Of a stretch of 64,000 bases of DNA, positions 1 through 64,000 are shown piece after piece. Each line of letters opens with the position of its first letter. The first letter of the stretch is position 1. The translations under genes were made by a program, and so were the position numbers. This DNA comes from Larkinella terrae (GTDB lineage: Bacteria; Bacteroidota; Bacteroidia; Cytophagales; Spirosomataceae), in NCBI RefSeq assembly GCF_009668025.1, contig NZ_WJXZ01000004.1, forward strand, positions 124,001-188,000, given 5' to 3'. The notes beneath the pieces were generated by a model that saw only the letters and a list, made by a program, of their open reading frames with translations, ran no database searches and had not been told where the DNA came from.

Positions 1-582
1 AAAAACCACAACGGACGAAACCGTCCCGATGACGGAGCCAACGTAGACATCTTCCACAAAATGCTGGAAAAGATATACCCGCGAATACGCCGTGATGACG
101 GCTAGCAATGCCCAGAACCAACCCCGGTTTTTGCGATCGTCGAGCAAAGCCAGCAAAGAAAAAACCGCAAAGGCCGTGGTAGAGTGGCCGGACGGAAAAC
201 TGTTGTAACTGTGAATATCCAGCCCGTCGATAATCCGGTATTGCCACTCGGAATGCTCAAAGTATTTCAGCGGCCGCAGCGATCCCGCAAAAACCACTTC
301 TTTTAGCACGCGGACAATCAGGGTCGATAACAGAAATGAAGCCGCGCCCATCAACGCAGCCCGGAACGATCGGAACAGCAGCACAACGATGACAATAACC
401 GCAAAGGCGCCATCGCCCAAATTGGTAACGTACTGAAAAAACAGGTCGCCGGTCGGCCAGTTGTGCGCATTCACCCACTGCATCAGCTCGGCCTTGCTGT
501 AGAGCAGCATGAAGACGCCGACCAGTATGAAGAAAAAAAGATATACTATGAAAAAGGACCGATTCTTAATGAAAACTTCCAT
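1..582 (-). CDS. PAP2-family membrane phosphatase, 3' end cut by window
   Basis: An ATG at 582 opens a frame that runs off the window start; 194 residues are visible. The protein is hydrophobic with several membrane segments. It carries the three PAP2 phosphatase signatures: K94 through R103-P104 (K, eight residues, RP), PSGH at 130-133, and SR at 167-168 followed by H174 and D178 (SR-x5-H-x3-D). In this family the two histidines and the arginines form the phosphohydrolase active site, usually acting on undecaprenyl-pyrophosphate, phosphatidate or related lipid phosphates at the inner membrane. The substrate cannot be told from sequence. The gene is divergent from the glycosyltransferase at 677, which fits a lipid-linked glycan role, but that is inference. 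The C-terminus is missing because of the window edge. Confidence 0.9.
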   Translation of the reverse strand, partial: MEVFIKNRSFFIVYLFFFILVGVFMLLYSKAELMQWVNAHNWPTGDLFFQYVTNLGDGAFAVIVIVVLLFRSFRAALMGAASFLLSTLIVRVLKEVVFAGSLRPLKYFEHSEWQYRIIDGLDIHSYNSFPSGHSTTAFAVFSLLALLDDRKNRGWFWALLAVITAYSRVYLFQHFVEDVYVGSVIGTVSSVVVF

Positions 583-676
583 AAATGGCGGAATTAAGGT
601 ACAGAAATCAAGGTTATTGCGCAAAAAAAAGAATAAGCCGGTATATTGATACGGTTTTAATGAATCAGCACACTCT

Positions 677-2230
677 ATGAGGTCAATTCCATCGCCCGGT
701 TTTTCGCCGGTGCTTGCAACGGCTGTGGCATACAGGCGCATTGGCTGGCTATTTACCATTGCCTGGGGCGCCTTCGTCATTTTTCGACGGTTGCTGCGCG
801 ATGGCATGTGGGCCGATGGATTGACGTATGCTGCCATATCCCGTAATATGGCCATCGGTAAAGGCTCGTTATGGGCACCGGTTTTTGCCAATTCGTTCTG
901 GCTGCCCTACAACCAAACGGAAATCTTCTACGAACATCCCCCGCTGCTGTTTTACATTCAATCCTGGTTTTTCAGACTTTTGGGTGACACCTATGCCACC
1001 GAACGGATTTATTGTTTTGTCGTCCTGATCCTGATCATTGTCCTGATCATTCAGTTGTGGTGGCAGATGGTTCCGGCGGCTCATCTCCTGCACCGCTATG
1101 AATGGTTGCCGGTTTTGATCCTGTTTACCTGTTCGCTGACGGAGTGGACGTATGCCCAGAATTACCTGGACGCCACGATGAGCCTGTTCTGTCTGCTGGC
1201 CGTCAAATATACGATTGTAGGCTGGCAAAATCCCGGAAACTCATTTCTCGGCGCTTCGATCGCCGTTCTGGCGCTGGTAGCGGCTTTTCTGACGAAAGGG
1301 CCGGTGAGCCTGCACGTTCTGGCGGTTCCGGGACTGCTCGGGCTGTTTTACTACCGGCCCGTACAAATTGCCCCGGCCATTCGGTGGACGCTCGTCCTGA
1401 CCGGCGGTTTTTTATTGTTATTTTCGCTATTGCTGCTGTATGAGCCCGCCCGAATGTTTCTGCAAAGCTATTTTAATCAGCAGGTGTGGGCTGCGTTGAA
1501 CAATAAGCGCGAAGTATTACCAACGACGGCGGGTTTTCTCGGGCGAGCCTTCATCCTGAAGATTGTCCTGATCAATGCGGCCCCGGGCCTGCTCGTGATG
1601 GGGATTCTGTGGATAGTAAACCGGATTTGGTTCAAATCTTCAGCTTCGGTTAGCCCGCTTTCGGGGGTGGCCCGGTTTTTTGCCGCGCTCTGTTTGGCCG
1701 CGACAGCACCCATCATGGCCACCACCAAGCAATTTGATTACTACGTGGTACCGGCGCTACCCTACATTGCACTAGCACTAGCTGCCTGGATGGGTCCGCT
1801 ACTTCTGAAGGTGATTCAGGGGATCTCGCTGGAGCAACGCAGCCTGCGGATCGTGATGGCACTTGGCGGCATTGCCTGTCTGGCGACTGGTTTGTACAGC
1901 ATCACCATTGCCGGGACGCCTTACCACAGTTACCGCAATATTCTGGCCGATGTTCGCAAGATCGGCTCGATTGTGCCGTCCGATTCCAAGCTCGGCGTTT
2001 GTCCGGAGGTTATTGCCGATCCTCTGCTGCACGGCTACATTCAGCGCTACTACCGAATCGAGCTGACCACCTTTGCCAAACAGTCGGATTATTTCCTGAC
2101 CAACCTGCAATGCCAGGATGCCCAGCATCCGACCTTAGCCCAATCCGGGTATCAGCCCCTCCCGGTTTCTTTAACCAAATACTTCCTTTACCAGCGAACG
2201 ATGCCGGTCAGCCTAACAAAGACATTGTAA
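677..2230 (+). CDS. GT39/ArnT-like membrane glycosyltransferase
   Basis: A 517-residue polytopic membrane protein with about a dozen hydrophobic segments. The first periplasmic loop carries the acidic motif DGLTYAAISRNMA (about residues 48-60) followed by EHPPLLFYIQSWFF (about 86-99). This matches the dolichyl-phosphate-mannose mannosyltransferase/ArnT fold (GT-C), where a loop aspartate is catalytic and the donor is a polyprenyl-phosphate sugar. Such enzymes glycosylate lipid A, surface polymers or proteins on the periplasmic face; the acceptor here is unknown. The ATG at 677 precedes the first hydrophobic segment and fits well. It is divergent from the PAP2 phosphatase, with about 94 bp between the two start codons. 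Confidence 0.82.
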   Translation: MRSIPSPGFSPVLATAVAYRRIGWLFTIAWGAFVIFRRLLRDGMWADGLTYAAISRNMAIGKGSLWAPVFANSFWLPYNQTEIFYEHPPLLFYIQSWFFRLLGDTYATERIYCFVVLILIIVLIIQLWWQMVPAAHLLHRYEWLPVLILFTCSLTEWTYAQNYLDATMSLFCLLAVKYTIVGWQNPGNSFLGASIAVLALVAAFLTKGPVSLHVLAVPGLLGLFYYRPVQIAPAIRWTLVLTGGFLLLFSLLLLYEPARMFLQSYFNQQVWAALNNKREVLPTTAGFLGRAFILKIVLINAAPGLLVMGILWIVNRIWFKSSASVSPLSGVARFFAALCLAATAPIMATTKQFDYYVVPALPYIALALAAWMGPLLLKVIQGISLEQRSLRIVMALGGIACLATGLYSITIAGTPYHSYRNILADVRKIGSIVPSDSKLGVCPEVIADPLLHGYIQRYYRIELTTFAKQSDYFLTNLQCQDAQHPTLAQSGYQPLPVSLTKYFLYQRTMPVSLTKTL

Positions 2231-2243
2231 ATTGACAGCTAAT

Positions 2244-2275
2244 CTTTTAGGATTCAGAAATAGTTCGTAACTTTG
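2244..2275 (+). promoter_or_regulatory. Bacteroidota-type promoter for the yceD operon
   Basis: TAACTTTG at 2268-2275 is a full match to the Bacteroidota -7 element TAnnTTTG. A TTTT tract at 2244-2247 sits 20 bp upstream, where the -33 TTTG box is expected. Transcription would begin near 2281, giving a very short leader before the GTG start at 2296. Confidence 0.55.
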
Positions 2276-2295
2276 CGGACTATTTTGAGAAGAGC

Positions 2296-2841
2296 GTGAA
2301 GGAGTTGCAAAAATATACCATCTCCATTAGCAGTCTGGAAGATAAATCGTACGAATTCGACTTTGAATCGGGCGATGCATTTTTCGAAGCAATGGATCAG
2401 GACCTGATTCAGCACGGATCATTCAAAACGCATTTGGTATTGACCAAATCGTCGTCAATGGTTCAACTGGAGTTTCATATTCTGGGTTCGGTAGAATTGA
2501 TTTGCGACCGCAGTCTGGATCCCTTCGACGAACCGATCGACATTGAAGAACAGTTGTTTCTGAAATATTCGGACCACGAAGAGGAACTGACCGACGAAAT
2601 CGAACTGATTCTGTGGGATACGCAGCAAATCAACATTGCGCGTTACCTTTTCGATTTTATCGCGCTGTCGTTGCCGATGAAAAAATTACACCCCCGCTTT
2701 CGTCAGGAAGAAACCGACGAAGACGAGGAGTCGGAGGGCAAAGTCGTTTATCGTTCGGAACCCTCGGAGCCGGATGATGAAACCGCCGAACCGCCGGTTG
2801 ACCCCCGCTGGGAAGCATTACGAAAACTGAATAATAATTAA
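2296..2841 (+). CDS. yceD: YceD/DUF177 family protein
   Basis: A 181-residue protein with the DUF177 signature: a central acidic stretch, then a DEIELILWDTQQINIARYLF-like region and LSLPMKKLHP near residues 135-142. The E. coli relative YceD affects 23S rRNA accumulation, and the family almost always sits directly before rpmF, as here. Translation starts at GTG 2296, the only start near the predicted promoter; no in-frame ATG gives full domain coverage. The last 40 residues are acidic and proline-rich, probably disordered. First gene of the fatty-acid and translation operon. Confidence 0.85.
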   Translation: MKELQKYTISISSLEDKSYEFDFESGDAFFEAMDQDLIQHGSFKTHLVLTKSSSMVQLEFHILGSVELICDRSLDPFDEPIDIEEQLFLKYSDHEEELTDEIELILWDTQQINIARYLFDFIALSLPMKKLHPRFRQEETDEDEESEGKVVYRSEPSEPDDETAEPPVDPRWEALRKLNNN

Positions 2842-2919
2842 TACGATTTGTTATCACTCCAGCGCCGTTCCGGTTGTGGGAGAATGGCAAGCTAGACTGA
2901 CAATTGACAAGATACAATT

Positions 2920-3114
2920 ATGGCACATCCCAAACGCAGACATTCAAGCACCCGCCGGGACAAGCGTAGAACACACGACAAACTGACCGCCAAGGCATTG
3001 TCCTTTGACGCCACAACGGGTGAAATTCACGTTCGTCACAAAGCGCACGTATTCGAAGGCAACCTGTATTACAAAGGCAAAGTAGTTATTGAAAATTACG
3101 CGCCGACAGCCTGA
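2920..3114 (+). CDS. rpmF: 50S ribosomal protein L32
   Basis: 64 residues opening [20 protein letters not shown], the diagnostic L32 N-terminus, with the conserved basic block that binds 23S rRNA in the large subunit. There is no cysteine, so this is the zinc-independent form, lacking the four-cysteine knuckle found in many bacterial L32 proteins. It lies 78 bp after yceD and upstream of plsX, the usual order in this phylum. Confidence 0.97.
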
Positions 3115-3120
3115 CATTTT

Positions 3121-3236
3121 AGCCCCCAACCCCATGCAAGGGCTTTTTCCAGATGATCGAAAACCTCCTTCGGGCGGTTGAGGGTAAGAAGTATTTCACA
3201 GGAATCTGCACCGGATGAACGTGAAATACTTTTTTA
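3121..3236 (+). terminator. Two hairpins between rpmF and plsX, possible attenuators
   Basis: Just after rpmF, AGCCC (3121-3125) pairs with GGGCT (3140-3144) before TTTTT. Further on, AAGTATTTCAC (3189-3199) pairs perfectly with GTGAAATACTT (3221-3231), followed by a T-rich run. Either could lower transcription from rpmF into plsX. The loops are 14 and 21 nt, longer than in a typical intrinsic terminator, so partial termination is the safer reading. Confidence 0.4.
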
Positions 3237-3298
3237 TTGCCGGGCAACTAGTATTTTTACACTTCGTTTACCAATTCAGCGCACCCAAACCTGGTTCA

Positions 3299-4237
3299 AT
3301 GAGAATCGCAGTCGACGCTATGGGTGGCGATTTCGCTCCGGACGCTATTGTGGAGGGAGTCGTAATGGCCACTAAAGAATTACCAAGTGACGTCACCATC
3401 GTATTGGTGGGCAAACAGCGGGTAATTGAAGATCTTCTTCAAAAGTATACTTACACGGGTTCCAGTGTAGAAATAGTCCATGCGGAAGAGGTAGTTGAAA
3501 TGGGAGAGCACCCCACCAAGGCGCTTTCGCAGAAACCCAATTCCAGCATCGGAGTTGGGTTTAAACTTTTACGCGAGAAGTCGGTCGATGCCTTTTGCAG
3601 TGCCGGCAATACCGGTGCCATGCACGTGGGCGCGTTGTTCAGTATCAAGGCCATTGAAGGGGTGATGCGCCCTGCCATCGCCGGTTTTGTGCCGCAGTTG
3701 AGTGGCGGTTTTGCCGTTATCGTCGACATCGGTGCCAATGCCGACTGCAAGCCCGAAATGTTGCTGCAATTCGGAGAGATCGGTTCCATTTACGCTCAAT
3801 ATACCTTTGGAATCGAAAAACCGCGGGTGGCGCTGATGAATATCGGCGAGGAAGAGCAAAAAGGATCGGTGATTGCCCAGGCCGCCTACCAGTTGCTGAA
3901 GGATAGCCGGAAAATTAATTTTATCGGTAATATGGAAGGCGGAGACTTCTTCCGCGATAAAGCCGATGTTATTGTAACCGACGGTTTTACGGGTAACATT
4001 CTGTTCAAAATGGGCGAGTCGATCTACGACATGACCAAAGACCTGGGGCTCAAACACGAATTTACCGATAAAACCAATTACGAGTCTGTCGGCGGAAGCC
4101 CGATTGTCGGCGTAAATGGAAATGTCATTATTGCCCACGGTATTTCGTCGCCGTTGGCCATCAAAAATATGCTTAGTCTGGCAAAAAGGCAGGTAGAATC
4201 CAACGCATACACCAAAATCGCGCAGGCTTTAAGTTAA
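3299..4237 (+). CDS. plsX: Phosphate acyltransferase PlsX
   Basis: 312 residues. PlsX makes acyl-phosphate from acyl-ACP and inorganic phosphate, the first step of the PlsX/PlsY route to phosphatidic acid, as a peripheral inner-membrane enzyme. The start is set at ATG 3299 because the conserved PlsX N-terminus [17 protein letters not shown] begins there; a frame open further upstream adds only unconserved residues. Other family motifs are [19 protein letters not shown] and [11 protein letters not shown]. It is followed by a long inverted repeat and then fabH. Confidence 0.96.
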
Positions 4238-4238
4238 A

Positions 4239-4330
4239 ATGAGACAAAAGAGAAGAGACATGAGACAAAAGATACCAGCACAATTGCGATCGATCGGTTC
4301 TCTTGTCTCATGTCTATATTCTCTTGTCTA
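4239..4330. repeat. Intergenic inverted repeat (GAGACAAAAGA units) between plsX and fabH
   Basis: The left arm (4241-4273) and right arm (4298-4330) match as inverted copies at 26 of 33 positions, with a perfect AGACATGAGACAA core. Each arm is itself made of repeated units (GAGACAAAAGAGA and GACATGAGACAA). It fills almost the whole space between the plsX stop and the fabH start, so the operon transcript would carry a large stem-loop here. Confidence 0.8.
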
Positions 4331-4353
4331 TAAAATCGATTGCACCCCCGAGT

Positions 4354-5340
4354 ATGAACAGTAAAGCGGCAATTACAGGCGTATACGGATATGTACCCGA
4401 TTACATCCTGACCAACGCGGAGTTGGAAAAAATGGTGGATACCAGTGACGAATGGATCACCAGCCGCACCGGTATTAAGGAAAGACATATTCTGAAAGGT
4501 GAAGGCCTGGGCACGTCGCACATGGCCGCCAGGGCGGTGGAAGGTTTGCTGACCAAAACCGGTACGGCACCGGCGGAGGTTGAATTACTGATCTGCGCAA
4601 CGACCACGCCCGATTACGTTTTTCCGTCGACGGCCAATCTGATTTGTGACATGACCGGCATTCGGGCCGTCGGCAGTTTCGATATTCAGGCCGCCTGTTC
4701 GGGATTTTTGTACGCGTTAACAATTGGTTCTCAGTTTATTGAGACCGGAAAATATAAAAAAGTAGTCGTAGTCGGTGCCGATAAGATGTCGGCCATCGTC
4801 GACTACACCGACCGCACCACCTGCGTGTTGTTCGGCGACGGTGCCGGGGCGGTTTTACTGGAACCGGCTACCGACGAAAACGGTATCATCGACTCCATCA
4901 TTCGCTCCGACGGTTCGGGGCAAAATCATTTGGTTCAGAAAGCCGGCGGCAGCCGCTACCCACCCACCCACGAGACAATCGATAAACGCTGGCATTACGT
5001 CTACCAGGACGGCCCGTCGGTGTTTAAATTTGCGGTCAAGAACATGGCCGACGTTTCCGCCGAAATTATGGAGCGCAACCACCTGACCGGCAACGACGTT
5101 GCCTGGCTGGTGCCTCATCAGGCCAACAAACGGATCATCGAAGCCACCGCCAATCGCATGGGCCTCGGCATGGACCGGGTCATGCTGAATATCCATAAAT
5201 ACGGCAACACCACCGCAGCAACCATTCCGCTCTGCCTGTTCGACTACGAATCGCAGTTGAAAAAAGGCGACAACCTGGTTCTGGCCGCTTTTGGGGGCGG
5301 TTTTACCTGGGGAGCGATTTATCTAAAATGGGCGTATTAA
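4354..5340 (+). CDS. fabH: Beta-ketoacyl-ACP synthase III
   Basis: 328 residues. FabH condenses an acyl-CoA primer with malonyl-ACP to start fatty-acid synthesis. The catalytic triad is visible: Cys115 in DIQAACSGF, His255 in PHQANKR and Asn285 in HKYGNTTAA. The start is placed at ATG 4354, where the conserved N-terminus begins; an upstream in-frame ATG at 4303 would translate part of the inverted repeat and is rejected. It lies between plsX and efp in the same operon. Substrate preference (acetyl or branched primers) cannot be read from sequence. Confidence 0.96.
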
Positions 5341-5346
5341 ATTCTT

Positions 5347-5423
5347 AATGAATAATGAACAATTAATAATGAATGGCGAAAGCCTGGTTTTCATTGTTCA
5401 TTGTGCATTATTCATTGTTCATT
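5347..5423. repeat. Inverted repeat of TGAACAA/TGAATAA units between fabH and efp
   Basis: Left arm AATGAATAATGAAC... from 5347 to about 5376, right arm 5391-5423 ending ATTCATTGTTCATT. The arms are imperfect inverted copies built from 7-nt units of the form TGAAyAA. Read in the efp frame the right arm gives an FSLFIVHYSLFI-type extension, a false N-terminus. The same unit family recurs at 27413 and 34631. Confidence 0.8.
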
Positions 5424-5435
5424 AAACTAAAAAAC

Positions 5436-5999
5436 ATGGCAACGACCGCAGACATTCGGAACGGACTCGTTATTAATTTCAATCACGATCTGTTTCAAAT
5501 TGTTGAATTTCAACACGTTAAGCCCGGAAAAGGGGGCGCTTTCGTCCGCACGAAACTAAGAAGCCTGACATCGGGCAAAGTTCTCGATAACACCTTCAAC
5601 GCCGGAGTTACAATTTATCCGGTTCGGGTAGAACGTCGCAAGTTCCAGTACCTTTACAAAGATGAAGCCGGGTACAACTTCATGGATAACGAAACGTTCG
5701 ACCAGATCAACCTGACGGACAAAATCGTGGAAGCGGCTGATTTGATGAAAGAAGGGCAAGAAGTTGAAATTCTGATCAACGCCGAAACAGATACACCCCT
5801 GACCTGCGAAATGCCGCCGTTCGTGGAGCTGGAAGTGACCTACGCCGAGCCGGGCATCCGGGGCGATACGGCCAACAGCCCCAAGAAGAAAGTGGAAGTG
5901 GAAACCGGTGCCACCATCATGGTGCCGCTATTCATCGAACAAGGCGACAAAATTCGGGTCGATACCCGCACGTACGATTACGTTGAACGAGTAAAATAA
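5436..5999 (+). CDS. efp: Translation elongation factor P
   Basis: 187 residues from ATG 5436, where the conserved EF-P N-terminus (MATTADIRNGLVI) starts. EF-P binds between the ribosomal P and E sites and relieves stalling at polyproline stretches. The tip-loop lysine that is modified in other bacteria is Lys32 in KPGKGGAF. The three-domain length is normal. No lysine-modifying enzyme gene is seen in this window. An extended start at 5373 would translate the upstream repeat and is rejected. Confidence 0.96.
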   Translation: MATTADIRNGLVINFNHDLFQIVEFQHVKPGKGGAFVRTKLRSLTSGKVLDNTFNAGVTIYPVRVERRKFQYLYKDEAGYNFMDNETFDQINLTDKIVEAADLMKEGQEVEILINAETDTPLTCEMPPFVELEVTYAEPGIRGDTANSPKKKVEVETGATIMVPLFIEQGDKIRVDTRTYDYVERVK

Positions 6000-6008
6000 G
6001 GTTTTCAG

Positions 6009-6084
6009 AATGATGAATTAGGGATGATGAACGATGAATGAAAGGGTTAACGCATCCATCGTTCATCATTCATAACCCATCATT
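6009..6084. repeat. Inverted repeat (GATGAAT/GATGAAC units) between efp and accB
   Basis: Left arm 6009-6040, right arm 6053-6084. ATGATGAACGATG is perfectly mirrored, with looser pairing outside. It ends 10 bp before the accB start. Unit sequence differs from the neighbouring junctions but the architecture is the same. Confidence 0.75.
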
Positions 6085-6094
6085 AAAAAAAGAG

Positions 6095-6571
6095 ATGGAC
6101 ACGAAAGACATTCAGAATCTTATTGATTTCATCGCACAGTCGGGACTGGATGAGGTCAGTATCGAGACCAATGAACTGAAACTGAACGTAAAACGCTACG
6201 GACAGACTCCGGTTTCTGCGGCTCAGCCCGTTGCGCAACCAGCCGTTCAGGCGGCTTTACCAGCGGCCCAGGCAGCGGTTTCCGCCCCAGCGGCTGCGCC
6301 AGCACCGGCACCCAAAGCCGACACTTCCAATTACCTCACCATCAAATCGCCGATGATCGGAACGTTCTATCGTTCGGCGGGTCCGGATGCCGACTCGTTT
6401 GTGGAAATCGGCGACGAAGTGAAGCCGGGTAAAACCGTCTGCATCATCGAAGCGATGAAACTCTTCAATGAGATTGAATCGGAGGTAGCGGGCCGGATTG
6501 TTAAAGTCCTGGTCGAAAACGCCACGCCCGTCGAATACGATCAGCCGTTATTCCTCGTCGAACCTGTTTAA
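6095..6571 (+). CDS. accB: Biotin carboxyl carrier protein of acetyl-CoA carboxylase
   Basis: 158 residues from ATG 6095. N-terminal dimerisation-type segment [13 protein letters not shown], an Ala/Pro-rich flexible linker at about residues 38-74, then the biotinyl domain with the biotinylation motif EAMKLFNEI; Lys122 is the attachment residue. It carries carboxybiotin from AccC to the carboxyltransferase. The next gene is accC; accD lies about 10 kb away at 16144. An upstream in-frame ATG at 6038 lies in the inverted repeat and is rejected. Confidence 0.96.
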
Positions 6572-6576
6572 TGGTG

Positions 6577-6652
6577 GTTGAGTGATTGAGTAAATTAGTG
6601 ATTAGATCGAAGATCACATTTTTGTTCACTCAATTGCTCAATCGCTCATTCA
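6577..6652. repeat. Inverted repeat (GTGATTGAG units) between accB and accC
   Basis: Left arm 6577-6601 and right arm 6624-6652 pair imperfectly (TGAGyGATTGAGyAA shared). The right arm ends 5 bp before the accC ATG. This is the fourth consecutive junction of the operon with such a structure. Confidence 0.7.
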
Positions 6653-6657
6653 AAAAT

Positions 6658-8001
6658 ATGTTTAAGAAAATACTCATCGCCAATCGGGGCGAAATTGCGC
6701 TGCGGATCATCCGTACGTGCCGCGAGATGGGCATCAAGACGGTAGCGGTTTATTCGACTGCCGACCGCGATAGCCTGCATGTGCGGTTTGCCGACGAGGC
6801 CGTTTGTATCGGTCCTCCGCCGAGCCGCCAGTCTTACCTGAATATTCCCAGTATTATTTCGGCCGCTGAAGTAACCAGTGCCGACGCCATTCACCCTGGC
6901 TACGGTTTTCTGTCCGAAAACGCGGAATTTTCGCAAATCTGCGCCGATTACGGCATCAAGTTTATTGGTGCTACCGCCGAGCAGATCAACGCGATGGGCG
7001 ACAAAGCCACCGCCAAAGCCACGATGCGGGCCGCCGGTGTTCCGGTTATTCCGGGCTCGGAAGGACTGCTCGAATCCGTAGAAGAAGGCAAGCGGCTGGC
7101 TACTGACATTGGTTATCCGGTGATTATCAAGGCAACCGCCGGTGGCGGTGGCCGGGGTATGCGGATTATCAAAAGCGAGCTGGAGTTTGAAAAAGCCTGG
7201 CTCGACGCCAAGATGGAATCCGGGGCGGCTTTTGGCAACGACGGTTTGTACCTGGAAAAATACGTGGAAGAACCGCGCCACATCGAGATCCAGATTGTGG
7301 GCGATCAATACGGCAAAGTCTGCCACCTGTCGGAGCGCGATTGCTCCATTCAGCGTCGGCACCAGAAGCTGGTGGAAGAAACACCGTCGCCGGTTGTCAG
7401 CTCCGAACTCCGGGAACGGATGGGTGAAGCGGCAATCAAAGGGGCGTCGGCCATCGGGTACGAAGGGGCCGGAACCGTCGAGTTTCTGGTTGATAAACAC
7501 GGTGACTTCTACTTCATGGAAATGAATACCCGGATTCAGGTGGAGCACCCGATCACGGAGGAAGTGACTGATTTTGATCTGATTAAAGAGCAAATTAAAG
7601 TAGCGGCCGGAACGCCGATTTCGGGTAAAAACTATACGCCGAAAATCTACGCGATGGAATGCCGCATCAACGCGGAAGACCCCGCCAACGGTTTTCGCCC
7701 CTCGCCGGGAAAAATTACGAACCTGCACTTCCCGGGCGGCCACGGCATCCGGATCGACAGCCACGTTTACAGCGGCTATACCATTCCGCCGAATTATGAC
7801 TCAATGATTGCCAAGCTGATCGTGTCAGGGCAGTCGCGCGAGGAAGTGATTACGCGGATGAAGCGGGCGTTACAGGAAGTGGTGATTGAAGGCATCAAAA
7901 CCACGATTCCGTTCCATATTAAGCTGATGGATGATCCTAAATTCCAGTCGGGCGCGTTTACCACGGCGTTTCTGGAAGGCTTTGATTTCAGTACACTTTA
8001 G
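6658..8001 (+). CDS. accC: Acetyl-CoA carboxylase biotin carboxylase subunit
   Basis: 447 residues. AccC uses ATP and bicarbonate to carboxylate biotin on AccB. Start ATG 6658 matches the family N-terminus [17 protein letters not shown]. Visible motifs are the glycine-rich ATP loop [23 protein letters not shown] with the catalytic glutamate and arginine, and ECRINAEDP. Length is typical. Last gene of the operon, followed by a strong terminator. Confidence 0.97.
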
Positions 8002-8028
8002 GTTATATTATTCTTTCTTCAAGTAGTG

Positions 8029-8071
8029 AAAAACCGCTACCAGAATCCTGCGTTCTGGTAGCGGTTTTTTT
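8029..8071 (+). terminator. Intrinsic terminator after accC
   Basis: AAAAACCGCTACCAGAA (8029-8045) pairs perfectly with TTCTGGTAGCGGTTTTT (8053-8069) around a 7-nt loop and runs into a T tract. Strong 17-bp stem closing the yceD-accC operon. Confidence 0.93.
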
Positions 8072-8333
8072 GTATGCCCTCGGCTGGAAAAAATCAGAAA
8101 TTATCGGCGTGTGTCAGTGCAAAAATTAACTTTAGCTCGGCAAAGCAGCGTATCGGAGAGAATCTGCGGAACAAATCAGGTGTTAACACCTCCTTAGAAA
8201 TGGCTTAGCGTCCACAGAATGCGAAGCCTGTCAGGTGGCTGCAAAACTTAAAATTCACTTAGAATTCACAGTATTATCAACCAGATGCCGAATCTACCCG
8301 TTACAGGTATATAACCATTGCATTTTGTGACCG
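8072..8333. other. Intergenic region upstream of the ClC gene
   Basis: No gene or RNA is recognised. AATTCAC occurs twice as a direct repeat (8252-8258 and 8263-8269), 11 bp apart, about 65 bp before the ClC start. It could be a regulator site but nothing else supports that. Confidence 0.3.
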
Positions 8334-9734
8334 ATGGCCGAGAGACCTTCCCGATACGCCCAAGTGCTGGCCTGGTTGGACCGACATGTGATCAGGCGGT
8401 TTTATACCGAGCGGGTCCGCCGGATCATTCTCCAAAGTTTACCTTTCTGGGTAGCTTCCTTACTAACCGGGCTGGTTGCAGTGGGTTACGAAGAACTTTT
8501 TGTGTGGGCGGAACAAATCAGTTTCACCTGGATTCGGGCCCAACCCCTGCTGGTGTTTATCCTGACCCCAACGGCTTTTGTCGTTGCCTGGTGGCTCGTT
8601 GTGAAACTGGCGCCTGCCGCCCGGGGAAGTGGCATTCCCCAGGTTATGGCGGGCATTGAATTGTCCAATCCAGCCACGTATAGCCGGATTGCCTATCTGC
8701 TGAGCATGCGGGTTGCGATTGTCAAGATCCTGAGTAGTATCGTCCTGCTGAGCGGTGGCGGAGTAATTGGCCGGGAAGGGCCGACTATCCAGATTTCGGC
8801 GGCCATTTTTCGGGCAATTAACCGGCTGCAACCGGCCGGCTGGCCGCAACTGTCGCGTCAAATCGCCCTCGTGACCGGCGGGGCGGCCGGTTTGGCCGCT
8901 GCGTTTAACACGCCCCTGGGTGGAATTGTGTTTGTGGTTGAAGAACTTACCCAAACCCATATTACCCGTTTTCGAACTGCCGTTTTCACCGCCGTGATCA
9001 TTGCCGGAATAACGGCCAAGGCCCTTTTGGGACCGTATTTGTACCTGGGTTTCCCCAAAGTCACGGCTTCGACCGGCTGGTTTTTAGGCGTTATTGCCCT
9101 GGTAGCGATACTCTGTGGTTTTGCGGGTGCTTTTTTTGCCAAAGCTTTACTGTGGGTCAACGCGTACCGCCGACGATTTCGCACCCCGGCTGCGCAGGCG
9201 GGATGGGTATTCGGTTGTGGATTCCTATTAGGTGGTCTGACTTTTCTGATCGGAACCGACGCGGTCGGAACGGGCAAACCCATTATCAACCGACTCTTAT
9301 TCCAGAATGATCACCTGACTCCCTGGTATTTGTTTCCGGGGCGGTTTGCCGGTATGGCCCTTAGTTACAGCAGCGGGGCCGCGGGCGGTATTTTTGCTAC
9401 TTCCCTCAGCGCCGGTGCCATTCTCGGCGATGGTCTTTCCCGACTAATGAATGTGGTCCCGGCCAATACCAATCTGCTCATTCTGGTCAGTATGGTTAGC
9501 TTTCTGACGGGCGTGGTTCGTTCACCGTTCACGGCCGCCATTCTGGTTCTTGAAATGACTGACCGGCATTCGGCCATTTTCCAGTTGCTGTTGGGGGGGC
9601 TGATGGCGCAGGGTGCGGCTTCGCTGGTTGATCCGGTTTCTTTCTATGAACAGTTAAAAACCGGATTTGTCCACGAAACGCTGGCGCAGGCCGTTTCCAG
9701 TGAACCATCGTCAACGTCAGAAAGTACGGATTGA
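8334..9734 (+). CDS. ClC-family chloride channel/antiporter
   Basis: 466 residues, polytopic. The selectivity motifs are in order: GSGIPQ (GSGIP, anion-coordinating serine), GREGPTIQ (the gating glutamate) and FNTPLGGIVFVVEE, whose last glutamate pair matches the internal proton glutamate of ClC-ec1. The third selectivity motif reads GGIFATS where GxFxP is usual, so Thr replaces Pro. Presence of both glutamates favours a Cl-/H+ exchanger over a channel. There is no CBS domain; the protein ends in a short Ser-rich tail. DUF389 follows on the same strand 88 bp on. Confidence 0.9.
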   Translation: MAERPSRYAQVLAWLDRHVIRRFYTERVRRIILQSLPFWVASLLTGLVAVGYEELFVWAEQISFTWIRAQPLLVFILTPTAFVVAWWLVVKLAPAARGSGIPQVMAGIELSNPATYSRIAYLLSMRVAIVKILSSIVLLSGGGVIGREGPTIQISAAIFRAINRLQPAGWPQLSRQIALVTGGAAGLAAAFNTPLGGIVFVVEELTQTHITRFRTAVFTAVIIAGITAKALLGPYLYLGFPKVTASTGWFLGVIALVAILCGFAGAFFAKALLWVNAYRRRFRTPAAQAGWVFGCGFLLGGLTFLIGTDAVGTGKPIINRLLFQNDHLTPWYLFPGRFAGMALSYSSGAAGGIFATSLSAGAILGDGLSRLMNVVPANTNLLILVSMVSFLTGVVRSPFTAAILVLEMTDRHSAIFQLLLGGLMAQGAASLVDPVSFYEQLKTGFVHETLAQAVSSEPSSTSESTD

Positions 9735-9822
9735 TCCATTAAGTTTATCCAGACAATGAATCACGGCCGGTTCCAGTCGATTCATTGATTTTTACACAGA
9801 CCGCAATTTGTAGAAAAATAGG

Positions 9823-11214
9823 ATGGTTAACGACCCTAATCTGCCTCGCTCCAAACGCCCCGACCTGTTGGCCCGCTTCGGCTCGTTTCTGCGGGAGCGG
9901 TTTAGCCTGGAGGAAGACAAAGACGACGAAGAATCGATCATTCAGTACATTAGCCGTGGTATTGAGTTCCGGGGAATCAATTCATGGACGCTGATCTTTG
10001 CCATCTTTATTGCCTCCATCGGTCTGAATATCAATTCTCCGGCCGTTATTACCGGTGCTTTCCTCATTTCACCGTTGATGGGGCCTATTATGGGCATTGG
10101 TATGGGAGTAGGCATCAACGATTTGGCAATGATTATAAGATCATTGAAAAACCTGAGCATCGCCGTGGTCATTAGTCTATTGACTTCAACACTATACTTC
10201 TTTTTGAGTCCGCTGCACTTGGCCCAATCCGAATTACTGGCCCGCACATCGCCAACGGTTTGGGACGCGTTGGTAGCTTTTTTTGGGGGGCTCGCCGGAA
10301 TTGTGGCCAGCTCAAGGCGTGAGAAAGTAACGAATGTCATTCCGGGAGTGGCCATTGCCACCGCACTCATGCCGCCCCTCTGCACGGCAGGTTACGGTAT
10401 CGCCACTGCGAATCCTTATTATTTTGCCGGGGCCTTTTACCTCTTTCTGATCAATGGCATCTGCATCAGCCTGGCAACTTTCCTGATTGTCCGGTTCTTA
10501 GGCTATCATCAGAAACAGTATCCAACCCCGGAGATCGAACGGCGCATTCGGCAAACGATCTGGTTATCCGTCCTGATTGTGGTCATTCCTAGCACTTATC
10601 TTGGGTATCAGATTGTCCGCAAAACCATCTTCGAGGAGTCCGCCAGACGGTTTGTTGCCAACGAATGTAATTTCCAGTACCGTCAGGTTATCAATTACAG
10701 CGCCCATTTTAACCGAAAACATAGTTCCGTTGAACTCACGCTGGTCGGTGAACCATTCCCAAAAGATTCCATTACTTTTCTCCGGGCAAAAATGCCTGCT
10801 TATGGTCTGGGCGATGCATCGCTTGTTGTTAAGCAAGGTAGTTTTAAGGATACCGAAATTGATGTGGATGCTCTCAAGAATTCGTTAACCGATCAGGTTA
10901 TCAAATACAGCCAGTCGTCTATCGCTCGCAAAGACCACACCATCGACTCGTTGCGCCGGTATATCGATCTAACCCAATCGACACACGTACCGGTAGCGGA
11001 TCTGCGCAATGAACTGAAGACCCTGATGCCCGATGTACAAACCTTTACCGCTTCCCGTTCGCTGGTGATAAATACCAATAAAGCGACGCCGGATACTGTT
11101 ATGCTGGTTTATGCGACGTTCTCCCGCAGGCATACAAAGTCTGAGCGGCAGCGCATTGAAAAATGGCTCCAAAGTCGCACAAAAAGCAAACGAATTAAAC
11201 TGCTTATTGAGTAA
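9823..11214 (+). CDS. DUF389 (TIGR00341-type) membrane protein
   Basis: 463 residues. The DUF389 core occupies roughly residues 50-240: ITGAFLISPLMGPIMGIGMG, then EKVTNVIPGVAIATALMPPL, with about six membrane segments. The C-terminal 220 residues are soluble with alternating beta/charged segments. Family function is unknown; no enzyme motif is visible. Start ATG 9823 precedes an acidic soluble N-terminus. It may be co-transcribed with the ClC gene, though no function links them. Confidence 0.85.
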   Translation: MVNDPNLPRSKRPDLLARFGSFLRERFSLEEDKDDEESIIQYISRGIEFRGINSWTLIFAIFIASIGLNINSPAVITGAFLISPLMGPIMGIGMGVGINDLAMIIRSLKNLSIAVVISLLTSTLYFFLSPLHLAQSELLARTSPTVWDALVAFFGGLAGIVASSRREKVTNVIPGVAIATALMPPLCTAGYGIATANPYYFAGAFYLFLINGICISLATFLIVRFLGYHQKQYPTPEIERRIRQTIWLSVLIVVIPSTYLGYQIVRKTIFEESARRFVANECNFQYRQVINYSAHFNRKHSSVELTLVGEPFPKDSITFLRAKMPAYGLGDASLVVKQGSFKDTEIDVDALKNSLTDQVIKYSQSSIARKDHTIDSLRRYIDLTQSTHVPVADLRNELKTLMPDVQTFTASRSLVINTNKATPDTVMLVYATFSRRHTKSERQRIEKWLQSRTKSKRIKLLIE

Positions 11215-11495
11215 GGGTTCCGGAAATCAATAGCGCCAAAAACCCATGCAGCCTTTTCCTGCGAAACAATCCGGCTTTTGTTTTTCCGCCAACTGAGACA
11301 GAACAGTGCCTAATGAATCACCTGCGGCACTGCTTATCTTCTATCCTTCAGATTTTATCATCTCGACACGGCCAAAAGCAAGGTAAGAAATGGAGAGAAT
11401 AGAGGATATTTTCGTGAATAATTCCTTTTATGGCTTGGTATCTTCTTATCAGAAGCAGACTTTTGAAGAATTATTCGTTTCAATCCCAACTTACC
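11215..11495. other. Intergenic region upstream of xylA
   Basis: No gene seen. GAATAATTC at 11416-11424 is inverted at 11468-11476 (GAATTATTC), enclosing 43 nt in the presumed xylA leader; the ATG follows 20 bp later. This could form a leader stem or bind a regulator. No typical riboswitch core was recognised. Confidence 0.35.
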
Positions 11496-12836
11496 ATGTC
11501 AAAACTGAAACTCACGCTGGGCGACAAAACGTATTTCCCCTTCGTAACCAGCCCCATTCCGTATGAAGGCCGCGAATCGGATAATCCGCTGGCGTTTAAA
11601 TGGTACGATCAAAACCGCACGATTCTGGGCAAACCGATGAACGAACTGTTCCGGTTTGCGGTCGCTTACTGGCACACCTTCTGTGGCACCGGCGCCGATC
11701 CCTTCGGCCCGGGTGTCAAGCTGTTTCCCTGGAGCACCAATGCTGATCCGCTGGGAGCGGCTTTCGACAAAATGGATGCGGCTTTTGAGTTCATTACCAA
11801 AATGGGCATGGAATACTACTGTTTCCACGACACCGATGTAGCGCCCGAAGGCAGTTCCAACGCCGAATTTGAAAGCAATTTCCGCAAGATTGTCGATTAC
11901 GCGAAGCAGAAGCAACAGGCGAGTGGGGTTCAGCTCTTGTGGGGCACGGCCAATCTGTTTTCGCACGCCCGGTACATGAACGGCGCTTCGACCAACCCCG
12001 ATTTCCACGTTCTGGCCCACGGCGGCTGGCAGGTGAAAAATGCCATCGATGCCACGATTGAGCTGGGCGGTTCGGGCTACACTTTCTGGGGCGGTCGCGA
12101 AGGCTACATGTCGCTGCTGAATACCAACATGAAACGGGAGCAGGAACACCTGGGCCGGTTTTTGACGATGGCCCGCGACTACGCCCGGAAGCAGGGTTTC
12201 AAAGGTGCGTTCTACATTGAGCCAAAACCGATGGAACCGAGCAAGCACCAGTACGATTTCGATGCCGCTACCGTCGTTGGTTTCCTGAATAAATTTGGTT
12301 TGCAGGACGATTTTGAGTTGAACGTCGAAACCAACCATGCAACGCTCGCCAACCACACCTTCGCCCACGAATTGCAGGTAGCCGCCGACAACAACATGCT
12401 CGGCAGCATCGACGCCAACCGGGGTGATTACCAGAACGGCTGGGATACCGACCAGTTCCCGATGGACTTGTACGAACTGACGGAAGCCATGCTGGTGATT
12501 CTGGAAGCGGGCGGTTTGAAATCGGGCGGGGTCAACTTCGACGCTAAAACCCGCCGGAATTCGACGGATCTCGAAGACATTTTCATCGCGCACATCGGCG
12601 GGATGGATGCGTTTGCGCGGGCGGCCATCGTGGCCGAAGCCATTCTGAACAAGTCACAATACAGGAAGCTGCGTGCGGATCGGTATGCGAGTTACGACAG
12701 TGGAGAAGGCGCCCGCTTCGAAAAAGGCGAACTGACGCTGGAAGATCTGCGCGAATACGCTCTGGCTAATGGCGAACCGAAGCAACTCAGCGGCAAACAG
12801 GAGTTGTACGAAATGATTCTGAATCAGTATATTTAG
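11496..12836 (+). CDS. xylA: Xylose isomerase
   Basis: 446 residues. Converts D-xylose to D-xylulose with divalent metals, in the cytoplasm. Active-site motifs: [10 protein letters not shown] (catalytic His and Asp), [34 protein letters not shown] (metal ligands), GSIDANRGD and NGWDTDQFP. The start is ATG 11496, where the family N-terminus [16 protein letters not shown] begins. No xylulokinase or xylose transporter is next to it, so the gene stands alone here. A hairpin of the REP-like family follows. Confidence 0.96.
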
Positions 12837-12848
12837 GTTGGAAATTTG

Positions 12849-12878
12849 CCCTGTCAGCGGCCGAACGCCCTGACAGGG
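12849..12878. repeat. REP-like hairpin after xylA, possibly also terminator
   Basis: CCCTGTCAG (12849-12857) pairs with CTGACAGGG (12870-12878) around a 12-nt centre. The GTCAGCGGCCG...CCTGAC core resembles the arms of the palindrome at 14751 and more loosely those next to the RAYT gene at 32176. No T tract follows, so termination is uncertain. Confidence 0.65.
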
Positions 12879-12913
12879 TAACCCCACGTTCAGTTCTTTA
12901 CCTTCGTCAACCC

Positions 12914-13372
12914 ATGAAAAAAACGTTCTTCCTTCTCTTCAGTTTGCTTTCGGTTTCCGCTTTTGCCCAGTCAAATGATGAAAAAGCTGTTCGGGCCGCC
13001 ATTACGCAGATGTTCGACGGAATGCGCAAAGCCGATACGACGCTTTTCAAAGCGGTTTTTGCGCCGGGTGCCTCTCTGCAGAGTGTTGCCAAAAACAAAG
13101 AAAATGTAGTCAGCGTGCGGAATGAGTCGATTCCTAATTTTATTACGTCCGTTGGCAAGCGAAAACCGGGTGAGCTCGACGAACGACTTTCGGCTTATGA
13201 TGTAAAGATCGACGCGGAACTCGCCATTGCCTGGACGCCGTACGTTTTTTACTTCAACGGTCAGAAAAGCCACTGTGGCGTCAACGTCTTTACGCTGGTG
13301 AAGCTAAACAACGGCTGGAAAATTCAATCGATCATCGATACCCGGCGGAAGGAAGGGTGCCCGGATTTGTAG
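12914..13372 (+). CDS. Secreted NTF2-like (SnoaL-like) protein
   Basis: 152 residues. A clear signal peptide (MKKTFFLLFSLLSVSAFAQ, cleavage after AFAQ) is followed by an NTF2-like alpha+beta cone: AVRAAITQMFDGMRKADTTL at the start, then WTPYVFYFNG and NVFTLVKLNNGWKIQSI at the end. Such domains are small ligand pockets or enzymes of many kinds; the activity is not predictable. Convergent with the DUF5618 gene. Confidence 0.75.
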   Translation: MKKTFFLLFSLLSVSAFAQSNDEKAVRAAITQMFDGMRKADTTLFKAVFAPGASLQSVAKNKENVVSVRNESIPNFITSVGKRKPGELDERLSAYDVKIDAELAIAWTPYVFYFNGQKSHCGVNVFTLVKLNNGWKIQSIIDTRRKEGCPDL

Positions 13373-13387
13373 ATTGATTATTCCTGA

Positions 13388-13765
13388 CTAAGCTCTGCCT
13401 ATACGTTGTTCGACCCAATTAATAATGTTTTCGGCGTTTTCTAAACCAGCAGTGGCTACTTTTGCATTCAGGTTTCCGTCATAACCTAAAGCCAGATGAA
13501 GCGTGTCGTACGCCGATACAAACGAATTCAGAATATTTTTATCCAGCCGCGCTAATCGGGCTTTATACCAGGTTGCATCTTTGCGGCCTTTCGTCTTTTC
13601 TTCCAATAAACTATCCAGCGCCACTAAAATACCGTTGTAAACCGTATTGCCCGCCATTCTGACGTATTTACGATCCTGATAATACCCATTTTCTTTCAGC
13701 CCTTTTTCACGCAAAATCTGGCGGGCATTGTCTAAATAGCGTTTTGCCTCCTGCACGGTATTCAT
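13388..13765 (-). CDS. DUF5618 family protein
   Basis: 125 residues, predicted all-helical, with AKRYLDNARQILREKG near the start and RMAGNTVYNGILVALDSLLE in the middle, matching the Bacteroidota DUF5618 group. The helix layout resembles HEPN-type four-helix proteins, but no RNase motif (Rx4-6H) is evident, so function is unknown. Transcribed convergently with the NTF2-like gene; its promoter would lie in 13766-13838. Confidence 0.7.
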   Translation of the reverse strand: MNTVQEAKRYLDNARQILREKGLKENGYYQDRKYVRMAGNTVYNGILVALDSLLEEKTKGRKDATWYKARLARLDKNILNSFVSAYDTLHLALGYDGNLNAKVATAGLENAENIINWVEQRIGRA

Positions 13766-13838
13766 TTCTGGTAAATCTGGTGTGTCAAAACACTAAAATA
13801 ACAAATGAAATTTTAGTGTACAATCACATACGTATTTT

Positions 13839-14657
13839 TCACTCTCCTCTCCACGTCGGTTTCCGCTTCTCCAGAAAAGCCGCCGTGCCTTCTTTGGCGT
13901 CGGCGGTTTGCTGAATTTGCTGAAATTGGTCGTGTAAAAACGCCTGTTGCTGATGCTGAGGAATACTTTTTAGTTGCTGATAAGCCCGTAACCCAAACTG
14001 CATCGCCGTTGGTGAATACTGCTTCAATTCATCGACCAGTTTTTGGACGGTTTCGTCCAATTGATCAATTGGAACGAGTTCCGTCACCAGTCCGACATTT
14101 TTCGCTTCGCTGGCTGACAGCGTTCGGGCGCGGAGACACAAATCCAAAACCGTTCGGGCGGGCATGATTTCGAGCAAAACCGCCATCACCTGAAATGGAA
14201 ACAACCCGCGTTTTACTTCCGGCAAACTGAATGGAACCGTATCAGCAGCCACTACGTGCGTACAACCGCCAATCAACAAAAAGCCGCCCGCATAAACCGC
14301 TCCCTGAACCTTCGCCAGACACGGTTTATGAAGTCCGGCAAGTAATTCCCCCAGTCGCACGGGGCCGGAGGGCGGGGGCACGGTTTGTTCCGTTTGCTCA
14401 TCCGAAGCCAGGCTCTTCAAATCCATCCCAGCGCAGAAAACATCGCCTGCTGCCGCCAGCACCACCATCCAGACATCCTGTTCGTAATGCGCAAACGCCA
14501 GCGCAAACGCCAGTTCGTTCAGCAGCGCCGGATTCAGGGCGTTCTTTTTTTCGGGCCGGTTTAAGGTCAGCGTCAGCACGTGATCATCCAGGTTCGTTAG
14601 CAAATACCGAAACGAATGCGTTGAAAAACCGGCGGTTTGCTGAGGAGTGTAAAGCAT
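13839..14657 (-). CDS. Enoyl-CoA hydratase/isomerase family protein
   Basis: 272 residues of crotonase fold. LNRPEKKNALNPALL and FCAGMDLKSL are the substrate and oxyanion-hole regions. At the first hydratase glutamate position (GGGCEL in classical hydratases) this protein has AGGFLLIGG, so that Glu is replaced by Leu. The second glutamate is kept in SLPEVKRGLFP. That pattern is known from delta3,delta2-enoyl-CoA isomerases, so isomerase is a better guess than hydratase. It is not next to the fad genes at 53-62 kb. Confidence 0.85.
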   Translation of the reverse strand: MLYTPQQTAGFSTHSFRYLLTNLDDHVLTLTLNRPEKKNALNPALLNELAFALAFAHYEQDVWMVVLAAAGDVFCAGMDLKSLASDEQTEQTVPPPSGPVRLGELLAGLHKPCLAKVQGAVYAGGFLLIGGCTHVVAADTVPFSLPEVKRGLFPFQVMAVLLEIMPARTVLDLCLRARTLSASEAKNVGLVTELVPIDQLDETVQKLVDELKQYSPTAMQFGLRAYQQLKSIPQHQQQAFLHDQFQQIQQTADAKEGTAAFLEKRKPTWRGE

Positions 14658-14750
14658 GGCATCGGGTGCGAATTAGTGCGGGTTGTAATACTACAAAATT
14701 ACGGTGCGCGGGCAGATTTATACCAGCAAAGTAATTAAGCGATGAATAAT

Positions 14751-14851
14751 CCAGTCAGCGGTCGCAGACCCTGACTGCGGTGGATTTGATAGTATTTTCA
14801 GCAATTTGGACGGAAATTTCACCGCAGTCAGGGTCTGCGACCGCTGACTGG
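14751..14851. repeat. 32-bp perfect inverted repeat of REP-like units
   Basis: 14751-14782 and 14820-14851 are perfect inverted copies separated by 37 bp. Each arm is itself a small hairpin: CAGTCAG and CTGACTG at its ends around GCGGTCGCAGACC. The structure is thus two REP-like units facing each other, as in a BIME. It ends 2 bp before the radical SAM stop codon at 14854, so it may also shape the 3' end of that transcript. Confidence 0.85.
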
Positions 14852-14853
14852 GT

Positions 14854-15831
14854 TTAGAATAACTGCTTCCAGGTGCCTTTCATCCGGTTGTATTTCAGCG
14901 TGCTGGGCAGGGCTTTCCACCAGTACCGGTTCATCTCGACGGCGAAGGAAGGCTGCATGTAACAGTTGATGGCGCAACCTTCGCAACCCGGCAGTCGCCC
15001 TTCCAGCGCCACCAGTTTTTGCACTTCGTCAGAACGATACAGGTCGTAAAGCTGGCCTTCGATCGGGAAATCCTTAAGGCCAAGGTGGTAACAGGGGAGT
15101 ACCAGTTTATTTTCGGGGGAAATCACCAGCGTCGTACTTCCGGCCAGACAAACCGGGTCCGCAACGTGGTTACCGCCGTCGCGCCGGAGTTGAATAAATG
15201 CGTCGTTGATATAGACATTTTTCTGTTTGCCCCACCACGTCATTTCCTGGAGCGATTTTTCCGAAAAACCGCCCCCGGTTTCTACTTCGTTGTATTCAAA
15301 AACCGGGTTCAGGATTAACACCAGATTATTTGGCAGGCAAATCTCTTCGTACATCTGCCTGATCTGGTGGACATTGTGTTCAAAAACCGTAAACAGAATA
15401 TCCGGGCGTTCGCCCAATTGTTTGGCAATGGCGATGGATTCCATCACCTTATCGAAACACTTGACGCCCCGCGATTTGTCGTGTTCTTCGGCAATGGGGG
15501 AATCCAGTGAGAAGTGCAGCATGTCGATTAAACCGTGCAGCTTCTCGGCATTTTTGGGGTACAATAAACCGTTGGTGGTTACGGTGGTAATCAGCCCCCG
15601 GTTTTTCGCTTCGCGGAGGAGTTCGTCCAACTGGCGGTGGAGCAACGGCTCACCGCCCGTAAAATCGATGACTCGGACGCCCAGCCGCTTCAGATCCCGC
15701 AGATTATCCGCCACATTTTCGGGCGTTACATAGGGCGAAGGCCGCTCCCAGATATCGCAAAAACTACAGGTCGCATTGCAGCGATACGTAATGTAATAAT
15801 TGCAGAGAACGGGATGAGAGACCAGGCGCAT
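14854..15831 (-). CDS. Radical SAM protein with C-terminal cysteine cluster
   Basis: 326 residues. The N-terminal CNATCSFCDIW gives the CxxxCxxC site for the SAM-binding [4Fe-4S] cluster; FTGGEPLLH is the GGE motif. The C-terminal part has further cysteines (CYH, GCEGCAINCYM) resembling a short SPASM/Twitch auxiliary-cluster region. The substrate is unknown. Start ATG 15831 lies 4 bp after the DUF2442 stop, so the two are probably translated from one message; a longer frame upstream only overlaps DUF2442. Confidence 0.85.
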   Translation of the reverse strand: MRLVSHPVLCNYYITYRCNATCSFCDIWERPSPYVTPENVADNLRDLKRLGVRVIDFTGGEPLLHRQLDELLREAKNRGLITTVTTNGLLYPKNAEKLHGLIDMLHFSLDSPIAEEHDKSRGVKCFDKVMESIAIAKQLGERPDILFTVFEHNVHQIRQMYEEICLPNNLVLILNPVFEYNEVETGGGFSEKSLQEMTWWGKQKNVYINDAFIQLRRDGGNHVADPVCLAGSTTLVISPENKLVLPCYHLGLKDFPIEGQLYDLYRSDEVQKLVALEGRLPGCEGCAINCYMQPSFAVEMNRYWWKALPSTLKYNRMKGTWKQLF

Positions 15832-15835
15832 GTGC

Positions 15836-16093
15836 TTATGGTTTTCGGGGAGGGTTATAAAGCAGCATTCCTTCCGCGGACAAATCTTCGTCAATTTCCT
15901 CCCAATGCACGCCATAGCCACCAACAACTAAACGCCAATTCTGGCGTTGACTATCGCTGGCTTTGTTGAGTTTGGGAAACCAGCTAAGTGGACTACCGAT
16001 CGTTTTTCCATCGGTCAGGTCGAAATAGACCTTTTCAGTATCAAACCAGACGGAAGTTACTTTCAAGCTCTTTAACAATGTTGCGGTGTCCAT
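15836..16093 (-). CDS. DUF2442 domain protein
   Basis: About 85 residues from ATG 16093 (an ATG at 16129 is also possible). The short beta-rich domain has VTSVWFDTEKVYFDLTDGKT, then SWFPKL and a GYGVHWEEIDEDLSAEGML end, typical of DUF2442. In other bacteria these proteins often sit near toxin-antitoxin or mobile genes; function is unknown. Here it lies between accD and the radical SAM gene in a likely operon. Confidence 0.8.
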   Translation of the reverse strand: MDTATLLKSLKVTSVWFDTEKVYFDLTDGKTIGSPLSWFPKLNKASDSQRQNWRLVVGGYGVHWEEIDEDLSAEGMLLYNPPRKP

Positions 16094-16143
16094 ACTTGCT
16101 TCAATTAAAGTAGCTCCTCCACTTCGCAATAAACAACGGAGGG

Positions 16144-16986
16144 CTACTGCAACATTTTAAACAGTCCCGTCAGCTTTTCTTTCAAATCTTTCCGATCGAC
16201 GATGAAGTCCAGAAAACCGTGTTCGAGCACAAATTCGGCGCTTTGAAAACCTTCGGGCAGGTTTTTTCCGATGGTTTCACGGATAACGCGCGGACCGGCA
16301 AAACCGATCAGCGTACCCGGTTCGGCGATGTTGAAATCACCCAGCATCGCGAACGAGGCCGTTACACCGCCGGTGGTTGGATCAGTCAGCAGCGAAACGT
16401 ACGGAATTTTCTCTTTCGACAAGAGCGCCAGCTTGGCCGAGGTTTTGGCCATTTGCATCAGCGAATAACCGGCTTCCATCATCCGCGCACCACCCGATTT
16501 TGAAATCATCAGAAACGGCGTCCGGGTTTTGATCGAATGATCGATGGCCCGCGCAATTTTTTCGCCCACAACCGATCCCATCGAACCACCGATGAAATTA
16601 AAATCCATACAGGCCACCGTGATATCCAGTTCGTTGATCTTCCCGTAGGCCGACCGAACGGCATCTTTCAGGTGCGTTTTGTTGATCGTCGCTTTCACGC
16701 GCTCCGGATACGGTTTGGTATCGACAAACTTCAGCGGGTCCGCGGAGGTCATATTGGCATCCAGTTCGGTAAACACACCGTCGTCGAACAGGATGGAGAA
16801 ATACGCATCTGAACCGATGCGCTCGTGGTAGTTGCAGTGTACGCAGGTATAGGCATTGAGTTTGTGCTCCCGCGTATGCATTATTTTCTTGCAGTTCGGG
16901 CATTGGTACCACAAGCCGTCCGGCGCTTCGCGCTTCTCTTCGGTTGGCGTAATGATACCTTTTTCTTTACGGATAAACCACGACAT
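16144..16986 (-). CDS. accD: Acetyl-CoA carboxylase carboxyltransferase beta subunit
   Basis: 280 residues. The N-terminal zinc ribbon is CPNCKK...YTCVHC (two CxxC pairs, about residues 29-51). The carboxyltransferase core has the conserved [18 protein letters not shown] and [16 protein letters not shown]. AccD works with AccA to move carboxyl from biotin to acetyl-CoA. The gene is separate from accBC at 6-8 kb, and accA is not in the window. Confidence 0.96.
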
Positions 16987-17074
16987 AGGGTGTCAGTCTC
17001 CAGTTAACAGTTCGCAATCAATCGTTTGCTTTGTAAAGCAGGGGGCAAAGATAGTAAGAAAACAGCAGGCGTGG

Positions 17075-17773
17075 TTATAGATCGAGGTAGTACTTTCGCC
17101 GTGCGGGCTCAAACCGCTCGATCGCATACCGCAAAGCCGTCCGCGGCAACCGCCCCGCCTGGTCGTGCAGGAACTCTTCGAGCGCGTCCGGATTTTTCTT
17201 GCCTACTTCCCGCAGCATCCAGCCGACCGCTTTGTGAATCAGGTCGTGCCGATGGCTTAGCAACAGTTCCGCGATTTGAAAAGTGTCCTGAAATTGATTT
17301 TTCCGAATAAAAGCCAGCGTCGACACCATCGCGATCCGCTGCGACCACAGGTGGTTTTCCTGCGCCAGCTCATACAAAATGCCTCGGTCTTTGTTGAGAA
17401 AATAAGTGCCGACGATTCCCGGGCAGCTCGTATCCACCAGATCCCAGTTGTTGACGTACGTCTTATTTCGCAGATAATAGTCAAAAATGAGCCTGCGGTT
17501 TTCTTCGTCCGGTCGTTTGGCCTGGTTTGTCCAGATGATCAGGGCCGTCAGCCGGCATTCGTGAAACGGGTCGTGCAGGAGCTTTTCAGTTTCATCGGGG
17601 GATAACAACCGGTATTTCTGGGCGATGATGCGTTGCTGCGGAACCGACAACCCCAGAAACTCGTCGCCTTCGCCGTATTGCCCCGGCCCGGTTTTGAAAA
17701 ACCGTTTGAAAAAGACCGCTTTTTCGGGATTTCCCAGGGCCAGCAGCTCGTTTTTAACGTCCTGATGCGTCAT
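17075..17773 (-). CDS. AlkD-like DNA alkylation repair protein
   Basis: 232 residues built from HEAT-like helical repeats. Family features include FFKTGPGQYGEGDEFLGLSVP near residues 25-45, NWDLVDTSCPGIVG (a tryptophan and aspartate in this motif line the DNA-binding cleft in AlkD) and HDLIHKAVGWMLREVGKK. AlkD removes N3- and N7-alkylated purines without base flipping. It lies upstream of accD on the same strand with about 88 bp between them. Confidence 0.88.
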   Translation of the reverse strand: MTHQDVKNELLALGNPEKAVFFKRFFKTGPGQYGEGDEFLGLSVPQQRIIAQKYRLLSPDETEKLLHDPFHECRLTALIIWTNQAKRPDEENRRLIFDYYLRNKTYVNNWDLVDTSCPGIVGTYFLNKDRGILYELAQENHLWSQRIAMVSTLAFIRKNQFQDTFQIAELLLSHRHDLIHKAVGWMLREVGKKNPDALEEFLHDQAGRLPRTALRYAIERFEPARRKYYLDL

Positions 17774-17850
17774 TGGTTTCCTGAACTAAAAGAAGAATGA
17801 GTTGTTATTGCAGCAACCGTGTGTATCTTCGGTCGAACGAAAATAAGGGT

Positions 17851-18411
17851 ATGAATCCAAATCCTACCGATCCGGTCAGCGAAAATCCAATTATTATCAT
17901 TGTCGGAACCAACCGGAAAAACTCCATGTCGCGTCATATTGCGGATTATTACCACACTATTCTGCAACGGCTTGGTACACAGAGTCAAATTCTGGACATC
18001 AGCGGTTTGCCCCCCGATTTTATGACGACGGCTTTGTACGAAAATACGGGAAAAAACCCTGAATTCAACCGGTATAAGGAAGTAGTCGAACGGGCGAAGA
18101 AAATGGTGTTTATCGTTCCGGAGTACAACAATTCGTACCCCGGCGTGCTGAAAGCGTTTATTGATGGCATGAGCTATCCGAGCGGTTTGTCCAACAAGAA
18201 AGTCGCGTTGGTGGGCATTTCTGCCAATCACCAGGGTGGGGCGCTGGCCCTCAGCCACTTAAATGATATTTTCAGCTATCTCGGAACCAATACGCTGGCG
18301 TTGCGCGTGAAACTGGCGCAAATCCGGAATTACTGGAAGGACGGCGCTTTGCACAACGATCTCTACAATCTGCTCCTGCAGCAACAGGCTGAACAGCTCA
18401 TCGCGTTTTAA
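17851..18411 (+). CDS. NADPH-dependent FMN reductase
   Basis: 186 residues, flavodoxin-like fold. The FMN phosphate-binding loop is VGTNRKNSMSR near residues 18-28 and the flavin-contacting PEYNNSYPGVLKAFID lies mid-protein. Such enzymes reduce quinones, chromate or azo compounds, or supply FMNH2. Start ATG 17851 directly precedes the first strand. Convergent with the HxlR gene, which also points to an oxidative or quinone stress setting, though that link is inference. Confidence 0.88.
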   Translation: MNPNPTDPVSENPIIIIVGTNRKNSMSRHIADYYHTILQRLGTQSQILDISGLPPDFMTTALYENTGKNPEFNRYKEVVERAKKMVFIVPEYNNSYPGVLKAFIDGMSYPSGLSNKKVALVGISANHQGGALALSHLNDIFSYLGTNTLALRVKLAQIRNYWKDGALHNDLYNLLLQQQAEQLIAF

Positions 18412-18424
18412 AACCGGCGGTTTT
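18410..18424. terminator. Short bidirectional terminator
   Basis: AAAACC-GGC-GGTTTT is a compact hairpin with flanking A and T tracts between the convergent FMN reductase and HxlR genes. The 6-bp stem and 3-nt loop make it only moderately convincing. Confidence 0.4.
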
Positions 18425-18869
18425 ACCATTCCACCAGAACCGCTTCCTGCTCACGCCTATCGTACCGTTCGCGGGCTTTGATTATCTGATCACTATGATT
18501 GGTGGCCCATTCGCCCAGTTCGATAATCTTTATCAAAAAACTACGGCCTAAATCGGTCAGCTCGTATTCAACGCGGGGCGGAATTTCGGGATACATCCGG
18601 CGGGTTACCAGTCCGTCGCGTTCCAGATTCCGCAGTGTTACGGTTAGCATTCGTTGCGAAATCCCGTCGATCCGTTTCTTCAGCTCATTAAACCGCAGGG
18701 TTCCGGCGTCGCCCAGGTGAAAAATGGACAAGGTTGACCATTTGTCGCTAAACCGATCCAGAATATTCCGAATGGGGCAGCGATCCAGCGCACCGGGCGT
18801 CGGCTGCAAAATTTTCTGCAACTTTTTTTGCAGGTTATCCTGCTGATAATCAACGATAGTTCTGTCCAT
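18423..18869 (-). CDS. HxlR-family transcriptional regulator
   Basis: 148 residues with the HxlR winged helix: CPIRNILDRFSDKW, then LRFNELKKRIDGISQRMLT as the recognition region and the wing at PPRVEYELTDLG. The conserved HxlR cysteine lies in CPIRNIL; in YodB/HypR-type members it senses quinones, diamide or aldehydes. Divergent from the NmrA-like gene, which is the likely target together with its own promoter. Confidence 0.9.
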   Translation of the reverse strand: MDRTIVDYQQDNLQKKLQKILQPTPGALDRCPIRNILDRFSDKWSTLSIFHLGDAGTLRFNELKKRIDGISQRMLTVTLRNLERDGLVTRRMYPEIPPRVEYELTDLGRSFLIKIIELGEWATNHSDQIIKARERYDRREQEAVLVEW

Positions 18870-18896
18870 GTGCCTGACTTACCAATAAATGCCTTC

Positions 18897-18944
18897 TTGT
18901 GGCGTCCTTAGTTACTAAATAGTTTTGAGTTACCAAAAGTAACT
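18897..18944 (+). promoter_or_regulatory. Promoter with candidate HxlR operators
   Basis: TTG (18897-18899) and TAGTTTTG (18920-18927, fits TAnnTTTG) form a promoter toward the NmrA-like gene with 20-bp spacing. TTAGT-T-ACTAA (18908-18918) lies between the boxes, and AGTTAC-N5-GTAACT (18928-18944) covers the expected start site. Binding at either palindrome would block the promoter. Confidence 0.6.
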
Positions 18945-18967
18945 AACAAACCGTAAACAAACACCCC

Positions 18968-19816
18968 ATGATTGCAATAACCGGAGCTACCGGCCATTTA
19001 GGAAAGGCTACGCTCGAATTTTTAGTCACCAAAACCAGTCCGGATTCCCTGGTTGCTCTCGTCCGCGACCCGGCGAAAGCGGTCGATCTGGCCGCCAAAG
19101 GTATCCAGGTTCGTGTGGGCAATTACGATGATCCGGCTGTGCTGGTGACGAGCCTGGCGGGTGTTGATAAACTGGTTCTGATTTCCAGCTCCTTGACGGG
19201 TCCGGAACGGGTTCAGCAACATACCCATGTCATTAATGCGGCCAAAGAGGCCGGTGTCAGACACGTTTTTTACACCAGTGCTCCGAAACCTTCGCTGGAA
19301 GCCCGGTTTACACCCGCGATCGACCATTTTCTGACTGAAGAATTGCTGAAAGAATCGGGATTGGCGTATACTTTTTTCCGGAACAGCATTTACCTGGATG
19401 TCTTGCCGATGATGGTGGGTAATGCCACGCAAACCGGGCAACTGCATTATCCGGCTGGCGAGGGCAAGGTGAGTTTTGCGTTACGGAATGACATTGCCGA
19501 AGGGCTGGCGAACGCATTGACCACCGAAGGGCACGAAAACAAAATTTACGAGATCGGCGCTCCGGTTTCCTGGTCGTTCGCCGACATTGCCGCTGCGCTC
19601 AGCCAGAATGGCAAAACCGTCGAGTACATCGATATTCCGACCAGCGCGTTCGAAGCTGAATTACTAAAACATCTGCCCGCGCCGGTCGCTAAAGTCTATA
19701 CGGGTCTGGCCGAAGCCATCAAACACAACGAGCTCAATGAACCGGACCCAACTCTGGAAAATTTTCTGGGCCGTCCGCCGGTGAGCCTGTCCGAATTCCT
19801 GAAAGCGCTGGCCTGA
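18968..19816 (+). CDS. NmrA-like NAD(P)H-binding reductase (QOR2 type)
   Basis: 282 residues. An N-terminal Rossmann motif, TGATGHLGKATLEFL, is followed by ALVRDPAKA, typical of NADP-preferring NmrA/QorB proteins. It resembles E. coli QorB, which reduces quinones. Divergent from the HxlR gene through a 98-bp control region, a common pairing for quinone or electrophile defence. The substrate is inferred from context only. Confidence 0.82.
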   Translation: MIAITGATGHLGKATLEFLVTKTSPDSLVALVRDPAKAVDLAAKGIQVRVGNYDDPAVLVTSLAGVDKLVLISSSLTGPERVQQHTHVINAAKEAGVRHVFYTSAPKPSLEARFTPAIDHFLTEELLKESGLAYTFFRNSIYLDVLPMMVGNATQTGQLHYPAGEGKVSFALRNDIAEGLANALTTEGHENKIYEIGAPVSWSFADIAAALSQNGKTVEYIDIPTSAFEAELLKHLPAPVAKVYTGLAEAIKHNELNEPDPTLENFLGRPPVSLSEFLKALA

Positions 19817-19831
19817 AACCGGTTTTATCCA

Positions 19832-19867
19832 AATGAAAAAGACTCCCGATGAGGAGTCTTTTTCATT
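19832..19867. terminator. Bidirectional terminator between NmrA-like gene and ftsZ
   Basis: AATGAAAAAGACTCC (19832-19846) pairs perfectly with GGAGTCTTTTTCATT (19853-19867) around a 6-nt loop. A and T tracts are present on both sides, so it serves both convergent genes. Confidence 0.9.
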
Positions 19868-19887
19868 ATAACTTGTTCAGTTAGAGC

Positions 19888-21306
19888 CTAATCATTGAGA
19901 CGCGTTCGGATAATATCCCGTTCATCCAGCAGCGGTATTTCGTAGAGAACCACTTTCTGGCGCGTAAAAGCCGGGGTTTCCAGCTCGCGTTCCCGCTCCG
20001 AATAACGGCTTTGCGAAAATCCTTCGATCATTTTCTGGATCTGCAGCAAATCATCTTCGCGTTTCTCATCCACCAGAATGTCTTCGAGCTTCGTGCCGTT
20101 GGTGCGGGTTAACGGATCGATACTGGGACCGCCACCAATCTCGGCACCGTTTCCGCTGCCGCGCGTCAGGGTGTCCGTTCCCTGTGACTGATCTTCGGTT
20201 ACCAGTTCCTGATCTTCTTCATCGCCGGGTAACTCATCGACAACCTCCTCCTTTTTCAGCTCCGGTTCGGGCTGTTTCCAGTTCGTCGGCGGAAAATCCG
20301 GTCGGTCGGTCGGCAGATCAAAACCGGCGGCAATCACCGTTACGCGCAGGTTTTTGCCGAGGGTCTTATCCTTGATCGTACCGTATTTGAACAGGTGCGC
20401 CTGCTTGTCTTTTCCGATTTTTTCCTTGATGTAACCGGTAATGATCTGCAGTTCCTTCATGGTGGTGCGGGCTTCGGGTCCCGACGCCATCGTGAGCAGA
20501 ATCCGTTTCGCACCCCGGATGTCGCGGTCGTTGAGCAACGGCGAGTTGAGGGCATCCGTAATGGCGTTCAGTGCGCGGTTTTCGCCTTCGGAATCGGCCG
20601 AACCCATAACGGCCTGGCCAGCTCCCTCGAGCACCCGCTTCACGTCCATGAAATCGACGTTGATTTCGCCCTGAACGGTAATGATTTCCGCGATACTTTT
20701 CACCGCATTCGCCAGCACGTCATCGGCTTTGGCAAACGCCTGATCCATCGGGAAATCTTCAAAAATTTCCGCCAGTTTATCGTTCAGAATCACCAGAACC
20801 GTATCGCAATACTCCTTCAGCTCATCGATACCGCGCATGGCCTGGTCCAGCTTCTCGATGCCTTCGAAGTCGAACGGCGCCGTTACGACGGCAATGGTAA
20901 GCAGACCCATTTCCCGGGCGATCTGAGCAATAACGGGTGCCGCACCGGTACCCGTACCGCCCCCCATACCCGCCGTGATGAAAACCATCTTGGTGGGCTC
21001 ACCGAGCAATTGCCGAATGTCTTCCGTGTTCTCCAGAGCGGCCTGACGACCCACCTCCGGGTTCGTTCCGGCACCCAGTCCGGAAGTCAGAAGCGCACCC
21101 AGTTGAATTTTAGTCTTTACCGGACTGTTGGTCAGCGACTGGCGATCGGTATTGCAGACGATGAAATCCACATCTTTCACGCCCATTCTAAACATATGGT
21201 TGACGGCATTGCTCCCGCCCCCACCGACGCCTATCACTTTAATAATTGGGTCATCTTCCTCGTCGGGGAATTCAAACCTCATGCCGTACTCCAATGCCTC
21301 TGGCAT
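19888..21306 (-). CDS. ftsZ: Cell division protein FtsZ
   Basis: 472 residues. The tubulin-type GTP-binding loop GGGTGTG is at 115-121, with VGGGGSNAVNHM near residue 28 and NTDRQSL near 52. A long acidic, Pro/Gln-rich linker (about 340-440) leads to a C-terminal stretch ending LLDERDIIRTRLND, which differs from the standard IPxFLR tail as is usual in this phylum. It forms the Z ring and is anchored by FtsA, encoded just upstream with an 85-bp gap. Last gene of the division cluster. Confidence 0.97.
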   Translation of the reverse strand: MPEALEYGMRFEFPDEEDDPIIKVIGVGGGGSNAVNHMFRMGVKDVDFIVCNTDRQSLTNSPVKTKIQLGALLTSGLGAGTNPEVGRQAALENTEDIRQLLGEPTKMVFITAGMGGGTGTGAAPVIAQIAREMGLLTIAVVTAPFDFEGIEKLDQAMRGIDELKEYCDTVLVILNDKLAEIFEDFPMDQAFAKADDVLANAVKSIAEIITVQGEINVDFMDVKRVLEGAGQAVMGSADSEGENRALNAITDALNSPLLNDRDIRGAKRILLTMASGPEARTTMKELQIITGYIKEKIGKDKQAHLFKYGTIKDKTLGKNLRVTVIAAGFDLPTDRPDFPPTNWKQPEPELKKEEVVDELPGDEEDQELVTEDQSQGTDTLTRGSGNGAEIGGGPSIDPLTRTNGTKLEDILVDEKREDDLLQIQKMIEGFSQSRYSERERELETPAFTRQKVVLYEIPLLDERDIIRTRLND

Positions 21307-21391
21307 ACCTGCTAATGTTTGGTGCGCGATTGTTAACTATATAGTTGGAAACGCCGGATTGCCAATGCGTTGTGCCGTCAAAATTAAGTAC

Positions 21392-22804
21392 TTACTGATT
21401 GTACCGGTCGTCGGGACCCAGTTCTTTCCCGATGTCGTCGTTCAAAAATTTCTGGAGCCAGGTCATGATTCCGCCCCCTTTTTCTTTCTTTTTATCCGGT
21501 TCCTTAACGCTGGTTCCGGTGCCATGTCCATGCCCGTTGCCGTTACCAAAGCCGTTCGCACCGTTTCCACCCACCAGATGAAGGGGGGCGTGCTGCAACG
21601 GAATCCGATCGTCCAGGCGTTTGAAACCGGCCCACACCAGGCCCACCGCCGTCGCAAAAGCCGGGTCACTGACCAGATCGGCCTTCACGTTGTGCTCCAG
21701 CTGATCCGGGAAACCGATTCGAACGTCTAAACCGGTAACACGTTCAAAAATCCGCTCGATGCCCGAGATGGAAGCCGTGCCGCCCGTTAGCACAACGCCA
21801 CCCACCAGCTTGTCGCGGTAGCCGGAGCGAATGATTTCGGCCTGAACCATAGCCGCAATCTCTTTCAGCCGGGCTTCGATGACGAGCGCTACGTTTTTCA
21901 GCAGAATGTCTTTCGGCGGCCGGCCACTCAGATTCGGCACGGCCACGACTTCGTTCAGCCGGAAATCGGTCGGGTCGGCGCTGCCAAACTTCGTTTTCAG
22001 GAGTTCAGCCTGCGTCGGTAAAACCCGACAACCGACTTCCAGATCGGAAGTTAAGCTATTTCCGGCGTACGGAATAACCGCAACATGCCGCAGGACGTTT
22101 TTGTGATAAATCGCAATTTCAGTGGTGCCACCACCAATATCGACCAACGCTACACCGGCGTGTTTTTCTTCCTCGGTTAAAACCGCTAAAGCCGATGCCA
22201 GGGGCGCCAGCAGGAATTTGTCGTTTTCCAGCGGTTCTTTCTGAAGCGATACGGCGCGAGCCCGTTGAATACATTTCCGGGTGTAGGATGCCGAACTGGT
22301 TTGGGCGGTAATTACTTGAAAATCAGCTTCCAGCTTAACGCCAATCCGACCAACGGGATAGTCGATATTCGATTCGCTGTCAACCGTAAAATCCATCGGC
22401 AGAACGTGAACGATTTCGGCCCCGGCGGGTAACACCGAGCGGTACATGTCATTCACCAGGTGGTCGATGTCGTCGGCCACGACTTCATCGCCGGGAGAAA
22501 CGCGCGTAATACTGCCGTGTTGCCGGCGAGCCATCACGTTCTGCCCGGAAAAACTGACATTGACCACGTGAATGTCAATATTAGCCTGCCCGGCGGCTTC
22601 TTCAACGGCCCGGTTAATGGCTTCAACGGTTTGGCCAATATTGACAACGGAGCCTTTGGTAACTCCTTTGGAAACGGCTTTTCCCACGCCCAGAACATCC
22701 AGACGGGCGTGATCATTACTGCGGACAAGGCGACCGGCCACGGCGCACACTTTGGTGCTGCCAATGTCCAATCCAACTATAATTTCTTCCTGCTTAGGTA
22801 TCAT
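21392..22804 (-). CDS. ftsA: Cell division protein FtsA
   Basis: 470 residues from ATG 22804, which overlaps the ftsQ stop as ATGA; a GTG two codons earlier is less likely. Actin-like ATPase fold: GLDIGSTKVCAV (phosphate 1), ALVDIGGGTTEIAI (phosphate 2) and GGVVLTGGTASISG (adenosine loop). The tail has a Gly/His-rich spacer and a final helix MTWLQKFLNDDIGKEL suited to membrane binding. FtsA tethers FtsZ to the inner membrane. Confidence 0.96.
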   Translation of the reverse strand: MIPKQEEIIVGLDIGSTKVCAVAGRLVRSNDHARLDVLGVGKAVSKGVTKGSVVNIGQTVEAINRAVEEAAGQANIDIHVVNVSFSGQNVMARRQHGSITRVSPGDEVVADDIDHLVNDMYRSVLPAGAEIVHVLPMDFTVDSESNIDYPVGRIGVKLEADFQVITAQTSSASYTRKCIQRARAVSLQKEPLENDKFLLAPLASALAVLTEEEKHAGVALVDIGGGTTEIAIYHKNVLRHVAVIPYAGNSLTSDLEVGCRVLPTQAELLKTKFGSADPTDFRLNEVVAVPNLSGRPPKDILLKNVALVIEARLKEIAAMVQAEIIRSGYRDKLVGGVVLTGGTASISGIERIFERVTGLDVRIGFPDQLEHNVKADLVSDPAFATAVGLVWAGFKRLDDRIPLQHAPLHLVGGNGANGFGNGNGHGHGTGTSVKEPDKKKEKGGGIMTWLQKFLNDDIGKELGPDDRYNQ

Positions 22805-23577
22805 TCGCACACAATCTGGTTACGGTACTGCACACTTACCCTCCGGTATCCATCTCCCTTTTTTAAAGGTAAGATATGTTTGTAAAATAATTTAATTTTT
22901 TCAAATTTCGATTCCAAATCAACGGGTTGTCCGATCTCTATCAGACAATCGCCCACCTGTGGAATCAGCGTAACCTCCCGGTTTTTATCAACCATTACCT
23001 GCGCTACCTGTGCTTTCCAGAACGGATCGGCTTCAATCTGTTTCAGCAGATTGAGGAAGGCCTGATTTTTCTCCGTCGTCAACGATTTCCGCTCGCTAAA
23101 GTAGGGCCCGGAGATCAGAACGACCCGCGCCGTGTAATTCATCGAAAGCGGAAACCACTGGCCTTCTTCTGTCAAATAATACCCGGCAAAAGCCGATTTG
23201 TCTTCTGTTCCATCCGGAACCAGCCGGGCCAACGGGCGTTGCTGCTTGATGTCCGCGATCAGAATTCCTTTCAAATCCCGGTACAATTGACAACTTTTGA
23301 TCAGACCATTCTGTTTCAGACGATTTTCCAACCGCTTCAAATCCATCGTGGCGTAATCATCGCCCAGTAACGGATCGGCCCCGTCGTTGGTCAGCGTTCG
23401 GAGCACATCGTTCCGGTTTAGAAACCGGTGCCCATCCACTTCGTCCATCCGAATGTCGATGCCTTCACACTGCCGGTGATTTTGCTTGTGTTCCGTAAAA
23501 GCAATCAGCCCCGCCAAAACCGCTAAACCCGCTACGGTCAGAATGAAAGTTCTATTTAAGGGAAAAATAGAAAACAT
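22801..23577 (-). CDS. ftsQ: Cell division protein FtsQ/DivIB
   Basis: 258 residues: a short cytoplasmic start, one membrane segment (about residues 9-26), then a periplasmic POTRA-like part (IDIRMDEVDGHRFLNRNDVL) and a beta domain. FtsQ links the early and late divisome, recruiting FtsB/L partners. Position between murC and ftsA and the 4-bp overlap with ftsA support the assignment, since FtsQ diverges strongly in sequence. Confidence 0.88.
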   Translation of the reverse strand: MFSIFPLNRTFILTVAGLAVLAGLIAFTEHKQNHRQCEGIDIRMDEVDGHRFLNRNDVLRTLTNDGADPLLGDDYATMDLKRLENRLKQNGLIKSCQLYRDLKGILIADIKQQRPLARLVPDGTEDKSAFAGYYLTEEGQWFPLSMNYTARVVLISGPYFSERKSLTTEKNQAFLNLLKQIEADPFWKAQVAQVMVDKNREVTLIPQVGDCLIEIGQPVDLESKFEKIKLFYKHILPLKKGDGYRRVSVQYRNQIVCE

Positions 23578-23609
23578 TCGTGTTTATTAACTTTAAAAAA
23601 GGTGAATTT

Positions 23610-24992
23610 TTATTGATTGGTCTGAAATAGGTTTTTTAGCACCGGAATCATCTGATCAATGTCTCCGGCGCCGATCGTTGCAACCAATTCCGGCGGGTCT
23701 TTTTGTAAAATACCGGGCAACTCGGCTTTGGTACATTGAATTTTGGTTTCGGACTGAATCGATTTAAAAATCAGATCGGACGTTACGCCCTCGATCGGCA
23801 ACTCACGCGCCGGATAGATATCGAGCAGAATCACGCGATCCGCCAGTGAAAGACTTTCGGCAAATTCGTCGGCAAAATCGCGCGTCCGGCTGTAGAGGTG
23901 CGGCTGGAAAATGGCCGTTACCTTCCGTTCCGGATACAATGCTTTCACCGATGACAAAAAGGCAAAAACTTCTGCGGGATGATGAGCGTAATCGTCGATA
24001 AATATAACATTTTTTGATTTGTGTATATATTCAAACCGACGTTTTACACCCTTATAATTTCCGAGCGCCAGTTGGATGGCCTCCGGCTTTACGCCCACCC
24101 GAAGCGCAGCCGCGGCAGCCGCTACGGCATTTTCAACGTTGTGAAAACCGGGTACCTGCAAGGCCACATTCTCGATAATACCCTCAGGATAAACGATATC
24201 GAAAACAAAACAGGCGTTTTCAATCCGCAGATTCCGGCAGTGGTAAGCGCCTTCATTCAGAGAATAATCGTAAACGGTAGCCGGTGTACGATCGGCCAGC
24301 GCCAGGCCCCGTTTCATAAATAAAGTTCCGCCGGTTTTTATTTGTCCGACAAACGCGCTGAACGAATCCAGAACCGCCGAGTGATCGCCGTAGATATCCA
24401 GGTGGTCGGCGTCGGTCGAAGTGACAATCGCGACCTGGGGAAACAACGTCAGAAACGAGCGATCGAACTCATCGGCTTCGACCACGCAGATCACTTTCGA
24501 CAGATCGTCGGTTGGTTCGTTCAGGAGGAAATTGGTGCCGTAGTTTTGGGTAATCCCGCCCAGAAAAGCCGCGCAGTTCACTCCGGAATCCCGCAGGATA
24601 TGGGCCACCATCGACGAGGTCGTGGTTTTTCCGTGGGTTCCGGCAATGGCGACGGTCGTCATCCGGCCCGCCAGAAAACCCAGCACCTGCGATCGTTTCT
24701 GCAACGTAAAACCGTGCTCGGTCAGGTAAACGTATTCCTGGTGGTTTTTCGGTACGGCGGGCGTGTAAATCACCAGCGTTTCTTCCCGGTTTTTCCGAAA
24801 ATGCGCCGGAATCTGCTCGACATCTTCCTCAAAGTGAATCGACATACCTTCATGTTGCAGGGCGTCGGTCAGGGCCGTGGAGGTCTTGTCATAACCCGCC
24901 ACTTCGTACCCATTCACCAGAAACCAGCGCGCCAGCGCGCTCATGCCAATCCCGCCAATTCCCAGAAAATAAACGTACCGAATGTTATTCAT
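23610..24992 (-). CDS. murC: UDP-N-acetylmuramate--L-alanine ligase
   Basis: 460 residues. Adds L-alanine to UDP-MurNAc. The N-terminal GIGGIGMSALARWF binds UDP-MurNAc, the ATP loop is AGTHGKTTTSSM and the central domain has VVEADEFDRSF. The Mur ligase C-terminal domain includes FIDDYAHHPAEVFAFL. It lies between murG and ftsQ in the cluster, with 32 bp to ftsQ. Confidence 0.97.
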   Translation of the reverse strand: MNNIRYVYFLGIGGIGMSALARWFLVNGYEVAGYDKTSTALTDALQHEGMSIHFEEDVEQIPAHFRKNREETLVIYTPAVPKNHQEYVYLTEHGFTLQKRSQVLGFLAGRMTTVAIAGTHGKTTTSSMVAHILRDSGVNCAAFLGGITQNYGTNFLLNEPTDDLSKVICVVEADEFDRSFLTLFPQVAIVTSTDADHLDIYGDHSAVLDSFSAFVGQIKTGGTLFMKRGLALADRTPATVYDYSLNEGAYHCRNLRIENACFVFDIVYPEGIIENVALQVPGFHNVENAVAAAAAALRVGVKPEAIQLALGNYKGVKRRFEYIHKSKNVIFIDDYAHHPAEVFAFLSSVKALYPERKVTAIFQPHLYSRTRDFADEFAESLSLADRVILLDIYPARELPIEGVTSDLIFKSIQSETKIQCTKAELPGILQKDPPELVATIGAGDIDQMIPVLKNLFQTNQ

Positions 24993-25001
24993 TTTTAAAT
25001 T

Positions 25002-25148
25002 ATGGCTCTGATGGTTAAAAATGGTTGGATGGTTCTAAGGGTTAAAAATGGCTGGAATGGTTAAAATGGTTGGACGTTTTTTAATCCTTTAACCATTTTA
25101 GCCATTGAACTATTTAACCATTCAAACCATCAGAGCCATTCAAACCAT
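25002..25148. repeat. Long composite inverted repeat between murG and murC
   Basis: The spacer is almost wholly made of ATGGTT(AAA)-type units on the left half and AACCAT units on the right half. The outer arms ATGGCTCTGATGGTT (25002-25016) and AACCATCAGAGCCAT (25125-25139) are perfect inverted copies. This is the longest structure of its kind in the window. Confidence 0.8.
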
Positions 25149-26249
25149 TCATTTTGTTATCAATTTTAAAACTTCTTCCGCGATTTCATGGGCGGCTTGG
25201 GGCCGGGCCAGTTCGCGAATGTGTTGGCTCAACGCTTGCTGCTGCGCCGGATCGGCCAGCAGCCGCAGGGCCGCCGGAACCAGATCGGTGGAAGCCACTC
25301 GATCATTGATCAGCAAAGCCGCCTGCCGGTTGACCAGACTCAGTGCATTTTTAGTCTGATGGTCTTCCGAAGCCGCCGGAAACGGCACCAGAATCGCCGG
25401 TTTTTCGACCAGACAAAGTTCCGAAACCGACAGCGCACCCGCCCGCGATACCACTACATCGGCGGCCGCGTAGGCCAGATCCATTTCGTAAATAAAATCA
25501 AATGCCCTGACCGAAACCGCTCCGGCGTCCGCAATGGCTTTTCGGGCGCGGTCGATGAACAACGGCCCGGTTTGCCAGACCACCTGATGACCGGATTCGA
25601 TCAGCAAAGCAAGGTCTTTCGCAATGCTTTCGTTGATGGTTCGCGCACCCTGACTACCGCCGATGATCAGCAACGTCTGGCGGTTTGGGTCCAGACCAAA
25701 AAAAGCCAGCGCTTCCGCCCGTTTGCCCCCGGCCTGCATAATGTCCGTCCGGACGGGATTGCCGGTCAGCTTAATTTTCTGGGCCGGAAAAAACGCTTCC
25801 ATGCCGGGATAGGCCACACAGATGGTTCTGGCCCGGCGCGACAGAAGTTTATTCGTTAAACCGGCGTAGGAATTCTGTTCCTGAATCAGGGTTGGAATGC
25901 CCTTCAGCGAAGCCGCCAGCAAAACCGGTCCGCTGGCATAACCGCCCACGCCCACGGCAACATCCGGATTAAATTCACGAACAACCTGCTGTGCCCGCAA
26001 AAAACTCCGCCCCAGTTTGAACGGAAAAGCCAGGTTTTCAACTGTCAGTTGCCGTTTGATGCCCACCACCGGCAGTCCGATAATTCGGTAGCCCGCCCGC
26101 GGCACTTTCTCCATTTCCATCTTTCCTTCCGCACCGACAAACAGGATTTCGGTGGCTGGGTCAATGGTTTTCAGCTCATTGGCAATGGCAATCGCCGGGT
26201 AAATATGCCCGCCGGTTCCACCGCCACTGATGATGATACGTCTTGGCAT
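25149..26249 (-). CDS. murG: UDP-N-acetylglucosamine transferase MurG
   Basis: 366 residues, GT-B fold. GGGTGGHIYPAIAIANEL is the N-terminal lipid I loop, GGYASGPVLLAA and QEQNSYAGLTNKLL are family motifs, and IIGGSQGARTIN with the later SRAGALSVSELCLVEKP forms the UDP-GlcNAc pocket. MurG makes lipid II on the inner face of the membrane. 15 bp after ftsW. Confidence 0.97.
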   Translation of the reverse strand: MPRRIIISGGGTGGHIYPAIAIANELKTIDPATEILFVGAEGKMEMEKVPRAGYRIIGLPVVGIKRQLTVENLAFPFKLGRSFLRAQQVVREFNPDVAVGVGGYASGPVLLAASLKGIPTLIQEQNSYAGLTNKLLSRRARTICVAYPGMEAFFPAQKIKLTGNPVRTDIMQAGGKRAEALAFFGLDPNRQTLLIIGGSQGARTINESIAKDLALLIESGHQVVWQTGPLFIDRARKAIADAGAVSVRAFDFIYEMDLAYAAADVVVSRAGALSVSELCLVEKPAILVPFPAASEDHQTKNALSLVNRQAALLINDRVASTDLVPAALRLLADPAQQQALSQHIRELARPQAAHEIAEEVLKLITK

Positions 26250-26264
26250 AGGCTTGACTCCAAA

Positions 26265-27407
26265 TTAAATTTTGCTCTCGTCGGCTTCTCCGCGACTGAC
26301 GCTGATGATGATGCCGATGGCGGTTCCGGTGAAAAGCAGCGATGTTCCGCCCATACTCAGCAACGGCAGCGGCTGACCCGTTACGGGCACCAGCCCTACC
26401 GAAACCGCCATATTGATCATGGCCTGAATAACAATACTAAACGTTAAACCGGCGGACAGCAAACCGCCAAACGCCCGGTTGGCTTTTCGGATGGCCCGCA
26501 TGCCTCGCCAGAGCAGGTAGAGGTAAGCTGCGATGACGACAATTCCGCCGATCAAGCCGTATTCTTCGACAATCATGGCGAAAATAAAATCGGAATAGGA
26601 GTGGGGCAGGAAGTTGCGCTGGTGGCTGTTTCCCGGCCCTTGTCCATACACGCCACCGTGGGCGAGCGCGATGTACGATTGTTCGACCTGAAATTCGGGC
26701 GGTCGTCGTCCCTGGAAGGTTTCCCAGTAATTTTTTAGTCGGCTAATCGAGGTTTTGGCCCGCTGTCCCACCAGCAAAGCCCCGCTGCCCATGATGAGGC
26801 AAACGACCACCATGATGGCCAGGTATTTGGTGGGAACGCGTCCGATAAACATCAGCAGAAAACAGGTTGCGGCCAGTAAAGCCGCCGTCGATGCGTTACT
26901 CAGAACAATACAGGCGCAAATCAGCCCGATCCAGATGATCATGTTGGCCAGAATACTCGGATCGTATTGTTCCTTTTTGATGTGCTGCCGTTTGGCGAGC
27001 ATGGCGGCCAGGTTGGAAATCAGCGCCAGTTTGGCCAAATCCGAGGGTTGAAAAGTCTGATTGATCAACGGAATCGTGATCCAGCGCGACGCGTCGTTCA
27101 GGTTAACGCCTTTGAAGTAGGCCCACAGCAGTAGCGGCACCGAAAGCCACATGCCGAACCGCGACAACCGGGCGTAATAAATGTAGTTAAACCGGTGGGC
27201 GATCCACATACATGCCAGCCCCAGCACCACCAGCGCCCCGTGCTTGAAGAGGTAGTGCTCGGTTGACTGCAGCTTCTGATACGCCATCGTACCCGTCGCG
27301 CTGTACACGACGGCAACACTCATGATGGAAAAAAACAGCACGACTCCCCAGATATGGTAGTCGCCCTTGATGTTGTTTTTTAGCCAGTCGGTTACGGAAA
27401 TCGTCAT
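26265..27407 (-). CDS. ftsW: Lipid II polymerase FtsW (SEDS family)
   Basis: 380 residues with about ten membrane helices. SEDS features include MAYQKLQSTEHYLFKHG, QPSDLAKLALI near the middle and AHGGVYGQGPGNSHQRNFLPH in the large periplasmic loop. FtsW polymerises glycan at the septum with its partner PBP. Start ATG 27407 is chosen because the upstream in-frame codons (CSLFIVHCSLF type) are just the translated intergenic repeat. Confidence 0.93.
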   Translation of the reverse strand: MTISVTDWLKNNIKGDYHIWGVVLFFSIMSVAVVYSATGTMAYQKLQSTEHYLFKHGALVVLGLACMWIAHRFNYIYYARLSRFGMWLSVPLLLWAYFKGVNLNDASRWITIPLINQTFQPSDLAKLALISNLAAMLAKRQHIKKEQYDPSILANMIIWIGLICACIVLSNASTAALLAATCFLLMFIGRVPTKYLAIMVVVCLIMGSGALLVGQRAKTSISRLKNYWETFQGRRPPEFQVEQSYIALAHGGVYGQGPGNSHQRNFLPHSYSDFIFAMIVEEYGLIGGIVVIAAYLYLLWRGMRAIRKANRAFGGLLSAGLTFSIVIQAMINMAVSVGLVPVTGQPLPLLSMGGTSLLFTGTAIGIIISVSRGEADESKI

Positions 27408-27412
27408 CTTGC

Positions 27413-27499
27413 TGAATAATGAACAATGAACAATGAATAATGAACAGCATGCGTCAGCCATTCATTGTTCATTGTTCATTGTTCATTGTTTAATATTCA
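27413..27499. repeat. TGAACAA/TGAATAA inverted repeat between murD and ftsW
   Basis: Left arm 27413-27446, right arm 27460-27499, both made of 7-nt units TGAAyAA and their complements. The right arm contains the murD stop codon (27483-27485) and its last codons, and the left arm ends 6 bp before the ftsW start. Same family as 5347 and 34631. Confidence 0.85.
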
Positions 27500-28844
27500 T
27501 AATTCTCTTTACCGCTTCTTTAAACTGATCGCCCCGGTCCAGGTAATTGCGGAACAGGTCGAAGCTCGCGCAGGCGGGGGATAACAAAACCGTATCGCCC
27601 GGATTGGCCAGTTCGAGCCCTTTGGCAACCGCTTCGTTCACATCCTGCGTTTCAAACAGCGTTGGAACGAGATCCGAAAAATAGCTGACGAGCTTCCGGT
27701 TGTCTTTTCCCAGACAAATTAACGCTTTTACTTTTTCCTGAACCAACGACGCCAGCTGATCGTATTCATTTCCTTTATCCTGACCGCCCGCGATCCAGAT
27801 CACCGGCGTGGTCATGCTTTCCAGCGCGTAATAAACCGAGTCGACGTTGGTCGCTTTGGAATCATTGATAAAATGGACACCCTTAACGTCGCCCGCCGGT
27901 TCGAGCCGGTGGGCGGCATTCTGAAACGTTTGTAAACCGGTTTGCAGAGCTTCCGGTTTTACCCCAACCGACTGAGCCGCCAGCGTGGCTGCCAGCATAT
28001 TGATGGCGTTGTGTTTGCCTTTCAGGGGTAAATCGGCCAGGGCGGTTTTAAAATCCAGATCACCGTCGTTGACTACCAGAAAACCGTCTTTCAGATAAGC
28101 ACCCGGTTGGGGTGTATCGACCAGGGAAACGGGCAATAACCGGGCGACCGGTTTTTTAACGGGCAGTTCGGCACTGATTGCCGGGCTCTCCTGGTAATAA
28201 ATGAATGCATCGTCCGGCGTCATGTTCTGCAACACCCGAAACTTCGAATCGACGTAATTCTGAAACTGGTATTCGTAACGGTCTAAATGATCGGGGGTGA
28301 TATTCAGCAGAATAGCCACATTCATCCGGGCCTGATACATGTCATCCAGTTGAAAGCTGCTCAGTTCCAGCACATAATAGTCAAACGAGTTTTCCAGCAC
28401 CTGCCGGGCGAAGCTGTCGCCGATGTTACCCGCCAGCCCGACGTTCAGCCCGGCGGTTTTCAGCAGGTGGTAAACCAGCAGCGTCGTGGTGGTTTTTCCG
28501 TTGCTGCCCGTAATCCCGATCAGGTGGGCGTTGGTGTAGCGTGAAGCCAGCTCGATTTCCGAAATAACCGGGATGTTCCGTTCGCGCAGTTTCTGAATGA
28601 TGGGTGCTTTTTCGGGAATTCCGGGACTTTTCACTACTTCGGTTGCCTCAAGAATCCGGTCTTCCGTATGCTGACCTTCTTCAAACGGGATGTCGTTTTG
28701 CTGCAGAATCTGCCGATAGGACTCCTGTAACAGGCTTTTGTCCGACAAAAAAACCGCATAGCCTTTTGCCTTCGCCAGCAAGGCCGCACCAGCCCCGCTT
28801 TCTCCTCCGCCCAGAACGACCATCAACGGCATTTTAACTTCCAT
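27483..28844 (-). CDS. murD: UDP-N-acetylmuramoylalanine--D-glutamate ligase
   Basis: 453 residues, possibly starting four codons later at ATG 28832 (MPLMVVLGGGESG). GITGSNGKTTTTLLVYHLL is the ATP loop, GNIGDSF and ELSSFQLDDM are MurD motifs and FINDSKATNVDSV lies at the C-terminal domain start. Adds D-Glu to UDP-MurNAc-L-Ala. First gene of this cluster copy: mraY, murE and ftsI are absent upstream, where mscL lies instead. The C-terminal residues (NIKQ) are encoded by the intergenic repeat. Confidence 0.96.
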   Translation of the reverse strand: MEVKMPLMVVLGGGESGAGAALLAKAKGYAVFLSDKSLLQESYRQILQQNDIPFEEGQHTEDRILEATEVVKSPGIPEKAPIIQKLRERNIPVISEIELASRYTNAHLIGITGSNGKTTTTLLVYHLLKTAGLNVGLAGNIGDSFARQVLENSFDYYVLELSSFQLDDMYQARMNVAILLNITPDHLDRYEYQFQNYVDSKFRVLQNMTPDDAFIYYQESPAISAELPVKKPVARLLPVSLVDTPQPGAYLKDGFLVVNDGDLDFKTALADLPLKGKHNAINMLAATLAAQSVGVKPEALQTGLQTFQNAAHRLEPAGDVKGVHFINDSKATNVDSVYYALESMTTPVIWIAGGQDKGNEYDQLASLVQEKVKALICLGKDNRKLVSYFSDLVPTLFETQDVNEAVAKGLELANPGDTVLLSPACASFDLFRNYLDRGDQFKEAVKRIMNIKQ

Positions 28845-28931
28845 AGATTTATGTGCAAACCGGGGACAAAAATAGAAGTTTCGGCGTAGTCTGTCCGTCC
28901 GTTTGTCAATCTTTTTACGAATAAAAAAGAA

Positions 28932-28950
28932 ACCCCGCTTTGGGCGGGGT
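28932..28950 (-). terminator. Intrinsic terminator after mscL
   Basis: ACCCCGC and GCGGGGT pair around a 5-nt loop; on the minus strand the hairpin is followed by TTTCTTTTTTAT. It separates mscL from murD. Confidence 0.85.
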
Positions 28951-28974
28951 CAATGGGTGGGTACAGCGGAAAGG

Positions 28975-29304
28975 TCATTCTTTCTGCAGCGACGACGAAA
29001 CCCGCATGCGGTTGGCCGCTTTTACAATGAGGAAAATAACCCAGGCTACGATGAGGAACTGAATGACAATGTTGAGGAAATTACCATAGCGAATGGCGAC
29101 TTCCGGTGTTTCACCAACGGCTTCCTTTAGGACGATTTTTAACTGGCTGAAATCGATTCCGCCAGTTACCAGGCCTAAGATCGGGTTGATAATATCTTCA
29201 ACCAACGACGTCGTGATTTTTCCGAAAGCCGCTCCGATGATAACACCGACGGCCAAATCCAGCACATTACCCTGAGCGATAAAGGTTTTAAATTCTTTTA
29301 GCAT
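28975..29304 (-). CDS. mscL: Large-conductance mechanosensitive channel
   Basis: 109 residues from ATG 29304 ([20 protein letters not shown]). The first helix carries the pore-lining [22 protein letters not shown] and the second [18 protein letters not shown]. The protein ends soon after the second helix (SSSLQKE), so it lacks the charged C-terminal bundle of the 136-residue E. coli protein, a part that is dispensable for gating. It releases solutes on hypo-osmotic shock. Confidence 0.93.
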
Positions 29305-29416
29305 GGATTGAGTGGTTAAGTTGATTGGCAGGAAGTTAAGAAATGTTACCATTTTGTCAAATTTATACACAAAAAAATAACATCCGCACAATACCCCTGT
29401 CTGGCAAATTAATGGC

Positions 29417-30199
29417 TTACAGTTTTTCTTCCACCCACACTTTCATTTCCTGTAATTGCATTTCGCCAAATTGAGTCGCCAGCGCCACATCGGCGGCATC
29501 GCGGCCGTAGGCCACCACAATCCGATTGCCGCGCGGTTCTTTCTGGGTTGCGTCGAAGGTATACCAGCGGCCATCGACGAAGGCTTCGAACCAGGCGTGT
29601 AAGTCCATTGGCTTGAGGTTATGCAGGTAACCAACGACCATCCGCGCCGGAATGTTGAGGCTGCGGCAGAGCGAAATGCCCAGGTGCGCAAAATCCCGGC
29701 AGACACCGATGCGTTTTTCGGCGGTTTCGATGGCCGATGTACTCGAATCGCTGGTCCCGTACTGGTAGATTACGTGGCTCTGAATCCAGTTCCGGATGGC
29801 TTCCACCTGATCGTAGCCCGGCGTAGCATTGGCAGTGATGTCAGCCGCGAGCGGCCCCAGCCGGTCCGACTGGCAATAGCGGCTGGGCAGCAGAAACTGC
29901 AACGTATCGTCGGGCAAATCCTGAACCGGGACAAAAGGCGCACCCGGCGCAACATCGATCTCATCGGCGGTTTCGACCACCAACGTAATCTGAATCCGGA
30001 ACCGCCCTTCCGGCGTCATGAGCCGCTGGCATAAATTGCCGTATGAGTCGGTATATTCGATAACCGGCACGCCCGGTTCGATCTGGTATTCTTCGGAAAT
30101 TACCCATTGCCCGGCGCCGGAGCGGGGGCGTAACATAAACACAACAGGAGCAGGGGCCGGAACGTCATAGACGAGTTCGCAGCCGGCGAAAAGTTTCAT
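29417..30199 (-). CDS. Transglutaminase-like cysteine protease domain protein
   Basis: 260 residues. N-terminal beta domain (residues 1-120) similar to the bacterial transglutaminase N-region, then the papain-like core with Cys in [12 protein letters not shown], His in [11 protein letters not shown] and Asp in YTFDATQ, the complete triad. No signal peptide is seen with start ATG 30199; upstream residues are unconserved. Such proteins are peptidases or amidases; the substrate is unknown. Confidence 0.88.
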
Positions 30200-30318
30200 A
30201 AATATCAGGAATTCGAGCGTCGGTTTTGAATGGCTCAAGCTTTCCTAACCGCATTTCTACCCAAATTGTTCTTGGTTTTTCGGGCAGGAAACAAATTAAT
30301 AATGTGTCCCAAAAACAA

Positions 30319-30353
30319 AACGACAGCCTTAATCCGAAACCGGGGCTGTCGTT
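30319..30353 (-). terminator. Terminator after the thioredoxin-like gene
   Basis: AACGACAGCC (30319-30328) pairs with GGCTGTCGTT (30344-30353). On the minus strand the stem runs into TTGTTTTTGGG, fitting an intrinsic terminator for the gene ending at 30375. Confidence 0.7.
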
Positions 30354-30374
30354 GTGACGAACAAGTTGGTGGGG

Positions 30375-30938
30375 TTAAATTTTTACCGAGAATTTCTGCG
30401 GATATGTCTTTGTTTTGAACTGTTCGAACGGTTCTTTGTTGTAATAATCTCCGCCGATAAAAGTGATGATCTGGTGGAATTCCGGCGCTTTGATGTAACC
30501 GGGGATCGGCTGGATCGGCTGGAATTTTTCGTTTAGAAAAACCACCGTTGGGTAACTGAGCTGATTTCTCAGAAGCGCAGCCGCCAGTTGGTGATAACCC
30601 CGGCTTCCCTGAGCCACGTACACAAATTTATCGGTTCCCAGAACGATGTCTTCTTTCTGCTCGGCATTAAGCTTCACGGCGTAATAATTTTTGCTGATGT
30701 AATCGACAACCGACGGATTCGTGAACGTTTCCCGGTCCATTACCTTGCACCAGCCGCACCAGTCGGTGTAAACATCGATGAAGATCTTCTTCGGTTTTTT
30801 CTGATTCAGCGCAAAGGCTTCCTCAATCGTCAGCCATTTGATCTTGCCTTCTTCCTTGACCTCCGGCCGGGACCGGAACGAAACCAGACTGCCTGCGATA
30901 AGCAGCATGGCGATAAGTACAGTGAATAATTTATTCAT
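30375..30938 (-). CDS. Exported thioredoxin-like protein (CGWC)
   Basis: 187 residues. N-terminal signal peptide or anchor (LFTVLIAMLLIAGSLVSF), then a thioredoxin fold with the active site DWCGWCKVMD near residues 60-69 and the cis-proline region LSYPTVVFLNE. Related to periplasmic thiol oxidoreductases that keep exported proteins reduced. No cognate membrane electron donor such as DsbD is adjacent. Confidence 0.85.
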   Translation of the reverse strand: MNKLFTVLIAMLLIAGSLVSFRSRPEVKEEGKIKWLTIEEAFALNQKKPKKIFIDVYTDWCGWCKVMDRETFTNPSVVDYISKNYYAVKLNAEQKEDIVLGTDKFVYVAQGSRGYHQLAAALLRNQLSYPTVVFLNEKFQPIQPIPGYIKAPEFHQIITFIGGDYYNKEPFEQFKTKTYPQKFSVKI

Positions 30939-31447
30939 GAGTCTGCTCTATTTATAAAACCGTTAGTCGAAGAGTTGCCGTATCGAAATTAGATAACGAA
31001 TGATAAACCGTTAACCATATGGCACTGAGCTAAGTTTCGTGCCACTTAGTTTTGACTCCAAAAGGGAGGAAGAGTAACGGGTTTTCGATAAAATTATACT
31101 ATAAAGTACAGATCGGAACCGGTTTTTGCGGGTATCATCTTCAAAAAGACTATGTAATACCAGTTGAGCGGGCATAAACCGGTTTACGCGAACGCTCATG
31201 CTGCGAATAGATGGATTCAAAATCGGCTGGTCGCGGAAGTAAAATTCACCTATTTCTTACAACTGGCAAAAAACTGTCCAAATCGACGGACAGAACCGTC
31301 GGTTTTTTGTAGTCTCTTGGCCTTTTCATACGATATTTCAGGTTTTGTATAATATTATTCTGGCAGTTATCATTAGCTTTGTCGTTTTTTTTAGTAAATT
31401 TGATCACAATATATAATACTTATATTATACAAGTCAATAACTATATC
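30939..31447. other. Long non-coding region before the LexA-like gene
   Basis: Noteworthy pieces: TAGTTTTG (31047-31054) fits a -7 box; CGACGG (31284-31289) pairs with CCGTCG (31296-31301) before GTTTTTT, a plus-strand terminator. Together they would frame a transcript of about 240 nt with no convincing ORF. Nearer the gene lie ATAATATTAT (31349-31358) and TATAATA-CTTA-TATTATA (31412-31429), both likely operators, plus TAGCTTTG and TAAATTTG as candidate -7 boxes. Confidence 0.45.
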
Positions 31448-32164
31448 ATGTTCAACGAACCCGGAAAATCTTTTGAAGAGGGTTTAGAGCCGATTCAGGA
31501 GCGGCTGCGGCAAGTATTTGACGCGCTGGAAATCAGTATCTACCAAGCCGCGAAAGATCTTGGTGAGAACTCGTCCAAATTTTACAACATCCTGAACGGC
31601 CGGGCTAAACCGTCGTATGATACCATCATGCGGTTGTTGGAGCAATATCCGCAGGTACGGGCCGACTTTCTGTTGCGGGGTCAGAAACCCGTATTGGACG
31701 AGCCGGAGCAAAATGGAAGGATTATCGAACTGGAGGTGCGTTACATGGATCTCCCGTTTGTACCGACGCGTTTCTACGCCAGTTTCATCGAAACCTATAT
31801 CGAGGGAATCAGCATGGCGCAGATGGAAACGTACCGCGTTCCAGTTCATATGGTCGGGAACCATAAAGAACCGGTCGTGATCGAAGTTTCCGGTAATAGC
31901 ATGACACCCCAATTGGCCAACGGAGCGAAAGTGCTGGCGATTCTCGTGGACCCGAACAATTGGGAGTATCAGTCGGGCGGTATTTATGCCGTGATTTACC
32001 GGGATTTTTTTGTGGTTAAACGTATTAAAGACAATGAGTTGCTGACGAAGCAGCGGTTAACTCTTCACTCCGACAATCCCAATGGCGGCAGCGTCACAGT
32101 TCCGTTGAAGGACATTCGTGGAATCTGGAAAATTGTGCGGGTGATCGATTCACCGGTGGAGTAG
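31448..32164 (+). CDS. XRE/LexA-like repressor with S24 peptidase domain
   Basis: 238 residues. An N-terminal helix-turn-helix (SIYQAAKDLGENSSKFYNIL, about residues 32-51) is followed by a LexA-type S24 domain. The Ser-Lys dyad is visible: Ser in VSGNSMTPQL and Lys in FFVVKRIK. No Ala-Gly self-cleavage site is obvious between the domains. It may be a phage-type or stress repressor. The 18-bp palindrome 19 bp before the start suggests self-control. It stands beside the RAYT islet. Confidence 0.82.
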   Translation: MFNEPGKSFEEGLEPIQERLRQVFDALEISIYQAAKDLGENSSKFYNILNGRAKPSYDTIMRLLEQYPQVRADFLLRGQKPVLDEPEQNGRIIELEVRYMDLPFVPTRFYASFIETYIEGISMAQMETYRVPVHMVGNHKEPVVIEVSGNSMTPQLANGAKVLAILVDPNNWEYQSGGIYAVIYRDFFVVKRIKDNELLTKQRLTLHSDNPNGGSVTVPLKDIRGIWKIVRVIDSPVE

Positions 32165-32175
32165 TTCCTAAAGAT

Positions 32176-32236
32176 GGCCGAATAGTTATAAACCCGTCAG
32201 GTCTTGAAGACCCGACGGGTTTATAACTATTCGGCC
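32176..32236. repeat. REP-like palindrome at the 3' end of the RAYT gene
   Basis: GGCCGAATAGTTATAAACCC... at 32176-32198 and its perfect 23-bp complement at 32214-32236 flank the inner GGTCTT-G-AAGACC. The central 33 bp read AAACCCGTCAG...CGACGGGTTT and match the layout of the element at 32863. The RAYT stop codon (32227-32229) falls inside the right arm. Confidence 0.85.
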
Positions 32237-32831
32237 GCCCTTTCGTGAAAATCAATAAAAATCTCTCGCCCACCAAACCAATCCAACACTTCATTGCGGC
32301 ACAACAGCGTTGTTTTTTCCGAAATCAGTAATCGAAAAGAGGAATACGGCCAACTGCTAATTTTTCTGGAAAATCCGTGTTTAACCGGATTTTGATGAAT
32401 GTAGTAAATGAGCCGTGTGTAATACCGATCGTCGGTGACTTCTTTTCTTTTGAATTGATTAAGGAATAATGCGCCCTTACGTTCAAAGCGTTTGTTGTAG
32501 GCTTTTGAATACGCATTGAAAAAATTTGAAAATTGCTTACTAAGCTGTACGAATAATTTATCTTGCAGAGCCAGCGGTTTTACCGGTTCATGGATTTCAA
32601 AATAGCTTACCAGCTCACCCTCTGCTCTGATCTTACACGGACAAATAAATGGAAGTGATGGGGCATTAAACAGTAAGCGAATGTGTCGACTATTGGAAAG
32701 CAATATTGGGCATATTTTTTTAGAAAGTACTGATAGTTAGCTGGTTCTCGAAATAATAAGTCCGCTCCATTTGCATGATTATAGATATGATAGTATTGTT
32801 CAGGTAGTAGAGGCTGAAGATTAGCGGACAT
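32227..32831 (-). pseudogene. RAYT-type (REP-associated tyrosine) transposase, frameshifted
   Basis: ATG 32831 opens 74 residues with EQYYHIYNHANGADLLF and LMPHHFHLFVRV, the HUH (His-Phe-His) metal motif of the Y1 transposase fold. This frame stops at 32607. The rest continues in the -1 frame: LVSYFEIHEP, QFSNFFNAYSKAYNKRFERK with the candidate catalytic tyrosine, then KEVTDDRYYTRLIYYIHQNP and LDWFGG, typical RAYT C-terminal motifs. One missing base between about 32610 and 32640 would restore a protein of about 200 residues. No classic slippery heptamer is present, so it is called a recent pseudogene or a sequencing error. The region is visibly more A+T-rich than its neighbours and is bracketed by palindromes at 32176 and 32863. 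Confidence 0.85.
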
Positions 32832-32862
32832 AGCTATTTTCGATTTATAATTAGACGTAAAA

Positions 32863-32895
32863 AAACCTGTAAGATCTTCAAGACCTTACAGGTTT
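32863..32895. repeat. REP-like palindrome upstream of the RAYT gene
   Basis: AAACCTGTAAG (32863-32873) and CTTACAGGTTT (32885-32895) are perfect inverted arms around ATCTTCAAGAC. Same 33-bp architecture as the core at 32176: AAACC arms and a central TCTT-AAGA palindrome. Confidence 0.85.
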
Positions 32896-32918
32896 AATCT
32901 ATAAACTTTCTCTAGCCA

Positions 32919-34631
32919 ATGCATTTCAACGGAAAAGCCAAAGAACAGATGAGTTACGATGCCATTGTCATCGGTTCGGGAATCAGCGGGGGCTGGGCGG
33001 CCAAGGAACTGTGCGAAAAAGGGTTGAAAACGCTGGTGCTGGAGCGCGGGCGGATGGTGAAACACGTGGCCGATTACCCGACCGCGATGGCCAATCCCTG
33101 GGATTTCCCGCACCGAAACCGGATGCCCGACGCCTTTGACGTGGAAAATCCGATTGCCACCAAATGCTACGCACTGGACGAAGCTACCCAACAGTTTTTT
33201 GTGAAAGATGCTGACCACCCGTATATTCAGGAAAAACCGTTCGACTGGATTCGCGGCTACCAGGTGGGCGGAAAATCGCTGATCTGGGCGCGGCAAACGC
33301 AACGCTGGAGTGATTACGAATTTCAGGCTCCGGCCCGCGACGGTTTTGCCGTCGATTGGCCCATTCGCTACGCCGATCTCGCGCCCTGGTACAGCCATGT
33401 CGAAAAGTTTGTCGGAATCAGTGGGAATAAAGACGGCATCGACACCTTGCCCGACGGCGAGTTTCTGCCGCCGTTCGAGCTGAACTGCGTCGAGAAACAA
33501 ATCCAGACGACCGTTAAAAACAACTATACCGACCGGCACGTCATTATCGGCCGCTGCGCCCACCTGACCAAACCGCAACCCATTCATTTACAGCAGGGCA
33601 GGGGCCAGTGCCAGGCCCGGCATCTTTGTTACCGGGGCTGTCCGTTTGGCGGTTATTTCAGTTCGAATTCAGCGACCTTGCCGTGGGCGGCAAAAACCGG
33701 TAACCTGACGATCCGGCCCGATTCGGTGGTACATTCCATTATTTACGACGAGCAAAAAGGAAAAGCTACGGGCGTTCGCGTGATCGACGCGAACACGAAG
33801 CAGTCAACGGAGTATTTTGCCAAAATCATTTTCGTCAATGCCGCCTGCCTGAATTCCAATCTGGTTTTGCTGAATTCGACCTCGAAACGCTTTCCGAACG
33901 GTTTGGGCAACGACAACGGGTTGCTGGGTCGCTATGTGGCGTTTCACAACTACCGGGGTAGCCTGAACGCGTCGTTCGACGGTTTTCAGAAACAATATTT
34001 CTACGGTCGTCGTCCGACAACGGCTTTTATGCCCTCTTTCCGCAACGTAAAGAAACAGGAAACCGACTTTCAGCGGGGTTATATGGTGGCTTTCAGTGCC
34101 AGCCGGGCAGGTTGGCAACGGGGCAGTTCGCAGAGCGGTTTTGGGGCCGAATTCAAGGAAAGTCTGCTGACGCCGGGCGATTGGAGCGTGTACATGATGA
34201 TGCAGGCCGAAACCTTGCCGAAATACGAAAACCACGTTCGTCTCAGCCCGGACCAAAAGGATCCCTGGGGTATTCCACAACTGATAACATCGGTAGGCTA
34301 CGACGATAACGATGTGAAAATTCTGAAAGATTTTCTGGTGCAGGGCGCCGAAATGCTCGAAAAGTCGGGTTGCAAGAATATCACTTCGCACGACGACCAC
34401 CGAAATCCCGGTCTGGACATTCACGAAATGGGCGGGGTGCGCATGGGAAAAGATCCCAAAACGTCGTTACTGAACAAGTGGAATCAGTTTCATAACGTCA
34501 AAAACGTTTTCGTGACCGACGGCGCCTGCATGACCTCCGTCGGCAACCAGAACCCGTCGATTACGTTCATGGCCCTCACCGCACGAGCCGCCAACCATGC
34601 GGTTTCGGAGTTGAAGAAAGGGACGTTGTAA
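32919..34631 (+). CDS. GMC-family FAD oxidoreductase
   Basis: 570 residues. FAD-binding AIVIGSGISGGWAAKELCEKG begins at residue 14, followed by LVLERGR; the C-terminal half has MGGVRMGKD and VFVTDGACMTSVGNQNPSIT, where GMC enzymes hold the catalytic histidine or asparagine. Such proteins oxidise sugars or polyols; the small subunit (gluconate dehydrogenase subunit 3 type) often found with Bacteroidota members is not adjacent. Start ATG 32919 agrees with the short N-terminal extension usual in this clade. Confidence 0.88.
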   Translation: MHFNGKAKEQMSYDAIVIGSGISGGWAAKELCEKGLKTLVLERGRMVKHVADYPTAMANPWDFPHRNRMPDAFDVENPIATKCYALDEATQQFFVKDADHPYIQEKPFDWIRGYQVGGKSLIWARQTQRWSDYEFQAPARDGFAVDWPIRYADLAPWYSHVEKFVGISGNKDGIDTLPDGEFLPPFELNCVEKQIQTTVKNNYTDRHVIIGRCAHLTKPQPIHLQQGRGQCQARHLCYRGCPFGGYFSSNSATLPWAAKTGNLTIRPDSVVHSIIYDEQKGKATGVRVIDANTKQSTEYFAKIIFVNAACLNSNLVLLNSTSKRFPNGLGNDNGLLGRYVAFHNYRGSLNASFDGFQKQYFYGRRPTTAFMPSFRNVKKQETDFQRGYMVAFSASRAGWQRGSSQSGFGAEFKESLLTPGDWSVYMMMQAETLPKYENHVRLSPDQKDPWGIPQLITSVGYDDNDVKILKDFLVQGAEMLEKSGCKNITSHDDHRNPGLDIHEMGGVRMGKDPKTSLLNKWNQFHNVKNVFVTDGACMTSVGNQNPSITFMALTARAANHAVSELKKGTL

Positions 34632-34704
34632 ATGAATAATGAACAATGAACAATGAAATGTCGACGTGTCCTTTTCCTTCATTGTTCATTGTTCATTATT
34701 CATT
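34631..34704. repeat. 27-bp perfect inverted repeat of TGAAyAA units
   Basis: 34631-34657 and 34678-34704 are perfect inverted copies made of TGAATAA/TGAACAA units, spacer 20 bp. It sits between the convergent GMC and GLPGLI genes, beginning at the last base of the GMC stop codon. Same family as 5347 and 27413; it may act as a bidirectional 3' hairpin. Confidence 0.88.
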
Positions 34705-34710
34705 GAATCC

Positions 34711-35463
34711 CTAATACCGTATCGACCAGTACGGGTTTTCCTGGGCTTTCATGCTGGTCTGGATATGGTCTTTGATGATTTTATCGTAATCGGCGGTTTT
34801 GATTTTTCGGCCTTTGATTTTCTTGTTGGCGGTTAATTCTTTCGAGACATCCTTCATTTCAATTTTGCTAGCGGTAACGACCACGTCGCCGTCGTTCAGA
34901 TCCAATTCCAGAATCAGTCCCGGCAAACCGGAATACTGCTCCGGACCCGCCGGAACCGGGATGTCCTGAGCAAACCAGGCTACTACTTTCTGTTGCTTGA
35001 TCGGATCTTCCGTCTCGGCCTTCATGCAGATATGCCCGGCGATGTCTTTCAACTGATTCAGAATCTTCCACTTCGGTACTTTTAGGGAATCATCGATGAG
35101 ATACGTTCTCCCCAACATTTCAATGACATCCGATTTAGTTTCCTGCTTGAAATCCCGGCGGATAATGTAATCGCTGTTCCGGTACGACCACTGCCCGTTT
35201 TCACTCCGCCAATATTCGTCTGCGTTGGTATAAAGGCTCTGGTCTTCGTTGAAATACAACACCATTTGCGTCGGCTTGCTGCTGTAGTTCTTGTTCGTGG
35301 CCTTCATCCGTTCTTTCTGATCCAGGCTCAGAAACGTCATCCGGGACATAATTTTAACATAATCCTGCGTGCGGTCATACGTAACCATGCCTTCCATTTT
35401 CTGGGCCACTGCCTGAACGCCGATCGTCGCGAAAAGAAGGATTAAGAGCTTTTTCATCATCAT
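34711..35463 (-). CDS. GLPGLI family protein
   Basis: 250 residues with a signal peptide (LLILLFATIGVQAVAQ). The family signature is present as QYSGLPGLILELDL near residue 187. GLPGLI proteins are exported, Bacteroidota-specific and of unknown function, and commonly follow an outer-membrane barrel gene, as here (9-bp gap). Three ATG codons stand in a row at the start; the exact one is uncertain. Confidence 0.9.
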   Translation of the reverse strand: MMMKKLLILLFATIGVQAVAQKMEGMVTYDRTQDYVKIMSRMTFLSLDQKERMKATNKNYSSKPTQMVLYFNEDQSLYTNADEYWRSENGQWSYRNSDYIIRRDFKQETKSDVIEMLGRTYLIDDSLKVPKWKILNQLKDIAGHICMKAETEDPIKQQKVVAWFAQDIPVPAGPEQYSGLPGLILELDLNDGDVVVTASKIEMKDVSKELTANKKIKGRKIKTADYDKIIKDHIQTSMKAQENPYWSIRY

Positions 35464-35472
35464 TGTTAGGAA

Positions 35473-38307
35473 TCAATAAATATAGTTATTCTGCCGCATT
35501 TGCGACTTCAGCCCGCGGATGTTATACGAAAACGAGAGCATGAAATACCGCGCCAGCGTCTGAATCCGCTCCGTTTGAACGTAGTTTTGGTAGGCCTGTT
35601 GCGAAATGCCCCGGTTTTTGTTGAATACGTCATAAGCCGAGAGCCGAACCTCCGCTTTGTTGTCTTTCAGGAAGAGTTTGTAAACCGATAGATTCAGAAT
35701 TGGCAACTCCTGGCGGAAGTCAAACTTGGGGTTTTTGTAGATCATGTAACTCATGCGCGCATTGAAGAACATACCCTTTGGCAGCATGACGTTCATGTTA
35801 CCGCCGTAGTTGTAATTATAAATCTTCAGGTTTTGCGCCGTATTGACGGAATACTTCGTATCCGTGATGCTAAAGTTAAACGTTGGGTAGAACGTAAACT
35901 TATCACTGGGGGTCAAATCCAGACTGGCGTACATGTTGTAGTTGTTGCTGTTCGTTTGGTTCAGCGCATTATTAATGTACGTTGGAAACTTGTTCAAGTT
36001 GGTATAAAAACTCGTATTCAAAACCGCCTTCGTCTTTTTCAACGGGAAACTGAAATAAACGCTTCCACCCTTGGTGGTTCCTCCGCTGATATTTACCGGC
36101 TTGGTGGTTGTCACCAACAAGGTGTCAATCGTTTGATTATAAACGATTTGGTTGATGTTATACCCGTAGTTCAGGTTGATAAAGACGTTGACGAAACTGC
36201 CGGGATCGAAGATACCAAAACCGCCACTGACCCGGTGCGTGAGCGAAGGCAACAGATCAGGGTTTCCTTCCCGAATGAAGCGCGGATTGCTGTTATCGAC
36301 AACCGGTTGCAAATCACTGGTTTGGGGTTGGCTGACGTTTACGTTGTAACCGGCATTGAAGCGCTTGTTTTTCCGGTTAAAGTTCAGGCTGACGTTGGGA
36401 ACGAGGGAGAAATAACTGCGGTCGACTTTAGTAAAGTTTGACGAAGCCTGATCCGACGCAAACTTCCCGGCCTGGTGGAACCACAGGGCCGCCAAACCGC
36501 CCGACACATTGAATCCTTTGTCGGAATAGCGAATCAACGAACCCACCCGGTTGTAGGTAAAATCGTTGGTGTAATACCGGCTCAGTGTATTGTTCCGCAC
36601 CGAGCCCTGATCACCAACGTCGAAAACATCGCGATCGACCTTGTCATTCCGCAGGCTAAAGTTGTAAAACGTCTCCCAAAACGTGGTTTTCGACAGCGGC
36701 TCGATGTAGTCGAGACTGGATTTGATCTCCGTCCGTAAACTGTTGGTAACGTTGTCCTGGTTGATGCGGAAAATGGTTGGGGCGCCGGTAGCGGTGGTGT
36801 CGTTGAAATAGGTGTTGGTCGAGCGTTGCTGGGCCGAACCGTCGGTATCATTCACGTTATAAGCAACACTGGCCGCAAAATTGCGCCCTTTCTTCCGGAA
36901 CGAATGCCGGAAAATAGCCGTCGTCGCCAGTTGAAATCCGTTGAACTGGTTGCGGTTATCGAACAGCGTCTGGCTGGTTCGCTTTTCGTGATTGGCTCCC
37001 TGAAAGAAATTCTGATCGCTGAACAGCGTGGTGTTGCCGTTGTTGGCGCGCAGGTTACCAATCAGAACCAGCGTATTCAGCGAGTCAATTTTTTGCTCGA
37101 AACGGGCGCTGCCGCGGTGGTTGCGGGTCAGACTCCCCTGGCTTTTGTGATCCGTATTCAGAAAAGAGCTGTTGGGCAGGAAGGTTTCTTTTTCCAGGTC
37201 CGAATTAAGCGTCAAACCGCTCTGGTTGTAGAAATAGTTGGAACTGAGTTTGGTCTTTTTGGTATCGTAATTATAGTTGGCCCCACCGGCGTAGTTCCGG
37301 GAAAAGCCCCGGTTGTTGCTGCCTCCGCCCGTAATCGGAACGCCCATACCATCATCACCCCCAAAGAAGTAAACCCCTCCGCTGTAGAACCCAAAATCGC
37401 CCTGGTCTTCCCAGTTGAAGGACTGGCTGCCTCGAAAATCCTGGTAATCATCGAAGGACAAACCGGTCTGGTTGATGTTATTGCCGAGGCCAATCACCGA
37501 CATTTGTTCCTTGGTGTTGAAGCGGTTGTAATTCCCCCGGAGCTGAAACCGGTCCTTAGTACCAACGCCCGCCGTAATTTTTCCAAAACCGCCCTTGCGA
37601 TGACTTTCCTTCAGTTCGAGATTAACGGCTTTTTCCCGCTTTCCGTCGTCGATGCCGGTCGTTTTGGCGGCTTCGGTTTTATCGTTGAACACCTGAACCT
37701 TCGAAATGGCGTCGGCGGGCAGGTTTTTAGTAGCTAATTTCGGATCCGAACCAAAAAAGGTTTTTCCATCGACGGTCACTTTCTTGACATCTTCGCCCTG
37801 GGCTTTGATGTTCCCGTCCTGATCGACCTGCATCCCCGGCAGCTTCCGCAGTAACTCTTCCACCGTCGATCCGGGCGGTACTTTAAAAGAACTGGCGTTA
37901 TACTCCACCGTATCACCCCGAATGGTAAGGGGCGCTTTAGCGGTTTTGATGACTACCTCAAGTAGCTCTTTCTGAATAGGTTTGATGGATAAAGCGCCCA
38001 GATCGGTTACATCGCCAGCTTCAGGATTGACTTCCACCTGTAACGGCAAAAAACCGACGTACGAGACTTTCAGAATATAGGTAGCGCGTTTTACGTTTCG
38101 GAATTCAAAAGCGCCTTTGTCGTTCGTTCGTCCGAAATTAACCAGTGCTGAATCTTTTGGCGTCAGCAGCATGACCGTGGCACCGGGCATTGCGGCTTTG
38201 GATGTATCAGTAATGGAACCCCGGATGGAAATACGGGCCGACTGTTGAGCAAAAACCACACTGCAACAACAAACCGTTAGCAACAGCAGCAGGAGAATTT
38301 TTTTCAT
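35473..38307 (-). CDS. TonB-receptor-like outer membrane beta-barrel protein
   Basis: 944 residues. Signal peptide 1-20 (ending VVFAQ), a carboxypeptidase-regulatory-like beta domain at about 28-110 (ISIRGSITDTSKAAMPGATV, KVSYVGFLPLQVEV), a plug-like domain at about 120-230 (YNASSFKVPPGSTVEELLRKLPGM, KVTVDGKTFFGSDP) and a long Asn/Tyr-rich barrel ending in YNIRGL and IY. It resembles the OMP beta-barrel family 3 (PF14905) rather than SusC, and no SusD partner is present. Probably transports or secretes something with the GLPGLI protein; substrate unknown. A TATATTTG -7 box lies at 38408-38401 on the minus strand. Confidence 0.88.
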   Translation of the reverse strand: MKKILLLLLLTVCCCSVVFAQQSARISIRGSITDTSKAAMPGATVMLLTPKDSALVNFGRTNDKGAFEFRNVKRATYILKVSYVGFLPLQVEVNPEAGDVTDLGALSIKPIQKELLEVVIKTAKAPLTIRGDTVEYNASSFKVPPGSTVEELLRKLPGMQVDQDGNIKAQGEDVKKVTVDGKTFFGSDPKLATKNLPADAISKVQVFNDKTEAAKTTGIDDGKREKAVNLELKESHRKGGFGKITAGVGTKDRFQLRGNYNRFNTKEQMSVIGLGNNINQTGLSFDDYQDFRGSQSFNWEDQGDFGFYSGGVYFFGGDDGMGVPITGGGSNNRGFSRNYAGGANYNYDTKKTKLSSNYFYNQSGLTLNSDLEKETFLPNSSFLNTDHKSQGSLTRNHRGSARFEQKIDSLNTLVLIGNLRANNGNTTLFSDQNFFQGANHEKRTSQTLFDNRNQFNGFQLATTAIFRHSFRKKGRNFAASVAYNVNDTDGSAQQRSTNTYFNDTTATGAPTIFRINQDNVTNSLRTEIKSSLDYIEPLSKTTFWETFYNFSLRNDKVDRDVFDVGDQGSVRNNTLSRYYTNDFTYNRVGSLIRYSDKGFNVSGGLAALWFHQAGKFASDQASSNFTKVDRSYFSLVPNVSLNFNRKNKRFNAGYNVNVSQPQTSDLQPVVDNSNPRFIREGNPDLLPSLTHRVSGGFGIFDPGSFVNVFINLNYGYNINQIVYNQTIDTLLVTTTKPVNISGGTTKGGSVYFSFPLKKTKAVLNTSFYTNLNKFPTYINNALNQTNSNNYNMYASLDLTPSDKFTFYPTFNFSITDTKYSVNTAQNLKIYNYNYGGNMNVMLPKGMFFNARMSYMIYKNPKFDFRQELPILNLSVYKLFLKDNKAEVRLSAYDVFNKNRGISQQAYQNYVQTERIQTLARYFMLSFSYNIRGLKSQMRQNNYIY

Positions 38308-38555
38308 GGGGATAGGAAACTGTTAAGAGCTATGAGTCGGCAAATTGGAAAGAATTAACATTCATTGCTGAAAGTTAACAAATTTTAATAGTTACAACTA
38401 CAAATATAGTTAAAAAAATAATTTTATAGGTAAAACTCCGGGTAAGAAGCCAAGCGGAAATGAATCGGGAATACGGCAAAGAGGGTGTTTTACAACGGAA
38501 TGTTGCACAGACTAACCGCAAAACGGAAAAAACGATACCAGTTGTATGTTATAAA

Positions 38556-39383
38556 TCAGAATAATTCGCTGACTCGAACCAGCCGGTAGCTTTTCTGCCG
38601 TAAATACTTGAGCAGTTCGTCGAGGTGGGCATACAGTTTATCCGTTCGGTCGGGATGGGTGCCAATGTGCAGCAGCAGAACAAAACCGCTCAGGCCAGCA
38701 GGGCGCTGTTGTTCATAATCGTAAATGGATTTCAGAATAACCGGGCTGCTGCGGTAATTCTTCAGATCGGGGGTTGTATAATCGGCGTGGCTGAGGGTTC
38801 CGGGCGAATACGAAATCAACTGTAAGCCCGCTTTCCGGGTCCAGTCGGCAATCGTGTCGTTGTACCATTCGTAGGGCGGCAGGAAAAACCGGGCGTCTTT
38901 TTTCGAAATTCCGTAGTGCCGCATTTCCGCGTAATTCTGATCCAGATCGGTGCGAAACCGGTTATGATCCACCAGCAAACTATCGCGCTTGCTCCAGTCG
39001 CAATAAAGTAAATGCTCATTGGAATGAGCGCCGAGGTAATGGCCGTCTTTTTTTAGGTTGCGAATGAGCGCTTGAAAAGCCGGATTGCGATAAAACCGGC
39101 CCGTCAGAAAAAACGAAGCCGGAACCCGGTTTTTTGCCAGCGTCTCCCGGATCACTTCTCCGCCGTCCGCATATTCATCGCCGGTAAAAACAATGGCCAG
39201 TTTCCGGATCGTCGTATCGCCCCGGATGATAGCTCCGCGGACCCTCGTTTTTCCGTCCGGAATATATTTTTGATGATTTTTTATTTTACGTGCAACGCCG
39301 ATCGGGGGAAGTGCATCTTTCACACAATTATCGATCTCCGGAACGATACACCAGCAAAGAATCCGTAACCAAACGATCAGCAT
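38556..39383 (-). CDS. Polysaccharide deacetylase-like protein (Bacteroidota clade)
   Basis: 275 residues with an N-terminal hydrophobic stretch. NodB-fold motifs: FTGDEYADGG (replacing the usual TFDDG), HSNEHLLYCDW (metal His pair), FFLPPYEWYND (RxPY position) and LLLHIGTHPDR (LLH position). The changed first motif is a feature of a Bacteroidota subgroup; metal-dependent deacetylation of a glycan is still plausible. No signal peptidase site is certain. The promoter region 39384-39418 is shared with the divergent small gene. Confidence 0.8.
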   Translation of the reverse strand: MLIVWLRILCWCIVPEIDNCVKDALPPIGVARKIKNHQKYIPDGKTRVRGAIIRGDTTIRKLAIVFTGDEYADGGEVIRETLAKNRVPASFFLTGRFYRNPAFQALIRNLKKDGHYLGAHSNEHLLYCDWSKRDSLLVDHNRFRTDLDQNYAEMRHYGISKKDARFFLPPYEWYNDTIADWTRKAGLQLISYSPGTLSHADYTTPDLKNYRSSPVILKSIYDYEQQRPAGLSGFVLLLHIGTHPDRTDKLYAHLDELLKYLRQKSYRLVRVSELF

Positions 39384-39418
39384 AGCGGGACACCATTACT
39401 TTCAAACAGCATTGTATT

Positions 39419-39751
39419 ATGAATCTGATGAACTCTTGGGCTACCCGGACCCCTATGGCCACTCCATTGACCAATTACACCGTTGAAATGGAACATACCG
39501 GTTTATCCGGTTGGATCAGCTACCGCGAGTCGATGGTGACGCTTCGGTTTGCTTACGAACGCATGCTGACCTCGATCTACGTTTTCATTCCGGGTGACGA
39601 GCAATGGTCCGCCTATTGCCGTAGCTCCGGCGCTAAAACCGCCACCCCGCGCCGGTCCGAAATTATCCATCGTCTGGTCACCGAATTGCGCAATCAGCAG
39701 GCTCCCTCGATGGTGCAAATTAATGAATTTGGGATTGAAATTGTATTTTAA
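39419..39751 (+). CDS. Conserved-looking hypothetical protein
   Basis: Up to 110 residues; starts at 39419, 39428 or 39455 are possible. No family is recognised. A beta-rich first half (GLSGWISYRESMVTLRF) and a helical second half with a basic RRSEIIHRLVTELRNQ are visible. Its stop codon overlaps the stop of the SNF2 gene by 3 bp on the opposite strand. It lies divergent from the deacetylase. Coding status is supported only by codon pattern and position. Confidence 0.5.
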   Translation: MNLMNSWATRTPMATPLTNYTVEMEHTGLSGWISYRESMVTLRFAYERMLTSIYVFIPGDEQWSAYCRSSGAKTATPRRSEIIHRLVTELRNQQAPSMVQINEFGIEIVF

Positions 39752-42700
39752 TCCAGCAGCCGCAGCAAATCGGTCCGCGTCAGTGATTTCAGAATCGACG
39801 TATCGGTTTTGATCAAGTTATCCGCCAAATCCTTTTTCGATTCCTGAAGTTCCAAAATCTTTTCCTCAATCGTATCGGGGCAGATCAGCCGGACCGCAAT
39901 GACATTTTTCGTTTGTCCAATGCGGTAACTCCGGTCGATGGCCTGGTTTTCGACGGCCGGGTTCCACCACGGATCGACCAGGTAAACGTAGTCAGCCCGT
40001 GTTAGATTCAGTCCGGTTCCACCGGCTTTCAGACTGATTAAAAAGACCCGCACGGTTTCGTCGGCCTGGAACCGATTGACACTGGCGGCTCGGTCCCGGG
40101 TTTGGCCGGTGAGGTATTCGTAGCGAATCTGCCGATCTTCCAGCGCTTTTTTGATCAGATCAAGCATCGCGACGAACTGCGAAAACACCAGAATTTTGTG
40201 CTGCGGGGACTTTGTTTCCAGTTGCTCCATCAGAACGTCGATCTTCGCGGACGCGTCGCCGTAAAACTCTTCGTCGTTGATCAGCACCGGCGAGTTGCAG
40301 ATTTGCCTTAATTTGGTGAGCCCCTGCAACACGTGTAAGCGCTCCCGGGGAATGTCTCCTTCCTTCGTCGTCAACAGAAACTGGCGAAACTCCCGTTCGT
40401 ACGCTTCGTACACCTTTCGCTGTTCGGCGCCCATTTCGCAGTGAAGAATCATCTCCGTTTTGTCCGGCAACTCGGTCGCGACCTGCGCCTTGGTCCGGCG
40501 CAAAAGGAACGGACTGATTTTCTGTTGCAGCTCGCGGGCGCGTTTCCGGTCGTCAAATTTGTCGATCGGCGTCGAAAAGTGCGCTTTGAAGTAATTGTAA
40601 TTTCCCAGCAAACCGGGGCAGGCAAACGAAAACTGTCCGAACAGATCGAACGTATGATTTTCAATCGGTGTGCCCGTCAACACGATTCGGTTGCGGGAAT
40701 GCAGTTGCATAACCGCTTGATACCGTTGCGATTCCGGGTTCTTGATAGCCTGCGATTCGTCCAGGAAAATGTAGTTGAAGTCGTACTCTTTCAACGACCG
40801 GATTTCGGATACCACCGTTCCGTAAGAAGTCAGAATAATGTCGTACAGATCAAAATTCGATTTTTTGAGCTTCCGGTTCGTACCGTAAAATACGTAGACG
40901 GTGAGCGATGGCGCAAACTTCGCGATTTCGGCCTGCCAGTTAAACAGCAGCGACGTAGGCACCACAATCAGATTGGCATTCGGCCGTTTTTTCTGGCGCT
41001 GTAGCAGAATGAAAGCGAGAATCTGGAGCGTTTTTCCGAGTCCCATATCGTCCGCCAGACAGCCGCCCAGGCCCAGTTCGTCCAGAAAATTCAACCAGTT
41101 CAATCCTTCTTTCTGGTAAGCCCGCAACGATGCCTGAAGACTCACCGGGACTTTAACGGTTTTTATGGACTGAAAATCAGCTAGTTTTTTGGTGAAGAAC
41201 GCCAGCTGCTCCTTCGTCTCCTGACTCAAAGCCTCGTCATCGTACAACTCCCGAATCCGCGAGAAACTACCTTTCGGGGTGCGGATTTTCTCATCGACCA
41301 AATCGCCAGCTTCAAAAAAATAGGAAAACCGCTCGAGCCATTCGGTGGGGAGTACGCCCAGCGTTCCGTCGTCGAGTGTTACAAACCGGCTCTGGTTTTT
41401 GACCGCTTTGCGCAGGTGTTTCAGCGAGACTTGTTGTTTGCCGAACGAAACCCCGAGCGAGGTTTCGAACCAGTTCAGGCCGCTGTTCACCAGCACGGAA
41501 ACCTTCGCTTTGTTTGAATTCAAGCGATTGTTTTTCAGTTTGCTAAAGCCCAGAATGCGGATGCTCTGATGTTGCCAGGCATCGAAAGCGTCCAGAAACC
41601 ATCCCTCGTCCAGAAACTGTTTTTTGTGCAAATAGAAATAATTCTGGTTGAGTTGCTCCTGAAAATCCGGGTGCTGGTTGACCAGATCCATCGTAAATTG
41701 TAGTTCGGCTTCATCGTCGCGGGCCACCGTAAACGGTTTTCCCCGGCTGTCGACGGAATGAATCTGGCGCTTGGAGAGCACCGGCACTTCCACCGGCCCG
41801 TATTTCATAACCGGCGTAAGCCGGATATAATCTTCCGAATCATCCAGATAAATGAGTCGGGCGCGCACCTGATTAAAACCGCTTTCTTCCAGTTGAGCCG
41901 CCGTTGCCGGTTGCAGATACGCATACGAAATCAGAATCTGATTCTCGAGTTTGGATAAAACCGCCTGCCGGAATTCCTCGTATTTTGACTGATGAATAAA
42001 AATGACGCTGTTAGTCTTGTGAAAAAACTGAATAACGCGCAGGTAATCAGGGTTGTCAATTAGGTAAAGCGTGTCGTAAAGCAGAATGAAATAATCGTAC
42101 AGCAGGGTCAGCTGGTGAAGCTCGTAGGACGCGCCCTCGCGGGTCATTGATCCCCGAATCTCGTACAGATTTTCGATCTGTCGAACCGTCAGACGAACCT
42201 GAGCGTCCAGGTTTTTTAATTGAACCGGCACCAGCGAATGCGAGGTAATATTTTCAGAAATACCGCTGGAATGATAAAAAACCGCCAGTTTGGCGGGATT
42301 GGCCACCAACAACCGCAGACTTTCCAGATCGGTTTCTGCTTTTTTAGCCCGGTACTGGTTTTGAAATTTGGCGACGACGGAATAAAATTTCAGTTCATTC
42401 AGATTTTCCACTTTGCTGAGCAAATCAAAGGGCTGAAGGACGGTTAATGGATTTTTGATTTTTCCATCCCGCGTCGTCGATGCCTCAAAAAGCCCGAGGC
42501 TAAAGTGTTCCTGATAACGGTGTTTCGTAAAAACGACAATTCGGGCTAGTTTCGGCGCCGGGCCACCAGCTATCGGAGTCGGCAGCTCAGAGGAAGGTAG
42601 CAATTGAGCCACCAGATGCAATTTGGCAGCCTGCGTAACGGGAATAAGCTCTTTCCGAACGGGCTTGATCACAACGGATTTCGTCTCGTACGTGACCTCA

Positions 42701-43131
42701 AAAAGCGCATCCAGCCGGGATTCGTTTTCCAGACCGTAGTCTTTGGCAACCTTTCTGATGGCTTCAAACCGCAGCGCTTCATCGAAAAAAATGCGCAGGT
42801 CGTTGCGCCGGCAAATACTCGACAGGATGTAAACCTGATGTTCACATAATTTATCTTTTGGGGCACTGCACGCGCAGGAAACCGCCAGGGAATAATCGGT
42901 TTGTGTAACGATAACCGTGGGAAAATAAGAAAGCCGCGATGAGGTCGTGAAAGACCCCTGATTAACCGCAATCGTCAGCGGCTGAACATCCGCAAAGGTC
43001 AGTGGAGGGAAAAAAGACTCGGCGCTGTGCCTGGCCAGCACCCAATCGGTCAGCGTTGGAATGCTGATCGACTCCAGGTAATAAACATGGTTTTCGTCAG
43101 GCTGATCGCTGCTGTCAGAATAATCGGGCAT
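39748..43131 (-). CDS. SNF2-family DEAD/DEAH-type helicase with SWIM-like finger
   Basis: 1127 residues. Near residues 82-97 a CAC...CEH cluster matches a SWIM zinc finger (CxCx(n)CxH). The C-terminal half is a SNF2 motor: DDMGLGKTLQIL (Walker A), FLDESQAIKN (DESQ box), LTGTPIENH (motif III), SLKAGGTGLNL and DRSYRIGQTK (motifs V and VI). Bacterial SNF2 proteins remodel protein-DNA complexes, for example RNA polymerase recycling by RapA; the role here is unknown. The middle 400 residues resemble the bacterial SNF2-associated region. Confidence 0.9.
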   Translation of the reverse strand: MPDYSDSSDQPDENHVYYLESISIPTLTDWVLARHSAESFFPPLTFADVQPLTIAVNQGSFTTSSRLSYFPTVIVTQTDYSLAVSCACSAPKDKLCEHQVYILSSICRRNDLRIFFDEALRFEAIRKVAKDYGLENESRLDALFEVTYETKSVVIKPVRKELIPVTQAAKLHLVAQLLPSSELPTPIAGGPAPKLARIVVFTKHRYQEHFSLGLFEASTTRDGKIKNPLTVLQPFDLLSKVENLNELKFYSVVAKFQNQYRAKKAETDLESLRLLVANPAKLAVFYHSSGISENITSHSLVPVQLKNLDAQVRLTVRQIENLYEIRGSMTREGASYELHQLTLLYDYFILLYDTLYLIDNPDYLRVIQFFHKTNSVIFIHQSKYEEFRQAVLSKLENQILISYAYLQPATAAQLEESGFNQVRARLIYLDDSEDYIRLTPVMKYGPVEVPVLSKRQIHSVDSRGKPFTVARDDEAELQFTMDLVNQHPDFQEQLNQNYFYLHKKQFLDEGWFLDAFDAWQHQSIRILGFSKLKNNRLNSNKAKVSVLVNSGLNWFETSLGVSFGKQQVSLKHLRKAVKNQSRFVTLDDGTLGVLPTEWLERFSYFFEAGDLVDEKIRTPKGSFSRIRELYDDEALSQETKEQLAFFTKKLADFQSIKTVKVPVSLQASLRAYQKEGLNWLNFLDELGLGGCLADDMGLGKTLQILAFILLQRQKKRPNANLIVVPTSLLFNWQAEIAKFAPSLTVYVFYGTNRKLKKSNFDLYDIILTSYGTVVSEIRSLKEYDFNYIFLDESQAIKNPESQRYQAVMQLHSRNRIVLTGTPIENHTFDLFGQFSFACPGLLGNYNYFKAHFSTPIDKFDDRKRARELQQKISPFLLRRTKAQVATELPDKTEMILHCEMGAEQRKVYEAYEREFRQFLLTTKEGDIPRERLHVLQGLTKLRQICNSPVLINDEEFYGDASAKIDVLMEQLETKSPQHKILVFSQFVAMLDLIKKALEDRQIRYEYLTGQTRDRAASVNRFQADETVRVFLISLKAGGTGLNLTRADYVYLVDPWWNPAVENQAIDRSYRIGQTKNVIAVRLICPDTIEEKILELQESKKDLADNLIKTDTSILKSLTRTDLLRLLD

Positions 43132-43181
43132 AGTTTGCCGAATGTGTAGGATTCACTAAAAACACAATTGAAGCCGTTCGC

Positions 43182-45140
43182 TTACCGCCGTTTTTTCTTC
43201 TTCCCTGAAGAACGTTTGGCGGTTGTTTTTTTCCGACCCGACGATTTTTTCCGAACGGTTTTCCGGGATGAACCTTTCTTTTTGCTCTTGACGACCTTTT
43301 TGCTTTTGACCGCTTTCGTCTTTGCCGGGGCGTCGGCTTCTGCTGCCGCCGTTGTCGTTTCGCCTTGTTTAGCGGCCAGTAAATAGATCAGCGAAGCCGT
43401 GCCATCCATCGTCGGCTCGTTGGTGCTGTAGTCGCCGTAGTCGTCGTGATAAACCACCAGATCGCTCTGAAACTCGGCGTATTCGTCCGGTTCCTTGAGT
43501 TCGATACCGATCAGATTTTTATAAATTTTGCCATACACCGGTCCGTCGACCAAACCGCCGTCGATCGGAAATTTGCCGAGGTGGGTAAAAGCCGAGTGCG
43601 GATCGGCGGGCGTGTCGGATCCGGCGGGCAAACCGTACACGAAGCTCGTTCCCCACGGATTGCAGCCAAACAGCCAGTCGAAACAGGCCTGTTCAAGCTG
43701 GAGGTAGCGGTTGTCGCCGGTCAGTTTGCGGTACCAGTAACACTGGATGGCGAACGAAGTGGTCAGGTTGTTGCTGCACCAGATAAACGGAACGCCCCGG
43801 TAAAAGGCGTTGGCCTGCGCCTTTTGCCAGACCTTTTCAATACCACTCTGGTAGAAACCGACGATGTGCTGCCGACGCGAATCGAACACCCGTTTAGCGA
43901 CTTCATAATGTCCGATATTGATGAACGGATACCACTGGTAATGCCGCGCCGTGTCGGCGCCGAGCCAGGGCGTTTCCGGCTCAATCAAACCGTAGGCATA
44001 GGCGCTATTGAGGTAATCGGCGGCTTTATAGCCCTGAACGCGGGCGGCATTGTACATCTCGACAGCCGCCAGCTCCATATCATCGACGTAATTATCTTCC
44101 TCATAAAAATAGGGAGATCGGCCCGGAGCTGTCTGACAAACACCCGGTTTTTGTAAGCCCAGTGTGTAGGCGGTTTGCGCCCGTTGCCAAAGTTTATCGG
44201 CATAATCCAGCTCCCGTTTCCGAAGTATCTGAAACCCTAATGCAAAGGCACTGCTGAACTTTCCAGCCGTTGAAGCGACGCCCGTTGCCCGGTTTTTGTG
44301 TTTAAAAAGTCCCTGCGGTTTTCCGGTCGCAAAATAAACCGGTCGCTCGAATCCTTTCCCGTAGAAATCATCCTGTTTGGGAATCCGCAGGCCATTATGA
44401 TCCCGGTCGTCGGCCAGTTGATTGAACATCCAGTCGTCTTTGGGATGCATTTTCAGCAGCCAGTCGAGCCCCCAGCGCGCTTCGTCCAGTACATCGGCCT
44501 GATTATTCGGCCCTTCCAGCCCGTTGGCCTGATGCAAATCCCCAAAAACTTTGGGGAAATCGCGGTAAGCGGCTAATAAGTGATAGGTTGCATTGGCCGA
44601 TGTCGGAACGTATTGCAGGTAATCGGAAGCATCGTGCCAGCCGCCCGAAACGTCGATGTGCGTACTGTCGGGCATGGGGCCATACATCGTATAACCATCG
44701 TGCGTATGGCAGGAATCTTTCAGGAAAGGATTGTAGCCGCTGCGTTGCTGGCGCATATAGCGCAGGCAAAAATCAGCCGTTCCGTTATATACGTCGTCCG
44801 CAATCCGAAAATCCGGTGATTGAACAGACCCGGTTTTCAGGTAATATTTACCCGATTTGCGCACCGCCGAAAAATCAAGCCGGTACGTTTGCGCGAACGG
44901 ACCGTAAGCACCAAAGTCTTTTCCAACGGTATTTTCGTACACCACTTTTCCCGTCACGGCTTCGACTACCTGAAAGTCTGGCGCGACCGCTTCGTCCGTT
45001 TTGCTCACCCAAATGGCAACTTTCGGGCCGGTGGGCCGATAGCCCAGGAAGTTGATTCGAATCCACGCCTGTTCTTCAACGGTGGATTTAAACGCGGTAA
45101 TCCAGACAATTAGGCCAATCAGCAATAATAATTTCCTCAT
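43182..45140 (-). CDS. Glycoside hydrolase family 9 enzyme with lysine-rich tail
   Basis: 652 residues from ATG 45140. Signal peptide (KLLLLIGLIVWITAF), an Ig-like CelD_N domain (about 30-110), then the (alpha/alpha)6 GH9 catalytic part with GGWHDASDY (catalytic Asp) and NEPTMDGTASLIYLLA (catalytic Glu). GH9 enzymes are endoglucanases or exo-acting beta-glucosidases. After the catalytic part come about 55 residues rich in Lys, Ser and Arg (KSKKKGSSRKTVRKKSSGRK and onward, ending KKKKRR), like a histone H1 tail, which is not part of GH9. The start is set by the signal peptide; upstream residues are unconserved. Confidence 0.85.
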   Translation of the reverse strand: MRKLLLLIGLIVWITAFKSTVEEQAWIRINFLGYRPTGPKVAIWVSKTDEAVAPDFQVVEAVTGKVVYENTVGKDFGAYGPFAQTYRLDFSAVRKSGKYYLKTGSVQSPDFRIADDVYNGTADFCLRYMRQQRSGYNPFLKDSCHTHDGYTMYGPMPDSTHIDVSGGWHDASDYLQYVPTSANATYHLLAAYRDFPKVFGDLHQANGLEGPNNQADVLDEARWGLDWLLKMHPKDDWMFNQLADDRDHNGLRIPKQDDFYGKGFERPVYFATGKPQGLFKHKNRATGVASTAGKFSSAFALGFQILRKRELDYADKLWQRAQTAYTLGLQKPGVCQTAPGRSPYFYEEDNYVDDMELAAVEMYNAARVQGYKAADYLNSAYAYGLIEPETPWLGADTARHYQWYPFINIGHYEVAKRVFDSRRQHIVGFYQSGIEKVWQKAQANAFYRGVPFIWCSNNLTTSFAIQCYWYRKLTGDNRYLQLEQACFDWLFGCNPWGTSFVYGLPAGSDTPADPHSAFTHLGKFPIDGGLVDGPVYGKIYKNLIGIELKEPDEYAEFQSDLVVYHDDYGDYSTNEPTMDGTASLIYLLAAKQGETTTAAAEADAPAKTKAVKSKKVVKSKKKGSSRKTVRKKSSGRKKTTAKRSSGKKKKRR

Positions 45141-45192
45141 CGTAGGCAATTTACAACTTTTACCGTTTGCGAGGGAAAGTCCGGATAAATGA

Positions 45193-45242
45193 AATAAACC
45201 CATCCCCGATCTTGGCTAAAAATCATCGGGAATGGGTTTATT
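45193..45242 (-). terminator. Hairpin between the small ORF and GH9 gene
   Basis: 45193-45210 and 45225-45242 form an 18-bp stem with one mismatch (AATAAACCCAT... and ...ATGGGTTTATT), 14-nt loop. It lies upstream of the GH9 start and after the small gene ending at 45282, so it may end that transcript. Confidence 0.6.
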
Positions 45243-45281
45243 GGATGGGATATAGTATTGTACTGCTAAGCCGAATAAAAT

Positions 45282-45482
45282 TTAGTAGCGCTTTTCGAGC
45301 ATTTCAAGAATGCGCAACCAAGGCATGCCACTGCGGATAAATTGGTCCAGCGGAATCTCTGAAAGAAGATTAAAACGCTTTTCCAGACTCTCTTCAATAG
45401 GCTGATCTTTTTTTGAAGAATGCTTCCGATAAAGTTCATCGCCCATCATGCTGGATAAGAGATAATAGCTATTGTATTGCAT
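45282..45482 (-). CDS. Small hypothetical protein, 66 residues
   Basis: ATG 45482 opens MQYNSYYLLSSMMGDELYRK, then an acidic-basic helical part ending MPWLRILEMLEKRY. No family recognised. It is A+T-richer than the flanking genes, has its own hairpin downstream and fills a gap between two large genes, so it is probably real but could be a remnant of a larger protein. Confidence 0.5.
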   Translation of the reverse strand: MQYNSYYLLSSMMGDELYRKHSSKKDQPIEESLEKRFNLLSEIPLDQFIRSGMPWLRILEMLEKRY

Positions 45483-45694
45483 GTGATTACTTAAAATTTC
45501 GGTGGCACAAAGTTAGACTACAAAAGCATTTGCTCCAACCCGTTCAAACAGATTATTCAGATCAACCTGCTCCTAATCAGCACAAAACGGGTTATTTAAC
45601 CGACTCGCGGGCGCTTCTTGCCGCCCGGCAAATTGGTGAGATATACTTAATAGACGCAACTTAACTCAAAAAGTCACTTTTCGATTTTTTTTTG

Positions 45695-48600
45695 TTAGTA
45701 TGTGGTTATGTTTCCTCCACCCGAATAACTCCGCAAACTGCCGTCATACATGGCGTCGGCGGATACCGGACCGAGCGCAAACCGCCCTTTCGAGACCACA
45801 CGAACGAGGTAATAAAATGTTTTTTGGGTACTGCCAACCGATGTGAAAAAGTTGATCCGGTCGTCGCGAACATCGAAATGTTCAGGCGTCGAAGCGTCTT
45901 TGATCCAGGGCATTTCGCGGGGCTCGTTCAGGCGCGGGTTTTCGATCTCAAAACCGGCGGGCAGCATGTCGGTCACCACCACATTGTTAACAAGCGTGCC
46001 ATTGTCGCTGGCCAGTGAAATCCGGACGACCACCAGATCGTTCTGCCTGAACGACGACATTGGCGCGCCGTCTCGGTTCAGAAACTCCCGCCGAACCCGC
46101 AAACCGGCATCTTCTTCGGTGTAATTGCCCGTTGCGCTCAGCCCTTCCGTTTGGGAAAACCAGTACAGACTGCCGCTGCCCTGAGCCGCCAGCTTCAGTT
46201 TGCGGTTGGCAATCCCGTTCGTCAGGTTCAGCGTTTTTCCGGTGAACTCACCAACGGTTTTTCCATCCGCCGAAAGCGTGGCCGTCGCCGTTGAAGTCGC
46301 GGCTTTTTTGGCCATTTTTCCCAGCGCTAGCACCGCAAAAACCGATTCCTGCGTGTTCAGGTATGAACTGGTATTCAGTGCCTGCGACAATTGCCGGGCC
46401 AGCGTCGGAATCTGCAGATTATCCGGATCGGTTTCCAGCAAGGTGTTCAGAACCAGTGCCAGGTTGCGAATCGGCGACGCATAACTACCGCCCGACTGCC
46501 GCCGGTTAAGCGTATTGGTGAATTTTTTGGGTAACAGAGCCTCGTAACTGCGCGTGTCGCCGGTGAGGTAGAATGTGGCCGCCAGTAGATACCGGCTATC
46601 CGGCGTCAGCATGGTTTCGTTCGGACGCAGGGCTGCGGTTTTGTAGTAATTCATCGCCGGGCGATTCGGCTGGCCGCCCAACGCCAGCGCGTATAACCCG
46701 TACAGATTCTGCCGACTCACAATCTTCCGAACCGTGTTACCGGTTTCGCTGAACGTAATTTCGTCCTCCAGCGCGGGACTGCTCGTTCGGGTGTTCAGCC
46801 GGTCGAGGGCTTTGCTGTACACCGAAGGACTGATTTCAAAACCGGCGCGCCGGGCTTCGGTCAGGAAGTGAACGGCGTAGGCCGACGCCCAGCCGTCTTC
46901 GGTCGGCAAACCGGGCCACATGCTGAAACCGCCGTCGGCCAGTTGCATCGATTCCACACGCCGGATGGCTTCCTGAACGGTGTAGGTCGGATTCAGGTCG
47001 CTTTCGCCGGAACGGACAAAATACGTCCCCGGTTTTCCCATCGTTTTGAGCACTTCGGCAAAATACAACTGCGGAAACGCCTTGGAAATTGTCTGCTCCA
47101 TGCAACCGTACGGATACCCGAGCAGGTACGACAATTCTTTGCTCAACTGAATCATCGGCGACCGGCTGACGGTCAACTGGCTCCGCACCGTGCCGGGAAT
47201 GAATTGATTCGTCAGGTCGATGGTTTGGGATTGATTGGCGGCCAACACGCCCGATTGGGCGGTTTTCAGCAAAGACGTTACCGGACGAACCGTCAGGTCG
47301 ATGCTTTCGCTGAACGTTTCATTCAGGCCTTTCACCAAAACCGTGATGTTGCCCGTTCCAATGGCGGTTTTAGCTTTTACGCTAAACGTCGCGCGGGCTT
47401 CCTGCCCCGGCTGGATAGTCAGTTGCTGCGTGGCCGGGCCGTTCGCCAATAAAGCGCCAGTCAGTTTCAGCGAAGCCGAAACGTTTGCCGGTTTTTTGGT
47501 CGTGTTGCTGATCGTGACGGGCAGGCTCAGTTCATCGTCCGGACTCAAAAACCGGGAGGCTCCGGTGCTGATCACGAGCGGATCGGCCACTTTCATGTTT
47601 TTCGTCGCCGAACCGAACGACTTGTCCTTGTAGGCAACGGCCATCACGCGTAAATCGCCCGAAAACTGCGGAATAGCAATATCGAAACTGGCTTCTCCGC
47701 TGCCGTTGGCTTTCAGAACGCCACTCCACAAGGCCACTAATTTCACCCGCCCGTTGCTCAGCGGATTGATGCGTTTACCGAGATTATAACCATCACCGCC
47801 AAACGACGAGCTTCCAGAGATGGCTAATTCGGGAAACAGAAACGAATACAAATCGTGGCTATTGACTTCCAGCGCGCGTTTCTGGTAAAAATAACCGTGA
47901 ATATCGGGCGTCTGAAAGTTCTTCAGTTGCAGAATCCCCTCATCGACCACGGCCACGGTCAGCTCGGCATTTGGGCTGGTTTTCACCGAAATATGCTGCT
48001 TTGTTTTCGAGCGGGATTGCGTCGCCACCGCAATTTCGACCGGCAATTTCGTGTCCGGATCTTCGACCTGAACCGGCGCAAAACCGTGGGCGACCATCAG
48101 CGGCAGGTTTGACCCATCGATGGGCCGAATCAGTGTCGCCGTGACATAAACCGTCGGCAAGTGTTCTGCGGACAGATTGAATGTCAGTTCAGCGGCTTTC
48201 TGGTCGGTTTCCAGCACCTGCGTTTCCAGCACTTTGTTCCGTTCCAGCGTCACCAGCAGTTTGCCTTCAAATGGCGTCTTGAACAGCACTTTCGCTTTGT
48301 CGCCCACTTTATACTGTTCTTTATCAAACTCCATCAAGACCTGCCCTTCCGTGCTGACTTCGAACGACGAGCTTTGTGTGGTACCAAAACCGTAGGCGTA
48401 GTACGAAACCGCCGTGTAAGCCGCTGCCACCTCGCCGGATTTGCCCGTTCGCCGGATGCGCACTTCGTATTCCCCCGAAACCGTCGGCACGTAACTGAAT
48501 TTGGCCCGGCCGTCGGCGAACGTCAGGTTATTGGTGTAAACGACCTTTTCGCGTTTTTTCGAAACATACCGCAACTGTTCGTACTGTTTTTCGACAACCG

Positions 48601-51154
48601 TCTGGTATTCAAACCGGACCACTTCAGCCTGGGCCGTTGCCCCCTTTTGCAGATTGCCGTTGCGATCAACAGCCACGACTTCAACGGGCAGCGGAGCATT
48701 GGTACCGACGTACGAATCCGCCAGCCGAATGCCGTAAAACGTTTCCTGCGTAAACACATCCAGTTGCTTCAAGCGGTTGACGGGGCGGCTGTTTTCGTCG
48801 AAAATCGTGACGAACAATTTGCCTTCCAGAACCCCGATGTCGCGGTGGCTGGTCGAAATCGGAAACCGCTCGATGGCCTGTCCATTGCCGTCGGTGACAC
48901 CCTGCCGCAGATTCTTTTCGAAGGATGTATTGCTTTGGATCGCAAACGTGTAGTCCAGAAACTGTTTGGCCGTAAACGCCCGCTGTTTCAGTTGCAAATC
49001 CATTTCGTAAGTGCGCCCGGTGGCCGGAGGGCCGAACAGATTCGTTGCGGTCGCGGTCATCGTCACGGTTTCGCCGGTTCGGTAGGCATCGCGCTCGGTG
49101 CGGGCTTCCACCCGGATGCGGTCGGGAATGAATTCTTCGATGCTGATGTTCCGCGACGCCAGCAATACGTCGTTCGCATTGTAAATTTCCGTAATGTACG
49201 TTCCCGTAACGGCTGCCGGATCGATGGGCACGTCGGTGGCCACGGCGCCCTGTTCGTTGGTGGTCTGGCGCAATACGCGGTACTCTTTCCCGTTGGGCGA
49301 CAGGACTTTAATCTTCAGCGGAATCTCGCCGACGCTCTCCCAAACCGGGTTGCGGATGATCGTGTTGAAGTGAATCGTTTCGCCGGGGCGGTAAATGTTG
49401 CGGTCGCCGTAGACAAAAGCGTCAAAACCGGTCGGATTATCGCGTTTGCCTTCTACTTCAAAGCGCGAGGTTTCCACTTTCGCATCCTGCAACAGCAGGT
49501 AATTGAAATCGTCTTCGGTTTTGGCCAGCACCATTGCGAGTTTGGAACCGGGATTTTTCGAGATTATTTTTTCGAAATGCGCCACGCCCTTGCCATTGGT
49601 CTGCACCGTCGCAATGACCTGGTTATTGCTGCTAATCAGCGAGATATCGACGTTTGCCAGCGGCTCGGCGGTTTTGATGGAATTGGTAAACACCCAGACT
49701 TCGTCAGCACCCTGTTTGGTCATCAGACCGACATCCGACACCGAAATCAGTTTGGTCGCGCTCACATAGGCATCGTCTTTCGAACTGACCGTGACGAGGT
49801 AAATCCCGCGGGGCGGATTCGGAAGGGTGGTGGTTTGGTCGGGAAGTGACAGGTTCAGCGCGGAAACGCCTTTGGCTTTGGGCAAATTGGCGGTTTCGAC
49901 AGTTTTGTGGACGATGACATCGCTGTAGTTTTCCTGCTCGTCGCTGTAATAATAGTGCGTTCCCAGCGGTTTCCATTCGCCGTCGATTTCGCCGGATTCT
50001 TCGTAGCGTCCCGAACGGAGGTACTGCAAAATATTATTCTCGTAAATTTTCGCGATGGTTACGTCCACTTTCGGAACATTGACGATGTTGACGCCCACGT
50101 TTTTTGTCCCTTTCGACGAGAGATACACCGCCCGCTTGTTGACGAAGGAAATTCCGGCGGGCATTTTCCCGAAAAACACGTCTTTTGAAACCGCTTCGTC
50201 CAGTTTGGCACCCAGCACGCCCTTCATCTGGTCGGTGAGCGTCAGGACGTAGGTGTCGGTTTCGCTGAAATTACCCCGGATGATAAAACCGTTTTCGGTG
50301 GGTTCGGCGCGGGTTTCGGCTTCCGGCGCCAGCGTGTAATAGGTGCTCAACTGGCTGGCCTGCAACTCCTGCGTCGTGATGATCCGAATGACGCCTTCGT
50401 TATTCTCAAAACCGGTTTTAACATCCAACACATCAAGAGTGTACTGGGAAGGCAGCACGGTTTTTTGTTCAAAATCTTCTTTGGTGCTGAACGCCGTGTT
50501 CGGGACTTTCAGGCCTTTGCCGATCTGAATGGTCAGCGAAGTTTCGTTGCGGGCCGAGGGCGCGTTGGAAAGCACCACCGGAATCGTCTCATTGAGTGAG
50601 GTTTGCAACACCTGCGTCGTCAGCGCTTTATCGGTTTCGGCGTTGATTTTCAGCAATCCGGCGAGTTCGGCTCCGCTCACGGGATAGTTAAAATTCAGTT
50701 TTGCTTTGGCCACCGGGCGACCGGTTTCTCCGCGCGTCCACCAGAATTCGGTGTCGTTCAGTTGAAGATACGGCGTATGAAAAGCAATGGTTTCGTTATC
50801 CAGCGACAACTGTTCATCCTTCTGCTGGCGTACCAGAGTGTTGTTGAGTTCGGCTTTATATTCCGTGGCCGGTTTGAAGGCCACCGCTGGGGAAAAAACC
50901 AGTTCGTTGGGTGCGGTCCACCGGAAATTACCCGCTACCGCCGGTTCAAAAACTACATATTGCGTTGAATCCCATTCGTTTAGCCGCCCTTCTGGCACCA
51001 GATCCTTGCTGAACGTAAACACCAGATTCTGGTTCCGGGCGACTTCCTCTCCGAAGTTTTGGTTGATCAGCCGGACCGAATTGCTAAGGTGTGAACAGGT
51101 GGTGAGGAGAAAGAGAGCAGCTACGGCTGCCAACGGACGCAGAAACGTCTTCAT
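45695..51154 (-). CDS. Bacterial alpha-2-macroglobulin, lipoprotein with thioester
   Basis: 1819 residues, the largest gene here. The N-terminus has a lipoprotein signal (AALFLLTTC, lipobox Cys at about 20). Multiple macroglobulin beta-sandwich domains follow, e.g. the MG2-type RPGETIHFNTIIRNPVWES near residue 590. The thioester motif is intact: CMEQ with Cys1351 and Gln1354 in YPYGCMEQTIS. The last 400 residues form the thioester and receptor-like domains. Such proteins trap attacking proteases, anchored in the periplasm. The usual partner penicillin-binding protein 1C is not adjacent. Convergent with nothing; the upstream side faces the kinase islet. Confidence 0.9.
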   Translation of the reverse strand: MKTFLRPLAAVAALFLLTTCSHLSNSVRLINQNFGEEVARNQNLVFTFSKDLVPEGRLNEWDSTQYVVFEPAVAGNFRWTAPNELVFSPAVAFKPATEYKAELNNTLVRQQKDEQLSLDNETIAFHTPYLQLNDTEFWWTRGETGRPVAKAKLNFNYPVSGAELAGLLKINAETDKALTTQVLQTSLNETIPVVLSNAPSARNETSLTIQIGKGLKVPNTAFSTKEDFEQKTVLPSQYTLDVLDVKTGFENNEGVIRIITTQELQASQLSTYYTLAPEAETRAEPTENGFIIRGNFSETDTYVLTLTDQMKGVLGAKLDEAVSKDVFFGKMPAGISFVNKRAVYLSSKGTKNVGVNIVNVPKVDVTIAKIYENNILQYLRSGRYEESGEIDGEWKPLGTHYYYSDEQENYSDVIVHKTVETANLPKAKGVSALNLSLPDQTTTLPNPPRGIYLVTVSSKDDAYVSATKLISVSDVGLMTKQGADEVWVFTNSIKTAEPLANVDISLISSNNQVIATVQTNGKGVAHFEKIISKNPGSKLAMVLAKTEDDFNYLLLQDAKVETSRFEVEGKRDNPTGFDAFVYGDRNIYRPGETIHFNTIIRNPVWESVGEIPLKIKVLSPNGKEYRVLRQTTNEQGAVATDVPIDPAAVTGTYITEIYNANDVLLASRNISIEEFIPDRIRVEARTERDAYRTGETVTMTATATNLFGPPATGRTYEMDLQLKQRAFTAKQFLDYTFAIQSNTSFEKNLRQGVTDGNGQAIERFPISTSHRDIGVLEGKLFVTIFDENSRPVNRLKQLDVFTQETFYGIRLADSYVGTNAPLPVEVVAVDRNGNLQKGATAQAEVVRFEYQTVVEKQYEQLRYVSKKREKVVYTNNLTFADGRAKFSYVPTVSGEYEVRIRRTGKSGEVAAAYTAVSYYAYGFGTTQSSSFEVSTEGQVLMEFDKEQYKVGDKAKVLFKTPFEGKLLVTLERNKVLETQVLETDQKAAELTFNLSAEHLPTVYVTATLIRPIDGSNLPLMVAHGFAPVQVEDPDTKLPVEIAVATQSRSKTKQHISVKTSPNAELTVAVVDEGILQLKNFQTPDIHGYFYQKRALEVNSHDLYSFLFPELAISGSSSFGGDGYNLGKRINPLSNGRVKLVALWSGVLKANGSGEASFDIAIPQFSGDLRVMAVAYKDKSFGSATKNMKVADPLVISTGASRFLSPDDELSLPVTISNTTKKPANVSASLKLTGALLANGPATQQLTIQPGQEARATFSVKAKTAIGTGNITVLVKGLNETFSESIDLTVRPVTSLLKTAQSGVLAANQSQTIDLTNQFIPGTVRSQLTVSRSPMIQLSKELSYLLGYPYGCMEQTISKAFPQLYFAEVLKTMGKPGTYFVRSGESDLNPTYTVQEAIRRVESMQLADGGFSMWPGLPTEDGWASAYAVHFLTEARRAGFEISPSVYSKALDRLNTRTSSPALEDEITFSETGNTVRKIVSRQNLYGLYALALGGQPNRPAMNYYKTAALRPNETMLTPDSRYLLAATFYLTGDTRSYEALLPKKFTNTLNRRQSGGSYASPIRNLALVLNTLLETDPDNLQIPTLARQLSQALNTSSYLNTQESVFAVLALGKMAKKAATSTATATLSADGKTVGEFTGKTLNLTNGIANRKLKLAAQGSGSLYWFSQTEGLSATGNYTEEDAGLRVRREFLNRDGAPMSSFRQNDLVVVRISLASDNGTLVNNVVVTDMLPAGFEIENPRLNEPREMPWIKDASTPEHFDVRDDRINFFTSVGSTQKTFYYLVRVVSKGRFALGPVSADAMYDGSLRSYSGGGNITTY

Positions 51155-51322
51155 GGTTTGGGAAGTGTTGCGGTAAAGAACGGCGTAAGGTCTTAAAAAT
51201 AGTTGGAATTTTGTAAGCAGAATGAATAAATGGCCGGTTCGGATTGATAATCACCGTGATTGGTGTAATTATGAGTATTGAAAAAGACAAAGAGATTGAC
51301 GAACTTGCTATCAGGCAACCGA

Positions 51323-51994
51323 ATGAATTATGAAAGAAAATACCGACCTGAACGATTACCACAAGCAGCAGAGCGCTCGATTGAGCAAGAAAATCTCCAC
51401 GCAGCCCTTGATGTCGTCAGAAGAATTCACCGAACAAGTCCAGCGATTGAGCAAGCAGAGCCAACGAGCAAAGACGAACGTTGGGCAGTCAGCCAACTAA
51501 TTCGTCCAATTGAGACTGAAACATTGCGTATTTGGGCAATTAAAGATGGTTACTTACTGGACGAGGGAGAATTTACTCGTAAATGGAAAGATGGAGGAGA
51601 AATAGAAGGAGGAGAGCATCAAGTTTACGCAGAAAAAGGGCTCGTTTATAAACGAAATAATCTTCTTTATCACACTAGCTGGTTGGAATACTTTCATCGG
51701 CTCGTTTTACACAATTGGTTATTTCGGGAAACAGCCGTTCGGTTTGAAGGTTTAATGGAAGTTAATACTGAACTTCAGCCCGTAATTTCACAAAAAGCAA
51801 TAACCGCAGTCCGTGGAGCAACCCGTCTGGAAGTAGAATTCGAGATGAATAAAAGAGGGTTTAAACGGGTCAAACAGGACAACTACATTCATTTGAATTT
51901 GCAGATTTTGGTTGAGGATCTACACGATGAAAATGTATTGGTTGATAGTGATGGTGATTTGCTAATTTTTGACCCAGTTATCTATCTGACGTAG
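51323..51994 (+). CDS. Polyvalent-type protein kinase-like protein
   Basis: Frame open from 51278 or ATG 51323; 223 residues with the latter. The conserved part begins near 51500: LRIWAIKDGYLLDEGEFTR, GGEHQVYAEKGLVYKRNN (ATP-binding-like), YHTSWLEYFHRLVLHNWLF, then LEDLHDENVLVDSDGDLLIFDPVIYL. The last motif resembles the catalytic loop and DFG of kinases, and the whole matches the putative polyvalent kinase domain found in mobile elements. The N-terminal 60 residues share DNA with the small ORF in another frame, so the true start may be near 51500 (an ATT overlapping TAA) or TTG 51524. Region is A+T-rich, suggesting transfer. Confidence 0.65.
   Translation: MNYERKYRPERLPQAAERSIEQENLHAALDVVRRIHRTSPAIEQAEPTSKDERWAVSQLIRPIETETLRIWAIKDGYLLDEGEFTRKWKDGGEIEGGEHQVYAEKGLVYKRNNLLYHTSWLEYFHRLVLHNWLFRETAVRFEGLMEVNTELQPVISQKAITAVRGATRLEVEFEMNKRGFKRVKQDNYIHLNLQILVEDLHDENVLVDSDGDLLIFDPVIYLT
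51330..51500 (+). CDS. Small hydrophilic ORF overlapping the kinase frame
   Basis: 56 residues from ATG 51330 (MKENTDLNDYHKQQSARLSK... to QSAN). It is preceded by a 20-residue ORF (51271-51333, MSIEKDKEIDELAIRQPNEL) whose stop overlaps this start as ATGA. The sequence looks like a genuine helical protein, and its TAA ends exactly where the conserved part of the kinase begins in another frame. Family unknown. Confidence 0.45.
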   Translation: MKENTDLNDYHKQQSARLSKKISTQPLMSSEEFTEQVQRLSKQSQRAKTNVGQSAN

Positions 51995-52003
51995 CTTTGA
52001 ATC

Positions 52004-52048
52004 AAAACAATAAAGCCGACAGCAAACCCGCGTCGGCTTTATTGTTTT
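52004..52048. terminator. Terminator after the kinase-like gene
   Basis: AAAACAATAAAGCCGAC (52004-52020) and its perfect 17-bp complement (52032-52048) form a strong hairpin ending in ATTGTTTT. Its left arm sequence recurs before the hairpin at 52793. Confidence 0.9.
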
Positions 52049-52230
52049 GCTGTTTACGTGCAAAAAGGAATTGTTCGGTTCAGCTATTCTCTTAAACCGT
52101 TAGCTTGAGCGGTCGGTATCAACCACAAAAATGAGATGGTTTATCGGCCCGCACATTGGTCTCAATCGCCCGCAGAAACATAATGCGTATACAAGCGGTT
52201 GTTAGCACTCATCCTTTTCTCAACGTAATC

Positions 52231-52755
52231 ATGCAAGATCCCAGACACGACGAAGACGGACATATTCAAAATCTGAGCGGGGCCGAAGCCCTCGAAAAAT
52301 TAAAAGAGCTTGCCGATGGCACGTGCATGTTCACTACGTTTACGACCAGCCGCCCGGCCCCCAGCCGACCTATGGCGTTGCAGGGCGTAGACGACGCTGG
52401 AGTGCTCTATTTTTTAAGCGCGGCATCGTCGAATAAAAACAAAGAGGTGGAGGCCGATCCCGCCGTGCAGCTTTTCTTTTGCAAGGAAGGCTCTTCGGAA
52501 TTCCTAAGTTTGTATGGCTCCGCGACCATCTCGCGGGATCGGGCAAAAATTGAAGCGTATTGGACTCCGTTTGCCAAAGCCTGGTTTCAGGGTGGCAAAG
52601 ATGACCCGGATCTGACCGTGATCAGCGTGAAGCCCGAGAATTGCCGGTATTGGGATACCAAAAACAACCGCGCGGTGGCCCTCATCAAGATTGCCGCTTC
52701 ACTGGTGACGGGTAAAACGATGGACGACGGCGTGGAAGGTGAGCTAACGGTATAA
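52231..52755 (+). CDS. Pyridoxamine-phosphate-oxidase-like FMN-binding protein
   Basis: 174 residues from ATG 52231; longer in-frame starts upstream are unsupported. The split-barrel fold shows CMFTTFTTSRPAPSRPMALQ, VLYFLSAASSNKNKEVEADP, QLFFCKEGSSEFLSLYGSA and WFQGGKDDPDLTVISV, matching the general stress protein 26 group rather than true PdxH. It probably binds FMN or F420-like cofactors; the reaction is unknown. Confidence 0.88.
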   Translation: MQDPRHDEDGHIQNLSGAEALEKLKELADGTCMFTTFTTSRPAPSRPMALQGVDDAGVLYFLSAASSNKNKEVEADPAVQLFFCKEGSSEFLSLYGSATISRDRAKIEAYWTPFAKAWFQGGKDDPDLTVISVKPENCRYWDTKNNRAVALIKIAASLVTGKTMDDGVEGELTV

Positions 52756-52792
52756 TTTCCGACTGCTTTTCGCGTTCTGAAATCAAACAATA

Positions 52793-52819
52793 AAGCCGAC
52801 CGCGAATCGCAGTCGGCTT
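52793..52819 (+). terminator. Hairpin after the FMN-binding gene
   Basis: AAGCCGAC (52793-52800) pairs with GTCGGCTT (52812-52819). The preceding ATCAAACAATAAAGCCGAC nearly repeats the left arm at 52004, so the two terminators appear related. Confidence 0.65.
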
Positions 52820-52856
52820 ATACAGTTTTGGTTTTTAGTTTAGAAGTTAATCGTTC

Positions 52857-52886
52857 GGCCGACCGGTTTTCAGAAACCGGTCGGCC
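52857..52886 (-). terminator. 13-bp hairpin after acyl-CoA dehydrogenase
   Basis: GGCCGACCGGTTT (52857-52869) and AAACCGGTCGGCC (52874-52886) pair perfectly around a 4-nt loop just past the acyl-CoA dehydrogenase stop. There is no clear T tract on the minus strand, so it may stabilise a 3' end rather than terminate. Confidence 0.6.
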
Positions 52887-52894
52887 TGCATTTC

Positions 52895-54709
52895 TTAAAA
52901 AATATATTTGTTCTCCGCAATCATCGCGTCGGCAATCCGACGGCGGGTGTCTTTCAGATTCAGGGGGTCAATTTTCGTAAAACGTTTCAGACCCATCAGC
53001 ATCACGCGCATTTCGTCACTCTCGGCAAACGACAGGATGGCCGACCGGCCCGCGTTGTTGATTTTCTCGACGGCTTCGTGTAAATACACCAGCGCCAGGT
53101 CTTTTTGCAACGTCATGGCCGATTCACCCTTGCTGGCGATTTGTTTCTCAACCCGCAGCAACACCGACTCCGCAACGTAAACTTCGATCATCATATCGGC
53201 CAGATTCATCAGAATTTCCTGCTCGTCCGACAGTTTCATCATCAGTTTCTGAACGGCGGCACCAGCCACCATCAGAATGGCTTTTTTGAGGTTACGCAAC
53301 ACTTTTTTCTCAGCTGCGAACAGCACTTCCTCCTCTTCGGTGCTGAAATCGGGAATCGACATAATTTCTTTGGAAACCGCCATTGCCGGGCCCATCAGAT
53401 CGAGCTCGCCCTTCATCGTGCGTTTCAGAATCATATCAACCGTCAGCATCCGGTTAATCTCGTTCGTGCCTTCGAAAATCCGGTTGATGCGGGCGTCGCG
53501 GTAGGCGCGGTCCATCGGCGCGTCGGCCGAATAGCCCATGCCGCCGTAAACCTGAACACCCTCGTCGACGACGTAATTCAGCACTTCCGAACCGTGAACT
53601 TTCATCATGGCGCATTCGATGGCGAACTGCTCCAGTGCTTTCAGTTTGGCGTCGGCATCGCTCGTGCCGCTGGCTTTCAGGCTTTCGATCAGATCGTCGA
53701 TGTTTTGCCCGGCGCGGTAACAGGCGGTTTCGCAGGCATACACTTTGACGGCCATTTCGGCGAGTTTGTGCTTGATAGCCCCAAAACTGGAAATCAGCGT
53801 GCCAAACTGTTTGCGTTCGTTCGCGTACCGAATGGCGTTGTTGATCACTTCTTTGGCCCCGCCAACGGCGGCAACGCCCAGTTTAATCCGGCCAACATTG
53901 AGAATGTTGACGGCGATTTTGAAACCATTGCCCCGCGTCGAAAGCAGATTTTCGACCGGAACCTGACAATCGTTGAAGAAAATCTGGCGCGTGTCGGAGC
54001 CTTTAATCCCCATTTTGTGTTCCGGCTCGTTCATCGTAATTCCGCCGAAACTCTTTTCAACCAGAAATGCACTCAGATTTTTATCGACCTGCCCGGAACC
54101 GTCGTCAATTTTAGCAAAAACAATATACAGATCGGCAAAACCGCCGTTCGTAATCCACATTTTCTGGCCATTGATGACGTAATGCTTGCCATCTTCCGAC
54201 AATTTCGCTTTTGTCTTACCCGAATTAGCATCCGAGCCCGAATCCGGTTCGGTCAGGCAATAAGCGGCTTTCCACTCGCCGGTAGCCAGTTTGGGCAGGT
54301 ATTTGGCCTTTTGCTCCTCATTGCCGTAATAAACAATCGGCAGCGTTCCGATTCCGGTATGGGCCGAAAGCGCCACCGAGAACGAATGCCCGGCGCCGGT
54401 TACTTCCGTTACCAGCATTGAGGTGTTGAAACTCATCCCAAAACCGCCGTATTCTTCCGGTACTGAAGTGCCGAGCAAACCCAGTTCACCGGCTTTATCC
54501 ATCAGCGACGCAATCAGTTCCGGTGATTTGGCCTGGTCGATTTCGTCCAGCCGGGGCCAGATTTCGCGCTCCAGAAACTCGCGGCACGTCGCGGCAATCA
54601 TCTGTTGTTCTTCCGAAAACTCCTCCGGAATAAATACCTGCGACGCATCGGTTTCCTTGATCAGAAACTCTCCGCCTTTAATCGATGCTTTATGGTCTGT
54701 GGCAATCAT
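52895..54709 (-). CDS. Acyl-CoA dehydrogenase (fatty-acid beta-oxidation)
   Basis: 604 residues from ATG 54709; the conserved KGGEFLIKETDASQVFIPEEF follows at once. Domains: helical N-domain (EEYGGFGMSFNTSMLVTE), beta domain (AYCLTEPDSGSDA, MWITNGGFADLYIVF), C-terminal helical domain with VYGGMGYSADAPMDRAYRD and FEGTNEINRML carrying the catalytic glutamate region, then an extra C-terminal domain typical of the long VLCAD-like group. Oxidises acyl-CoA to enoyl-CoA with FAD, passing electrons to ETF. The MarR-type palindrome in its promoter ties it to the FadB and thiolase genes. Confidence 0.93.
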   Translation of the reverse strand: MIATDHKASIKGGEFLIKETDASQVFIPEEFSEEQQMIAATCREFLEREIWPRLDEIDQAKSPELIASLMDKAGELGLLGTSVPEEYGGFGMSFNTSMLVTEVTGAGHSFSVALSAHTGIGTLPIVYYGNEEQKAKYLPKLATGEWKAAYCLTEPDSGSDANSGKTKAKLSEDGKHYVINGQKMWITNGGFADLYIVFAKIDDGSGQVDKNLSAFLVEKSFGGITMNEPEHKMGIKGSDTRQIFFNDCQVPVENLLSTRGNGFKIAVNILNVGRIKLGVAAVGGAKEVINNAIRYANERKQFGTLISSFGAIKHKLAEMAVKVYACETACYRAGQNIDDLIESLKASGTSDADAKLKALEQFAIECAMMKVHGSEVLNYVVDEGVQVYGGMGYSADAPMDRAYRDARINRIFEGTNEINRMLTVDMILKRTMKGELDLMGPAMAVSKEIMSIPDFSTEEEEVLFAAEKKVLRNLKKAILMVAGAAVQKLMMKLSDEQEILMNLADMMIEVYVAESVLLRVEKQIASKGESAMTLQKDLALVYLHEAVEKINNAGRSAILSFAESDEMRVMLMGLKRFTKIDPLNLKDTRRRIADAMIAENKYIF

Positions 54710-54762
54710 GACGTATAGGTCGATAGGTTGTAGGAGAGGCATGCGAACACACCTTTAGAATA

Positions 54763-54799
54763 CAAATGTAGAAAAAGTAAAAATAGTATGCAAGCATAC
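54763..54799 (-). promoter_or_regulatory. Acyl-CoA dehydrogenase promoter with MarR-type operator
   Basis: On the minus strand TACATTTG (54770-54763) fits TAnnTTTG. GTATGC-AA-GCATAC, a perfect palindrome, lies at 54786-54799, where the -33 box would be. The same TATGC-AA-GCATA core stands in the marR promoter at 62280. Confidence 0.7.
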
Positions 54800-54836
54800 G
54801 AAAAATTGTAGAATAGCATTTCTTTATCCGATTAAA

Positions 54837-54888
54837 CGGATTACGAAAGCCGGGATAGTTGCTTTAATTAACCGGTTTCCGTAATCCG
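54837..54888. repeat. Inverted repeat CGGATTACG/CGTAATCCG
   Basis: Arms 54837-54853 and 54872-54888 match at 15 of 17 positions. It lies between the divergent acyl-CoA dehydrogenase and LysM genes, and its GGATTACG part also begins the 61663 repeat. Confidence 0.6.
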
Positions 54889-54974
54889 GTATCTATAAGG
54901 TATAAATTAATTTTTTTGTTGGTTGTACATATATTATTTTAGTATATCTTTCGTCTGCGATATGATTTGTAGTT

Positions 54975-57092
54975 ATGAAAAAGGAAAGTAAATTCAAACA
55001 AGCGGTGTTCGGGCAATTACGGAATCCGGTGCTGGTTAGATGGCTGTTTGGATTGAGTCTGGCTGCTTTGCTTCAGGGTGGAATGGCCCGGGCGCAGGGC
55101 GTTCCCCGGATTGGCAACCGGCTGGAATTTGCCGGTGTAACGATTCTTCTAACCCCCGCAACGCAGCACCTGGTGCAGCAGGAAGCCGAATTGCTGTATG
55201 TGAACCGGGCTTTGGTGACGTCCCGACTGGAACGAATGAATTTCTACTTTCCGATCATCAAACCGGTACTGGCGCAACATTCCTTATCCGACGATTTCCT
55301 GTTTCTGGCGCTTTTCGATCCGATTTCGGGTTCAGATGAGGCCACGACTGAATTCTGGGCGTTGAACAAAACCAGCCTGAACGAGCTCAAAACCGATGTT
55401 TTTGTGGACGAGCGTCGGCATCCCATTCGCTCGACGCTGGCCGTCGTTCTCCGCTTGAAACAACTTCATGACCGAAAGCCCAACTGGGTTTCGGTTGTCC
55501 ACCGGTACGATCGGTTGCTGCGGGCCGATACCACCCGTCTGTGGTCGCAGGAACCCGTCGATCCGAAAATCTACGCGCTGAACGACACGCGTGATCTTTT
55601 TTTGATCCGGTTGCTGGCTTCTAAAATTGTTCTGGAACGTTCGCTTTCGGTTTATCATCCTCAAAAACAGATGGTTCTGTTTCCGTATGAAGAATCAAGG
55701 GGGAAAAGCCTGCAACAGATAGCAACTCAGTGCCAAGTCAGTGAAACCGTTGTTGAGCAGTACAATACCTGGTTGAAAGTTCCCCGCGTTCCCGATTATG
55801 AAGATTATACGGTTTATGTGCCGACCACGCTGGAACACTACGCGGAATTGAAACACCAAACCAGTTTATCGGAAGAAAATCAGGCGGTTTTGCAGGATGC
55901 CGGTTTTCCGCTGTTGCAGAAAAGTACGGCCGAACCGGGCGATCGGGGCGGGGTATTTTATCAGATCAACGGCAAAAAAGGCATTCAGGCGCAGTTGTTC
56001 GATAGCCGGATCACGCTGGCTTATCAGGGCAAATTGAAAGTTGGTAAGTTTCAGAAATACAACGATTTGCGCAGCGATCGCCCGATTGTCGCGGGTGAAA
56101 TTTATTACCTGCAAAAGAAAAGCAAACGGGCTAATGTGCCGTTTCATATCGTCAGACGCGGCCAGTCGTTGTGGGCGATTGCGCAGCAGTACGGGATTCT
56201 GCTCGAAAAACTGATTGAATACAACGATGTAAACCCGGAACAGCAGCCCGCCGTGAGCCGGATTTTGTGGCTTCAGAAAAAACGACCGGCCAATATGCCG
56301 GTAGAGTATTACCGGGGGCCGGCAAAACCGGGTCCAGCCGATCCCACGACGAAATCAGATCCGGTCCTGGCGGCTTTCAAACCAGATTCTGCGGGAACAA
56401 AACCGCTTGATCCGAACTTGGGAAATCCGGCGGAACGAATCGTGGTCGAAAAAGCACCGGCTACGGTTCCGGCGCGAAGCACTTTGGCAGCTCTGGATAG
56501 CATGATTGCAATGCTGAACGAACCTCAAATGCCGCTTCTCCGATCCAGTGCCGCGAAAATGATTCAACCCGTGAGTCAGACTGAAAAGGTTGTTCCGGCA
56601 AAACCGGCCGAAGACGAACCGGACGAAGTGAGCGGCCCGCTGATTATGCACATTGCCGAAAAAACCGATACGTATGCGACAGTGGCCCGGAAATACAATG
56701 TGACGGTTCAGCAATTATATGTCTGGAATAATTTATCGGCCCAGAAACCGCTGCGGCCGGGTCAGGCATTGTTGGTTGACCAGTCAAAATCGCCAACCAA
56801 AAAGGGCCTGGTTCCGCCTGTCGCCAAGCCCAGTCTGGCAAAACCAGCCATAGCAAAACCGGTCACGACACCTGCTTCCAAACCCGTAGTTACTAATCCG
56901 GCGGTTGCTACACCAACTGCGCTACCAGCGGCCGGTTCGGGCGACGAGCTTATTCATGTTGTGCAAGCCGGTGAAAATATGTACCGGATTGGTCTGCGGT
57001 ACAAAGTAAAACCGGAGCAGGTTCGGCAATGGAATAATTTGCCGGATCTGACGGCGGTGGTTGGCGCCCGGCTGGTGATCCACAAAAAATAA
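54975..57092 (+). CDS. LysM protein with degenerate MltD-like transglycosylase domain
   Basis: 705 residues. Signal peptide (LFGLSLAALLQGGMARAQ), then residues about 75-215 follow the MltD lytic transglycosylase pattern: FYFPIIKPVLAQHSLSDDFLFLAL, FWALNKTSL, VFVDERRHPIRSTLAVVLRL. The catalytic glutamate motif (ALAES in MltD) reads ALFDP, so the Glu is lost. LysM repeats lie at about 393-437, 556-601 and 661-705, with a weaker one near 231-280, separated by Pro/Ala/Lys-rich linkers. The protein probably binds peptidoglycan without cutting it. Convergent with the thiolase gene. Confidence 0.8.
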   Translation: MKKESKFKQAVFGQLRNPVLVRWLFGLSLAALLQGGMARAQGVPRIGNRLEFAGVTILLTPATQHLVQQEAELLYVNRALVTSRLERMNFYFPIIKPVLAQHSLSDDFLFLALFDPISGSDEATTEFWALNKTSLNELKTDVFVDERRHPIRSTLAVVLRLKQLHDRKPNWVSVVHRYDRLLRADTTRLWSQEPVDPKIYALNDTRDLFLIRLLASKIVLERSLSVYHPQKQMVLFPYEESRGKSLQQIATQCQVSETVVEQYNTWLKVPRVPDYEDYTVYVPTTLEHYAELKHQTSLSEENQAVLQDAGFPLLQKSTAEPGDRGGVFYQINGKKGIQAQLFDSRITLAYQGKLKVGKFQKYNDLRSDRPIVAGEIYYLQKKSKRANVPFHIVRRGQSLWAIAQQYGILLEKLIEYNDVNPEQQPAVSRILWLQKKRPANMPVEYYRGPAKPGPADPTTKSDPVLAAFKPDSAGTKPLDPNLGNPAERIVVEKAPATVPARSTLAALDSMIAMLNEPQMPLLRSSAAKMIQPVSQTEKVVPAKPAEDEPDEVSGPLIMHIAEKTDTYATVARKYNVTVQQLYVWNNLSAQKPLRPGQALLVDQSKSPTKKGLVPPVAKPSLAKPAIAKPVTTPASKPVVTNPAVATPTALPAAGSGDELIHVVQAGENMYRIGLRYKVKPEQVRQWNNLPDLTAVVGARLVIHKK

Positions 57093-57113
57093 AGGGAACC
57101 CGTGGACTCCCTT
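57092..57113 (-). terminator. Terminator after thiolase
   Basis: AAGGGA (57092-57097) pairs with TCCCTT (57108-57113); on the minus strand the hairpin is followed by TATTTTTTG. It serves the thiolase gene and perhaps the convergent LysM gene. Confidence 0.65.
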
Positions 57114-57138
57114 CAGTAAAAGCATTTAATACTAGTAA

Positions 57139-58314
57139 TTAAAGCCGCTCGAAAATCCCGGCAACACCCTGGCCACCGCCAACGCAGGCCGAAACCATGC
57201 CGTATTTCTGATTCTGCCGTTCCATTTCGTTCAGCAGTTGCACCGATAACCGGGCGCCGGTTGAGCCGAGCGCATGACCGAGTGCGATTGCGCCACCGTT
57301 CGGATTGATCTTGCTGCGATCCAGCCCCAATTCCTGAATAACCGCCAGCGATTGGGCCGCAAATGCTTCATTCAGCTCGATCTGGTCGATATCGTCCTGT
57401 TTCAAACCGGCTTTCGTCAGGGCCAGCGGTATGGCATTGACCGGGCCGATGCCCATGATGCGCGGTTCAACTCCGGCAGCTGCGTACGACATCATTCGCG
57501 CTTTCGGTTTCAGGCCCAGTTCGTTGACGAGCTTTTCCGACATAACGATGACAAACGCGGCTCCGTCGGAGGTTTGCGACGAATTGCCCGCCGTCACCGA
57601 TCCACCCGCGGCAAAAACCGGCTTGAGTTTGTTCAGGGCTTCGAAACTGGTATCCGCGCGTGGGCCTTCGTCCTTGCCAACCGTCCACTCGCGGGTTTTC
57701 TTTTTGCCTGAATCGGCATCGAAATAGGTTTCTTTTACCGAAACCGGGACAATTTCGTTGTCGAACTTCCCGGCCGCCTGGGCTGCGAGCGCTTTCTGGT
57801 GCGATTCGTAGGCAAACTGATCCTGCGCTTCCCGGCTGATGTTGAACTGCTCGGCCACCTGCTCAGCGGTCAGGCCCATGCCGATGTAATAATCGGGGTG
57901 CTTCTGCGCGATTTCAAAGTTCAGGGCGGTTTTCCAGCCCATCACCGGCACCAGCGACATCGATTCCGTACCGCCCGCAATGATGCAGTCGGCCAGACCA
58001 GCGTGGATTTTGGCCGAGGCAATGGCGATGGCTTCGAGCCCCGAACCGCAATACCGGTTGATCGTCATCCCTGGCACGCTTTTAGGCAGCGACAGCAGGG
58101 CGATATAGCGGGCAATCTGCATGCCCTGTTCGGCTTCCGGTACGGCATTGCCGACAATGAGATCCTCGACACGGGTCGGGTCAAAGTTCGGCACCTGCGC
58201 CAGCAAATGTTTAATGACTTCAGCCGCCAGGTCGTCCGGTCGGGTGAGTCGCAATCCACCCCGGGGAGCTTTCCCGACGGCGGTTCTATATCCGGCTACG
58301 ATGTATGCGTCCAT
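57139..58314 (-). CDS. fadA: Acetyl-CoA acyltransferase (thiolase)
   Basis: 391 residues from ATG 58314 (MDAYIVAGYRTAVGKAPRGG). Catalytic residues: Cys in INRYCGSGLEAIAIAS, His in NGGAIALGHALGSTGAR and the second Cys in VSACVGGGQGVAGIFE. Cleaves 3-ketoacyl-CoA, the last step of beta-oxidation. The longer upstream frame is unconserved. On the same strand as fadB, but separated from it by the toxin-antitoxin pair. Confidence 0.94.
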   Translation of the reverse strand: MDAYIVAGYRTAVGKAPRGGLRLTRPDDLAAEVIKHLLAQVPNFDPTRVEDLIVGNAVPEAEQGMQIARYIALLSLPKSVPGMTINRYCGSGLEAIAIASAKIHAGLADCIIAGGTESMSLVPVMGWKTALNFEIAQKHPDYYIGMGLTAEQVAEQFNISREAQDQFAYESHQKALAAQAAGKFDNEIVPVSVKETYFDADSGKKKTREWTVGKDEGPRADTSFEALNKLKPVFAAGGSVTAGNSSQTSDGAAFVIVMSEKLVNELGLKPKARMMSYAAAGVEPRIMGIGPVNAIPLALTKAGLKQDDIDQIELNEAFAAQSLAVIQELGLDRSKINPNGGAIALGHALGSTGARLSVQLLNEMERQNQKYGMVSACVGGGQGVAGIFERL

Positions 58315-58348
58315 TTCGGTTTCAGGTTCTGTAGTTATGAATGAAATG

Positions 58349-58744
58349 TTACTCTTTATATAACTGAACAAAAGGATAGTTTAAAATCTTCCGGTCAGCT
58401 GTTAAAAGAGGTAAATTTTTAATCCTTGACGTCGCGACAATAAGTTGATCAGCAGGATCACTATGGAATTCACCGGGTAAATTACAGGCATCTGTAATAA
58501 TGGAACGTTCCAACGAAATAACTCCAATACCAGATCGATCAATAGAAACTGTAAACCAGTCTGAGACAGATTCTGATAAAGCTATTTTATTCTTTTCCAC
58601 TAGCTTGGCGAATTCCCAGCAAGAGATAACATTTATGAAAATATCCGAAGGCGATAAATTGTCTAAGTACTCTAGCGTTGTCGGTTTTAACCGCTCAGGA
58701 GTTTGAACCCACCAAATCCAGATATGAGTATCTAATAGAATCAT
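58349..58744 (-). CDS. PIN-domain toxin (VapC-like)
   Basis: 131 residues. PIN RNase motifs: LLDTHIWIWWV with the first acidic residue (Asp5), SCWEFAKLVEK (Glu44) and DPADQLIVATSRIKNLPLLTADRKI with the later acidic residues. Such toxins cut RNA. The start overlaps the antitoxin stop by ATGA, so the two are coupled. A+T-rich relative to the flanking fad genes. Confidence 0.9.
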   Translation of the reverse strand: MILLDTHIWIWWVQTPERLKPTTLEYLDNLSPSDIFINVISCWEFAKLVEKNKIALSESVSDWFTVSIDRSGIGVISLERSIITDACNLPGEFHSDPADQLIVATSRIKNLPLLTADRKILNYPFVQLYKE

Positions 58745-58965
58745 TGGGCAGCCTCCCAGTCAGATGTTTCAGTTGCGGATCCAAAAGGGTCATCATAACG
58801 GAGCGGTTTTCCCCGAAGTGGAAAGCGGTTTTGGTTAGCAGACGTATCTTCAAACTCGTCCTCTAAAATGATAACTTCTACTTTTTTCCCCTTTTTTAAG
58901 GGTAGATTACGCAAAAGCAGTTCATAGTTTTGAGTCAGTTCTGTTCGAATCCGTATGGCATTCAT
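58741..58965 (-). CDS. Antitoxin partner of the PIN toxin
   Basis: 74 residues upstream of and overlapping the PIN gene by 4 bp. N-terminal strand-rich part (MNAIRIRTELTQNYELLLRN, LPLKKGKKVEVIIL) resembles an AbrB/VapB-like DNA-binding dimer; the C-terminal part (FGSATETSDWEAAQ) is likely disordered and binds the toxin. Family assigned by context rather than clear similarity. Confidence 0.75.
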   Translation of the reverse strand: MNAIRIRTELTQNYELLLRNLPLKKGKKVEVIILEDEFEDTSANQNRFPLRGKPLRYDDPFGSATETSDWEAAQ

Positions 58966-59185
58966 AGTTCAAACATATTTTCTGGTTAAAATGCCTTTTG
59001 CCTAAGTTTGGGAGACTATTGATATCGAAACGGAAAGCAATGCTATTTAATTTCAAGAAATTTTGAAGACTTTCTTCTGCTGTTTCCCTCTAATAATCAA
59101 TGTAGTATCGCTCCGTTCATTCACGTGAAAAGCCGTGCGGTCGAATTTAGGTTTTATAGTTATGATCGCTTTTTTGGCCTATAGA
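58966..59185. other. Intergenic region between antitoxin and fadB
   Basis: A+T-rich, no gene or RNA recognised. It holds the antitoxin promoter, perhaps also the remaining 3' end of the fadB transcript. Confidence 0.3.
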
Positions 59186-61639
59186 CTAATTCCTCGGCGG
59201 TTTTCCCCCGTTCAATAACCCCTGAATCCGTTCCAGCGTTTTCTTCTCACCAGTCAAAGACAGAAAAGCTTCGCGTTCCAGATCGATCAGATAGTCTTCG
59301 CTGACGGTTTGCGGTGAACTCAAATCGCCCCCGCAAATGACGTATGCCAGCTTTTCGGCGATTTTCTGATCGTGGTCGGAAATATAGCGACCCATCCGCA
59401 TGGCCGTAATTCCGGCTTTGAACAGCGCAATACCGGTTTTGCCTTGTACCTTGATGTCTTTGCGCGGTTTGGGTTGCGTGTAGCCGTTTTCGGCCAGTTC
59501 GATGGCAACCTGCTTCGCTTCCGCAATCAGGCGGTTTCGGTTCAGCACAACCTGCGCCGATGGCAACAGGTAATTCATTTCGCGGGCTTCCTGCGCCGAG
59601 GTCGAAACCTTCGCCGTCGCAATGTTCATGAAAATGCTTTGCAGAATGTTCAGTTCGGGGTCGCCGGTTTGGTAGAGATCGCTGGCGCGCGCGGCCATTT
59701 CCTTGGTGCCGCCCCCCGCCGGAATCAGGCCGACGCCGACTTCCACCAGACCCATGTACAACTCGGAGTGCGCCACCACGCGGTCGACATGCAGATTCAA
59801 CTCGCAACCTCCGCCGAGTGCCAGCGAATGCGGAGCGCCCACCACCGGAATCGACGAATACCGCGCCCGCATCATCGTCTGCTGAAATTGGGCAATCATG
59901 AGGTTGATTTCATCGAACTCCTGCTCGATAGCGAACATGAACAGCGTCGCCAGGTTGGCCCCCGCCGTATACGCTTCCGACGATTCATTGCCGATCACCA
60001 AACCACGAAAATCCTTCTCCGCCAGACTGATGGCTTTGTGCATGCCTTCAATCACCTCGGCACCCATCGTGTTCATTTTGCTGCGGAATTCCAGATTTAG
60101 AATACCGTCGCCCAGATCATAAATGGCCGATCCGGCATTTTTCCAGACGATATTGTTGGACAAGCTTTCCAGCAGAATAAATTGCTCCGTTCCCGGAATA
60201 GCCTGATAACTCTTCGTCGGAATGTCGTAGTATTTTCGAACGCCACCCTCTATTTTGTAGAAACTTTCAAAACCGGCATCGAGCATGTCATACACCCACT
60301 GCGCCGGTTTGGGTCCCTGCGACTCGATCAGCTCGATTCCTTTGTGCACGCCGATGGCATCCCAGGTTTCGAAAAGCCCCAGTTGCCAGCCAAAACCGGC
60401 GGTGATGGCGGCATCGATGCGGTACAATTCATCCGCGATTTCGGGAATGCGGAGACTGGCGTACCGGAACAGATCGGCGAAGGTTTTGCGGTAAAATTCC
60501 CCGGCTTTGTCCTGACCAGCCAGCAAAACCGAAAACCGCTTTTTGAGGTCGCTGATGCTTTTGGTGCTTTCCAGCGTTGCGAACTTTACCTTCTCAGAAG
60601 GCTTATATTCGAACGTTTTCGGGTCGAGCGCCAGAATCACCGACTGACCTTTTTCGTCCTTGATCTTTTTGTAAAACCCCTGACCGGTTTTGTCGCCCAG
60701 CCACCGGTTTTCCATCAATTTCTGCATGACGGGCGGCAACTGGAACGTATCCTTCGATTCGTCGGTAGTCAGCACGTTCAGCAGATTATTGGCGACATTG
60801 GCGGTCGTATCCAGCCCGACGACATCCGACAGCCGAAAGGTCCCCGATTTCGGGCGGCCTACCACCGGCCCCGTCAGTTTGTCGACTTCCTCCACTGTCA
60901 AACCCATTTCTTCCGCCACGCGAATGGTTTGAATCATGGCGTATATTCCCAGTCGGTTGGCGATGAATGCGGGCGTGTCTTTGCACAAAACCGTCGTTTT
61001 CCCCAGATACAGATCGCCGTATTTCATCAGAAAATCGATGATCGTCGGGTCGGTCTCGGGTCCGGGAATGATTTCGAGCAGCCGCAGATAGCGGGGTGGA
61101 TTGAAAAAGTGAGTTCCGCAGAAATTCCGCCGGAAATCCTCACTCCGACCCTCGGTGAGCAGGTGCATCGGAATCCCGGACGTATTGGACGTAATCAGCG
61201 TTCCCGGTTTGCGGTATTGCTCGACGCGCTCGTACAGCGATTTTTTGATGTCGAGCCGCTCCACCACCACTTCGATCACCCAATCGTATTTACCGATGTC
61301 TTTCAGGTTATCGTCGAAATTGCCGAGTGTAATCCGCTGGGCAAATTTAGGGCTATAAAGTGCCGCCGGGCTGGCTTTCAGAAGGTTCTGAAACGCGTCG
61401 CCGACAATCCGGTTGCGAACGGCGGGTTTATCGAGCGTCAGACCTTTGGCTTCTTCGGCGGGTGTCAAGGTATTGGGAGCGATGTCGAGCAGCAATACTT
61501 CGACGCCAATGTTGGCGAAGTGGGCCGCAATGCGGGAGCCCATAATGCCGGAGCCCAAAACGGCCACCCGGCGAATGCTGCGGTTTTTCGCGGCCGGAAC
61601 CCGGCCTTCCGATTGTGGTTTAGAAAGGGTTGTTTGCAT
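59186..61639 (-). CDS. fadB: 3-hydroxyacyl-CoA dehydrogenase/enoyl-CoA hydratase fusion
   Basis: 817 residues; order dehydrogenase first, hydratase second, as in FadN. RRVAVLGSGIMGSRIAAHFA is the NAD loop near residue 24, SNTSGIPMHLL and FNPPRYLRLLEIIPG belong to the NAD domain, and KDTPAFIANRLG starts the helical 3HCDH part. The C-terminal crotonase part has SLALGGGCELNLH, with the catalytic Glu kept in GGGCEL. Hydrates enoyl-CoA and oxidises the product. It follows marR on the same strand through a perfect inverted repeat. Confidence 0.92.
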   Translation of the reverse strand: MQTTLSKPQSEGRVPAAKNRSIRRVAVLGSGIMGSRIAAHFANIGVEVLLLDIAPNTLTPAEEAKGLTLDKPAVRNRIVGDAFQNLLKASPAALYSPKFAQRITLGNFDDNLKDIGKYDWVIEVVVERLDIKKSLYERVEQYRKPGTLITSNTSGIPMHLLTEGRSEDFRRNFCGTHFFNPPRYLRLLEIIPGPETDPTIIDFLMKYGDLYLGKTTVLCKDTPAFIANRLGIYAMIQTIRVAEEMGLTVEEVDKLTGPVVGRPKSGTFRLSDVVGLDTTANVANNLLNVLTTDESKDTFQLPPVMQKLMENRWLGDKTGQGFYKKIKDEKGQSVILALDPKTFEYKPSEKVKFATLESTKSISDLKKRFSVLLAGQDKAGEFYRKTFADLFRYASLRIPEIADELYRIDAAITAGFGWQLGLFETWDAIGVHKGIELIESQGPKPAQWVYDMLDAGFESFYKIEGGVRKYYDIPTKSYQAIPGTEQFILLESLSNNIVWKNAGSAIYDLGDGILNLEFRSKMNTMGAEVIEGMHKAISLAEKDFRGLVIGNESSEAYTAGANLATLFMFAIEQEFDEINLMIAQFQQTMMRARYSSIPVVGAPHSLALGGGCELNLHVDRVVAHSELYMGLVEVGVGLIPAGGGTKEMAARASDLYQTGDPELNILQSIFMNIATAKVSTSAQEAREMNYLLPSAQVVLNRNRLIAEAKQVAIELAENGYTQPKPRKDIKVQGKTGIALFKAGITAMRMGRYISDHDQKIAEKLAYVICGGDLSSPQTVSEDYLIDLEREAFLSLTGEKKTLERIQGLLNGGKPPRN

Positions 61640-61662
61640 GGTATTGGGATTCTGAACCGTCC

Positions 61663-61758
61663 TGAACTCGGATTACGCAGATTAAAGGATTAACTATGAT
61701 TAGCTGCCGCAATTTTTCATATCCTGGTTAATCCTTTAATCTGCGTAATCCGAGTTCA
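61663..61758. repeat. 32-bp perfect inverted repeat between marR and fadB
   Basis: 61663-61694 and 61727-61758 are perfect inverted copies (TGAACTCGGATTACGCAG... and ...CTGCGTAATCCGAGTTCA), spacer 32 bp. The marR stop (61736) and its last codons lie in the right arm. It closely precedes the fadB start on the minus strand. Confidence 0.9.
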
Positions 61759-62248
61759 AGACGATTCCGTTCGCTTTCAATTTCGTATTTTCATCATCCA
61801 CCAGCCGGTTGATGTCCTTCATGACTTCGAAGAAAACCACCAGTTTGTCCAGCGGAATGTTTTCGCGAATGGCGTTATTGAACTGAATGACGCCTTCGCG
61901 GGCAATTTCGCGTTTTTCTTTTCCCAAATCCGTCAGCAGAATCCGGACAAACCGCTTGTCGTTTTCGTCGATAAGCCGCCGAATCCAGCCGCGTTCTTCG
62001 AGGTTTTTCAGCATCCGGACGAGGCTGCGCGGTTCCATGCCCAGCAGCGGGCCGATTTTGGTTGCGGGCGTTCCCTGTTCGATGTCGATGTTCAACAGCA
62101 CATAGCCGATCGACATCGTCATATCGTAACGGGCGGCATAGGCATTGTACATCCGCGAAATGGCGTGCCAACCCGTTTTGATGTGGTAATCGACGGTTTT
62201 TTCCTTTTTCATGTTCAGTCTCGATTGCGCTTGCTCTTTCTTGGCCAT
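61736..62248 (-). CDS. MarR-family transcriptional regulator
   Basis: 170 residues. Winged helix: ARYDMTMSIGYVLLNIDIEQ, then GTPATKIGPLLGMEPRSLVRMLKNL as the DNA-binding helices and LIDENDKRFVRILLTDLG as the wing. The N-terminus is Lys-rich. Probably senses fatty acyl-CoA or a related ligand and controls the beta-oxidation genes; it sits upstream of fadB and a palindrome lies in its own promoter. The C-terminal NSDYAD is encoded by the repeat. Confidence 0.88.
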   Translation of the reverse strand: MAKKEQAQSRLNMKKEKTVDYHIKTGWHAISRMYNAYAARYDMTMSIGYVLLNIDIEQGTPATKIGPLLGMEPRSLVRMLKNLEERGWIRRLIDENDKRFVRILLTDLGKEKREIAREGVIQFNNAIRENIPLDKLVVFFEVMKDINRLVDDENTKLKANGIVLNSDYAD

Positions 62249-62254
62249 GGATTG

Positions 62255-62291
62255 TAAAGCTACTATTTTTAGTAGGTATTATGCAAGCATA
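62255..62291 (-). promoter_or_regulatory. marR promoter with palindromic operator
   Basis: On the minus strand TAGCTTTA (62262-62255) resembles TAnnTTTG. TATGC-AA-GCATA (62280-62291) occupies the -33 region, the same arrangement as at the acyl-CoA dehydrogenase promoter. Autoregulation is likely. Confidence 0.65.
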
Positions 62292-62342
62292 CTATCGAAG
62301 AAATCGGACAAAACCGGAAAAGGATTTCGGAATGGAGAAATG

Positions 62343-63380
62343 TTACTTCAGGTTTTCGATCATAGCGATGGTCCCTTTGGCACCGACGGCCCAGCATTGC
62401 CCTCCCGCACACGCAATGGAATGAAAAGCTGAGTCATCGATTTTGGTCCAGGATTTTCCGAAATCGGTGGTGTAACAGGTACCGGACGGGCCAACGGCAA
62501 TGAGCCGGTTGCCCGACAAACGACCAACGGCTTCCTTCAATCCGGGCGGATCGGTTGGCGCTCCGGCGGTCCAGGTTTTGCCCCGATCAGAGGTGACGGC
62601 CACATTCTGCCAGACGGCTTTTTCATTTTTGTAATCTCCGCCAACGGCCATGCCGTTTTCGCCCTGCGTATCGAACCACAGGCCGAAAATTCCGGCGGTT
62701 GGCCCGGCCGGAATCGGCGTTTCGGTTACTTCCCAGGTCGAGGTTGGGGTCTGTGCCGAATACAGCCGCCCCTTACCCGCTCCGCCCGAGGCAATCCAGG
62801 CGCGCTGGTAATTGTAGGTTTTCCATTTGTAACCCCGCGTAATCAGGCTGGTTCCGCTGGCGGCAAAGGCGGCTTCGCCTTTTGGCAGAAGCGGTAATTT
62901 ATCGGCTGGAATCCGTTTCCAGTTTTTGCCGCCGTTGGTCGTCGTCAGCACAAACCAGGTTCCGTTGACGGGATCGCCGAAAACCATGCCTTCCCAGCGG
63001 CTCCAGAAATCCATCGAGTCGAAAAATACGCCGGCCTGACCGGTCTGGTAGATCAATTGCCAGGTTTTGCCGCCGTTGCTGGTTCGGTACATCCGGGCCT
63101 GACCTTGTTCGGCGGGTCCGGCAGCCATCAGAATTGCTTCTTTGGCACTGAATGCCTGAACGTCGCGAAAATCGCAGGTTTCGGCGCCCGGCACCGTTCC
63201 AGCCTGCCAGGTTTTGCCGCCATTGGTCGTCCGGACGAACGTTCCCTTGCTGCCGCCCACCCAGACTACCTTCTTGCTCACCGCGCTGACGGCTCGAAAA
63301 TTGGCGTCGGTCCCGCTGGTTTGGGGTTGCCATTGGGCAAATACGAGAGTGGGGAAGAGGACAAACAAAAGCAGTTTCAT
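62343..63380 (-). CDS. YCF48-like beta-propeller exported protein
   Basis: 345 residues from ATG 63380 with a signal peptide (LLLFVLFPTLVFAQ). Repeated VRTTNGGKTWQ, YRTSNGGKTWQLIYQT, LTTTNGGKNWKRIP and YTTDFGKSWTKI motifs mark BNR/YCF48-type beta-propeller blades. Functions vary, from photosystem assembly in cyanobacteria to carbohydrate or surface binding in Bacteroidota; none can be assigned here. Confidence 0.85.
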   Translation of the reverse strand: MKLLLFVLFPTLVFAQWQPQTSGTDANFRAVSAVSKKVVWVGGSKGTFVRTTNGGKTWQAGTVPGAETCDFRDVQAFSAKEAILMAAGPAEQGQARMYRTSNGGKTWQLIYQTGQAGVFFDSMDFWSRWEGMVFGDPVNGTWFVLTTTNGGKNWKRIPADKLPLLPKGEAAFAASGTSLITRGYKWKTYNYQRAWIASGGAGKGRLYSAQTPTSTWEVTETPIPAGPTAGIFGLWFDTQGENGMAVGGDYKNEKAVWQNVAVTSDRGKTWTAGAPTDPPGLKEAVGRLSGNRLIAVGPSGTCYTTDFGKSWTKIDDSAFHSIACAGGQCWAVGAKGTIAMIENLK

Positions 63381-63555
63381 ACGGCAAATGGGCGGTTTTA
63401 ACACGATTAAATGGCAATACAGTCTGGTTGTAATTTCCGGGGCCGGTTAGTCCGGTTATTTTTGTAAAAGGCTTTTCGTGAATGGTAAGTCAATTTGTTA
63501 CCGTTTCACGTATGTTTGTTTGAATTATTGATAACAGCAACTAATACACCTACTT

Positions 63556-64000
63556 ATGAAAAAATTTTTCTCCCTTATCCTTGCATTCGGCTGGAGCGTA
63601 CTGACGTACGGACAAACGCCGGAAAATACGGTTTCTGCCAAAATTAACGGGAAAGAGTGGCAGGCCAAAGCTCAACGCCTAAATCTGCCGTTTACGGGTG
63701 TCAAATACCTGGCCATTGCCGGTATGAACGTGAGTCCGGATGTGCAAACCTGGATTCGCTTCGTCTATGTCGATCAGCTCAAACCGGGCACGTATCCGGT
63801 GATTGCAGAAAACGACAGGGAAATGGAAAAGAGTTATAAGTCGTCGAATGGCAACGTGATCTGGGCGCTGGTCGATTATACGGAAGAATCCAAAGGACTT
63901 GGCCACGCTTTCCGCGATGGTGAGTCGTGGAAAGGCACGGTGACCATTACGAGCGTAACCGACAACAGCATCGAAGGAACATTTGAAGCGACACTGAAAG
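63556..64000 (+). CDS. Secreted hypothetical protein, cut by window end
   Basis: 148 codons visible from ATG 63556. Signal peptide (FFSLILAFGWSVLTYGQ), then a beta-rich body opening VSAKINGKEWQAKAQRL, a pattern seen in small exported Bacteroidota proteins of the DUF6252 type, though that match is not certain. It probably continues for a few dozen residues past the window. Confidence 0.7.
   Translation, partial: MKKFFSLILAFGWSVLTYGQTPENTVSAKINGKEWQAKAQRLNLPFTGVKYLAIAGMNVSPDVQTWIRFVYVDQLKPGTYPVIAENDREMEKSYKSSNGNVIWALVDYTEESKGLGHAFRDGESWKGTVTITSVTDNSIEGTFEATLK

Follow-up and report, generated by a model that had tools for sequence, protein, structure and literature searches.

A frameshifted RAYT gene between two 33-bp palindromes in Larkinella terrae, a probable decayed REPtron-like unit

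Results

A broken RAYT gene is flanked by two related palindromes

The window, that is the whole 64-kb stretch of DNA that was analysed (contig C17 of genome G000, positions 124001-188000), belongs to the 7.85 Mb genome of Larkinella terrae. The following features are considered here.

32227..32831, minus strand: frameshifted RAYT gene (HUH/Y1 transposase relative), recognised from two overlapping frames and by homologue search
32190-32222, no strand: 33-bp palindrome (core) at the RAYT 3' end, AAACCCGTCAGGTCTTGAAGACCCGACGGGTTT
32176-32236, no strand: 61-bp palindrome that extends the 32190-32222 core, arms of 30 nt, 97% complementary
32863-32895, no strand: 33-bp palindrome upstream of the RAYT, 31 bp from its start codon, AAACCTGTAAGATCTTCAAGACCTTACAGGTTT, one mismatch
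14749..14853: two bulged 33-nt hairpins in inverted, REPIN-like arrangement (14749-14781 plus, 14821-14853 minus), of the type found at a second RAYT locus, from a hairpin search

An earlier note on this DNA had read the RAYT gene without a frameshift. We found the gene to be broken: its HUH motif HHFHLF lies in the minus-strand frame 32831-32607, its Tyr motif YIHQNP lies in the minus-strand frame 32703-32227, and the frameshift falls between the two. The G+C content of the gene is 0.39, compared with 0.51 for the whole window. A Pfam search with the two broken pieces assigned no family, after which the gene was placed as a RAYT relative by homologue search and NCBIfam. A gene for a Peptidase S24/LexA-like repressor (31379-32164, plus strand) converges on it.

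The 33-bp palindromes described by the earlier note on both flanks of the gene are real, as a pattern common to both (up to three mismatches) matched exactly twice in the 64 kb and never in 100 shuffles. The claim that one of them overlaps the stop codon holds for the 61-bp extension and fails for the 33-bp core, since the stop codon (32227-32229, minus strand) is located inside the former and outside the latter. Within the extension, the final bases of the gene recur inverted across the palindrome centre. A palindrome scan of the window with a score threshold of 13 returned two hits, against none in ten block-shuffled windows: the 61-mer and a perfect terminator-like hairpin at 19832-19867. 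The copy at 32863, with its one mismatch, falls just below this threshold. As single-stranded DNA both RAYT-flanking palindromes are predicted to fold far more strongly than shuffled sequences (z -5.4 and -5.7). The window shuffles together with the reversed-pattern controls, which gave 0 matches, rule out a chance origin of the palindromes.

The enzyme belongs to a divergent family found mostly in Bacteroidota

Using the C-terminal piece of the window RAYT as query, homologues were detected in 49 of 119 related genomes (E<=1e-5). A profile of 35 sequences gave matches in 70 of the 119 (E<=1e-10), although some of these matches are weak and probably belong to other Y1 branches. Among the 586 candidate stretches listed for named genomes, at least 555 encode relatives; the best 80 of these are mostly from Bacteroidota, and some are on contigs labelled as Chloroflexota, Thiomargarita or KSB1 metagenome bins. 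Four loci on contigs labelled as Thiomargarita or Chloroflexota bins (L109, L103, L112, L124) carry a RAYT with palindromes of the same kind, a placement that reflects either transfer or mis-binning.

The residues H58, H60 and Y135 are invariant among 35 relatives, the window copy itself being frameshifted. Scores of seven out of eight relatives lie below the Pfam Y1_Tnp cut-off (23 bits) and those of all eight below the NCBIfam REP_Tyr_transpos cut-off (80 bits), yet their E-values range from 2.6e-12 to 1.5e-18. Significant E-values combined with scores under the curated cut-offs indicate that the relatives are homologous but divergent. Annotation pipelines that rely on Pfam or NCBIfam cut-offs would miss most enzymes of the family. 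When the family profile was compared with the PDB, the sole sequence match was TnpAREP (4er8, E 3.5e-8), and the same entry gave the top fold match (E 1.1e-8) to an AF2 model (pLDDT 92.7) of the intact second RAYT of L. terrae. The W-Q pair of 4er8, which according to the sections of PMC6006769 used here adjoins residues reported to read GTAG, aligns with F-E or F-Q in this family. Of 146 family members, 127 carry NHFH and 90 carry LF[EQ] (loose pattern); the median length is 204 aa, and in 133 of the 146 the G+C content of the gene is lower than that of its flanks.

Hairpin and enzyme occur together and vary together

We scanned 150 loci, 146 of which contain a RAYT and 138 of which have enough flanking sequence. 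A strong palindrome was present within 300 bp of the RAYT upstream in 67, downstream in 63, on both sides in 40 and on either side in 90 of these 138 loci, compared with 13 of 1079 control windows taken from the same loci. Cognate flanking hairpins, a feature of REPtrons, are thus common in the family. Exactly 33 nt is the length of 92 of the 155 flank palindromes; 12 measure 31 nt. The remaining 48 loci lacked a palindrome in the ungapped search, and as bulged elements such as those at the second L. terrae RAYT are invisible to such a search, 90 of 138 is a lower bound.

The sequence words of the palindromes differ from RAYT to RAYT, and in 28 of the 34 RAYTs that have both copies the upstream and the downstream one differ at no more than two of 16 positions. 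In the test that the earlier note had proposed, the palindromes vary with the RAYT sequence: among 81 dereplicated RAYTs half-site distance follows protein distance (Spearman 0.26; Mantel 0/5000 permutations), from 0.14 at a protein distance of 15-40% to 0.53 above 65%. A FastTree tree accommodates the seven half-site groups with 21 changes, where shuffles average 37.3 and 0/200 are as low, although the largest two, each counted by itself, require 13 and 12. Near-identical palindromes accompany related RAYTs across different genera; the nine RAYTs of the GACAACTTTT type, which come from unrelated genera, form one side of a tree branch with a support of 99.

Copies of the L. terrae type (type A) follow the same trend. 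The five genomes with the closest homologues hold 17 (G003), 10 (G006), 13 (G010), 10 (G045) and 0 (G005) copies, and the other 113 hold at most three (Fisher p 6.5e-7, with the five hand-chosen from the homologue search among 118 other genomes and a statistic that ignores genome relatedness). Type A palindromes are thus unevenly distributed among the genomes.

The cognate element is probably a nested palindrome of 33 nt

The cognate element probably consists of two half-sites of 15-16 nt in inverted orientation, which are separated by 1-3 nt and together form a 33-nt palindrome. In the half-site consensus (n=81) A occupies position 1 in 77, A position 10 in 68, T position 14 in 64 and T position 15 in 75 cases, and the rest varies freely. 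Half-sites of the 81 dereplicated RAYTs form 5.38 inner pairs on average, compared with 3.53 +- 0.09 in shuffles. Each half is thus partly self-complementary around a loop of about 3 nt, so that the element reads as a word, a loop and the complement of the word, and then the same inverted. The two halves of the window palindrome face each other in inverted orientation across 1 nt, but a single half is predicted to fold weakly (-1.6 kcal/mol, with 19/200 shuffles as good). The classical REP foot GT[AG]G is absent as a feature, being found in 10 of 156 palindromes and in 8 of 156 nearby control pieces. In effect the element may be regarded as a minimal REPIN that lacks the GT[AG]G guide.

Palindromes also occur inside the enzyme genes. 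They were detected in 19 of 146 RAYT ORFs, always between the HUH and Tyr motifs, and most have 33 bp. The encoded peptides (e.g. DLTGFQNLSGL, DLTTFRKLSNL, TQTGFETLSAL) show that many in-gene palindromes share a reading frame. In several RAYTs (L034, L109) the in-gene palindrome matches the flanking copy.

A second RAYT of L. terrae has a REPIN-like pair in the window

The genome of L. terrae encodes a second, intact RAYT of another branch (C6:1507328-1507915, locus L049). Ungapped palindrome searches around it found none; a bulged 33-mer was spotted by eye and then searched for. This RAYT is bracketed by two pairs of a bulged 33-nt hairpin; all copies are identical, and the members of a pair are inverted and 79 bp apart, which is true REPIN geometry. 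The pair at 14749-14853 in the window, located between two minus-strand ORFs, differs from the L049 hairpins by two to three mismatches, symmetric in arms and copies.

A third Y1 transposase with a strong Pfam match (L001, G000:C18:72071-75415) is encoded among hairpins of the GTCGCGTTAGCGAC type, some of them near TTTGTAGC as read by eye. An exact 14-mer of these hairpins occurs four times in the genome, all at L001.

The hairpins are dispersed over intergenic DNA

With a relaxed pattern (up to three mismatches) we found 21 palindromic copies in the L. terrae genome and none with the reversed-pattern control, so the palindromes are not unique to the RAYT locus. The earlier note had asked whether copies are numerous and intergenic. 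Among 18 copies examined, 16 are intergenic (12 between tandem, three between convergent and one between divergent genes) and two lie in called ORFs; another count with the same simple ORF calling gave 34 intergenic copies out of 36. As to number, 21 copies amount to a dispersed family, but one that is small by REP standards (usually >100 according to the abstract of PMC2817692). The broken window RAYT is the only close RAYT of its type in this genome.

Searches of the 119 genomes detected type A in 13, type D in 11, type F in five, type E in eight and type C in 15, with 0 for the reversed controls. Copies per genome reach 46 and number 1-6 in many. Type F has 45, 46 and 38 copies in three species of genus g13 and one copy in each of two other genomes. 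Several genomes depart from a simple match between enzyme and hairpin. G065 holds 39 type C copies with no RAYT found at E<=1e-10, and G005 has a RAYT and 0 type A copies. The source genomes of type E (G059, G071, G014) hold 2-5 copies, and the type occurs in G038 (6), G068 (5) and G070 (4) where no RAYT with a type E flank was seen. Those of type C (G024, G038) hold five and four copies, and G035 has five type D copies with no D-type RAYT seen. Although G008 lacks a close RAYT, it too keeps a compensated palindrome at locus L014. Together, G065, G005, the type E counts and L014 rule out a strict one-to-one dependence on the RAYT.

Hairpin sites differ between some species and are retained in others

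Comparison of G010 with G045 showed five palindrome loci in common, one of them an array of four copies (70-bp spacing) versus a single copy. About 100 bp with two palindromes are present at one site only in G045, and about 80 bp with one palindrome at another site only in G010. At L286 and L293 the spacers are replaced and the presence or absence of the palindrome is ambiguous. The L288 palindrome is common to both genomes. A 16-bp insert lies near the palindrome centre at L288 and L315; G045 has it in both tandem copies, whereas only one of the two G010 copies carries it. The RAYT region (L291/L298) is 98.2% identical between the two genomes over 672 bp, and the adjoining aligned blocks are 86-88% identical; identity above that of the neighbouring blocks points to a recent exchange of the RAYT gene.

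Eight L. terrae sites were compared with genomes of the same genus. G008, G003 and G006 all lack the copies at L009 and L018, although G005 has a related palindrome at L018; L016 is absent from G008 and G006, and both L006 and L015 from G008. None of the four relatives has the L004 copy, but in two of them a palindrome lies about 50 bp away. G003, the sole genome comparable at L010, has none there, and the palindrome at L014 is present in every compared genome. No target-site duplication was recognised at palindrome sites.

Genus g13 behaves differently: a G020 contig carries 11 palindromes, all of which have a positional counterpart in G048, and 10 of the 11 are matched in G063, one only by the same intergenic stretch. 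These sites are kept between species while the spacers diverge, and the retained sites rule out recent hopping alone for g13.

Changes in the palindromes tend to affect both arms. Among 41 distinct copies from the genus of L. terrae we counted 34 both-arm and 26 one-arm changes, with 11.3 both-arm changes expected if arms were independent; the arm-change rows for type D in g13 are nine distinct, hand-picked sequences. Perfect copies make up eight of 39 in G065 and 10 of 12 in G070. One-arm decay in G065 was seen in the best 17 of its 39 copies; because such a least-diverged subset hides symmetric changes, the comparison uses the perfect-copy counts alone.

Discussion

Domesticated RAYT genes with cognate hairpins have been described before, and the arrangement reported here has been known in outline since 2018 (PMC6006769, in the passages cited). 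There, TnpAY1 subclass 2.6, stated to be RAYT group 5 of Bertels 2017, was noted by manual inspection to be flanked by 'atypical secondary structures' without GT[AG]G that have copies elsewhere in the genome. Like subclass 2.6, our family is mostly from Bacteroidetes and has the Tyr motif YIH[QN]NP. In contrast, the HuH motif NH[LIV]H, the W motif WQ and the median of 179 aa given for subclass 2.6 differ from NHFH, LF[EQ] and 204 aa; judged from the printed motifs, the two agree in part. The subclass 2.6 passages give no design rule for the structures, which in our family are 33-nt nested palindromes. The same source describes REPs in frame within tnpA, generally between HuH and Y, and calls them unique to subclass 2.4. 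The in-gene palindromes of our family resemble these, but the REPs of subclass 2.4 have GT[AG]G feet and the palindromes do not.

E. coli TnpAREP, which cuts and joins its own hairpin as a single strand (PMC8266576, in the part cited), is the closest match by sequence and fold among PDB entries and likewise has flanking and dispersed hairpins (REP/BIME). Our family differs from it by the absence of GTAG, by F-E or F-Q in place of W-Q and by symmetric hairpins that favour 33 nt. TIRtrons or TIRYT (PMC3733652, in the sections cited) likewise comprise RAYT-like genes between inverted repeats without GTAG, of which some are self-complementary and some recur in the genome. They are similar to our loci in this respect; however, their common motif is GGGGWSAS, and neither Cytophagales nor Flavobacterium is named in those sections. 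A search of the open-licence literature found no description of such 33-nt elements. The present analysis adds the fixed 33-nt nested design, the lack of a GT[AG]G guide, the covariation of enzyme and hairpin, the symmetric evolution of the arms and the L049-type REPIN in the window. The system seems to be a Bacteroidota form, so far little described, of a known hairpin-spreading kind.

We propose that the L. terrae locus is probably what is left of a decayed REPtron-like unit, in which the gene for a domesticated HUH/Y1 transposase is flanked by the hairpins that belong to it. The REPtron-like reading given by the earlier note gains support from the dispersed, mostly intergenic copies and from their covariation with the RAYT. 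The hairpins accompany RAYT genes, favour 33 nt, covary with the enzyme, are dispersed over genomes and are present in one species and absent in another, and we infer that the RAYT mobilises them. The palindrome would fold as a single strand, a state most likely to arise on the lagging strand as in relatives of IS200/IS605, and the RAYT might recognise the stem and loop of the folded form. Cutting and rejoining by the enzyme could then yield copies and arrays or occasionally move a palindrome, and some copies may later have been kept for service at gene ends. In L. terrae the enzyme would since have been broken by the frameshift, with the palindrome copies remaining.

Several other explanations were weighed. 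The palindromes might be bidirectional terminators or 3'-end mRNA elements under selection, with the RAYT merely insulated by two of them, which we think unlikely. The positions of type F fit this idea, as 16 of 24 copies on three g13 contigs lie between convergent genes while convergent spacers make up about 13-23% of intergenic DNA, and so does the conservation of g13 sites despite spacer divergence. L014 fits as well: it is flanked by convergent genes in L. terrae and is palindromic there as well as in G008, G003 and G006, with numerous compensated changes in the arms. However, a terminator need not share the word of the neighbouring RAYT, track RAYT kinship or sit in a RAYT reading frame, and 12 of the 18 L. 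terrae copies are between tandem and some between divergent genes. Terminator-like roles may be secondary uses of copies spread by the RAYT.

It is highly improbable that the two palindromes and the RAYT between them move together as one IS-like or TIRtron element, with the palindromes as terminal repeats. The low G+C content of most RAYT genes, the high identity of the RAYT region between G010 and G045 and the near-identical palindromes next to related RAYTs in different genera would agree with such movement. On the other hand, palindromes occur alone, with tens per genome in some cases, the homologue search detected few RAYTs of one palindrome type per genome, and no empty site of a whole unit came to light short of a systematic search. 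We give least credit to an enzyme-free origin as replication by-products, in which quasi-palindromes grow and are symmetrised by template switching. The symmetric extensions into gene ends, with coding bases copied across (the window 61-mer, a 67-mer at L028 and an 81-mer at L021), and the joint changes of the arms speak for this process, but it leaves the 33-nt peak, the same sequence at scattered loci and the covariation with the RAYT unexplained. The lower share of perfect copies in G065 than in G070 also hints against template switching alone. Template switching may well act on elements that are already in place.

The preferred reading of a RAYT with cognate hairpins may, more tentatively, extend to guide-free RAYTs as a family across the whole phylum, with a specificity that would reside wholly in the four-word 33-nt double hairpin (word, loop, complement and inverted again). 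Each enzyme lineage would have its own word, some with a copy of the substrate in frame in the gene. Both arms would be acted on together and changes copied across, enzyme and hairpin drifting to new words as a pair.

The reading of hairpins by REP transposases is known mainly from GTAG-tagged proteobacterial systems. A guide-less branch with dozens of enzyme lineages and matched hairpins is a resource for finding out which residues recognise which bases. It also provides natural experiments, namely hairpins after breakage of the enzyme as in L. terrae, hairpins where the enzyme was not found as in G065, and genomes with both. The family further bears on whether short palindrome families, their arrays and their symmetry are maintained by domesticated transposases.
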